A DNA stretch of 37,481 nucleotides from Planctomycetota bacterium (lineage in GTDB: Bacteria > Planctomycetota > Planctomycetia > Pirellulales > Pirellulaceae): contig JAQBZB010000055.1 in assembly GCA_027622275.1 (NCBI GenBank), positions 1-37,481 on the forward strand, in the 5' to 3' direction. Each line of letters starts with the position of its first letter. The stretch's first letter is position 1. The position numbers and the translations under genes are program-made. This document shows positions 1 through 37,481 of the stretch, piece after piece. The notes below the pieces were generated by a model, which did no database searches, had not been told where the DNA came from, and was given only the letters and a program-made list of their open reading frames with translations.

Positions 1-48
1 CGTTAGTCCCCTGATGGGATCAAACGTCGTGTCATCAGGGGACTAACG
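1..48. repeat. Perfect 16-bp inverted repeat (dispersed-repeat type)
   Basis: Positions 1-16 (CGTTAGTCCCCTGATG) are exactly reverse-complementary to 33-48, with a 16-nt spacer, so the piece can fold into a long hairpin. A C-rich tail follows (49-60). No gene overlaps it. It resembles the short palindromic intergenic repeats common in planctomycete genomes. A transcription terminator is less likely because no T run follows. The window starts inside or at the edge of the element, so its full extent is unknown. Confidence 0.8.
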
Positions 49-217
49 TCCCCCGCTCGCCAGAAAAGCCTTTTCAAGAATCGTCAAGCGTTATCGACAG
101 ATTCAGTGATAACTGATGTCGAGTTGGACTTTGCCCACGATCACTTTGTGTATCTTAGGTGCCGGTGTCCACTCTACATGCTGTGCATGCATGACGAAGT
201 CGTGCCGTCCAAGTAGA

Positions 218-490
218 ATGCAACCGATGAACCCTCCTGTTTACACAACCGATACATCCGCGGATGCTCTCGCGATGCAGCTAGACTGCTTGCGCAAACA
301 ATCGCCGCGCGACCGAATTAAGAAGATGTGCGCGATGTCACGGCAAGTGCCGAACATGGCATTCAACGCGATCCGGCGGCGGCATCCAGAATTCAATGAA
401 GAAGAAGTCCAGATGGCATTCATCGAATTGACTTATGGAAAGCCGTTGGCAGACGACCTTCGCCGGTGGAAACAGGAGCAGGGCAAGTGA
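218..490 (+). CDS. Small helical protein, partner of a nucleotidyltransferase
   Basis: About 90 residues from ATG 218; a start at 227 is also possible. The upstream in-frame extension back to 116 is cysteine-rich and does not look like protein. The body is charged and helical, with PRDRIKKMCAMSRQVPN and a C-terminal LTYGKPLADDLRRWKQEQ. I do not recognise a named family with certainty. Its stop overlaps the GTG start of the next gene (GTGA at 487-490), so the two were translationally coupled. That arrangement, plus the nucleotidyltransferase motif next door, suggests a two-gene module of the antitoxin/toxin or MNT type. This is inference from context only. No clear Shine-Dalgarno sequence is visible. 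Confidence 0.55.
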   Translation: MQPMNPPVYTTDTSADALAMQLDCLRKQSPRDRIKKMCAMSRQVPNMAFNAIRRRHPEFNEEEVQMAFIELTYGKPLADDLRRWKQEQGK

Positions 491-681
491 GTGAAACGGA
501 CGACTTAGTCGACGCACTCACACCCGTTATCGCCGCACTTCGGGCTCTTGAAGTGTCGCACTATGTCGGCGGAAGTGTGGCGAGTTCTTTTCACGGCGCG
601 ACGCGTTCGACCATGGATGTCGATCTTGTCGGCGATTTGACCGAAAATATCTATCTCGCCGGACTTCATCGTTCCCCATAA
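487..681 (+). pseudogene. Truncated AbiEii/MNT-like nucleotidyltransferase
   Basis: Reading from GTG 487, about 64 codons follow. They include YVGGSVASSFHGATRSTMDV then DL, the GG-S...RxTxDxD signature of the nucleotidyltransferase fold (AbiEii-like and related DUF families), where the two aspartates bind metal. The frame ends a few residues after GDLTEN at a TAA at 679-681. By then it lies antisense to the end of the sulfatase gene, whose stop is at 666-668. Complete members are well over 150 residues, so most of the catalytic domain is missing. The junction lies around 645-665. The 4-bp overlap with the upstream gene shows it was once the second gene of a pair. Confidence 0.65.
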
Positions 682-2858
682 ACCGGTGCCTTCCAACCCG
701 GTGGCAGTTTTCCTTGCGGCCTTACGCCGTACGCGTCAGCGGGGATTGGGTGGTCTTCGGCTTTTTGCACGGGCATGTCGTCGGGCAGATGTTTGATCTT
801 GAAGTCTTTGTACTGAATTGTCATTGCGGGGCCGACGTGGACTTGCACGGCTAGGACGCCTTCGAGAGCGCGGCCTTTTTTATCGAAGTCGATTAAGTCG
901 GCCGTGGGATGGCCGTCGATCCAGTGTTGGTGATGATTGCCGCGAACGAGAACGCGGAAGTCGTGCCACTGGCCCGGCTCGAACTCCTTCAAGGGCAGTT
1001 GGCCGACGACCCACGGTTGGCCTGCCGGATCGATGATGACTCTCTCGCCGGTGTGCGACAGGATGCGGCGACCCCGTTCTTCGTACAACATGCCGTTGTA
1101 CTCCGGCGTGTTCGCCACGACGTCGCATTGATAACCGCTGACGATGTCGAGACCAAGATCGGGACGCGAGGTGCCGCGATACTGAATGCCACTGTTGCCG
1201 CCAGGGCTGACTTTCACCTTCGCTTGCAGATCGAAGTTGCGGATCGTCGATCCTGTCCAAGTGAGAAAACGATTCGTCTTCAACGAGCCGTCAGTCACGC
1301 CGGTGATCGCGCCATCCTTGACCGACCAGTATTCGGGATCACCCGTCCAGCCACCCAAGTTCTTGCCATTGAACAGTTGGACGAATCCGTCAGCACCCGG
1401 CGTGACGGTGACGGCGGCTGAAGCTTCGGGATGCGGGACAGTGGACGCAGCGAACTTGCCTGCCAGCGGATCAAGCGGGCCGCCGTATTCGGCGACGCGC
1501 TCGGTCGTTCGCTCACGCATGGCCTGCAGCGTCTCGGCGTGCCGCGGATCGGTGGCGAGATTGACGAGTTCGTCGGGATCGTTCTTCAGGTCGTGCAGGA
1601 ATTCGTGGTTCCCGTGATCGAAGTAACGGACGTATTTGAACTGCTCATTGCGCAGGCCTTCAAACGCGGGGATGCGATTGCGGACGGCGAAGTGTTCGTG
1701 AAAGGTTTCCGTGCGCCAGTCGGCCGGTCTGTCTTCGTCGACGATTTGCTTCAAGCTCCGCCCTTGATATCTCTCAGGCGCCGCGACGCCCGCCCAATCC
1801 AGAAACGTCGCCGGCAAGTCGACGTTGAGCGCGGCGGCATCAGTGACTTTGCCACGCTGCGACTCGGGCACGCGCGGGTCGCTGACGATCAGCGGCACGC
1901 GGAGCGACTCTTCGTAGTGCGACCACTTGCCGGCGAAACCACGATTGCCCATGTAGTAGCCGTTGTCGGCGGAGTAGACGATGATCGTGTTGTCGGCGAG
2001 TCCGGCTTCTTCCAGGGCACTTATGAAACGCCCAATCGCTCCGTCGATGCCGCTGACCATGCGGAAATAGGCCCGCATGTTCGTCTGATACTTCTGGTCC
2101 GTGTTCCACCGCCAGAAAAAACGTTCGCGGTTGATCGTCGTCTTCAGAAAGTCGGGTTGCGCGTCGAAGATCGCCGGATCGTTTAACCGCGGTGGATACA
2201 TTTCGACATCCTCGTACATCCCGTCGACCGCCTGCGGCCACGGGAAGTGACCGATGCCGGGGCGGCGGTCTCCGTCCTCGGCATGACAGGCATTGAACCA
2301 CATGTTCAGAGCGAAGGGCTTGTCCGTCGGCTGGCTTTTCACGAACTCGATCCCGCGATCGACGATCAATTCCGTCTCGTGCCGTAAGCTGCCGTCGGGT
2401 TGTTTCTTGTAGTAAGGGCTTCGCCCGATCGCTTCGAACTCGTCGAAGTGGTCTTCCCGCCGATAGCCCGGCGGCATCTTGGCGTGCCACTTGCCAAAGT
2501 ATCCAGTACGGTAACCGCTGGCTCGCAAGAGGTCGGAATACAAGGTCTCGACCGCATCGGGTCGGGCTTGTTCGGGATTATCCGGCATCCCATAACTGCG
2601 TCCCACCAAACCGGTGAGAATCGTCGTGCGGCTCACCCAGCAGATCGAATGGCTAACGAACGCGTTCTCAAATCGCACGCCCCGCCGGGCCAGCGCGTCG
2701 ATATTCGGCGTTTGAACGATCGGGTTGCCGTAGCAGCCGAGTGTGCTGGTCGTCTGGTCATCGGTGAAGAAAAAGACGATATTAGGCCGTTCATTCGCGA
2801 GCAGGCTGGGAGCGCCCAGCAGGAAAGCGACGAGTAGCAGCGGCAGGCGATTTTTCAT
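666..2858 (-). CDS. Exported sulfatase with C-terminal DUF1080 domain
   Basis: About 730 residues. I chose ATG 2858 because it gives a signal peptide (MKNRLPLLLVAFLLGAPSLLA); the 45 codons upstream are not protein-like. The sulfatase domain comes first, with metal-binding NIVFFFTDDQ, the modified-residue region SICWVSRTTILTG, a GKWH motif, and late DNG...GKWSHYEESLRVPLI. The last ~220 residues are a DUF1080 (3-keto-disaccharide hydrolase-like, laminin-G-type) domain, with FNGKNLGGW, GNSGIQYRG and a conserved SGYQCDV. The core motif reads C-W-V-S-R where sulfatases usually have C-x-P-x-R. Such fusions are typical of planctomycetes and probably act on sulfated polysaccharides in the periplasm. 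Substrate is unknown. The gene is divergent from the fusion gene at 3003. Confidence 0.92.
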   Translation of the reverse strand: MKNRLPLLLVAFLLGAPSLLANERPNIVFFFTDDQTTSTLGCYGNPIVQTPNIDALARRGVRFENAFVSHSICWVSRTTILTGLVGRSYGMPDNPEQARPDAVETLYSDLLRASGYRTGYFGKWHAKMPPGYRREDHFDEFEAIGRSPYYKKQPDGSLRHETELIVDRGIEFVKSQPTDKPFALNMWFNACHAEDGDRRPGIGHFPWPQAVDGMYEDVEMYPPRLNDPAIFDAQPDFLKTTINRERFFWRWNTDQKYQTNMRAYFRMVSGIDGAIGRFISALEEAGLADNTIIVYSADNGYYMGNRGFAGKWSHYEESLRVPLIVSDPRVPESQRGKVTDAAALNVDLPATFLDWAGVAAPERYQGRSLKQIVDEDRPADWRTETFHEHFAVRNRIPAFEGLRNEQFKYVRYFDHGNHEFLHDLKNDPDELVNLATDPRHAETLQAMRERTTERVAEYGGPLDPLAGKFAASTVPHPEASAAVTVTPGADGFVQLFNGKNLGGWTGDPEYWSVKDGAITGVTDGSLKTNRFLTWTGSTIRNFDLQAKVKVSPGGNSGIQYRGTSRPDLGLDIVSGYQCDVVANTPEYNGMLYEERGRRILSHTGERVIIDPAGQPWVVGQLPLKEFEPGQWHDFRVLVRGNHHQHWIDGHPTADLIDFDKKGRALEGVLAVQVHVGPAMTIQYKDFKIKHLPDDMPVQKAEDHPIPADAYGVRPQGKLPPGWKAPVYGER

Positions 2859-3002
2859 GATCGTCTCGTTGAGAACCGAGTTGAAGGCCGGGCCAGGCGG
2901 ATAGAGATTGCGCTGGCAACATTTGACATCATTCAATATCAACTGCCCATCCCACAAGATGTACGCCGGTCGGAAACTCCTCGCTGGGATCACGTGACGA
3001 AA

Positions 3003-5585
3003 ATGATCAACCTATTCTTTTCCTTTCGCGGCCGAGTTCGGCGCGGTGACTTCTGGTACGCCGTGCTCGTTGTCATGTCGGCGTTGGCGGTACTCGACAT
3101 CGCCTGTGAACGAGTCCTCGCGCGATCGATTCCGCTGCTGCTGTGCGTTCCGATCTACTGGTCGCTGCTGGCCTTGTGCATCAAACGGTATCACGACATC
3201 GGTCGAAATGGTTGGTGGCTGCTGCTGTTGGTGATTCCGTTCATCGGGCCCGCGTGGGTCGTCTATTCGCTGGCGTTCCGCAAGGGACAGCAGCACGAGA
3301 ACCGATACGGTTCGCGACCGGGAGTGATCGAACTGGATTATCTGACCGTCGAGCCAAAGCCCGATCAAGCCGAGACCGTCGTTAACGATGTCACCGCGAT
3401 GAATCCGGTCGAAGTGAGCCAAGTGATCCGTCCCACGACGGTCGACGAGATCCAGCGTGCAATCGCTGATTCCTCGGGCCCTGTTTCGATTGGCGGTGGG
3501 CGGTTCAGTATGGGCGGGCAAACAGCCAGCCCGGCTAGTATGCACCTCGACTTGCGAAGCTTTAACCGCATCCTTCAGTTCTCGCCGGAAGAGCGTTGGA
3601 TTCGCGTGCAATCAGGCGCTCGCTGGTGCGACATCCAGCGATTCCTCGATCCGCACGACATGTCGGTCAAGATCATGCAGACCTATGCCAATTTTACGGT
3701 GGGCGGTTCGCTGAGTGTCAACTCGCATGGCCGTTACATCGGACTGGGACCGCTGATTCTGTCGGTGCGGTCGATCAAGCTTGTGCTGGCGGATGGAAGA
3801 CTGGTGACGGCCAGTCCCGAAGAGAACGCAGAGATTTTTTATGGAGCCATCGGCGGATATGGCGGGCTCGGCGTGATCGTTGAAGCGGAACTGGATGTCG
3901 ACGACAATTGCCGCGTGGGTGCGGTGACCAAAGTCATGCCGGCCGGCCGCTACGCGGATTATTTTCGGCGCGAGATTCGCGACGACGACAAATCGCTTTT
4001 TCACAACGGAGACGTTTACCCGCCGCATTACTCGCGCGTCCGGGCGACAACTTGGAAACGCACCGAAAAGCCGGTGACGCAAACCAACCGCTTGATGAGC
4101 CTGCGGTCGGCCTTTCCGTTGGAGCGGTATTTCTATTGGGCGATCTCGGAAACGCCGACTGGCACCTGGCGGCGCGAGCACTTGATTGATCCGGTGTTGT
4201 TCTTTTCGCAGAAGGTCCATTGGCGGAACTACGAAGCAGGTTACGACGTCGCCGAGCTCGAGCCGCGGAGTCGGCAGCGGCGGACTTATGTCTTGCAGGA
4301 GTATTTCGTCCCGGTCGACCGGTTCGAGGATTTTCTCGCGAAAGCCGCGGAGATTCTGCAGCGCTACGGCGTGAACATGATCAACATTTCTATCCGCCAT
4401 GCGGTGGCTGATCCCGGATCGCTGCTGGCATGGGCGCGGGAGGAAGTGTTTGCCTTTGTGATGTATTACAAGCAAGGCGTCGCGGCGCATGATCGCGGTT
4501 GCGTCGCCGTGTGGACTCGCGAGTTGATCGAGGCCGTGATCGAAGTGGGCGGCACGTACTATCTGCCGTATCAGGCACACGCCACGGACGACCAGTTTCA
4601 TCGCGCGTATCCGCGGGCCCGCGAATTGTTTGCACTCAAGGATCGGCTCGACCCCGACTTCCGCTTCCGCAATGTGTTGTGGGACAAGTACTATGCACCA
4701 ACCCGGGAGACGAACATGAACGAAGAACACACCGCCGGCGGCTCCGAATTTCGACATGTGTTTGGTACGACGAAAGGAAGCGACGCTTTCTTTCTCTTTC
4801 TGCAAAACATCTTTCATCTGTTTCCCGAGGACAAGTTTCACGGGCTGATCGTCGATGCTTGCGGGAAGCCGTCGACGGACAAAGCGATTTACGAAACCGT
4901 GCGAGCGGGATTGCCGGGCATCCAGCCGTTCCTCGCCGCCCTGACGTATGCCCTGCCGGCGCTCAAGAAGCAGAAGAAGGAAATGACACGGCAGACGCTC
5001 GAGATTCTCGGCGACCGCAATTCGTTCGACGGTTATCTCGAAATCGGATCGACCGGGCGCTATATCAGCGACTTGCGCAAGCATCTGCGATTCAAGGGGC
5101 CGCTTTACATCACCAACGATATCGCGCCGGGGAATGGACCGGGCGACATCATGGAGCGCGGGCAGTTTGCCAAACTGGGCACGTTCTTCTCGTTGGACTA
5201 TGCACCGCTCGACTCGCACGGCATCGCGGCCGGGAGTCTGGACTTGGTGACCTGCTACATTGGCTTGCATCACTGTCCCGACGAGAAACTCGACGAGTTT
5301 GTCCGCTCGCTGCATCGTGCGCTGCGTCCCGGCGGCGTCTTCATTATCCGCGATCATGATGCGGGTTCGGAAGACATGCAGATCTTCTGCTCGTTGGTTC
5401 ACACGGTGTTCAACCTCGGCCTGATGATGCCGTGGGCCGAGAACGACGCCGAGTTTCGGCACTTCCGATCGGCCGAAGCGTGGAGTGAATACATCGTGCA
5501 GCGCGGCTTCAAAGATCAGGGACCGCGACTCTTGCAGCAGAACGACCCGTCGGACAACACGCTCATGTCCTTCGTCAAGGGATAA
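3003..5585 (+). CDS. DUF805 / FAD-linked oxidase (ALO-type) / methyltransferase fusion
   Basis: About 860 residues in three parts. Numbering here counts from an in-frame GTG at 2994; ATG 3003 starts a typical DUF805 N-terminus. Residues 5-108 are a DUF805 membrane domain with SFRGRVRRGDFW, four hydrophobic segments and RYHDIGRNGWW. Residues 140-310 are an FAD-binding type-4 (PCMH) domain. Residues ~320-570 resemble the D-arabinono-1,4-lactone oxidase C-terminal domain, ending in FRFRNVLWDKYY. Residues ~675-863 are a class I SAM methyltransferase, with YLEIGSTGRY, SLDLVTCYIGLHHCPDEKLD and ALRPGGVFIIRDHD. In SIGGGRFSMGG an Arg (170) replaces the His that covalently binds FAD in ALO enzymes, so FAD is probably non-covalent. 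It likely oxidises and methylates a lipid-soluble or membrane-near substrate; the substrate is unknown. The downstream gene starts 5 bp after the stop. Confidence 0.85.
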   Translation: MINLFFSFRGRVRRGDFWYAVLVVMSALAVLDIACERVLARSIPLLLCVPIYWSLLALCIKRYHDIGRNGWWLLLLVIPFIGPAWVVYSLAFRKGQQHENRYGSRPGVIELDYLTVEPKPDQAETVVNDVTAMNPVEVSQVIRPTTVDEIQRAIADSSGPVSIGGGRFSMGGQTASPASMHLDLRSFNRILQFSPEERWIRVQSGARWCDIQRFLDPHDMSVKIMQTYANFTVGGSLSVNSHGRYIGLGPLILSVRSIKLVLADGRLVTASPEENAEIFYGAIGGYGGLGVIVEAELDVDDNCRVGAVTKVMPAGRYADYFRREIRDDDKSLFHNGDVYPPHYSRVRATTWKRTEKPVTQTNRLMSLRSAFPLERYFYWAISETPTGTWRREHLIDPVLFFSQKVHWRNYEAGYDVAELEPRSRQRRTYVLQEYFVPVDRFEDFLAKAAEILQRYGVNMINISIRHAVADPGSLLAWAREEVFAFVMYYKQGVAAHDRGCVAVWTRELIEAVIEVGGTYYLPYQAHATDDQFHRAYPRARELFALKDRLDPDFRFRNVLWDKYYAPTRETNMNEEHTAGGSEFRHVFGTTKGSDAFFLFLQNIFHLFPEDKFHGLIVDACGKPSTDKAIYETVRAGLPGIQPFLAALTYALPALKKQKKEMTRQTLEILGDRNSFDGYLEIGSTGRYISDLRKHLRFKGPLYITNDIAPGNGPGDIMERGQFAKLGTFFSLDYAPLDSHGIAAGSLDLVTCYIGLHHCPDEKLDEFVRSLHRALRPGGVFIIRDHDAGSEDMQIFCSLVHTVFNLGLMMPWAENDAEFRHFRSAEAWSEYIVQRGFKDQGPRLLQQNDPSDNTLMSFVKG
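4705..4718 (+). promoter_or_regulatory. Possible internal ribosome binding site before methyltransferase part
   Basis: GGGAGA at 4705-4710 is followed after 5 nt by an in-frame ATG at 4716. This sits at the linker between the oxidase and methyltransferase domains of the fusion gene. The spacing fits a functional Shine-Dalgarno, so a separate ~290-residue methyltransferase might also be made. It could equally be chance or a relic of the gene fusion. Confidence 0.3.
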
Positions 5586-5590
5586 ACGCG

Positions 5591-6664
5591 ATGCAACTTC
5601 GAATTCTGGCGGTTGTCTGCATGTGCTGTGCCCTGCTGGCGATCGGCTTTGATATTCAGTCGTCGCAGACCGAAGTGAAGCGACGAGTCGCCATCAAACC
5701 GATCGCGACGATCACGCCCGCAGCGCAACGCCGAGCCGAAGAGCAAACTTTCTTGACGTTTCCAGAGTGGTACTTGGTCTATAGCCCCGACGAATACGCG
5801 AACCTCGTGCAAGATCGCCCGCCGAGCGACTTCCCGTACCTCGAACATATCGCCCAGTTCTGGCAGGGATACGACGTCATGTATACAGCGACGAAGGATG
5901 AGTATCCCTTCAATGGCGGCTACCACATGATGGTGATGGTTATCGGCGCGAGTACGACGATCGAGTACGGTATGAAGTGGGCTTACGAACAGGTGATCGG
6001 ACGAATCACCGAGACCACCTGCCGCGGCGAGATGACGGCCGAGGACAAGCTGGCCGCCGATATCGCACGCGAGTACGCCGACTTCCTCGATGGCGATGCC
6101 TGGTTCAACTTCGATTATGTTGGCGCGATCAATCGGCTGTGGAGCGATACCGGTTTCTGGGGGCCGCACCCGCTGCGAAAATGGGAACGCAAGTACGCAC
6201 TGACCACCGAGTACGCGATCAAGGTCGTCTATGCGCAGGCATTGAAGCAGGGTGCCGAGTCCGCTTACGGCACGGTGGAGTTCGTTACGGCGACACTGCT
6301 GGATGGGGTGCCGCCGGAGGACATGCTTGACGAGTTCCCAGACCTCAAGATCATCGAGCAGTTTCCCGACGGAACCGTGCTCGTCGAACTGCCTCGCTAT
6401 CAACCGTTCACTGCCTACGCCAAGGGTCTCGCGGCGCGAGGGATCGGCTTCATCGAAATCGCCGGCAACCGGAACGCAATCCTCGTGAGTGCGGTCGTTC
6501 CCGACGACTTCGAGATGGATGTTCCCGTTTTGATGACACAACCGATCATCACTCAACCTGGCCGCCAGCGAATCGTCTTCAGCGTTCCCGTCGCGCAACT
6601 TGGGGCGACGATCGGCAATCTCCGGGCATCGACGACTAACTTAGAGCACATTTACGACTATTGA
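5591..6664 (+). CDS. Exported/membrane-anchored protein of unknown function, operon partner of the fusion oxidase
   Basis: 357 residues from ATG 5591, 5 bp after the stop of the fusion gene, so almost certainly co-transcribed. Residues 1-20 form a hydrophobic signal or anchor segment. The rest is soluble and rich in aromatic and acidic residues, with strong motifs such as FLTFPEWYLVYSPDEYA (about 54-70), GGYHMMVMVIGASTTIEYGMK (about 107-127) and LWSDTGFWGPHPLRKWERKY. I cannot assign a family or a catalytic residue. The tryptophan/tyrosine-rich blocks look like a conserved fold rather than a random exported protein. Its fixed position suggests it handles the substrate or product of the oxidase-methyltransferase on the outer face of the membrane (inference). 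Confidence 0.8.
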   Translation: MQLRILAVVCMCCALLAIGFDIQSSQTEVKRRVAIKPIATITPAAQRRAEEQTFLTFPEWYLVYSPDEYANLVQDRPPSDFPYLEHIAQFWQGYDVMYTATKDEYPFNGGYHMMVMVIGASTTIEYGMKWAYEQVIGRITETTCRGEMTAEDKLAADIAREYADFLDGDAWFNFDYVGAINRLWSDTGFWGPHPLRKWERKYALTTEYAIKVVYAQALKQGAESAYGTVEFVTATLLDGVPPEDMLDEFPDLKIIEQFPDGTVLVELPRYQPFTAYAKGLAARGIGFIEIAGNRNAILVSAVVPDDFEMDVPVLMTQPIITQPGRQRIVFSVPVAQLGATIGNLRASTTNLEHIYDY

Positions 6665-6716
6665 CGCCCACGGCCGCCCCCCACCAATCCACAATCTTTA
6701 TTCGTACAGTTCCGAC

Positions 6717-7949
6717 ATGAATGCGTCTGCCGATCAACAACGAGACCCGCATGTGCTGACCGTCGGGCAGCTCACGTCGCTGATTAAGGACGCGCTCGAA
6801 GGGACGTTTCCGGCAGTCTGGGTATCGGGCGAGTTGTCGGATGTGTCGCGGCCGCGGTCGGGACATATTTATTTTACGTTGAAGGATGCCGATGCGCAGA
6901 TCCGCGGAGTGATTTGGCGGAACACGGCCAGCCGGCTGCTGTTCGATTTGGAAGATGGAACGGAAGTAGTGTGTGGCGGCACGCTGGACGTTTATCCGCC
7001 GCGCGGCAGCTATCAGCTCGTAGTCCGCGAGATTGAACCTCGCGGCGTCGGCTCGCTGCTGCTGGCGCTACGTCAGTTACAACAGCGTTTAGCGGCGGAA
7101 GGTTTGTTTGACCAGCAACATAAGAAGCCGTTGCCAAAGTTCCCGCGACGAGTTGCCTTTGTGACCAGCCCGACCGGCGCGGCGATTCGCGATTTTTTGG
7201 AGGTGCTGCGGCGGCGCTGGCGGGGCGTCGACGTGATGGTCGTGCCGACGAGAGTCCAAGGCGAAGGAGCGGCCGGCGAGATTGCCAAGGCAATTGCCGC
7301 GGCCAGTCGCGTGCGGCCCGCGCCGGATGTGATCATCGTCGGACGAGGCGGAGGCAGCGTCGAAGACCTGTGGTGTTTCAATGACGAGGCGGTGGTCCGG
7401 GCGATCTTTGCCTGCGACATTCCGGTTGTCTCGGCGGTGGGCCACGAGATTGATGTGACCTTGTCCGATCTCGTCGCGGACGTGCGAGCCTTGACGCCGA
7501 GCGAGGCCGCCGAGTTGGTCGTGCCTTCGAGCGACGAGTTACAATCGTTGCTGGCGGCTTATCAGCAGCGGCTCGTGGCGTTGTTGCGAAGCCGCGCCCA
7601 AACAGCGCGCTTGCGGTTGGATGCGCTGGCCAACAGCCGCGTCATGCGTCATCCGACGGATCGCATCCGAGAACTGGCTCGCCGCGTGGACGAACTGGAA
7701 CTGCGGGCGAACCGTGCCATCTTGACTAATCAGTCGAAGGCCCGCGACCGGATTGCTCACATGGCCGAGCGTCTGGAATCGCTCAGCCCGCTGGCCGTGC
7801 TCGGTCGCGGTTACAGCGTGACACAGCGAACCAGCGACGGGCAACTTGTGATCGATGCCAACAGGGTATCGGTCGGCGAACTGGTAACGACACGCTTGGC
7901 TCGCGGCACGCTAACGAGTCGAATAGAAGAAATCGACACGGACGCCTAA
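6717..7949 (+). CDS. xseA: Exodeoxyribonuclease VII large subunit
   Basis: 410 residues, normal length. The N-terminal OB-fold DNA-binding domain shows VSGELSDVSRPRSGHIYFTL. The central catalytic domain has FPRRVAFVTSPTGAAIRDFL, the diagnostic glycine-rich GRGGGSVEDLWCFNDE, and VVSAVGHEIDVTLSDLVAD. A helical C-terminal region follows, ending in the conserved LAVLGRGYSVTQR. With XseB it degrades single-stranded DNA in both directions into short oligonucleotides. It is first in a run of five genes on the same strand, with xseB starting 32 bp downstream. The start at ATG 6717 matches the family's short N-terminus. Confidence 0.97.
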   Translation: MNASADQQRDPHVLTVGQLTSLIKDALEGTFPAVWVSGELSDVSRPRSGHIYFTLKDADAQIRGVIWRNTASRLLFDLEDGTEVVCGGTLDVYPPRGSYQLVVREIEPRGVGSLLLALRQLQQRLAAEGLFDQQHKKPLPKFPRRVAFVTSPTGAAIRDFLEVLRRRWRGVDVMVVPTRVQGEGAAGEIAKAIAAASRVRPAPDVIIVGRGGGSVEDLWCFNDEAVVRAIFACDIPVVSAVGHEIDVTLSDLVADVRALTPSEAAELVVPSSDELQSLLAAYQQRLVALLRSRAQTARLRLDALANSRVMRHPTDRIRELARRVDELELRANRAILTNQSKARDRIAHMAERLESLSPLAVLGRGYSVTQRTSDGQLVIDANRVSVGELVTTRLARGTLTSRIEEIDTDA

Positions 7950-7981
7950 CTCACGAGAAATTCAATCCCGGAAAGACGGTC

Positions 7982-8347
7982 ATGGCGAAGACAAAGACAA
8001 CCGAGGATTCCATCTCTTTCGAAGAAGCACTGGACAAGCTGGAGCAAGTCGTCCGGCACCTCGAAGACGGCCAACTCGGGCTGTCCGAATCGCTTGCGCA
8101 ATACGAGGAAGGGGTCCGGCACCTGAAGCATTGTCACCAAGCTCTGGCCGCCGCCGAGCGGAAGATCGAGTTGCTGACCTCGGTTAACGAAGAGGGCAAC
8201 GCCAGAACCGAGCCGTTCGACGATGAACTGTCGGCACCGGTTGAGCAAAAGAAACGGACGCCGAGCAGTCGGCGTTCGACGCGGACCACGAGCCGGGTGG
8301 ACGACGATGCGGCGAACGACGTGGACACACAGCGAGGGCTGTTTTAG
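7982..8347 (+). CDS. xseB: Exodeoxyribonuclease VII small subunit
   Basis: 121 residues from ATG 7982, with a purine-rich GGAAAG upstream as ribosome binding site. The first ~70 residues match the family, including SFEEALDKLEQVVRHLEDGQ and the LGLSESLAQYEEGVRHLKHC helix pair. The acidic/arginine-rich tail (residues 75-121) is longer than in typical 80-residue XseB and probably disordered. Several XseB chains bind the coiled-coil of XseA and activate it. It lies directly behind xseA and before ispA, a gene order seen in many bacteria. Confidence 0.95.
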   Translation: MAKTKTTEDSISFEEALDKLEQVVRHLEDGQLGLSESLAQYEEGVRHLKHCHQALAAAERKIELLTSVNEEGNARTEPFDDELSAPVEQKKRTPSSRRSTRTTSRVDDDAANDVDTQRGLF

Positions 8348-8431
8348 AATAGGAACTGCTTTGCTGGCCGGTAGATAGACTCAATCGTTAGGCCCGTGCC
8401 TGTCCTTCGCTTACCCCACGCTCCACGCCGC

Positions 8432-9328
8432 ATGGTCCAGACCCCTGCCCTCCCCTTCACCGTCTATGCCAAGGACGCACGCGTCGAGATCGATGCGGCA
8501 TTGGAGCGATGCACGGACTTTGGTTCTGATTGTCCGGCGCGGCTGCGAGATGCGATTCAACACAGTCTGCTGGCCCCCTGCAAGCGACTCCGCCCCCTGT
8601 TGGTGTTAATGGCGGCGGAAGCTTGCGGTTCCGATCGAGAAGCGGCGATGCCGGCCGCGTGTGCCGTCGAGATGGTTCACACGTACTCTTTGATCCACGA
8701 CGACCTTCCCGCCATGGACGACGATGACCTGCGACGCGGACGCCCGACTTGCCACGCCAAGTATGGCGAAGCGATGGGTATCTTGGCGGGCGATGCGTTG
8801 CTGACGGGCGCGTTCGAAATCCTGGCCCGCGATCTTCGCGATGCCTCGGTCGCGGCGGCCTGTTGTGCGGAGTTGGCCAAAGCCGCCGGAGCGTCCGGCA
8901 TGGTGGGCGGACAAGTCGACGATCTCGCGGCAGAGTTTCAAGACCGCGGCATCGAGCATCTCGAGCGGATTCATCGGCGCAAGACGGGTGCCATGTTCCT
9001 TGTATCATTGCGGCTTGGAGCGTTGGTTGCAGGGGCGGACGGCGAACAACTTGCCGCCTTGAATGCGTATGGAAGCAAGCTTGGATTGGCGTTTCAAATC
9101 GCGGACGACCTGCTCGACGTGCGAGGTGACGAGTCGGCGATGGGCAAACGCACCGGGAAGGACTCGGATCGCGGCAAGTTGACGTTTCCGGCTTTGCTGG
9201 GAGTCGACGAGAGTGCCCGGCGAGCCCGGCAGCTGATCGACGAAGCTTGCACGGCACTGGTGATCTTTGGAGCAAACGCGAGTCAGCTGGAAGCACTCGC
9301 GCGGTATGTCGTGGAAAGGAATCAGTAA
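8432..9328 (+). CDS. ispA: Polyprenyl (geranyl/farnesyl) diphosphate synthase
   Basis: About 298 residues from ATG 8432; an in-frame GTG at 8396 would add 12 residues. It has both aspartate-rich motifs of trans-prenyltransferases: DDLPAMDDDDLRRGRPTCH (FARM) and FQIADDLLDVRGD (SARM). It also has CKRLRPLLVL near the N-terminus and KTGAMF in the middle. It condenses isopentenyl diphosphate with dimethylallyl or geranyl diphosphate to give C10-C20 chains. The class (short chain, IspA-like) is inferred from length and from linkage with xseB and dxs; product length cannot be read reliably. dxs starts 3 bp after its stop. Confidence 0.93.
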   Translation: MVQTPALPFTVYAKDARVEIDAALERCTDFGSDCPARLRDAIQHSLLAPCKRLRPLLVLMAAEACGSDREAAMPAACAVEMVHTYSLIHDDLPAMDDDDLRRGRPTCHAKYGEAMGILAGDALLTGAFEILARDLRDASVAAACCAELAKAAGASGMVGGQVDDLAAEFQDRGIEHLERIHRRKTGAMFLVSLRLGALVAGADGEQLAALNAYGSKLGLAFQIADDLLDVRGDESAMGKRTGKDSDRGKLTFPALLGVDESARRARQLIDEACTALVIFGANASQLEALARYVVERNQ

Positions 9329-9331
9329 ACG

Positions 9332-11242
9332 ATGCACAAACTGCTCTCCCAACTTGAATCGGCGGCTGACTTGCACGGCATGTCCGTCAGCCAACTCCAG
9401 CAATTGGGCGTCGAGATCCGCGAAGTGCTGTGCAACTTGTTGAGCGACCGCAGCGCTCACTTCGCTTCAAACCTGGGTGTCGTCGAGTTATGTTTGGCGC
9501 TGCACAGTGTGTTCGACTTTCGCCACGATCGTTTGATCTGGGACACCGGTCACCAGATCTATCCGCACAAACTGATCACGGGCCGCTACCACGAATTCCG
9601 CACGATCCGCATGAAGGGCGGACTGATGGGGTACCCGAACCCGGCGGAAAGCGAATACGACTTGTTTATGACCGGCCACGCCGGCAGCAGCGTCTCGACG
9701 ATGTTGGGCTTGCGCAGCGGCGATGAATTGCTGGGCGAAAGCGACCGTCATGCGGTGGCCGTGATCGGCGACGGCGCGTTCCCGTCCGGGATCGTACATG
9801 AAGCGATGAACAACGCCGGTGGCTTGAAAAAGAATCTGCTTGTCATCTTGAACGACAACAAGATGTCGATCTGTCCCCGGGTGGGCGGTATGGCCAGTTA
9901 TCTTGACCGGCTTCGCACCAATGCGTTTTACACGGGACTGAAAACCGAAGTCGTCAATCTGTTGAACCGGGTCCCTGTCTTTGGCGATCCCGCCGAGCGG
10001 TTTTTGGCGCAGCTCAAGGAAGGCGTGAAGGCCGGTTTGCACGGCGGCATGTTGTTCGAGGAGCTTGGCTTTCGTTATCTCGGGCCGATCGATGGGCACA
10101 ACATCCCGATTCTGCGAAAGTACCTGCAGATGGTAAAGACGCTCGAAGGCCCGATTCTGTTGCATGTCGTCACAGAGAAGGGCCACGGCTTTGAACCGGC
10201 CGCCGAAGATCCGGTCTTCTTCCACACGCCGCCTGTCTTCCATCGCGAGAACGGTCAGACAGTCACGCAGAGCAAGAGCGGCGGCAAGGCGTTCACGAAC
10301 TACGCCAGCGAAGCGATTCGCGATCAGCTGCTTCGCGACGGGCGAGTCACCGTGATGACTGCCGCGATGTGCCAAGGGAACAAGCTGGAAGTCGTTCGCG
10401 ACGAGTTTCCGGATCGATTCTTCGATACCGGCATCTGCGAGTCGCATGCTGTCGCGTTTGCGGCGGGGCAAGCCAAGGCCGGCGCGCGGCCGATCGTCGA
10501 CATCTACAGCACGTTCCTGCAACGAAGCTTCGACCAGATCTTTCAGGAAGTCGTCCTGCAAAACCTGCCGGTCACGTTCATGCTCGATCGAGCCGGCCTC
10601 ACCGGCCCCGATGGCCCAACACATCACGGGGTCTTCGACATCGCGTATTTGCGGATCTTCCCGAACATGGTCGTGATGGCACCGGGCGACGCGCACGACG
10701 TGCCGGCGATGCTGGACTTTGCGATCAAGCACGACGGGCCTTGTTCGATGCGTTATCCGAAGACGAGTGCCGAGCGGGTCGCAGGCCAGCGTACGGAAGT
10801 CGAGCTTGGTCGTGCCGAGGTCATGCAAAGCGGCAGCGACGGTTCGATCTTGTGTTTTGGTTCGCTGTTGAGCAATTGTCTACTGGCGGCCGATCAGCTG
10901 AAGGAGCAAGGCCTGGATGTTGGTGTGATCAATGCCCGGTTCGCGAAGCCGTTGGATATGGAGACCATCGAGCAGTCGCTGGCCGACGCGAAGTTCCTCG
11001 TGACGGTCGAAGAGGGCCAGTTGATGGGAGGATTCGGCAGCGCCGTGCTGGAAGCGATCAACGAAGCTGGCCTTGACGCCACACGAGTTCGCCGCTTAGG
11101 CATCCCCGATCAATTCACCGAGCATGGCACGCGTGAAGAACTGCTCGCTGGACTTGGTCTCGATGCCGCCGGCATTGCCACCGCGTGTTGTGAACTCAGT
11201 GGGATCAAGGTCCGGCAAGCGGAAAGCGAAACGGTTCAATAA
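9332..11242 (+). CDS. dxs: 1-deoxy-D-xylulose-5-phosphate synthase
   Basis: 636 residues, typical length. The N-terminal thiamine-diphosphate domain has ELCLALHSVFD, DTGHQIYPHKLITGR, TGHAGSSVS and VIGDGAFPSGIVHEAMNNAG. The central transketolase domain has DRAGLTGPDGPTHHGVFDI, and the C-terminal domain ends normally. It makes DXP from pyruvate and glyceraldehyde-3-phosphate, the first step of the MEP pathway, which feeds IspA next door. The cofactor motif (GDGAFPSG) differs from the common GDGALTGG, so it belongs to a divergent branch. The pyrimidine-binding glutamate and GDG are kept. nadK starts 2 nt after its stop. Confidence 0.93.
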   Translation: MHKLLSQLESAADLHGMSVSQLQQLGVEIREVLCNLLSDRSAHFASNLGVVELCLALHSVFDFRHDRLIWDTGHQIYPHKLITGRYHEFRTIRMKGGLMGYPNPAESEYDLFMTGHAGSSVSTMLGLRSGDELLGESDRHAVAVIGDGAFPSGIVHEAMNNAGGLKKNLLVILNDNKMSICPRVGGMASYLDRLRTNAFYTGLKTEVVNLLNRVPVFGDPAERFLAQLKEGVKAGLHGGMLFEELGFRYLGPIDGHNIPILRKYLQMVKTLEGPILLHVVTEKGHGFEPAAEDPVFFHTPPVFHRENGQTVTQSKSGGKAFTNYASEAIRDQLLRDGRVTVMTAAMCQGNKLEVVRDEFPDRFFDTGICESHAVAFAAGQAKAGARPIVDIYSTFLQRSFDQIFQEVVLQNLPVTFMLDRAGLTGPDGPTHHGVFDIAYLRIFPNMVVMAPGDAHDVPAMLDFAIKHDGPCSMRYPKTSAERVAGQRTEVELGRAEVMQSGSDGSILCFGSLLSNCLLAADQLKEQGLDVGVINARFAKPLDMETIEQSLADAKFLVTVEEGQLMGGFGSAVLEAINEAGLDATRVRRLGIPDQFTEHGTREELLAGLGLDAAGIATACCELSGIKVRQAESETVQ

Positions 11243-11243
11243 C

Positions 11244-12152
11244 ATGGCCTCTCCCGACAGCGCCGCCGAGCAACCAGCATGGACCGCCGGTGAGCCGTAC
11301 CGGCCACGAGTCTTGCTGCTGGGCTTCGCCGGTCGCGGAGCCGTCGCACAAGAAGCCGAACGGCTGCGGCCCATCATCGAACATCATGCCGAGATCGTCG
11401 GATTCGACCTGGAGTTCTCACAGGACCTGTCCAAAATCGATGCTGACATTGCTGTCGTGCTTGGCGGTGACGGTTCGATCTTGCGAGCGGCGAATCAGAT
11501 GGGAACGCGCCAGATTCCGGTGGTTGGAGTCAACTTAGGGAAGCTTGGCTTTCTCGCGGACCTGATGCCAAGCGACTTCGTACATTGCTTCGCTGATATC
11601 TGTGCTGGCAAGTGTCGGGTCGTCCGGCATCTGATGCTCTCGTGCCAGGTAGTTCGTGATGGCGAGGTGTTACACGACGAGCTGGGCCTGAACGAGATGG
11701 CGATTCTCGCGGGTCCACCCTTCTCGATGCTGGACGTCGATCTTTACGTTGACGCGGAATTGGCAACGACTTATAGTTGCGACGGCTTGATCATCAGCAC
11801 CCCCGTCGGCTCGACGGCACACAATCTGTCGGCCGGTGGCCCGATCCTGAGAAAGAGCTTGCAAGCGTTTGTCATCTCGCCGATCAGTCCACACACGTTG
11901 ACCGTTCGCCCGGTTGTCGATTCCGCCGAGCAAGTTTACGAAGCGGTGGTCCGGCGGCCCAACGAAACGACTTCGGTCGTGGTGGACGGCCGGACAATCT
12001 GTGACCTGACAGCAGCGGATCGTGTGCGAGTAACGCGAGCCGAACCGACGTTTCAAATGGTCGAGGTGTACGGACGGAATTACTATCGAACGCTCCGCGA
12101 GAAACTCGGTTGGGGCGGAGGCCTGCAAAAGCGAATGACGAAGCCCGAATGA
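11244..12152 (+). CDS. nadK: NAD kinase
   Basis: About 302 residues from ATG 11244, chosen because it lies just after the dxs stop; a longer frame from 11124 would overlap dxs by 119 bp. Family motifs are clear: VVLGGDGSILRAAN (GGDG, phosphate donor binding and catalytic Asp), VGVNLGKLGFLADL, LNEMAIL, and SCDGLIISTPVGSTAHNLSAGGPI. It phosphorylates NAD to NADP. The first ~25 residues are variable. It is last in the xseA-xseB-ispA-dxs-nadK run and is followed by a palindromic element. Confidence 0.95.
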   Translation: MASPDSAAEQPAWTAGEPYRPRVLLLGFAGRGAVAQEAERLRPIIEHHAEIVGFDLEFSQDLSKIDADIAVVLGGDGSILRAANQMGTRQIPVVGVNLGKLGFLADLMPSDFVHCFADICAGKCRVVRHLMLSCQVVRDGEVLHDELGLNEMAILAGPPFSMLDVDLYVDAELATTYSCDGLIISTPVGSTAHNLSAGGPILRKSLQAFVISPISPHTLTVRPVVDSAEQVYEAVVRRPNETTSVVVDGRTICDLTAADRVRVTRAEPTFQMVEVYGRNYYRTLREKLGWGGGLQKRMTKPE

Positions 12153-12182
12153 CGAATGTCGTCTTTCGCTCTGCGAAAGATA

Positions 12183-12329
12183 CGCCTTTTCGCGGAGAGG
12201 CTGTGAAAAAATCGTAGGGTGCGTGAAACGCACCACAACGTGTCGCGGATGGTGCGTTCCACACACCCTACATCTTGTGTCGCTAGCAACAGAAGATTTG
12301 ATTTATTCACAGCCTCGGAGCAAAAGGCG
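12183..12329. repeat. MITE-like nested palindrome, about 147 bp
   Basis: Three nested pairs of inverted arms are visible: CGCCTTTT at 12183-12190 with its complement at 12322-12329; GAGGCTGTGAAAAAATC (12197-12213) with 12300-12316 (16 of 17 match); and 12214-12235 with 12250-12271 (20 of 22 match, GTAGGGTGCGTG type). It encodes nothing. The preceding CTTTCGCTCTGCGAAA / TTCGCGGAG (12168-12196) resembles the hairpin at 25338-25391. It is probably a non-autonomous mobile or REP-like element. It lies between nadK and the next gene and would form a very strong hairpin in RNA. Confidence 0.75.
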
Positions 12330-12359
12330 ACAATCAGTTCCCACGCAAGGATGCGACTC

Positions 12360-13298
12360 ATGAAACTCGCCACTCTCTTCTGCCTCTCTCTCGTTTGTTT
12401 TGCCTCTGCCGCGCTGGCGGAGGAAGACGCTGCTGCTGCGACCCACCTGCTTCGCTACCAGTTCGCCAAGGGCGAGCAGGTCCGGTGGAAGGTCATCCAT
12501 CTAGGCACAACCGAAACGAAGATTCAAGGCAACACACAGACCTCGAAGTCGCGGAGCGTTTCGACGAAGGCATGGCAGGTGACCGACGTTGATGCTGACG
12601 GAAACTGCACGTTCTCGCACACCGTTACCAACGTCAACATGTGGCAGCAACTCTCGGATCGCCCCGAAGTCCGCTACAACAGCGAAACCGATACCGAAAT
12701 CCCCGTCGAGTATCAGCAAGTCGCCCAGACAGTCGGCGTGCCGCTGGCAACAATCACGATCAGCCCGAAAGGGGACATCGTCGAGCGTGAGGGCAGCAAG
12801 GCCAATGAACAATTTGGCATTGGCGGGATTGTCATGCTGCTGCCCGACAAGCCAGTGAAAGCAGGCTCGCGTTGGTACGAGCCTTCGGAATTGCACACGC
12901 GGCTGCCCGACGGTCGCGTCAAGAAGATCAAGATTCGGAAGAACTACACGCTCGAAAAGGTGCAAACCGGTGTCGCCACGATCTCCGTCAAGACGGAAGT
13001 CCTCACGCCGGTCAACGACGCTCGCATCGAGGCCCAACTCGTGCAGCAGTTAACCGACGGCACGATCAAGTTCGATGTCGACGCTGGCCGCGTCATCTCG
13101 AAGGAAATGAATTGGGACGAGACGGTGGTCGGCTTCAACGGCGCGGACAGCATGATGAAGTACCTCGCCCGCTTCACCGAGGAGCTGCTGCCTGCCGAAC
13201 GCCGCGAAAGCAAGCCACAACCCGAAGCAACAGCATCTCCCGCCGCCGAAACAGCTCGCGCATCTCGCGATGCCAAGCCTGCGTTGCGGCGAGAGTAG
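12360..13298 (+). CDS. Exported hypothetical protein, planctomycete type
   Basis: About 312 residues. ATG 12360 is chosen because it starts a clean signal peptide (MKLATLFCLSLVCFASAALA) and has AAGGA (12347-12351) at good spacing; ATG 12351 is an alternative. The mature part begins with LLRYQFAKGEQVRWKV, followed by beta-rich sequence with GDIVEREG and LLPDKPVKAGSRWYEP. It ends in a low-complexity Ala/Glu/Arg tail after residue ~280. The fold resembles exported planctomycete proteins of unknown function (perhaps DUF6263-like; not certain). No catalytic motif is seen. It stands alone between a repeat element and a convergent gene. Confidence 0.8.
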   Translation: MKLATLFCLSLVCFASAALAEEDAAAATHLLRYQFAKGEQVRWKVIHLGTTETKIQGNTQTSKSRSVSTKAWQVTDVDADGNCTFSHTVTNVNMWQQLSDRPEVRYNSETDTEIPVEYQQVAQTVGVPLATITISPKGDIVEREGSKANEQFGIGGIVMLLPDKPVKAGSRWYEPSELHTRLPDGRVKKIKIRKNYTLEKVQTGVATISVKTEVLTPVNDARIEAQLVQQLTDGTIKFDVDAGRVISKEMNWDETVVGFNGADSMMKYLARFTEELLPAERRESKPQPEATASPAAETARASRDAKPALRRE

Positions 13299-13506
13299 GG
13301 TTTCTTCAAGGTATCGCGGATGCCCACTTCATGAGCGAATGGCCTTCCGACGAGTCAATGTATCGAGCCTGTTGGACAGGCGTGAGGGCTTCGATGCAAG
13401 CCTTCAACGCTTCTTTTCAAAATTGTGCATTAAAAACTTTTGCGTCTCGGTCTCTTTCAGCTAGTTCTTCGATGAGTAGCGCTGATATTGAAGTGCCGAA
13501 TGACAC

Positions 13507-14820
13507 TCAGCGCACTACGTGGCGGAGCGAGGCGGCGAGGGAGTGCGGAGTGAGGGCGACCGCGAGGTGGGCGGCGAGGCGGTGGATTTCCTGGTGGGGG
13601 TGAATGAGTAATTGGTGGAAATCCAGGCGCAGGACTTCGGCGGGGTCGCAGTGGGCGAGGAATTGCTCGCGCTGGGCTTGGGTGGTGGCTACGGCGAGCG
13701 CGGCTTCTTCGCGGTTCCAGCCCCAATCGGTGCGCAAGATGGAGGCCACAATCTCGTCGGGAGGACGATCGACCACAATGAATCGTCGGCGGGGCCAGGC
13801 GGCGGCGAGATCCTCTCCCAGACAGCACAGCGAGGGGTGTTTAGCGCCCAGAAAGGACGCTTGCGGGTTTGCCAACGAGCGGTGGTAGGCCCACTGCCGC
13901 AGCAAGCCGATCATCTGCGGCGACGGCAGCCGGCGGGCCAGGGACGGATGGTCGAAAAAACGGTGGCACAACCGGTGCAGGCGAAGGCACTCGAAGTAGC
14001 CGTGCGGGTTCAGGCGATCCGGCGGGAGCAGCTTCTCGCCCATCGAAACTCCCAGCTGATGCAACACCCCGGCGACACAACTGGAACCGCCGCGATAATG
14101 GCCCAGCACGGCCACCATCGTCTGCGGCCACTGCACGTTCCACAAACGCGCTGCGCCGTCGGCCACGGTGCGGCGGTCGGTGGACTCGCCCCCGCGATCA
14201 CTCGCCGCGTCGGACAGGCGAAAGACCCATTCGTCCGGCACATACATGCACCGCGCCTCGGGCCGCCGAATCTCGCAGTAGTCGCGTGGTCCCACGAGGG
14301 CGGTGCAGCTTTGCAAACAGAAGTCGTACAGCTTCCGCAGCATCGGTCGGCCACGCCACATGAAAGCACACGGCGCGGTGACGGAAAATGGCCGGTACAC
14401 GTGCTCGTCCACTTTCGTCGGCACTCCCTGGCGGAGATGTTGATGCCGGCCGCCAAAAATGAGCAGCTTCCAGTCGATGGGGAGTTGCCCCATGAACCGC
14501 TCGAACCGGGCCGGGCCGTCCGCGGTGAACCGAGCACCGTCGTCGAACACCATGGCGCAGGGGATGTTCTGGTCCAAGCACGTTTCCAGCACGGCCAACA
14601 CGCCGCGCAATCGCGCCCACTGAGACGGCGTGCCGCGCCAATGCCGCGGGGGCCTGACCAGGACCGGATCGATCACCGGGACGCGCGTCAGACGCGGCGC
14701 ATGGCGCTGCCACCGGTTCTCGGCGAGAAAGGCGTTCCAGCGCCCCTCGTCGCCGCGATGATTCAACACGAACGAGCGGGCAAACGGTAGGTCGACGATC
14801 ACGCGGCTCCCGGCGTTCAC
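13507..14820 (-). CDS. GT25-like glycosyltransferase fused to sulfotransferase
   Basis: About 437 residues. GTG 14820 is preferred because GAGGA (14827-14831 on the minus strand) lies 6 nt upstream; a TTG at 14826 is also in frame. Residues ~10-230 resemble a GT25-type glycosyltransferase, with SFVLNHRGDEGRWNAFL, the acidic pair in AMVFDDGARF and LIFGGRHQHLR. Residues ~235-439 are a sulfotransferase. They contain VAVLGHYRGGSSCVAGVL (PAPS phosphate loop), NPHGYFE and the PRRRFIVVDRPPDEIVASIL core. It probably adds a sugar and a sulfate to a surface polysaccharide or glycoprotein. The next gene upstream is an epimerase and a 2OG-oxygenase fragment lies beyond, fitting a surface-glycan cluster. 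Confidence 0.75.
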   Translation of the reverse strand: MNAGSRVIVDLPFARSFVLNHRGDEGRWNAFLAENRWQRHAPRLTRVPVIDPVLVRPPRHWRGTPSQWARLRGVLAVLETCLDQNIPCAMVFDDGARFTADGPARFERFMGQLPIDWKLLIFGGRHQHLRQGVPTKVDEHVYRPFSVTAPCAFMWRGRPMLRKLYDFCLQSCTALVGPRDYCEIRRPEARCMYVPDEWVFRLSDAASDRGGESTDRRTVADGAARLWNVQWPQTMVAVLGHYRGGSSCVAGVLHQLGVSMGEKLLPPDRLNPHGYFECLRLHRLCHRFFDHPSLARRLPSPQMIGLLRQWAYHRSLANPQASFLGAKHPSLCCLGEDLAAAWPRRRFIVVDRPPDEIVASILRTDWGWNREEAALAVATTQAQREQFLAHCDPAEVLRLDFHQLLIHPHQEIHRLAAHLAVALTPHSLAASLRHVVR

Positions 14821-14894
14821 ATTCAATCCTCAAAAGCCAACGGTGGACATGAAAACACCTTTGGGGGGGACGCCATCCGCAATCCCACCTCTCA

Positions 14895-15485
14895 CTAGTA
14901 GCCGCAGCGGGCCACTTCCGTGTGGCCGCAGGTGAGCAGCGTCAACAGAAATTGCGCCAGCATCGCCGCGGTGACGACCGGGCGGACGGGATCGTCCGTC
15001 CCGCGCCAGACCCAAACTTCGTTACGCAGCTCGAACCGCTCGGTGTAATCATGCGGTCCCACCACAAAGCCGGAGCGGACGATGAGGGCCCGCGCGACGT
15101 GCGTCCGCACCAGGTGCTCGCACCACAGCTTGTGCCGGGCCATGTCGAACAGCGGATCTTCCTCCCATGACAGGTCGACGGCGGACGACGAAAGATACGT
15201 GTAATGCCGGACGCGGCAGTGGCGCAGCACATGGACCATCTGGTTGTGGGTGTGGCCGGAAAAGTCGACCACGAAATCCCAGTCGCTCCCATCCAGGGCC
15301 CGCTGGCAGGCCGCTGCGTCGTTGCGGTCGCACACGATCCGCCGCAGGCTCGGGAACAAATCGCGGTTGGTCTGGTTGCGGTTGAGCAACACCGGGTCGA
15401 TGCGCGTCGCCGCGACCACCGCCGCCGTGAACGCTCGCCCAATAAAGGCCGTGCCGCCCAGAATTAGCATCTTGCCGGTGAGCAT
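14895..15485 (-). CDS. NAD-dependent epimerase/reductase-like protein, short
   Basis: 196 residues from ATG 15485; a second Met six codons in is possible. MLILGGTAFIGRAFTAAVV is a Rossmann nucleotide-binding start (GGTxFIG). FVVDFSGHTHNQMVHVL and HYTYLSSSAVDL follow, as in atypical extended SDR proteins. RHKLWCEHLV keeps the Lys but lacks a clear YxxxK tyrosine. It ends at LLTCGHTEVARCGY, roughly 100 residues shorter than usual relatives, so the substrate half may be lost or replaced. It could act on sugar nucleotides in the glycan cluster, or be a decayed copy. The downstream glycosyltransferase gene starts 75 bp further on. Confidence 0.7.
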   Translation of the reverse strand: MLTGKMLILGGTAFIGRAFTAAVVAATRIDPVLLNRNQTNRDLFPSLRRIVCDRNDAAACQRALDGSDWDFVVDFSGHTHNQMVHVLRHCRVRHYTYLSSSAVDLSWEEDPLFDMARHKLWCEHLVRTHVARALIVRSGFVVGPHDYTERFELRNEVWVWRGTDDPVRPVVTAAMLAQFLLTLLTCGHTEVARCGY

Positions 15486-15487
15486 GA

Positions 15488-15628
15488 TTTGGGATTTTCG
15501 ATTTCGGATTTTCGATTTTTTGGAGTGCGTGCGACTGGTCGCCGCTGTGGCCTGCGGCTATGCCGCTTTCCCCTCCGCGGCGCAGCCGATGCGGAGAAAT
15601 CGGCGACGTGTCGCCGCAGTCCAAAACG
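15488..15628. repeat. Non-coding repeat spacer: degenerate ATTTTCG repeats plus GC-rich repeat
   Basis: 15488-15522 consists of degenerate copies of GATTTTCGATTT-type units. 15531-15628 is GC-rich, with GGCGAC-AC-GTCGCC forming a perfect hairpin (about 15601-15614) and a related GCGGCGACCAGTCGC motif near 15531-15552. Both kinds of sequence look like dispersed intergenic repeats of planctomycetes. No gene is present. Confidence 0.55.
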
Positions 15629-15950
15629 TCACACTTCCACCTCGTACTTCGCCACGGACATCTCGGTCCAGCGGTCCCAGGGGTCGAGCCCCATCCGCAG
15701 CTTCTTCTCGAACAACGGAGCGTAGCGGCGGCGGAGGTACGACGACGGCGCGTGATACCACCAGATGATGCTGTTGCGCTGCATCGCGGCGGCCCCCAGA
15801 TACGCATGATATGAAAACGGCTGGATGGCGAACGCGAACAGCGAGTTGTTGCGGGGCGGCACCTTGTCCAGCAGCGTCGCCGCGCGGTCACAGTAGATGC
15901 CGGTCTCGCCTCCCATCCCGTCCCGCCAGTCGACGCGAGAATCGGTGTCC
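15629..15950 (-). pseudogene. C-terminal fragment of a 2OG-Fe(II) oxygenase
   Basis: The readable frame runs from about 15950 to a stop at 15629. It contains VDWRDGMGGETGIY, VPPRNNSLFAF, QPFSYHAYLGA and QRNSIIWWYH. The His of SYHAY is in the place of the third iron ligand, and the Arg of QRNS in the place of the 2-oxoglutarate-binding Arg, as in prolyl-hydroxylase-like enzymes. The N-terminal two thirds, including the HxD ligands, are missing because the sequence switches at ~15945-15955 to a DUF1501 gene. A Met at 15916 gives an open frame, but the protein could not bind iron properly. Originally it probably belonged to the glycan cluster downstream. Confidence 0.65.
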
Positions 15951-16355
15951 GGTCGTCACTTCATACGCGGCAGTGGAATGGACGGCATCTCCACGAAGTG
16001 CCATGGAACGGATCACGGCGAACTTGTCGGCCTGCTGGGCCAGCATCGGCAGATGCTCGCACACCTGAACCCCGGGCGCGGTGGTGTCGATCGGCTGGAA
16101 CTCACCGCGCACCTCAGACGGGGCATCCGGCTTCATATCCAGAGTGTCCAGATGGGACGGACCTCCCTTGAGGAAAAAAATCACACACGACCTGGCACGA
16201 CCAAAACCCGATCCCTGCTGTAATGATTCAGCCGGTCGCAGAGAGTCGGCCCTCAGCAAGTCAGGGAGCGTCAATCCGGTCAGCCCAATTCCTCCGACGT
16301 GCAGACAGTCGCGGCGATTCAATCGCATCGAATACCCAAGGTTTCGGCGGCTCAT
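15951..16355 (-). pseudogene. N-terminal fragment of a DUF1501 protein
   Basis: Starts at ATG 16355 with GGAG 7 nt upstream. It shows the DUF1501 N-terminus: MRLNRRDCLHVGGIGLTGLT, CVIFFLKGGPSHLDTLDMKP, SEVRGEFQPI, and HSTAAYEVTTGHRFS. After about 135 residues the sequence changes at ~15950 to an oxygenase fragment in another frame. The open frame then ends at 15888. Complete DUF1501 proteins are 420-480 residues (compare 17182-18555). The fragment follows the SUMF1-domain gene by 45 bp and was probably the third gene of that operon. Confidence 0.75.
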
Positions 16356-16399
16356 TGAGCTTCTCCAGTTTGACGAGATCACGTTGCTGGCATTGCAGC

Positions 16400-17182
16400 T
16401 CAGTCGCTATTTAGTTCAGTTATGGAACATGCCACCCGGAAACCATAATCGTGATAGCGTCGAGTCGACGGATCGTAGTGTCGTTCACCCGACCGACACA
16501 TCATACCGATATTGGTCCAGCCTCCGCCGCGAAGAACTCGAGCCGTGACACCGTACAATTCTCCGTCCATGGGACCGGGTGGATCATTGTCCGGAGAACT
16601 CTGATAGTAGCCCTTCTGAAACCAGTCGGCACACCACTCGTTGACGTTGCCATGCATGTCGCAAAGCCCAAAAGCATTGGGCTGGTACGAGCCAACGGTG
16701 GCTGTCCGTCGAGGGCTCGGGCCACGGGATTTTCCGCCGTACGGATGCTGCCCATCGAAATTGGCGTCGGCAGCAGATGCCGAATTGCCAAAATGGAACA
16801 CGGTCGCAGTTCCCGCGCGACACGAATATTCCCATTCAGCCTCCGTCGGCAAACGATAGACCCGCCCTGCCCGCCTCTCTTCCGCTGCTTCAGAAAGTTT
16901 GCCACAGAATTCGACCGCATCGTCCCAGCAGACCGAATCCACGGGAAAGCGGCCAGTCTCCTGTCCCTCGACACTTTGAAACTCACTCGGATTGCGTTCC
17001 AGGACCAGTTGGAACTCAGCCTGGGTCACCTCGTAGATTCCGAGATAGAAAGGACGCGTGAACTTCACGCAGTGTTGCGGCTGCTCAGGAGGCGTACTCC
17101 CCTTTTCTGAGGCAGGTACTCCCATTATGAACTCGCCCGCCGGAATCCGAGCCAGTGGCATACCAATGGAGTTGATGATCAT
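16400..17182 (-). CDS. SUMF1/EgtB/PvdO-domain protein (formylglycine-generating-enzyme-like)
   Basis: 260 residues. ATG 17182 overlaps the TGA of the upstream DUF1501 gene (TGATG), so it is translationally coupled. Family landmarks run end to end: ARIPAGEFIMG, GIYEVTQAEF, FPVDSVCWDDAVEFC, YRLPTEAEWEYSCRAGT, FGLCDMHGNVNEWCADWF, VLRGGGWTN and YGFRVA. The C-terminal region has a single Cys (MMCRSGERH) where true formylglycine-generating enzymes have a two-Cys active site. It is therefore probably not the sulfatase-activating oxidase. No signal peptide is seen. It may be a C-type-lectin-fold domain working with the DUF1501 protein; this is inference. Confidence 0.9.
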   Translation of the reverse strand: MIINSIGMPLARIPAGEFIMGVPASEKGSTPPEQPQHCVKFTRPFYLGIYEVTQAEFQLVLERNPSEFQSVEGQETGRFPVDSVCWDDAVEFCGKLSEAAEERRAGRVYRLPTEAEWEYSCRAGTATVFHFGNSASAADANFDGQHPYGGKSRGPSPRRTATVGSYQPNAFGLCDMHGNVNEWCADWFQKGYYQSSPDNDPPGPMDGELYGVTARVLRGGGWTNIGMMCRSGERHYDPSTRRYHDYGFRVACSITELNSD

Positions 17183-18555
17183 CAGATCAACTCCGAGATC
17201 GGAGCGCGATGGTCCAGCAGATACTGTGGGCGGCCAGACAAGTCATTGAACAGAGTTCGTTCGAGATCGATGCCGAGGGCGTGATAGAGCGTGGCAAACA
17301 CTTCCTGGAACCGAATCGGGCGATCCTTGGCTTCTTCACCGAGTCGGTCTGTGGAGCCAATCACCTGGCCCATTCGAAGCCCGCCGCCTGCCAGCAGCGC
17401 ACTCATCACATTAGGCCAATGGTCGCGTCCACCATTCACATTGATTTTTGGGCTTCGCCCAAACTCGCCCCACACGATCACTGTGACATCTCGATCCAGC
17501 CCTCTTTCATAGAGATCCTCGATCAGCGCGGCGACTCCCTGGTCCAGCAACGGCAGTGTCAATTTGGCCTCTCGAAAGTTTTCCATGTGCCAATCGTACT
17601 TTCCGAAATTCATCGTGACGCATCGCGCACCGGCTTCCACAAGTCGGCGGGCTATGAGAAAGTGTTCCAGATCTCCCGAAGCAGGATACTCATCCTTACT
17701 GTTGGTAAATAGTTTTGGGCGTCCCTTGCCATACCTCGCACGAACTCGCGGATCTTCACGACTGACATCCAGAGCTTCGAGCAATCGACTGGAGGTCAAT
17801 ATCCCCAGTGCCTGGCTGGTGAACTCGTCAAGCCCCGTTGCTGCGCCTGTTGCGTCGATCTCTCGACGGAAGTTGTCGAGGCTTCGGAGCAGCAACTTTC
17901 TGTTCCCGAGCCGATCCGCATCGATTCCCTGCAAGACCATGTTCTGCATGCCCGCACCGACAGGTCGAAACGGTGCATGGGCCACACCCAGAAAACCTGG
18001 AGAACCAGGATCAGCCCACGTTTCCAACTGCATCTTCGGCGTCAGGCTGACAAACGGTGGAACGCCTGGCTGAGCGGCACCGCCGACCTTTGATAATATC
18101 GAACCCAGCGCAGGCCACCCACCAGCAGGCTGCGCTCCCGACCCTGCCTGAACATTACGCGGCCGACCTGTTAAACAGTGAAACGCAGCGTGATCGTGAT
18201 ACGAATCGACCACTGAGCGAATGATGGTCGTCTTATTCATCACAGCCGCTAAACGCGGCATTAACTCGCAAATCTGCAAACCCGGAATCGTGGTCGCGAT
18301 CTGCTCAAACTCGCCGCGGACTTCCTTCGGCGCATCAGGCTTCAGATCAAACGTATCGAGATGGGGTGGGCCTCCAGCTAAAAAGACCATGATGATGGAC
18401 TTGTGGGGGTGTGACGTTCTCGCTCCGGCTTCAAGCCTCAGCAGATCAGGCAGCGACAGGCCGCCCAAGGCCAGTCCCCCGATCTGAAGGAATTGACGGC
18501 GTGAAACGCCGTCACAGAACTTCTGATGATCATTTCCGCAGATTGTTAGAGTCAT
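17182..18555 (-). CDS. DUF1501 family exported protein
   Basis: 457 residues, full length. The N-terminus has a Tat-like signal, SRRQFLQIGGLALGGLSLPD. It is followed by IIMVFLAGGPPHLDTFDLKP, KEVRGEFEQI, TTIIRSVVDSYHDHAAFHCLTG, and a late VIVWGEFGRSPKIN...GRDHWPN block. The fold is related to sulfatase/alkaline-phosphatase-type hydrolases, but the biochemical role is unknown. In planctomycetes DUF1501 genes usually pair with cytochrome-containing DUF1549/DUF1553 genes. Here the nearest such gene is the truncated one at 19392. The stop overlaps the start of the SUMF1-domain gene. Confidence 0.93.
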   Translation of the reverse strand: MTLTICGNDHQKFCDGVSRRQFLQIGGLALGGLSLPDLLRLEAGARTSHPHKSIIMVFLAGGPPHLDTFDLKPDAPKEVRGEFEQIATTIPGLQICELMPRLAAVMNKTTIIRSVVDSYHDHAAFHCLTGRPRNVQAGSGAQPAGGWPALGSILSKVGGAAQPGVPPFVSLTPKMQLETWADPGSPGFLGVAHAPFRPVGAGMQNMVLQGIDADRLGNRKLLLRSLDNFRREIDATGAATGLDEFTSQALGILTSSRLLEALDVSREDPRVRARYGKGRPKLFTNSKDEYPASGDLEHFLIARRLVEAGARCVTMNFGKYDWHMENFREAKLTLPLLDQGVAALIEDLYERGLDRDVTVIVWGEFGRSPKINVNGGRDHWPNVMSALLAGGGLRMGQVIGSTDRLGEEAKDRPIRFQEVFATLYHALGIDLERTLFNDLSGRPQYLLDHRAPISELI

Positions 18556-19391
18556 CGCACGAAACTCCGCTTTCCATAGTGCTGTTACTTGGCCGTTTTC
18601 GCAAAGACATCACCTCAACTCAGCATCCCCCAACAGCAACGTTTTCTCAGGAGTTCAAGTTATTGTCCACACACCACATTTTCCAGTTTTATCAAGGTGC
18701 GCGACAGGGTTTCTATGTCGTCTGCGGCGAGCAAAAATGTCAAGATCAATTATTGATAAATTCGGTAACTCTAAGGCAAATGGGCTGGCGTGGCGAGTAA
18801 CTGGTGTCGTGGGAAACGGTCGGCGCTGGTACAATGTTGAAAATGGTTTCCTCCGGCCCCAGACATGGATGTCGGAAAGCCACGCACCTCAAACACATTT
18901 CCTCCTGAAATCGCCAGAAAACTGGCCGACGTCGCTGGAGAACTCCGAGAACACATTTAGGCGAACCGGCGTGCCCAAAATGGGGCACTCGGTTTACCCA
19001 GATCTAAGACCAGGGAATGCAGGTTGGGCTGGAACTGGCGTGCGTGTTCATGCAGCAGTCGGTCCAGCAAACACTCCCGTTTCGGCCTCTGTGATGCTCG
19101 ATGGTGGTCGCTATCAGTGTTGTGAAAAGAACGAGTCGGAAGATGGTGATCGTCGCACTCACTGGCTTGAAGACGAGGACGGGCTCCGTCCGGAACTGGG
19201 CGGCCGTCGTGATGATGTGACTGCTTCTGCCGATGCTGCCGATCCATGTCCGCAGGTTCCCGGCTTTCGCAGGTGATCACGGCTCTGGCCAAACGCCAGT
19301 CCATGTGTGACATGGCCCATCGCAGAACGGGAGGGTCACGTGCCACAGGGCTGGTCTGGAGTACTTTTTTCGTCCGAGCGAAGACCAATCG
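18556..19391. other. 836-bp stretch without a convincing gene
   Basis: Lies between the DUF1501 gene and the truncated cytochrome gene. A 179-codon plus-strand frame (18737-19276) and a 143-codon minus frame (18957-19388) both have unnatural composition and no motif. A tiny plus-strand frame from ATG 18865 to TAG 18960 (TFPPEIARKLADVAGELREH) looks helical and protein-like, but is too short to name. A small palindrome ATCAATAATTGAT-like sequence lies near 18745-18757. The region may be the decayed remains of a gene between the cytochrome and DUF1501 genes. Confidence 0.5.
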
Positions 19392-20507
19392 TTATTGGCG
19401 TGATTGCAGGTAAGCGAGGAGATCTGCCACATCCTGCAGCGCCATATCATGCAACTGACCGACTGGCATGAGTGAGACCTTCTGTGGAACCAACTCAACA
19501 ACTTGTTTCGTCGACAGGCGAGTCTGTTTCGACTGGCTGTCCTTCAGCACGACGGATTCAGCCGTCCTCTCGACGAGCAGGCCGGAGTGAAGCATGCCCT
19601 CAGTGGTAATCACCAAAAAGGGAACGTATTCCGGTTCGATTTTTTCCGACGGACTCAGCAGGCTTGTCAGCAACGTGGACGCGTCCCGCTTGCGTCCGAT
19701 TTTAGTGAGATCGGGACCGAACGGCTTTCCTCGCTCACCAATCTGATGGCAGTTCCTGCATTGCAGCCGCGAGTCATCGAAAAACAGCTGCTCGCCTCGT
19801 GACGCATTTCCTTCGACTGCCAAAACCTGCGACGACTCGAGCTCGACTCGTTTTCTGCGGTTCTGTTCGGGAACAAAGTCCTCAAACAGATCTCTGATCT
19901 GAGGGTTGGATAATTCAGCTGCCTGCGTGATGATTCTCTCTCGCAGGTCGGAAGTGAACTGGTTTTCGTGCATGCCGCCTGCAAGAACCAATCCACCGCT
20001 GAGCGTCTGCAGAAGTCGGTCGATCAAGGCAGGCTGGTCTCCCCGGCCTGCGACAAGATCCTGCAGGGCAGCAATCTGGTCGGCGCGACTCTCGGCCAGA
20101 TCAACGTCTTCGGATGACTCCGTGGAACGTTGTTGCGAAAGCCCCTGAATCCAGTCACGCATTAAACGCAGGCCCTGCTCATCAACGACGTAAGAACCGA
20201 TGTGTGGCATCCGTCCGCGCCCGAGTTTCGCCATCCGGTAATACAGCACTGAGCGATAAGGATCGCCGGGGGCAACCAGCTGAGCATGGTGGATACCAAA
20301 ATCACCCTGAGTGAGTTTGCTGTCCAGCAGCCCGGTTTCCTCAAGCCCAAGTTCGACCTGCAGCCGGAATTGAGCCGTGCCGGCGCCTCCAAGGCCATGG
20401 CAATGCGCGCAGTTCACGTCGAGGTAGGATCGTGCTCGCTGTTGTCCCTGTATCAGCAGATCGGCTGCCGCTTGGCGATGGAGGTTGCCAAGCAGCTGCC
20501 GCCGGAT
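19392..20507 (-). pseudogene. 5'-truncated planctomycete cytochrome (two CxxCH haem sites)
   Basis: Reads in frame from about 20507 (an in-frame TGA lies at 20508-20510) to a stop at 19392. It begins with RARSYLDVNCAHCHG, which is normally an internal motif, so the first half of the gene is missing. APGDPYRSVLYYRMAKLGRG follows. The second haem domain is RGEQLFFDDSRLQCRNCHQI with GERGKPFGPDLTKIG, the C-terminal planctomycete haem-binding domain, ending in LQDVADLLAYLQ. The sequence upstream of ~20500 belongs to the integrase instead. GTG 20415-20417 could start a ~340-residue product, but it would lack a signal peptide and could not be exported. It probably once paired with the DUF1501 gene. 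Confidence 0.75.
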
Positions 20508-21947
20508 TCATCGTCCGACCACGTGTTTCGAGTTGGGATCGAAGTTCGTGATCTTGCCAAAGATCCCTACGCCAGACATCACGTGCGGCCGATCGGCGAG
20601 CATGTTGACGACTTCGCGCGGCACCTGACCGACAAGAACGACAGTGACGACCACGTCCAGCAAACTTGCGGCCGCGTTCGGAAGATCATCGACGGTTGCA
20701 AGTTCGCGACTTGGCAAGACGTCGAAGCTTCGACGCTGCAGCGCTGGCTTGCCGATCAACGGGCCGCGGATGCGTTTGGTATCCAGACCAGCAACTACTA
20801 TTTGCGAGACTTCAAATCCTTCGCCACGTGGATGGTTCACGATCGACGCACGAATCAGAACCCGTGCGAGTATCTCGCCGCGCTGAATGCGGACGTTGAA
20901 GACAGCCGAGAACGGCGAGCATTGCCAACGTGGGAGTTCGCCTGGCTGATCGACACGACCCGCAAGAGCAAGAAGACGTTTCGCGGCCTGATGGGATTGG
21001 ACCGAACCGCCCTGTATCTGGCGGCTGCGTATTCCGGGCTGAGAGCGGGCGAGCTGAAATCGTTGACGCCCGAATCGGTCGACCTGGATGGCGACCCGCC
21101 AACACTGACCGTCAAGGCCGCCTACAGCAAGCGCCGCAGGCTGGACGTCCAGCCCATCGGTGCCGACGTCGCCGCCGAGCTGCGGACCTGGCTGGACGGT
21201 CACCAGCGAACCGGCAAGCTCTGGCCCCGCACGTGGTATCTCGTCGCCGCCATGATGCTGCGCGGGGACTTGGAAGCCGCCCGCGCGGCTTGGATCGACG
21301 ACGCCGCGAACGATCACGAACGGCGAGCCCGCGAACAATCCGATACGCTCAAGTACGAAGACGCCGCCGGCCGCGTCTTCGACTTTCACGCGCTCCGCCA
21401 TCAGTACATAAGCCAATTGGCAGCCGCCGGCGTGCATCCTAAGACCGCTCAGACACTCGCCCGCCATTCGACCATCAAGCTGACGATGGATCGCTACACG
21501 CATCTTCAGGCGTCCGATTTGACGGGTGCCCTCGACAAGCTCCCGAGCGTACCGACGGCGAGCAAGCCGCGCGACAGCGAACCGCTCGCCGCCACCGGCA
21601 CCGATGGCCGCGACGGCCGGCTAGTTGCACGAAAGTTGCACGATTCTCCCCCGGTCGAAGGTAGGAATCAGGGGCGTGAGAGTCACTTAGCGGCATCCCC
21701 TGGCAACTCGGATGAATCGGCAGTCTCGGCCGAAAACAAAACAAAGCCTTTGGAAAACCAAGGGCTTCGCGTGATCGGCAGCGTTGAAGCCGAGAGGCGC
21801 CGGCCGGATTCGAACCGGCGAATAACGGATTTGCAATCCGCCCCCTTAAACCACTTGGGCACGGCGCCAGATGAGGTCAAATTAGGGGATCAAGGCGGTA
21901 GGGTCAAGAGGAATGGGCAAGGTGTTGGGTTCGCTGAATTATCGTGA
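20478..21947 (+). CDS. Tyrosine recombinase/integrase, N-terminally truncated, next to tRNA-Cys
   Basis: The homologous part begins near 20562 (DPYARHHVRPIGEHVDDF), the core-binding domain. The arm-type N-terminal domain of ~70-80 residues is absent, replaced by sequence antisense to the cytochrome fragment. The catalytic domain is complete: Arg in AAYSGLRAGELKSLTPES, Lys in KAAYSKRRRLDVQP, HALRHQYISQ, LARHST, and the Tyr nucleophile in MDRYTHL. After residue ~430 the frame runs on through linker and the antisense of tRNA-Cys (giving RRRPDSNRRITDLQSAPL), a well-known artefact peptide, to a stop at 21945-21947. The natural C-terminus is therefore unclear. It probably once drove an island into the tRNA 3' end. 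ATG 20478 is a formal start only. Confidence 0.7.
   Translation: MEVAKQLPPDSSSDHVFRVGIEVRDLAKDPYARHHVRPIGEHVDDFARHLTDKNDSDDHVQQTCGRVRKIIDGCKFATWQDVEASTLQRWLADQRAADAFGIQTSNYYLRDFKSFATWMVHDRRTNQNPCEYLAALNADVEDSRERRALPTWEFAWLIDTTRKSKKTFRGLMGLDRTALYLAAAYSGLRAGELKSLTPESVDLDGDPPTLTVKAAYSKRRRLDVQPIGADVAAELRTWLDGHQRTGKLWPRTWYLVAAMMLRGDLEAARAAWIDDAANDHERRAREQSDTLKYEDAAGRVFDFHALRHQYISQLAAAGVHPKTAQTLARHSTIKLTMDRYTHLQASDLTGALDKLPSVPTASKPRDSEPLAATGTDGRDGRLVARKLHDSPPVEGRNQGRESHLAASPGNSDESAVSAENKTKPLENQGLRVIGSVEAERRRPDSNRRITDLQSAPLNHLGTAPDEVKLGDQGGRVKRNGQGVGFAELS
21795..21868 (-). tRNA. tRNA-Cys (GCA)
   Basis: 74 nt. The acceptor stem GGCGCCG pairs with CGGCGCC, with discriminator T at 21795. The D-arm uses CCC/GGG pairing. 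The anticodon arm GCGGA-TTGCAAA-TCCGT gives anticodon GCA, as in bacterial tRNA-Cys. The T-arm is GCCGG-TTCGAAT-CCGGC. CCA is not encoded. U73 and GCA are the identity elements of cysteine tRNA. The gene is transcribed leftwards, so its 3' end faces the integrase, the classic attachment-site layout. Confidence 0.95.
21879..21907 (-). promoter_or_regulatory. Probable tRNA-Cys promoter
   Basis: On the minus strand, TTGACC (21907-21902) and TAATTT (21884-21879) are separated by 17 nt. The -10 box lies 10 nt before the tRNA 5' end. Box spacing is ideal; the -35 box matches 5 of 6 and the -10 box is weak. Confidence 0.45.
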
Positions 21948-22232
21948 TTAAGGGCGGCTGCTCCAGTCAGGCGGCATACTAACGTCGCCAACGTGGCCGA
22001 GCGGCAGCGTACACTTTGCCCAGTCATGACATGCCGACGTGATCGCCTCGGGATGAAGAAACACCCGTGCCCGAATCGATGCGTAGTTGCAGCCAAGGTG
22101 ATTCGATTTGCCGGAGTCTGTTCGGTTTAAGCCGATTGTATGTTGGCGATACGCTGCCGGTGGCCGGCTGATCTGAGTGGCTGCGACCGGCGCGAGTAAC
22201 TATCTTCAGTGGAGGCGGGAAAGGAACCTAGG

Positions 22233-22565
22233 ATGGGATTGTTTCAGCTAATCAAACAACGATGGACTTCACAAACAACCTTGCCGCAAATCGCCGACGA
22301 AATCGCCGACGGCTGCATGGAAGCAGTCTGGCAGCGGGTGCAACACCAAGTTGCAATGCTGGCTCCGGACGAGGCTCGGGGATACATCCGCGCCCGCGGA
22401 ATTGCTGTCGTCCAGCCGCAATTGACTTCGGCCGCGGCACGGCATGAAGTCTTGGAACACCTTCGCCCCCACCTCTATGCGTTGGCCGTCGAGTCGTTGA
22501 TTCGACGCGTCCAGGAGCGGGTCCGCAGGCACGTCGGCCAGCGTCAAGTGAGGCGTGCCGCCTGA
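22233..22565 (+). CDS. Hypothetical protein, about 110 residues
   Basis: ATG 22233 is preferred over 22209 because AAAGGA (22220-22225) lies 7 nt upstream. The protein begins MGLFQLIKQRWTSQTTL and is helical and charged, with DEIADGCMEAVWQRVQHQV and ARGYIRARGIAVVQPQL. No membrane segment, signal peptide or known motif is seen. A HEPN- or PAS-like fold cannot be judged by eye. Codon use fits the neighbours. It stands downstream of tRNA-Cys, perhaps together with the small gene at 22778. Confidence 0.6.
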   Translation: MGLFQLIKQRWTSQTTLPQIADEIADGCMEAVWQRVQHQVAMLAPDEARGYIRARGIAVVQPQLTSAAARHEVLEHLRPHLYALAVESLIRRVQERVRRHVGQRQVRRAA

Positions 22566-22777
22566 CCAATCGCCGGGCCGCCGCGGACGAGTTTACGAAT
22601 TGCGGCAAGATCGTGCGAACAAAGTGCGGTGTTGCTGCGTCTAAGATCTCGAAGGGCGGTCCATTGTCGACCGTCAGGATCACAGCGGCACGAGGGATCG
22701 CCGCCATGTCAACCGCAGGGAAGTTCGCATGTCCATCGAGGCATGCGTTGCGGGTGCATTGGAATGGAGATCGCATC

Positions 22778-22984
22778 ATGGCTCAGGGCAATTCCGCTGG
22801 CACGAAACTCGTCTTGGTCGATCACGCCGGACTCGGCAGGGTGCGAGTCGATATGGAAGCATTCTTCGAGTTCAGCTTCTGGATGGCCGAAGAACTCGAA
22901 GACCTGATCGCCAAGTGGGCTCCCGTCGCCGCGCCGAACGCGTCGCGCGGCAAGAGACATTCAGCGGATGCCGGCCGCGAGTAA
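22778..22984 (+). CDS. Hypothetical protein, 68 residues
   Basis: ATG 22778 has GGAGA 8 nt upstream (about 22766-22770). The 55 codons before it in the same frame do not look like protein. The product begins MAQGNSAGTKLVLVDHAGLG, continues with VRVDMEAFFEFSFWMAEELE, and ends in a basic tail. The FEFSFWMAEELEDLI block looks like an amphipathic helix. No family recognised. It converges on the SAM hydrolase gene, with stops only 7 bp apart. Confidence 0.6.
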   Translation: MAQGNSAGTKLVLVDHAGLGRVRVDMEAFFEFSFWMAEELEDLIAKWAPVAAPNASRGKRHSADAGRE

Positions 22985-22991
22985 GCAATTC

Positions 22992-23777
22992 TTACCAAGA
23001 CAGCACGACGGCATCCGAGATCTTTGCGTCGAGTTGAAGCGAGGCATTTCCGCCGACGATCGCCAGTTCCAAGCGTCCCTGCGAACCCGGCAGCGCGATC
23101 AGTGTACCGGGCGGATAATCGGCGTAGGTCCGGCTGATCCTTTCGATTCGCCGCTGTTTGCAACAAACGGTGAATTCGGTGGTCGGGATCTGCCGGAGGT
23201 GGGCCAATTCGATATCGGTGATCAGGTTGCCAAAGCGGTCGATGCTGACGATGGTGCCAAACAATTGTCGCTCTTCAAACCGAGGCTTCTGGAAGTCGAG
23301 CAGCGTGACGTCGCCGGCGGGCGGACCCAATTTGCTAAGTGGAACGCCAAGACTCAGATGTGCCGCGACCGGAGCGATGATGTCGCGACCGTGAAAGGTA
23401 TTGCTAACGCTCGTTCGCCAAAAGCTTTGATCCCGCAACTCGACGATCTCGTCGGCCGGTTTCGCTTTGAGGACATGACTCAGCAAGCCATTGTTCGGCA
23501 AGACGAAGACGCGATCATCGCACTTCGCGCAGAGGATGCACCGCGACGTGCCGACGCCGGGATCGACGACCGCAACGTGGATCGTGCCGACCGGAAACGT
23601 CTGCCACATTTCGCCCAGTGCGATCGAGCCTCGCATAATGTCTTGAGGCGGAATCTCATGCGTGACATCGACGATCGCTGCGTCAGGGTTGATCGACAGG
23701 ATGACGCCCTTCACCTGGGCGACGTAGGTATCGGCGCGTCCAAAGTCGGTCGTCAATGTAATAATCGAAGGGGGCAT
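22992..23777 (-). CDS. S-adenosylmethionine hydrolase (SAM hydroxide adenosyltransferase, DUF62)
   Basis: About 261 residues from ATG 23777, which starts the family's usual MPPSIITLTTDFGRADTYVA. Other motifs are VDVTHEIPPQDI, VAVVDPGVGTSRC, VLPNNGLL, FHGRDIIAP and the C-terminal VSIDRFGNLITDI. The family cleaves SAM to adenosine and methionine using water; the related fluorinases and chlorinases use halides. Nothing here suggests a halogenase insert. It starts 45 bp after gatB on the same strand, so it is probably the last gene of the rpmB-gat operon. Confidence 0.92.
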   Translation of the reverse strand: MPPSIITLTTDFGRADTYVAQVKGVILSINPDAAIVDVTHEIPPQDIMRGSIALGEMWQTFPVGTIHVAVVDPGVGTSRCILCAKCDDRVFVLPNNGLLSHVLKAKPADEIVELRDQSFWRTSVSNTFHGRDIIAPVAAHLSLGVPLSKLGPPAGDVTLLDFQKPRFEERQLFGTIVSIDRFGNLITDIELAHLRQIPTTEFTVCCKQRRIERISRTYADYPPGTLIALPGSQGRLELAIVGGNASLQLDAKISDAVVLSW

Positions 23778-23821
23778 TTCGATTAGCGTACCGTGCGGGG
23801 CGTCGCGAAAGAAGCGCGAGC

Positions 23822-25303
23822 TTACATGCTCTCGACAATCTTCAGGCACATATCTTTGAATTGCCCGGGGTTCACGTTCGGGTTTTTCTGTTTCGCCTGG
23901 CCGATCAGCGAGCCGACCGCCTTCATCTTGCCGGCCTTTAAATCCTCGACGATCTTGGGATTGGCTTCCAGCAGCTCGCGGCAGAGGCTTTCCGCGTCCG
24001 AGGCGTCGACCTTTTCGATACCGAGCGTCGCCATGGCATCGCCGGCTGTTCTGCCGGACCGTACCATCTCGTCAAAGACATCTTTGGACCGCGTGTTGTC
24101 CAGGTCGCCCGCCTTGATCGCCTTCAGCAGATCGGCGAGCGCCGCCGCGGAAACCGAGAACTCGCTGATCGACGTTTGTGATTCGTTCAAGGTGCGTAAG
24201 ACATCTTGCTGAACCCAGTTGCTGGCTCGCCGACCGTCACCGGACGCGGTCGCGAGTTCCTCGTAGTAAACGACCAACTCTCGGCCCTGATTGACGAGCA
24301 CGTCTGAATCGTACGGATCGATCCCGTACGTTGTTTCAAGACGTGTCCGCATGGCGGCAGGGAGTTCGCCGAGGCTCGCTCGAACTTGTTCGACTTCTTC
24401 CGCGGTCACGATCACCGGCAGCAAGTCCGGGTCGGGAAAGTAGCGGTAATCGCTCGACTCTTCCTTCTCGCGTTGCTTGATCGTCACCTGCTGAGTATCG
24501 TCCCAGCCGCGAGTCGTCTTGTGGCCGCCCGGCTTGTCACCGAGCTTGATTTTGTTCTCTCGCCAGACTTCGCATTGCCGTTGGGCCTCGTAAGCCATCG
24601 CCCGCTCGACCGCGCGAAAGCTGTTCATGTTCTTCACTTCCGCGATCGGCGTCGCGATTCTTCCCTCCGGCGTATCGATGTGCAAGTTGAGGTTGCCATC
24701 GACCCGCAAGCTCCCTTCCTGCATGTTGCAATCCGAGACGCCGAGATAAGTGAGCAACAACTTTAGTTCGGTCAGATACGCCTTCGCCTCTTGCGGCGAG
24801 CGGATGTCGGGTTCGCTGACGATCTCCAGCAGCGGCGTGCCGGTTCGATTCAAGTCGATCCGGCTGTCGCTCTTGCCCGCCGCCTCGTCGTGCATGCTCT
24901 TGCCGGCGTCGTCTTCGAGATGGGCGCGCGTGATGCGAACTCGCTTCGGCTCGAACGCGCCTTTCGGGTCGCTGATCTCCAGCCAGCCGTGTTGCGACAT
25001 CGGCAAATCGAATTGGCTGATCTGGTAGCCCTTTGGCAAGTCGGGATAGAAGTAGTTCTTGCGGTCCCACTTGGTGAACGCGGGGATGTCCAGATTCAAG
25101 GCCACCGCCGTCTTCAATGCCAACTCGAACGCCCGCCGATTCATCACCGGCAACGCGCCCGGCATCCCGATGCAAACCGGACAGGTTTGCGTATTGGGCG
25201 GCTGTCCGAAAGTCGTGCTGCACCGGCAGAACAGCTTCGATTGCGTTTGCAGCTGCACGTGGACTTCCAAGCCGATGATGATTTCGTACGGTTTGTCGTT
25301 CAT
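23822..25303 (-). CDS. gatB: Asp-tRNA(Asn)/Glu-tRNA(Gln) amidotransferase subunit B
   Basis: 493 residues, full length. The N-terminus is IIGLEVHVQLQTQSKLFCRC, followed by TCPVCIGMPGALPVMN with zinc-type cysteines, and KNYFYPDLPKGYQISQFDLP. SLRVDGNLNLHI and SSDYRYFPDPDLLPV appear in the middle. The C-terminal helical YqeY-like domain ends in NPNVNPGQFKDMCL. GatB binds the mischarged tRNA and phosphorylates it while GatA supplies ammonia. A strong hairpin lies in the 95-bp gap from gatA. Confidence 0.97.
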   Translation of the reverse strand: MNDKPYEIIIGLEVHVQLQTQSKLFCRCSTTFGQPPNTQTCPVCIGMPGALPVMNRRAFELALKTAVALNLDIPAFTKWDRKNYFYPDLPKGYQISQFDLPMSQHGWLEISDPKGAFEPKRVRITRAHLEDDAGKSMHDEAAGKSDSRIDLNRTGTPLLEIVSEPDIRSPQEAKAYLTELKLLLTYLGVSDCNMQEGSLRVDGNLNLHIDTPEGRIATPIAEVKNMNSFRAVERAMAYEAQRQCEVWRENKIKLGDKPGGHKTTRGWDDTQQVTIKQREKEESSDYRYFPDPDLLPVIVTAEEVEQVRASLGELPAAMRTRLETTYGIDPYDSDVLVNQGRELVVYYEELATASGDGRRASNWVQQDVLRTLNESQTSISEFSVSAAALADLLKAIKAGDLDNTRSKDVFDEMVRSGRTAGDAMATLGIEKVDASDAESLCRELLEANPKIVEDLKAGKMKAVGSLIGQAKQKNPNVNPGQFKDMCLKIVESM

Positions 25304-25337
25304 GCAACAAGTACCCTATCAAACTTGAGTCGTGTCT

Positions 25338-25391
25338 ACGTGGCCTTTCGCTCCGCGAAAATGCGCTCGTTCGCGGAGCGAACGGCCACGT
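25338..25391. repeat. Palindromic repeat in the gatA-gatB gap
   Basis: Arms 25338-25359 and 25370-25391 (22 nt each) match at 21 positions, with a 10-nt loop. The core CTTTCGCTCCGCGAA resembles the sequence at 12168-12183. It sits inside an operon and has no T run, so it is more likely a REP-type repeat (possible mRNA processing or stabilising site) than a terminator. Confidence 0.75.
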
Positions 25392-25398
25392 ACCTGGA

Positions 25399-26934
25399 TC
25401 ACCCGGGCCGTCTCGTGTGCCAATCCGTTGCCCGTTGGAACATGTGAGCGGCTCGCAGCAGTTTCTCTTCTTCAAAAGGTGCAGCTTGCAGCTGTAGACC
25501 GATTGGCAAGCCGCTTCCCGTGATCCCGCACGGAACCGAGATCGCCGCGATGCCGGCCAGGTTCGCGCTGACCGTATACAAGTCCTGCAAGTACATCGTC
25601 AGCGGGTCTTCGTTCATCTCGCCAAGCTTGAACGCCGCCGTGGCGGTGGTCGGACCGATGATCAAATCCACGTCCTTGAACGCTGCGTCATAGTCCTCAC
25701 GGATCAGGCGGCGGACCTTCAATGCCTTCACGTAGTAGGCGTCGTAGTAGCCGGCACTCAACGCATAGCTACCCAGCATCACGCGGCGTTTCACTTCCGC
25801 GCCGAAGCCCTCGGAGCGGGTCTCGCGATACATCCGAACGAGCGAACTGTCCAAGGCGTCAAGCCGCGCGCGGTCCCCTGCCGCTTCGAGTGCCTTGCGT
25901 TCTTCCGCCAACTCCGCGAGCATCTCCTTCTCGTCGGTTCGATATCCGTAATGGACGCCGTCATAGCGGGCAAGATTGCTCGAAGCTTCGCAAGGCGCGA
26001 TGATGTAGTACGTCGCGATCGCGTACTTGCTGTGCGGCAGCGAGATCTCGTGAACACTGGCACCTTGCGACTCGAAGACCTTGATCGCCTCGCGCACGGC
26101 GGCATCGACTTCGCGATCCAATCCGTCGCCGAAGTGCTCGCGAGCCACGCCAAGCCTCAAGCCCGCGAGCGGCTCTCGCACGGTGGCGGTATAAGACGGA
26201 GTCGACACGTTTGCGGAAGTCGAATCCAGCGGATCGTGCCCGGCGATGGCTTCCAACAGCAGCGCGACGTCTTCGGCGGTTCTGGCCAGCGGGCCCGCTT
26301 GATCGAGACTGCTGGCAAAGGCCACGAGGCCGTAGCGACTGACTCGGCCATACGTCGGCTTCATGCCGGTCACGCCGCAGAAGGCCGCGGGCTGACGAAT
26401 CGAGCCGCCTGTATCCGTTCCGATCGACAACGGTGCCATGTTACTAGCAACACACGCCGCGGCACCACCGCTCGAGCCGCCGGGAGTTCGATCGAGCGCC
26501 CAAGGATTGTGAGTTCGCTTAAACGCCGAGTTCTCGGTCGAACCACCCATGGCAAATTCGTCCATATTCGTCTTGCCGATCAAGACGGCGTCGGCTGCTT
26601 TCAGCTTGCTGATGACCGTTGCGTCGTAGGGTGGAACGAAGTGCTCCAACATCCGCGAGCCGCACGTCGTCGTCCACCCCTTCGTGCAGAGAACGTCTTT
26701 CACGGCGACCGGCAAGCCCGCCAATAACCCGAGCTTTGCGCCGGCGCGACGTCGCGTGTCGATGGCTTCGGCTTGCGTTAATGCTCGTTCGGCATCAACA
26801 TTCAAAAAGGCTCCGATCGCTTCATCGTGGTCTTCGATCTGTGCGAGGTAGGTTTGCGTCAGTTCGGCTGCCGAGACGTTGCCCGCCGCCAGTTCCGCGA
26901 GTAACTCAGTTGCAGTGGATTCAAGAACAGACAT
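25399..26934 (-). CDS. gatA: Asp-tRNA(Asn)/Glu-tRNA(Gln) amidotransferase subunit A
   Basis: 511 residues. It carries the amidase signature: Lys in LPVAVKDVLC, GGSSGGAAACVASNMAPLSI, then GTDTGGSIRQPAAFCG with the cis-Ser/Ser nucleophile, and GMKPTYGRVSRYG. KTNMDEFAMG and the late IGPTTATAAFKLGE are also typical. It releases ammonia from glutamine for transamidation of Glu-tRNA(Gln) or Asp-tRNA(Asn). gatC lies 59 bp upstream on the same strand. Confidence 0.97.
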   Translation of the reverse strand: MSVLESTATELLAELAAGNVSAAELTQTYLAQIEDHDEAIGAFLNVDAERALTQAEAIDTRRRAGAKLGLLAGLPVAVKDVLCTKGWTTTCGSRMLEHFVPPYDATVISKLKAADAVLIGKTNMDEFAMGGSTENSAFKRTHNPWALDRTPGGSSGGAAACVASNMAPLSIGTDTGGSIRQPAAFCGVTGMKPTYGRVSRYGLVAFASSLDQAGPLARTAEDVALLLEAIAGHDPLDSTSANVSTPSYTATVREPLAGLRLGVAREHFGDGLDREVDAAVREAIKVFESQGASVHEISLPHSKYAIATYYIIAPCEASSNLARYDGVHYGYRTDEKEMLAELAEERKALEAAGDRARLDALDSSLVRMYRETRSEGFGAEVKRRVMLGSYALSAGYYDAYYVKALKVRRLIREDYDAAFKDVDLIIGPTTATAAFKLGEMNEDPLTMYLQDLYTVSANLAGIAAISVPCGITGSGLPIGLQLQAAPFEEEKLLRAAHMFQRATDWHTRRPG

Positions 26935-26993
26935 GATGCCAAGCTTTGAAGGAGTAAGACTGAGGCGACCGTCTTGGGTGCCAATTCTGGGTT

Positions 26994-27284
26994 TCAGTCA
27001 CCTAAGACCGCGGGCACTCGGTAGCATTCGTCATCCCGTTTCGGAGCGTTTGCCAAAGCATCTTCGCGATTAAGACTTGGCCGTGGAAGATCATCGGCGA
27101 AAATGTTGTGGTTGTCTTCGACATGGGCCATCGGCAGTACCGACTCGGTGTCGAGTTCTTCCAACTGACGAACATACTCGACGACTTGCCCGAGCTGTGT
27201 CGTCAAGGTATCGAGTTCTTCATCGCTGAAGCGCAGCCGCGCTAGCAGAGAAACCTTGGCGACTTCATCACGGGTGAGACCCAT
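26994..27284 (-). CDS. gatC: Asp-tRNA(Asn)/Glu-tRNA(Gln) amidotransferase subunit C
   Basis: 96 residues from ATG 27284, only 2 nt after the rpmB stop. The longer upstream frame lies inside rpmB. Family features are LTRDEVAKVSLLARLRFSDE, LGQVVEYVRQLEELDTE, VLPMAHV and the C-terminal LANAPKRDDECYRVPAVLG. GatC wraps around GatA and GatB and stabilises the complex. Confidence 0.95.
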   Translation of the reverse strand: MGLTRDEVAKVSLLARLRFSDEELDTLTTQLGQVVEYVRQLEELDTESVLPMAHVEDNHNIFADDLPRPSLNREDALANAPKRDDECYRVPAVLGD

Positions 27285-27286
27285 GA

Positions 27287-27568
27287 TCAGGTAGCCTTCG
27301 CCTTGCCTTCGCCCGGCACCGCGAACGGCTTCGCACGGACGGCTTTCTTGATGGCACCGCTCCGGAGGCAGGCGACGCACACACGCATCGTCTTGTTGGT
27401 GCCGTTGGGCGTCGTGACTTTGACGCTTTGCAGGTTCGGCTTAAACTTCCGGCGCGAGATTCCGGTGACCTTTGTACCGACACCACCGAGATACTTCGCT
27501 TTACCGCGCAGCTCGACAGAATTGCCCACCTGAGTGCTCTTTCCACAAACTTCACAAACGCGTGCCAT
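27287..27568 (-). CDS. rpmB: 50S ribosomal protein L28
   Basis: 93 residues. It starts MARVCEVCGK and has ISRRKFKPNLQSVKV and MRVCVACLRSGAI, the two CxxC pairs of a zinc-binding L28. The tail is basic (KKAVRAKPF) with a short extra end. AGGAAG lies 6 nt before the start. It leads a five-gene operon with gatC, gatA, gatB and the SAM hydrolase, tying the amidotransferase to ribosome supply. Confidence 0.96.
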   Translation of the reverse strand: MARVCEVCGKSTQVGNSVELRGKAKYLGGVGTKVTGISRRKFKPNLQSVKVTTPNGTNKTMRVCVACLRSGAIKKAVRAKPFAVPGEGKAKAT

Positions 27569-27635
27569 CGGAACTTCCTCAGTCTCGCTTCAAGACGGAA
27601 CCCCCTTGCACTGACTAGCTGCAAGGCAAACCACC

Positions 27636-27663
27636 AATATAGCCAGTCTGCGGCAGGCTGCAA
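27636..27663 (-). promoter_or_regulatory. Probable promoter of the rpmB-gatCAB operon
   Basis: Minus strand TTGCAG (27663-27658) and TATATT (27641-27636) are 16 nt apart. The -10 box matches 5 of 6 consensus bases and the -35 box 4 of 6. The transcript would carry a ~60-nt leader before rpmB. Confidence 0.5.
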
Positions 27664-27687
27664 CGCCACCTGAAGCGGCCGAAAGCG

Positions 27688-28026
27688 GTGGCAATCTTCG
27701 AGTTTGTGTTGACCGGCCGACACGTCACGCGGCGCTGCGACGGCGATTCGGTCGAAGGAGCGGCCTTCGGTGGCCCGATCTTCTACGGACACGCGGCTGA
27801 AAGTTTCGACGAGCCGGCGGATCACAAAGGGAACGTCTACTGGTATCAGGCCAAGCGAACCAACGAGCTGTTCCAAGCGTTGGACGGCAAGCAGCGCAAA
27901 GCCGCATTGCTCGGCAAGTCGCGCGGCGAACACGGCAAAGACACGGTCAAGCTGAGCGGCAAAGCGACCGATCTGGCCGGCATCCCCGTCAGCGACTTAA
28001 GTGTCGACCAAAAAGAGCTTGCCGAG
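27688..28026 (+). pseudogene. DUF3500 gene fragment
   Basis: Residues after 27688 read as an internal DUF3500 segment: FVLTGRHVTRRCDGDSVEGA, GGPIFYGHAAESF, NVYWYQAKRTNELFQALDGK and DLSVDQKELAEVV. Complete exported DUF3500 proteins have a signal peptide and several hundred residues. Both the start and the end are missing here. The protein-like sequence stops exactly where the hairpin repeat at 28027 begins. The open frame then continues by chance into the PilZ gene. No start codon context is visible at GTG 27688. Confidence 0.65.
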
Positions 28027-28075
28027 GTAGTGGTGGCTTCCAGCCCCCACGGTGGCGGCTGGAAGCCACCACTAC
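28027..28075. repeat. Perfect 19-bp hairpin repeat
   Basis: GTAGTGGTGGCTTCCAGCC (28027-28045) and its exact complement (28057-28075) flank an 11-nt loop. This is a REP-like palindrome at the very edge of the DUF3500 remnant. It has no downstream T run. Confidence 0.85.
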
Positions 28076-28278
28076 GGTATAGAGCCGCGCCCGTTTTTCG
28101 TGGTCGCTCGCCACGCACAGATTCAGCGTATCCGCTACAACACGCACTCGCCGCAACTCGGCACTGGGAAGGTTTCGAGACGAACGGCCAAGTGCGCCAC
28201 CAATGTGACCTATCCTTCAAGGAGACAGACTTCTCATTTGCCCAACTCACGTCGCACGTCGCCGAAGGACCAGACACC

Positions 28279-28662
28279 ATGACGGCACTCATCGAGGCAG
28301 ATCTTTTCGAGACAATTAGCGAGTTGCTGGCCGAACAGCACGCCATAAGTGGTGACGAGCGACGTGAAGGCGAGCGAAGAAACTACGAATGCATCCAACT
28401 CCTCGCACCCTACGACGCCAATCGCCTGCCGCGACAAGAAGACTTCCGGCAGGTTCAGTGCCGGGATCTGTCGCCGCGAGGCTTCTCGTTCCTCTCGTAT
28501 CGGCAACCAGCCACGGAACACGTCATCGTGGCGCTGGGCGCGGTGCCGTTCAAGTTCTTCGTCGCCAAGATCATTCACAGCAATCCCAGCGAGAATGAAC
28601 TGAGCCAAGATTACTTGGTGGGATGTCGCTTTGTGCGTCGACTGACGGAAGATGGAAAGTAA
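28279..28662 (+). CDS. PilZ-domain protein (putative c-di-GMP receptor)
   Basis: 127 residues from ATG 28279; the same frame runs upstream through the repeat, but that part is not homologous. After a short helix (LFETISELLAEQHAIS), the PilZ motifs are DERREGERRNYEC (RxxxR) and CRDLSPRGFSFLSYRQP (DxSxxG). Together these form the c-di-GMP pocket in this family. A beta-barrel follows, ending in LVGCRFVRRLTEDGK. Binding is expected from the family and not shown here. Single-domain PilZ proteins usually regulate a partner, which is not evident nearby. Confidence 0.8.
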   Translation: MTALIEADLFETISELLAEQHAISGDERREGERRNYECIQLLAPYDANRLPRQEDFRQVQCRDLSPRGFSFLSYRQPATEHVIVALGAVPFKFFVAKIIHSNPSENELSQDYLVGCRFVRRLTEDGK

Positions 28663-28673
28663 TGTCGTAAGGA

Positions 28674-28958
28674 TTACTTACCATCGGGAAACGGCGTTGC
28701 CGCCGACTTCGGTGCGCACGATTGTTCGACCATTTTCTGGTACAGGAATTCCGGAGCCAGATCCGCATCGTTCTCCCATTTGACGGTATGCAGCACTTCC
28801 GAAACCTCGAAACGGCGAAATACCGCTGGATCTTGCAGCGGTTCAAACATTGGCCCCCACAGCGTATCGGCGAGATCAACGACACCTTCCTCACCGCTGT
28901 TGAATCGGACGCGGATTCGGAACTGATCGACATAGTGAGCAGCCGTAACTTCCAGCAT
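28674..28958 (-). CDS. DUF2442 domain protein
   Basis: 94 residues. DUF2442 proteins are small and often lie beside DUF4160 genes. Visible features are LEVTAAHYVDQFRIRVRFNS, GVVDLADTLWGPMFEPLQD, VFRRFEVSE, VKWENDADLAPEFLY. The start ATG 28958 lies 7 bp after the stop of the DUF4160 pseudogene. The final ~15 residues are variable. The two-gene unit is thought to be toxin-antitoxin-like, but function is not proven. Confidence 0.8.
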   Translation of the reverse strand: MLEVTAAHYVDQFRIRVRFNSGEEGVVDLADTLWGPMFEPLQDPAVFRRFEVSEVLHTVKWENDADLAPEFLYQKMVEQSCAPKSAATPFPDGK

Positions 28959-28964
28959 GGGGAC

Positions 28965-29222
28965 TTACTCCAGCGGCGGAATTCGATTCAGGGGTTCATG
29001 CTGTTCGGCGAGTTCCCAATCTTCCAGCAGGTCATCATGGTGCAGTTCGTACCACTCCAGCAGCGACTTCAGGGCTCGCCGCGGGAAACGCCCCTGGACA
29101 ACTCCGCTATGGATCTCGACCGTGACCTTGTACTCGCCATACTCGGCATGGAAATGGGGAGGTCGGTGATCATCCTACAGCATGTAAATCACGATTCCCA
29201 GGAATCGGCAGATCTCAGGCAC
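28965..29222 (-). pseudogene. DUF4160 gene with premature amber codon
   Basis: The frame from GTG 29222 reads PEICRFLGIVIYML, then a TAG at 29175-29177, then DDHRPPHFHAEYGEYKVTVE, FPRRALKSLLEWYELHHDDL, LEDWELAEQHEPLNRIPPLE and a TAA at 28965-28967. The rest matches DUF4160 exactly in order and length, including the DDHxPPHFHAxY signature. The TAG replaces an aromatic residue (usually Tyr or Phe), a one-base change. There is no good restart after it. It was paired with the DUF2442 gene just downstream. Confidence 0.8.
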
Positions 29223-29264
29223 GTCGTCGGTCTCCAAGTCCAAGGTCGAACGACCAGCATCAAT

Positions 29265-29297
29265 TCACCACACGCAGGTGTCGAGCAGGACGTTCAT
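29265..29297 (-). pseudogene. Stub of a DUF5615-type (PIN-like) toxin gene
   Basis: Directly behind the DUF433 gene, ATG 29297 overlaps its stop (ATGA) and reads MNVLLDTCVW, then TGA (29265-29267). This is the typical N-terminus of PIN-like DUF5615 proteins, which normally follow DUF433 antitoxins. Only ten codons survive. The next bases (29223-29264) are non-coding and lead into the DUF4160 pseudogene, so the toxin body has been deleted. Confidence 0.6.
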
Positions 29298-29545
29298 GCG
29301 GCCGACTCGATATCGAGCGGTTCAATGCGTTCATGCCCGACCAGCCGGCGGGCATAGACCAGGCACGCCTGAACGTCTTCCTTTTCCAGACAGGGGTAGC
29401 CCTGCAATAGGAGTTCTGGAGTGTCTCCCGCAGCGAGCATCCCCAACACATGCTCGACTGCGAGGCGGCGGCCGTGAATGATCGGCTTACCACCGAAGAT
29501 GTTCGGATTCACTGTGATGCGTTCGAGAAGTTTCTGTTCGTCCAT
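29294..29545 (-). CDS. DUF433 family protein (antitoxin-like)
   Basis: 83 residues: ERITVNPNIFGGKPIIHGRR, then LAVEHVLGMLAAGDTPELLL and YPCLEKEDVQACLVYARRLV. This is the DUF433 winged-helix type, with the GKPxIxGxR signature. DUF433 proteins act as antitoxins (VapB45-like) for PIN-like toxins. The toxin here is only a ten-codon stub, leaving an orphan antitoxin. The HicB-like gene lies 39 bp upstream on the same strand. Confidence 0.88.
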   Translation of the reverse strand: MDEQKLLERITVNPNIFGGKPIIHGRRLAVEHVLGMLAAGDTPELLLQGYPCLEKEDVQACLVYARRLVGHERIEPLDIESAA

Positions 29546-29584
29546 CGTTTGTCCTCGGCTTGGCTGACACCGGTTTCCGTAACT

Positions 29585-29776
29585 TCATAGGGCCAACTCG
29601 ACAACCTCACGATCGACCTCCGCCGACTCAGGCTCGAGATAGAGAGCAATGGCTTCTCGAATGTTAATTAAAGCCTCTTCCCGGGTCTTGCCCTGCGACC
29701 AACAACTCTTCAGCGCGGGACAGTGCGCGACAAAATACCCGTCTTCGCCTCGTTCAATCACCACTTTAACATTCAT
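29585..29776 (-). CDS. HicB-like antitoxin
   Basis: 63 residues: MNVKVVIERGEDGYFVAHCP, then ALKSCWSQGKTREEALINIR and EAIALYL. This is the short HicB RNase-H-like domain without a DNA-binding tail. No hicA toxin is visible on either side. HicB domains of this length without HicA are common. It leads the minus-strand cluster of small genes, and its upstream region abuts the IS110-type element. Confidence 0.85.
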   Translation of the reverse strand: MNVKVVIERGEDGYFVAHCPALKSCWSQGKTREEALINIREAIALYLEPESAEVDREVVELAL

Positions 29777-29886
29777 GCTTCACCTATAGCTCTCGCTTGA
29801 TCCACGCTTACCGTTCCTAGTATCTAGTGACGAACGTGGATTCTAGTCGTTTCAAGTAGAATCTAAAACGGACACCGATGTTTCCA

Positions 29887-29952
29887 AACGTTTTGCAGAT
29901 CGTTCGTTCCTTGGCTCTTTGATGCCGTGTGTCAGCTTGATCGCAAAACGTT
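29887..29952 (+). ncRNA. Candidate structured leader (bridge-RNA-like) of the IS110 element
   Basis: Upstream of the transposase, AACGTTTTGC-A-GATC (29887-29901) pairs with GATC-GCAAAACGTT (29939-29952). This makes a 14-bp stem with one bulge and a 37-nt loop, in a 240-nt gene-free stretch (29777-30016). A further inverted repeat, GATTCTA/TAGAATC, lies at 29839-29863. IS110-group elements encode a bridge RNA in the non-coding sequence before the transposase that pairs with donor and target DNA. The location and length fit. The guide loops and ends cannot be assigned by eye. Confidence 0.4.
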
Positions 29953-29977
29953 CATTTAAACCCGAACCGTCGCATGA

Positions 29978-30997
<1,020 letters not shown>

Positions 30998-31239
30998 CCA
31001 GACACGTCATTGACGCACCGTCGACTCGGTTATCCCTTGCCAGGTTGTGTCCCCACAGAGCCTGACTCCGTTTCGCCGAGCCATTGCAGTATACACCAAG
31101 GTACTCGCGTTGACCTGCAGCGCAAGAAAACAACATTGAACACCTGAGCTATGCCTCAAAAAATCCAACATCCCTGGACTGATCGAAAGGAATTTCAAAA
31201 TGTTTTGAAATCGGCTATTGACCAAACTTAAGACCGTCG

Positions 31240-31288
31240 CTGACTCCTGACTCCTGACTGCTGACTGCTGACTGCTGACTGCTGACCG
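31240..31288. repeat. Tandem heptamer repeat, seven copies
   Basis: Seven consecutive 7-bp units of the form CTGACTC or CTGACTG (the last CTGACCG). The first two copies end in C, the next four in G. Copy number is likely to vary by slippage. No gene overlaps. Confidence 0.9.
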
Positions 31289-31640
31289 ACAGCCGCGTCT
31301 CTCCGCCGTTTCGCCATCTCAACCTCCAATCGCTTTCCGCCGATCACTCGAAGCCTCCATTAGATATATTGCAAAACGGAGCTAAAACCGGGTTGGAATT
31401 CCGGATAGTTTTTCCGTGAATTTTCTTACTGTTATCGCAAGTCACTGTATGAACAGGGCTTATGACCAAGAAAAAAATCTGCAATCTTCGCATCCGGGAC
31501 AGGAGCGAGTTTGATCAGGAATACCCCAATAGAAGTGGAGTCTCTGGCGCGGACGGACTTGGAACTCCATCCTACGATCCTTGGCACCGATCAGCATCAA
31601 ATCGAGATACATACCGCTCTCGGACGGCAGTGGCACGTTC

Positions 31641-31730
31641 GCCCGTTTAACCCCTGACGCCATCGGCGTGGGCGCTTTGCGAGGTCGATGGCACTTCGCG
31701 CGCACGTCGATGGGTAGCGGTTAAACAGGC
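31641..31730. repeat. Imperfect inverted repeat, REP/MITE-like
   Basis: GCCCGTTTAACCCCT (31641-31655) and AGCGGTTAAACAGGC (31716-31730) are complementary at 13 of 15 positions. The GC-rich interior of 60 bp contains GATGGCACTTCGCG and further short palindromes. It looks like a dispersed non-coding element. Confidence 0.5.
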
Positions 31731-31843
31731 CATCGTCATCCGCGAGCGGTATAACTGATGTCGTGAGGAACGCCGAAAGGCAAGCGAGGAGTGTGTGGTG
31801 TCCGGTCTTGGCGGTTCGCCGGCAAAGCGTTAGATATCACGGG

Positions 31844-32707
31844 ATGAATCCCACGGACGATGGCTGGCTCTCCATTGCTCAGTGCGCAAGTTTGGCGTGC
31901 TTGCTTGAAGCGACAACACCCAAACCTGGCAATGTTCACCGTGGCGCGGATTTTGAAGACCTTTGTTTCAACGATTTCGTTGTGAGTGCGGTCGCGATTG
32001 GTCCCGCCATGGAGTCCGCACAGCAGCGCGGTGTCGGTTGCGCGATTCTGGAAGCAATATCGGCGACACGTTCGCTGGTTCCCACGAACACGAACCTTGG
32101 TTGTATTCTGCTAATTGCTCCACTCGCAGCGGTTCCTCCCGAGTTGCCGCTCGATCAGGGAATTCGTGCAGTGCTCGCCTCGCTGACGCCCAGCGACGCC
32201 GCACAGGTCTACCAAGCAATTAGCATCGCGACTCCCGGCGGCCTCGGACATGTCGAAGAGATGGACGTCCACGATTCGGCACCGAGCGACTTGATTCAGG
32301 CAATGCGACACGCCGCCGAGCGAGATCTCGTTGCCCGCCAGTATTCGAATGGATTCACTGACGTATTGAATCACGTTGTGCCTTGGCTGATGGAGGGACA
32401 AGCCGAGGGATGGTCGTTGACGACCGCCATCATTCACACGCACCTCCGGCTGATGGCTGAGTTTCCCGATAGTCTCATCGCACGTAAGTGTGGAGCGGGC
32501 GTTGCACAAGAAGCAGCGGAGCGGGCGAAGCACGTCTTGGCGGGCGGGCGGCCCGGCGACCGTTCGTTTCAGCGGGGGCTGACCGACTTAGATTTCTGGC
32601 TTCGTAGCGACGGCCATCGCCGCAATCCAGGGACATCCGCGGATTTGATCGCCGCCGGCCTGTTCGCGGCATTGCGCGAGCGCAAGTTAATCAGTCCGTT
32701 TCAGTAG
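31844..32707 (+). CDS. CitG/MdcB-type triphosphoribosyl-dephospho-CoA synthase family protein
   Basis: About 287 residues from ATG 31844; the longer frame from 31763 is not supported. Family features are ACLLEATTPKPGNVHRGADF, FNDFVVSAVAIGPAM, GCILLIAPLAAVP, SIATPGGLGHVEEMDV, and the late LIARKCGAGVAQEAAERA. Classical members make the prosthetic-group precursor of citrate or malonate lyase. Planctomycetes keep stand-alone homologues, sometimes linked with tetrahydromethanopterin C1 metabolism. No lyase subunits are nearby, so the substrate is uncertain. It overlaps the convergent HEAT-repeat gene by 17 bp. Confidence 0.85.
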   Translation: MNPTDDGWLSIAQCASLACLLEATTPKPGNVHRGADFEDLCFNDFVVSAVAIGPAMESAQQRGVGCAILEAISATRSLVPTNTNLGCILLIAPLAAVPPELPLDQGIRAVLASLTPSDAAQVYQAISIATPGGLGHVEEMDVHDSAPSDLIQAMRHAAERDLVARQYSNGFTDVLNHVVPWLMEGQAEGWSLTTAIIHTHLRLMAEFPDSLIARKCGAGVAQEAAERAKHVLAGGRPGDRSFQRGLTDLDFWLRSDGHRRNPGTSADLIAAGLFAALRERKLISPFQ

Positions 32708-34502
32708 GACGGTTATCGTCGTTCGGTGTTAAGAACCAGTCAGCGGTACGTATCACGCCTTCCAAGGAAAACTCATGGATCTCGCCCGTCATGCGTTCAA
32801 GGGACCACGCACATGCCTGCCCGGCGATCCCAGGAGCTTCGATAACGAACTGCCGAATCGCTTTCAATTGCGATTCGGCCTTCATTCGTCCAATACAGAT
32901 CGCACTCATGCGTCGCACTGATTCCACCTCCGGCATCATCGACAAGACATCCGCCAACCGCTCGGCCAGAACCTTTGCCAACTCTTCGTCGACCTTTCCT
33001 TCGTTCAGCTTACCAATCGCCCACACTGCGGCCGGACGGGTCGCACCGCCATAAAGTAATGTTTTGGGGATGAACTTGCGCATCAGCGATTCCGCTTCCC
33101 CATAACCGAGTTCGCCAAACGCTTGGAATAGCTGACTCAGTTGTAAGTCAATTGCCACCAGATATCGACCGTCGAATGTTTTGTCGACAACAACTTTGGT
33201 CTGTTGCTCAGCCTGCGCGAACATCGCCGGGAGTGTGTCTGAAACCGCGAGCTTTCGCAGTCCCCAGGCGGCGGTGACCGCGACTTCAGGGCGGCGGTGC
33301 GTCAGCAACTCAATCAAGCGAGGTGCAGCTGGTTCGTGATCGAGCGTCGCGAGTACGATGATGCCCTGTTCGAGACCTCGCCAAGCATCTCGCGAGACGA
33401 TGTCGGTCGTTGCTTGAATCACGACGTCGCGTAACGATTCCTGCTCCGCCAAGCGGAGCATCGAATCGGAAACTTCACGCCGCAGTCCCGGATTCGCATC
33501 GTCCAACAAAGGGGCAAGTTGTCCGATCGAATCGGCGTCAGCCCGATGCGCGAGCGCCGTGCAGCCAACTCGTCGAATGTTGACGTCAGTACTGCGAATG
33601 GCCGACGTCGAGAATTCATAGACATGAGCCGGATCGATCTCAAGCAGCCGCCGCAACGCCACACCGCTGGCCGTAACCGAATCAACGACCGCCAGTCGTT
33701 TGAGAATGGAGACAGCCTCCGAACCGCTTTGTCCTGTCAGTAATGCCGCCGCGAGCAAACTCGCCGTTGGTTGATCCCGTTCGGCGGATGCCAGGCCGTT
33801 CGCCGCGGCGATCAGGTCGCCGTGGTTGATCTCCGCGGATGCACGAGCGGCGGCGAGCCGTACTGGGACTTCTGCGTTCACATCCTTGACGATCTCCAGG
33901 AGCGCCGACACAGAGTCCGCATCCTTGACGATCCACAAGCACTGAATCGCGAGTTGTAACCGGGCTCGCTCGGTTTCCGAATCGGATAAACGTTGCCGCC
34001 AAATCGATCGGGCTGGTTCGTAATTCCATCGGGCGAGCGCCGGCTCGACGATGTTCGCCATCTCCAAACTCGCAGTTGCCGTGTATTCCGCGAGCGGTTT
34101 GGCGGTGTGCTTGGCGTCTAGCGTCACTAAAGCATTCGCCACGGCGCGTTGCACGGACGGTTCAAGCTGATCTTGTCGAAGCGTGGCGAGTAGTTCGTCC
34201 ACCGTATCTTCGAGTCCTGTCATGCCGGAACGACGTGCCAACGCAATCGTGTCAGCCGCCATCCGTTGCAATTCCGCTTCTGGCCTCGCCAGCGCCAGGA
34301 GCCAGAGCGGTTTCAAATTGTCGGCGAACTCGACTTGCGTGGTGGCTTCCGGAAATGCCGGATCTTGATACATGATGTCGTCAATGCGACCGTCGTAGGC
34401 AGCCGCCACGCTGGACGTCAACATGACCGCGAGCGAGATCATGCTCGACCAACGGCAACGCTTCGGGTTGACAGATGCGTTTCGAGCGAAGCGATCATTC
34501 AT
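32691..34502 (-). CDS. Exported HEAT-repeat protein
   Basis: About 603 residues from ATG 34502; Met at codon 21 (MISLAVMLTSSVAAA) is the core of the signal peptide and a possible start. The remainder is almost all helical HEAT/PBS-lyase-like repeats of 30-40 residues, e.g. PVRLAAARASAEINHGDLIA, VNIRRVGCTALAHRADADSI and PEVAVTAAWGLRKLAVSDTL. No catalytic residues are visible. Such scaffolds bind proteins or pigments in the periplasm. The gene diverges from the dockerin gene, and a palindrome lies in the gap. Confidence 0.85.
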   Translation of the reverse strand: MNDRFARNASVNPKRCRWSSMISLAVMLTSSVAAAYDGRIDDIMYQDPAFPEATTQVEFADNLKPLWLLALARPEAELQRMAADTIALARRSGMTGLEDTVDELLATLRQDQLEPSVQRAVANALVTLDAKHTAKPLAEYTATASLEMANIVEPALARWNYEPARSIWRQRLSDSETERARLQLAIQCLWIVKDADSVSALLEIVKDVNAEVPVRLAAARASAEINHGDLIAAANGLASAERDQPTASLLAAALLTGQSGSEAVSILKRLAVVDSVTASGVALRRLLEIDPAHVYEFSTSAIRSTDVNIRRVGCTALAHRADADSIGQLAPLLDDANPGLRREVSDSMLRLAEQESLRDVVIQATTDIVSRDAWRGLEQGIIVLATLDHEPAAPRLIELLTHRRPEVAVTAAWGLRKLAVSDTLPAMFAQAEQQTKVVVDKTFDGRYLVAIDLQLSQLFQAFGELGYGEAESLMRKFIPKTLLYGGATRPAAVWAIGKLNEGKVDEELAKVLAERLADVLSMMPEVESVRRMSAICIGRMKAESQLKAIRQFVIEAPGIAGQACAWSLERMTGEIHEFSLEGVIRTADWFLTPNDDNRPTETD

Positions 34503-34565
34503 GGTGAGTGGCGTCGAATAGTTCGGGATCATTCCAACCGTTGGCCAATGCTACCCGGCCGCGAC

Positions 34566-34583
34566 TACTACTTGCCAGTAGTA
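34566..34583. other. 7-bp hairpin in the divergent promoter region
   Basis: TACTACT-TGCC-AGTAGTA is a perfect short hairpin 64 bp before the HEAT gene start. It could act in the HEAT mRNA leader or as an operator. Confidence 0.4.
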
Positions 34584-34606
34584 AGACCAGCGAGCCTGCT
34601 AGATTT

Positions 34607-34628
34607 TTGTCAAGAATCTGCTTGACAA
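34607..34628. promoter_or_regulatory. Operator-like palindrome overlapping a -35 box
   Basis: TTGTCAAG-AATCTG-CTTGACAA is a perfect 8-bp inverted repeat with a 6-bp spacer, the size expected for a dimeric repressor. It covers the -35 box of the promoter reading towards the dockerin gene (34622-34627) and lies in the gap shared with the HEAT gene. Confidence 0.45.
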
Positions 34629-34649
34629 GCGTTGCGCCGAGCGTAAAAG
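34622..34649 (+). promoter_or_regulatory. Probable promoter of the dockerin gene
   Basis: TTGACA at 34622-34627 is a perfect -35 box. TAAAAG at 34644-34649 (4 of 6) lies 16 nt further. The leader to the ATG at 34793 would be ~140 nt. Confidence 0.45.
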
Positions 34650-34792
34650 TGGCTCCCGTCTCGTGCAGGGGGCTGCGATTCCGGCAGCCAAGGCGGAAGA
34701 GATCACTCGGAGCAGTGTGATCGGAAAATCACATCCGGGCGGATGGCAGTGATGGCGATCAAACCGAACCGAGAGGTTCAAGGGAGCAGTCG

Positions 34793-35487
34793 ATGAGTAA
34801 GCCGCGTTGGTCTTGGCAGTGGGATGCGTTGAAGTTCTGGATTCTGGGGGGGGCGTAAGCGGCGCAAGGCCACTTCCCATAAGAATCGACTTCTCCGCGT
34901 CGAATCGCTCGACGCGCGCATCGTCCTGGCCTCCGATCTCACGATCATTGACGACGCGCCCCCAAGCAGTCCCGTTGTGCAAGCGGAGTACAGTACTCCG
35001 TTTGGTCCGCAACAGGAACTCGCGACCGAGACATCGTCGGCTCCGCAGCAAGACACGCCGCCGGTCGCGGCGGAGACGATCGCCGCTGAAGTTTCGACCG
35101 CTGGTCAATACGACATGAACCACGACGGCTTCGTCAGCCCGATCGATGTGCTGCTGTTAATCAACCACGAGCACGATGCGGCCGACGCGGCGCTACCAGT
35201 GACGGAAACGATCAACGCGCTGGACGTCAACGGCGATGGCCAAACGTCCGACCGAGACGTGCGGCAGCTGATCGGTTACGTCGAGCAGATGAATGATCTG
35301 CACCAGCGATTCGACACGGCTGCGCTGGCGGTGTCCGTGGCTTCCATGCAAGCCGTCCCGCCCGCCGATTCCGCGACGTCAGAAGTGGATGGCACCGCAT
35401 CGGCCGCGAAACAGGCCGTCGGCGGCATCTCGCTGATTCAACCGGAAGGCGAAGCGTCGCAGGAACAGTGCGATACGTGGGAACGGC
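34793..35487 (+). pseudogene. Dockerin-type protein gene, frameshifted and cut by IS30
   Basis: ATG 34793 has AGGGAG 6 nt upstream. The frame reads MSKPRWSWQWDALKFWILGG, then hits a stop at 34856-34858 just after a run of eight G (34846-34853). With one G removed the frame continues: RKRRKATSHKNRLLRVESLD, then ARIVLAS (the planctomycete LExR-type export motif). Two dockerin type I loops follow: YDMNHDGFVSPIDVLLLI and LDVNGDGQTSDRDVRQLI. A short ORF from 34977 still contains these. The C-terminal end is interrupted at 35487/35488 by the IS30 element. Dockerin domains bind calcium and, in cellulosomes, cohesins; planctomycete versions have no known partner. Confidence 0.75.
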
Positions 35488-36591
35488 GGTCTCCAATCTC
35501 AATCGCAATTGGGAGCGGTGTTTTTCTCGAAGAAAACCGCATCGGGAGTTCGAAAGCCGAGGCACTCGCGTGGGCGTCCGTTTAGTAGTTTTTCCACGCG
35601 GCGCACCTCGTCATGAGAGATGTCGCGAAAGTCGGTCCCCTTGCGAAAATACTGACGGATTAGACCATTGGTATTCTCATTCGTACCGCGCTGATACGGA
35701 CAGCCCGGATCTGCAAAGTATAGCGTCATGCCGAGATGCTTTTCCAGCCGCCGGCAGCGCGCGAACTCCGTGCCATTGTCGAACGTGATGGAGCGGCGGC
35801 GCTGCTCGTCTAACTCGCGCAACCGTTCCTTGATTTTGTGGTGCACGTGGTCTGCCTCCTTGCATCGAATCTTGACGACGATCGTATAGCGTGACTTGCG
35901 GTCCACCAACGTCGCTAGGCCACCCGTGCCTGCGGGACCAAGCACCGTGTCACCTTCCCAGTCTCCCAACCGCAATCGTTGCTCGATGACTTCGGGCCGT
36001 TGGTCGATGGGCGCGCCGATTCCATCAGGTTTTTTGCGGCGATAGGGCCGTTTTCCACGCCGCCGCAGAAACGACTTCCAAGGCTCGCGGTATTCGTCAT
36101 TTTCGATCCAGGTGTAGATCGTTTGCGCCGAGACGTGGCGGTCAGGGCAGTCGGCGTGTTCCTGTTTCAGGCGTCCTGCGATCTGCGCCGGCGCCCACTC
36201 GTGCGGCAGGCCACGGCGGACGCTTTCGTTAAGCTTGGGATCATCCATTTTGCGAGTCAGCGGGCGTTCCACTCGCCGCCGAGTGGCCTTCTGCTGCGCT
36301 TGCCCGGCGTAGTAATTGTTCCCCGTCTGATTTCGTCGCAACTCGCGACTGATCGTCGCCGGACTGCGACTCAACGCCTTCGCAATTTCTTTTTGATCCG
36401 CTCCTTGAAGCTTCAAGTGCGCTAGGTGATCACGCTCTTCCATTGTAAGATGATTTGCCATCGCTGGGACTCCATTCCCAAGGGAAAGTTTGCAAGACTT
36501 CTTCCCATTGGAAACTCCCAGCGATGTTTTCTCCTACACCACTTCCGAGGCACGATTTTCGATACCTCGATTGCATTTGAGTTTGGAGACC
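35488..36591 (-). mobile_element. IS30-family insertion sequence, 1104 bp
   Basis: Terminal inverted repeats of ~27 bp: 35488-35514 and 36565-36591 agree at 21 of 27 positions, both starting GGTCTCCAA. A GC dinucleotide flanks both ends (35486-35487 and 36592-36593), consistent with the 2-3 bp target duplications of this family. It contains one transposase gene on the minus strand, whose stop lies inside the left repeat. Confidence 0.85.
35499..36461 (-). CDS. IS30-family transposase (DDE)
   Basis: 320 residues. The N-terminal helix-turn-helix is MTMEERDHL-like, with DQKEIAKALSRSPATISREL. The DDE catalytic core is visible: Asp171 in RLGDWEGDTVLG, Asp228 in SITFDNGTEF and Glu262 in GTNENTNGLIRQYFRKG. 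SRYTIVVKI and LLNGRPRECLGFRTPDAVFF are also typical. It appears intact and probably active, cutting both element ends and joining them to a target. The start at ATG 36461 leaves a 104-bp leader to the right repeat. Confidence 0.96.
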   Translation of the reverse strand: MANHLTMEERDHLAHLKLQGADQKEIAKALSRSPATISRELRRNQTGNNYYAGQAQQKATRRRVERPLTRKMDDPKLNESVRRGLPHEWAPAQIAGRLKQEHADCPDRHVSAQTIYTWIENDEYREPWKSFLRRRGKRPYRRKKPDGIGAPIDQRPEVIEQRLRLGDWEGDTVLGPAGTGGLATLVDRKSRYTIVVKIRCKEADHVHHKIKERLRELDEQRRRSITFDNGTEFARCRRLEKHLGMTLYFADPGCPYQRGTNENTNGLIRQYFRKGTDFRDISHDEVRRVEKLLNGRPRECLGFRTPDAVFFEKNTAPNCD

Positions 36592-37481
36592 GCAAATCAC
36601 CGCGTTTATCGTTCTCTCCTCACTTGCGACGGCTTGGGCTGGCGAGGGCGAGTCCCAAAGGACCGACAAGCCCGTCGAAGTAACCACTCTTGAACAGGCG
36701 AAGTTACTTGCGCCCAGCACTACAGCGGTGTCGATGCACTACACGTATCAGATGTACAAAGCGGATCTTTTCAGGGGCATCATGACGACGCTGGCGCAGA
36801 ATCTTCGACTTCGTCATCTCACACTTCGTCTCCCCAATTCGTCCCACTCTAAGGACGACGCACTTGATGTGCTGCGCAAATTCGAGACTTTGGAAACACT
36901 CGAACTCATCGACGCCCGAGACTGGGAGCCACCGTCGGTCTTCGAGCAAGTGGCGGCGCTGAAGAATCTAAAACAAGTGACGTTCTCGTTCTCGTGTCGC
37001 AGTCCGTCCGAAGCTGCCTGTAAGGCGGCGCTGCCCAAAATGAAACAGCTTGAATCAGCAACGTTCTCCGACGGCCGGCCGCACATTCAACAGGGATGGG
37101 AAGAGACGCTCACCAAATTCGCGGGCGAACTCATCGCCAATCGGAAGATGGCAGTCATCGAGCTGCCTGGCCAGAAGCTGGTTTTCAAACCGACGCGGGA
37201 TGACATCACGGTTGGGTGCGTGATTTTCTCACTCTATCATTCGAATCCGGGTGAACCGCTCAATCTGGAAGCGATTCGCGTGAATGGCACCCAGCCAAAG
37301 ACCGCGAGGCTTTATTTGAAGCAGACTGGAAAAAACCAGTTTGAGTTGCCTGCGCTGAAGATCGCGTTTTCCAGCGAAGAACTGGGCGGGCCGCTTTACA
37401 TGAGTCTCAAAGTCTGGTTCAACGAACTCACGAACCAAAAAGATGGGTTTGTCTATGAGCACCTCCCGGACCGATATGCGA
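36592..37481 (+). pseudogene. 5'-truncated leucine-rich-repeat-like exported protein, continues past window
   Basis: From 36593 the frame is open to the window end with no stop. It begins QITAFIVLSSLATAWAGEGE, a signal peptide without a start codon. The TGA at 36578-36580 inside IS30 blocks any start further left. In-frame ATG 36734 and GTG 36728 exist, but would give a cytoplasmic form. The body has LRR-like segments: LAQNLRLRHLTLRLPN, ETLETLELIDARDWEPPSVF and LKNLKQVTFSFSCRS. This looks like a gene whose first codons were lost at the IS30 insertion. Function unknown. The 3' end is outside the window. Confidence 0.65.

Follow-up and report, generated by a model that had tools for sequence, protein, structure and literature searches.

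A single uninterrupted reading frame in a planctomycete contig encodes a DUF805 membrane domain, a FAD oxidoreductase domain of the VAO/PCMH fold (hereafter FADox) and a class I SAM-methyltransferase domain. This fusion is a natural, real three-part protein, since the architecture recurs in other phyla and thus reflects more than chance. The frame lies at 3003..5585 on the forward strand of the DNA analyzed here (37,481 nucleotides of contig JAQBZB010000055.1 from Planctomycetota bacterium, hereafter the window) and reads from ATG 3003 to give 860 amino acids plus stop, while an alternative in-frame start at GTG 2994 would give 863 amino acids. What is new in this arrangement is a variant of known enzyme kinds accompanied by an undescribed conserved partner protein.

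The DUF805 domain (3015..3311, forward strand, aa 5-103) matches Pfam PF05656 with 73.8 bits against a cut-off of 25.7. FADox (3378..4697, forward strand, aa 126-565) contains a FAD_binding_4 match at aa 140-270 with 74 bits against a Pfam cut-off of 26.4, and the methyltransferase domain (4971..5513, forward strand, aa 657-837, the Methyltransf_23 range) matches Methyltransf_11 with 29.1 bits against 21.2. The original prediction of three domains in one open frame is confirmed by these scores, each above its own Pfam cut-off, and by the lack of any interruption in the frame. GC content at third codon positions is even across the three parts (0.75, 0.71, and 0.75). A helical segment (4740..4970, forward strand, aa 580-656) aligns across the methyltransferase parts of the family and is also found in a stand-alone copy in locus L059. 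The AF2 model of the fusion has a mean pLDDT of 80.4 and a pTM of 0.78, with good confidence over most of both catalytic parts. In DUF805 the model draws three helices (14-39, 42-63, and 70-91) with poor confidence, 10-residue blocks ranging from 41 to 69 across residues 1-100.

A protein-based scan of genome contigs returned 10 loci, five of which (L032-L036) hold most of the protein, while the other five match only residues 5-106 or less, which is the DUF805 part. All three domains occur in Bacteroidetes SZAS-92 (L033, 65% identity), in an Aureispira MAG (L032, 54%, frameshifted close to its end) and in a member of the Leptospirales (L034, 50%). Gammaproteobacteria 39-13 (L035, 53%) has FADox and methyltransferase with no DUF805, and a planctomycete (L036, 85%) is without the methyltransferase; its gene is identical to one in a genome of the same genus, G002, and the two were counted once. 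Searches based on the partner protein added L058 and L060 with three domains, L061 with no DUF805, L062 and L063, which have other N-terminal hydrophobic segments in place of a Pfam DUF805, and L111, which has no DUF805, a degenerate methyltransferase and a partner at the contig end. All three domains exceed the Pfam cut-offs in L032, L033, L034, and L058, and in L060 Methyltransf_11 falls just below its cut-off (20.7 bits against 21.2). This survey thus found the same architecture, in one frame each, in five other genomes from three phyla (L032, L033, L034, L058, and L060). The membrane tethering proposed originally holds by DUF805 for 7 of the 11 methyltransferase-linked members, with the other hydrophobic segments in L062 and L063, and does not extend by DUF805 to L035 and L061.

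The idea that the fusion arose by chance or through misassembly draws on a single case, L059, where one gene encodes DUF805-FADox (578 aa) and another the methyltransferase (281 aa). A split frame in a relative had been named as evidence against the fusion, and one such split does exist; as the two genes are adjacent, it fits a natural joint between the parts rather than an assembly error. With six genomes, including that of the window, carrying the three domains in one frame, and these genomes being independent, we reject a chance or assembly fusion and assign it a negligible probability. A viral or phage origin was likewise rejected. At E 1e-5 the fusion protein matched nothing in phage records, and neither the fusion alignment nor the partner alignment gave a confirmed relative in viral contigs in scans that seek short conserved peptides first. 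We also rejected a role as a defense system, for which the only match was one in PADLOC of 10.5 bits (E 0.046). Among titles and abstract openings of the open-licence PMC literature we found no description of the DUF805, FAD-binding and methyltransferase architecture.

By its FAD_binding_4 match and its fold, FADox is a member of the VAO/PCMH flavoprotein superfamily. Residues 123-565 align with DprE1 (4ff6_A; VIA-align Z 37.5, rmsd 3.0, 396 aligned, 18% identity), which shares the VAO fold across the whole of FADox, with an ancestral L-galactonolactone dehydrogenase (8qmy_C; Z 36.7, rmsd 2.5, 409 aligned) and with alditol oxidase (8ot8_C; Z 34.7, rmsd 2.8, 383 aligned). L-galactono-1,4-lactone dehydrogenase (GLDH), whose fold is shared, also gives the best-scoring profile for the FAD domain. 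On fold, the earlier label of an ALO-type oxidase is reasonable, yet the window's protein has no match to Pfam ALO (PF04030) at E<=1; among aligned relatives the family matches 14 of 23 at E<=0.01, several of them under the Pfam cut-off. DprE1 is likewise not known to carry a covalent-FAD His, nor a methyltransferase or a DUF805. We rejected orthology with DprE1, since the protein scores 86.8 bits against an equivalog cut-off of 500 for NCBIfam NF053785. DprE1 is described in PMC6015584 as working with a second protein, DprE2. The partner encoded beside the fusion was not seen to be a reductase of the DprE2 type, given that it has no convincing Pfam match (14 members compared, best E 0.025).

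These folds raise the possibility that FADox is an ordinary sugar-lactone or alditol oxidase, of the vitamin-C or alditol-oxidase type, to which the extra domains are incidental. The structural matches to GLDH and alditol oxidase and the ALO matches among relatives speak for it. Against it, the sugar 1,4-lactone oxidase model gives 60.9 bits against 396.8. Alditol oxidase (AldO) itself carries the covalent-FAD His where the window's FADox has Phe168. Aldonolactone oxidoreductases differ from the window's protein in having no fused methyltransferase and in their conserved C-terminal HWXK motif, as defined in PMC11505616. This motif was found in the FADox region of none of 38 aligned sequences, the sole HWNK lying inside the methyltransferase part of L063 at residue 836. 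An identity as an aldonolactone oxidoreductase was rejected because FADox is without HWXK, and we regard an ordinary oxidase of either type as distinctly unlikely. The genome of the window also holds a second gene of the FADox type (E 1e-7), by eye a distant protein resembling glycolate oxidase.

The residue at the site of flavin attachment goes largely with the presence or absence of a linked methyltransferase. The window's FADox contains the motif GGGRFSMGG (3492..3518, forward strand, aa 164-172), and relatives read GARHSMGG or similar, so that their covalent-FAD His aligns with Phe168 (3504-3506) and not with R167, which aligns with the Arg preceding that His. An alignment with cytokinin oxidase agrees on Phe168; one with alditol oxidase is offset by one and would set R167 against the His. 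The original prediction had taken the Arg of this motif as the attachment position, which is wrong, and had numbered it Arg170, a count that is right from GTG 2994 and becomes 167 from ATG 3003. Its broader statement that the His for covalent FAD attachment is missing stands, as the window's FADox has Phe168 in place of the His of a GxGHS-like motif that marks covalent-FAD members. Among the FADox with a linked methyltransferase (n = 11) the attachment column holds Phe in nine, Lys in one and Arg in one, with His in 0 of 11, while among those without a linked methyltransferase (n = 27) it holds His in 25 and Phe in two (L036 and L047). Outside the methyltransferase groups, every one of the 25 FADox compared has the His. 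L111, identified later and excluded from the 38 aligned FADox, reads GGGHYSMGG, which by eye places no His in the attachment column.

The N-termini, classed by eye, show a similar association. The 27 FADox without a linked methyltransferase comprise 15 with a Tat-like RR-hydrophobic start, nine with another hydrophobic start, one with DUF805 (L036) and two with neither (L070 and L071), and a Tat-like start occurs in 0 of the 11 methyltransferase-linked ones. The 38 sequences are related and were gathered by two kinds of search, so these counts of His and export-type starts represent non-independent events. An association of the covalent-FAD His with an export-type start and with the lack of a methyltransferase is a simple prediction open to testing. 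Glu433 (4299..4301), Arg465 (4395..4397) and Tyr523 (4569..4571), all on the forward strand, are invariant in 38 of 38 aligned FADox and would be placed near the flavin.

The partner gene (5591..6664, forward strand, 357 aa plus stop), which the original prediction had overlooked, begins with an ATG 5 bases past the fusion stop and belongs to no Pfam family. It encodes a conserved, undescribed protein, whose AF2 model (mean pLDDT 85.2, pTM 0.80) shows a hydrophobic helix at the N-terminus followed by a helical central part, with beta-alpha-beta units at the C-terminus. Those units, approximately 229-293 and 295-356, separately match ACT-like and ferredoxin-like domains in VIA-align, the best match being 2f1f_A (Z 6.1, 59 aligned, rmsd 2.5), a likeness that may reflect merely a common arrangement. 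No PDB chain matched the partner fold at E<=0.001 and no PDB sequence matched at E<=1; the fold comparison effectively covered its C-terminal units alone. In all five methyltransferase-bearing loci found without a partner query (the window and L032-L035) the partner adjoins the fusion, in divergent orientation in L035. Within genome samples taken from larger groups and including the seed genomes, the partner was found in 3 of 392 genomes from the window's phylum and, for the groups around the other loci, in 1 of 395 (phylum of L032), 1 of 149 (class of L033), 2 of 198 (phylum of L034), 20 of 398 (phylum of L035) and 5 of 14 (order of L035). The pairing of FADox with the partner is not absolute, since none of the seven planctomycete genomes that have FADox relatives contains a partner and one genome, G1111, has a partner with no FADox at E<=1e-30.

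FADox and partner also form a core that lacks the methyltransferase. From the 20 partner genomes in the phylum of L035 (Pseudomonadota) we compared 17 stretches (L093-L109), leaving out the seed, G1322 (a match at a contig end) and G1119 (a 58-residue match). These stretches hold a partner by design, and FADox, counted within the same 9-12 kb, is present in 16 of the 17, the exception being L108, the locus of G1111. A small membrane protein resembling DUF4383 is present in 16 of 17 and a further small protein in 11 of 17, where L049, L094, L098, and L099 supplied the small-protein seeds and therefore match by construction. None of the 17 matched the methyltransferase profile. A megaplasmid carries the four genes as one run in Ruegeria pomeroyi and Ruegeria sp. 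TM1040, where they are annotated as FAD-binding oxidoreductase and hypothetical protein. Runs of this kind, in Ruegeria and in other Pseudomonadota, resemble the window in having homologous FADox and partner close together, but differ in that no methyltransferase was found, the FADox start is Tat-like or otherwise hydrophobic, and the covalent-FAD His is present. An alpha/beta family hydrolase neighbors the module in L094, L098, and L109 as well as in the spirochaete loci L034 and L060, with 32-36% identity between the groups over the full length, and its presence next to the module in both groups supports a shared gene set. L047, on a Legionella lytica plasmid, has FADox with neither partner nor methyltransferase nearby. 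We found nothing on a pairing of DUF4383 with a FAD-binding oxidoreductase in the open-licence PMC literature.

In a tree of FADox, for which the software warned of long branches meeting and of uneven composition, the main methyltransferase clade contains 11 sequences with support of 100/100. L036 and L047 are nested within it and for this reason look like losses of the methyltransferase. The methyltransferase label requires four changes on the tree, including those for the unlabelled L036 and L047, where shuffled labels need 9.7 on average. A long branch outside the main clade carries L062 and L063, so the linkage of FADox and methyltransferase need not have a single origin. The FADox of the window, together with its sister, falls with L033 from the Bacteroidota (97/100) and not with the planctomycete L058 and L059, which speaks for a transfer of FADox between phyla. 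The contig of the sister species matches the window over 3003-4974 and resumes from 6716, on the xseA side; the stretch without a match (4975..6715) covers the methyltransferase part plus the partner, and a search of the sister genome did not find the partner. Because the three-domain form is present in other phyla, this absence is best read as a deletion that would have removed methyltransferase and partner together.

The SAM loop of the window's methyltransferase reads EIGSTGR, and the usual loop is glycine-rich (GxGxG or E/DxGxGxG) and longer. All 11 aligned methyltransferases (L111 left out) share the E-I-G and the Arg of the loop as well as IGLHH and DH, which suggests that function has been kept. 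L111 itself is degenerate and has no recognizable SAM loop; together with the short loop elsewhere, this raises the prospect that the domain may be inactive in some members. In a profile search of the PDB the methyltransferase found weak matches over part of its length, the best at E 5e-6. The cyclopropane synthase family, presumably PF02353 in Pfam, was not among the Pfam matches of the fusion at E<=1, in a search whose HMMER filters discard most hits with E beyond roughly 0.1.

Our preferred reading, which we hold tentatively, is of an undescribed enzyme module found across phyla whose core is a flavoenzyme like DprE1 or GLDH together with the partner protein. In the form seen here FADox would be cytoplasmic, with non-covalent FAD, tethered to the membrane through DUF805 and equipped with its own SAM-methyltransferase. 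FADox would dehydrogenate a compound associated with the membrane, and at the cytoplasmic face the fused methyltransferase would work on that same compound, the two domains acting successively on one small molecule. The catalytic parts are expected to face the cytoplasm because SAM is there; as DUF805 is modelled as three helices at low confidence, the side on which they lie is not fixed by the model. The partner might work with FADox at the membrane, either in a complex or in handling the substrate. A functional link between FADox and methyltransferase is likely, given that the fusion is kept across phyla, that the two genes are adjacent in L059 and that methyltransferase and partner are jointly absent from the sister species. 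Counting against this mechanism, many FADox have no methyltransferase and the SAM loop is short.

Two other accounts would change the role of the methyltransferase. One follows the Bfa system and reverses the order of oxidation then methylation that the original prediction gave: the methyltransferase would go first, with an unsaturated membrane lipid or isoprenoid as its substrate, and its methylene product would then be reduced by the flavoenzyme. That is the order in BfaB and BfaA, a SAM-methyltransferase and a FAD-binding oxidoreductase that make 10-methylstearate via a methylene intermediate and whose natural genes overlap yet remain separate, according to PMC5660069. The pairing of enzyme classes at a membrane is the same, a likeness at the level of class, and an engineered BfaA-B fusion increased conversion, as reported in PMC7791843, which offers a precedent for the benefit of a fusion like this. 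BfaB candidates, however, were sought with a cfa cyclopropane synthase query in PMC5660069, and the fusion's domain belongs to a different Pfam methyltransferase family, Methyltransf_11; neither DUF805 nor a partner of this kind is mentioned in the available text on the Bfa system. We consider this account unlikely. The other holds that the flavoenzyme is the working part and that the methyltransferase-like domain is an accessory (for binding, for regulation, or with lost activity), fused merely through a shared operon. It would explain the short SAM loop, the unrecognizable one of L111 and the lack of a methyltransferase in L047, in the sister species and in the stretches L093-L109, but it is at odds with the invariant methyltransferase residues, and it too seems improbable.

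Beyond the preferred reading of oxidation and methylation on one molecule, the two groups of FADox may be compartment forms of one undescribed FADox and partner system, a possible but rather doubtful extension. One form would be exported, with a Tat-like or other hydrophobic start and the covalent-FAD His, beside the DUF4383-like protein; the other would be cytoplasmic, without the His, often tethered by DUF805 and fused to the methyltransferase, and would have spread horizontally among Planctomycetota, Bacteroidota, Spirochaetota, and Gammaproteobacteria. The product of the fused form would then be a novel oxidized and methylated membrane compound, and the partner would represent a new family needed by the flavoenzyme. 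What had been a DUF805, a FAD-binding oxidoreductase, a methyltransferase and a hypothetical protein would become one testable system across distant phyla, and DUF805, a domain of unknown function, would gain a concrete biochemical context. The methyltransferase-free form is present in a marine bacterium kept as a laboratory strain, Ruegeria pomeroyi DSS-3.

The covalent attachment of FAD in relatives of the FAD oxidoreductase (FADox) domain occurs at a His whose column is occupied by Phe168 in the GGGRFSMGG motif of the fusion protein. A His shifted 1 residue N-terminal of this attachment position was found in 2 members, the FADox of Bacteroidetes SZAS-92 (locus L033), with the motif GGGHFSMGG, and that of L111, a FADox-methyltransferase fusion without DUF805, with GGGHYSMGG. 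A further FAD-linked oxidase-type protein of 449 aa is encoded immediately adjoining the L111 fusion gene (2587-3936, minus strand).

Directly 5' of the Ruegeria pomeroyi FADox gene (locus L049), a 79-aa frame at 4652-4891 on the plus strand matches the alpha/beta hydrolase found with the module at other loci (E 1e-7), and is perhaps a remnant. In L071, a gene for a DUF6962 membrane protein (4552-5292, plus strand) overlaps the start of the FADox gene by a few bases; it is one more membrane protein adjoining a FADox. By eye, the FADox relative in L070 overlaps an upstream gene that appears to encode another kind of methyltransferase, the two lying at 5357-7661 on the minus strand and adjoining polyketide-synthase-like genes. 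Immediately 5' of FADox in L067 is a tandem repeat of a two-gene set (465-5149), 1 gene of which looks prepilin-peptidase-like by eye.

In the window, the fusion gene is divergent to a minus-strand gene (666-2993) whose single product combines a sulfatase with a 3-keto-disaccharide hydrolase domain. On the sister contig, the 6 kb 5' of the homologous gene had no match to the window. The end of a phage-integrase-family gene (20286-21947, plus strand) overlaps a tRNA-Cys gene on the opposite strand (21794-21868, minus), an arrangement that resembles the boundary of an integrated element. Genes for an IS110-type transposase (30017-30979, plus strand) and an HTH_38/rve transposase-like protein (35499-36461, minus strand) are also present, as are mutually adjacent FGE-sulfatase-type and DUF1501 genes (16400-18555, minus strand).
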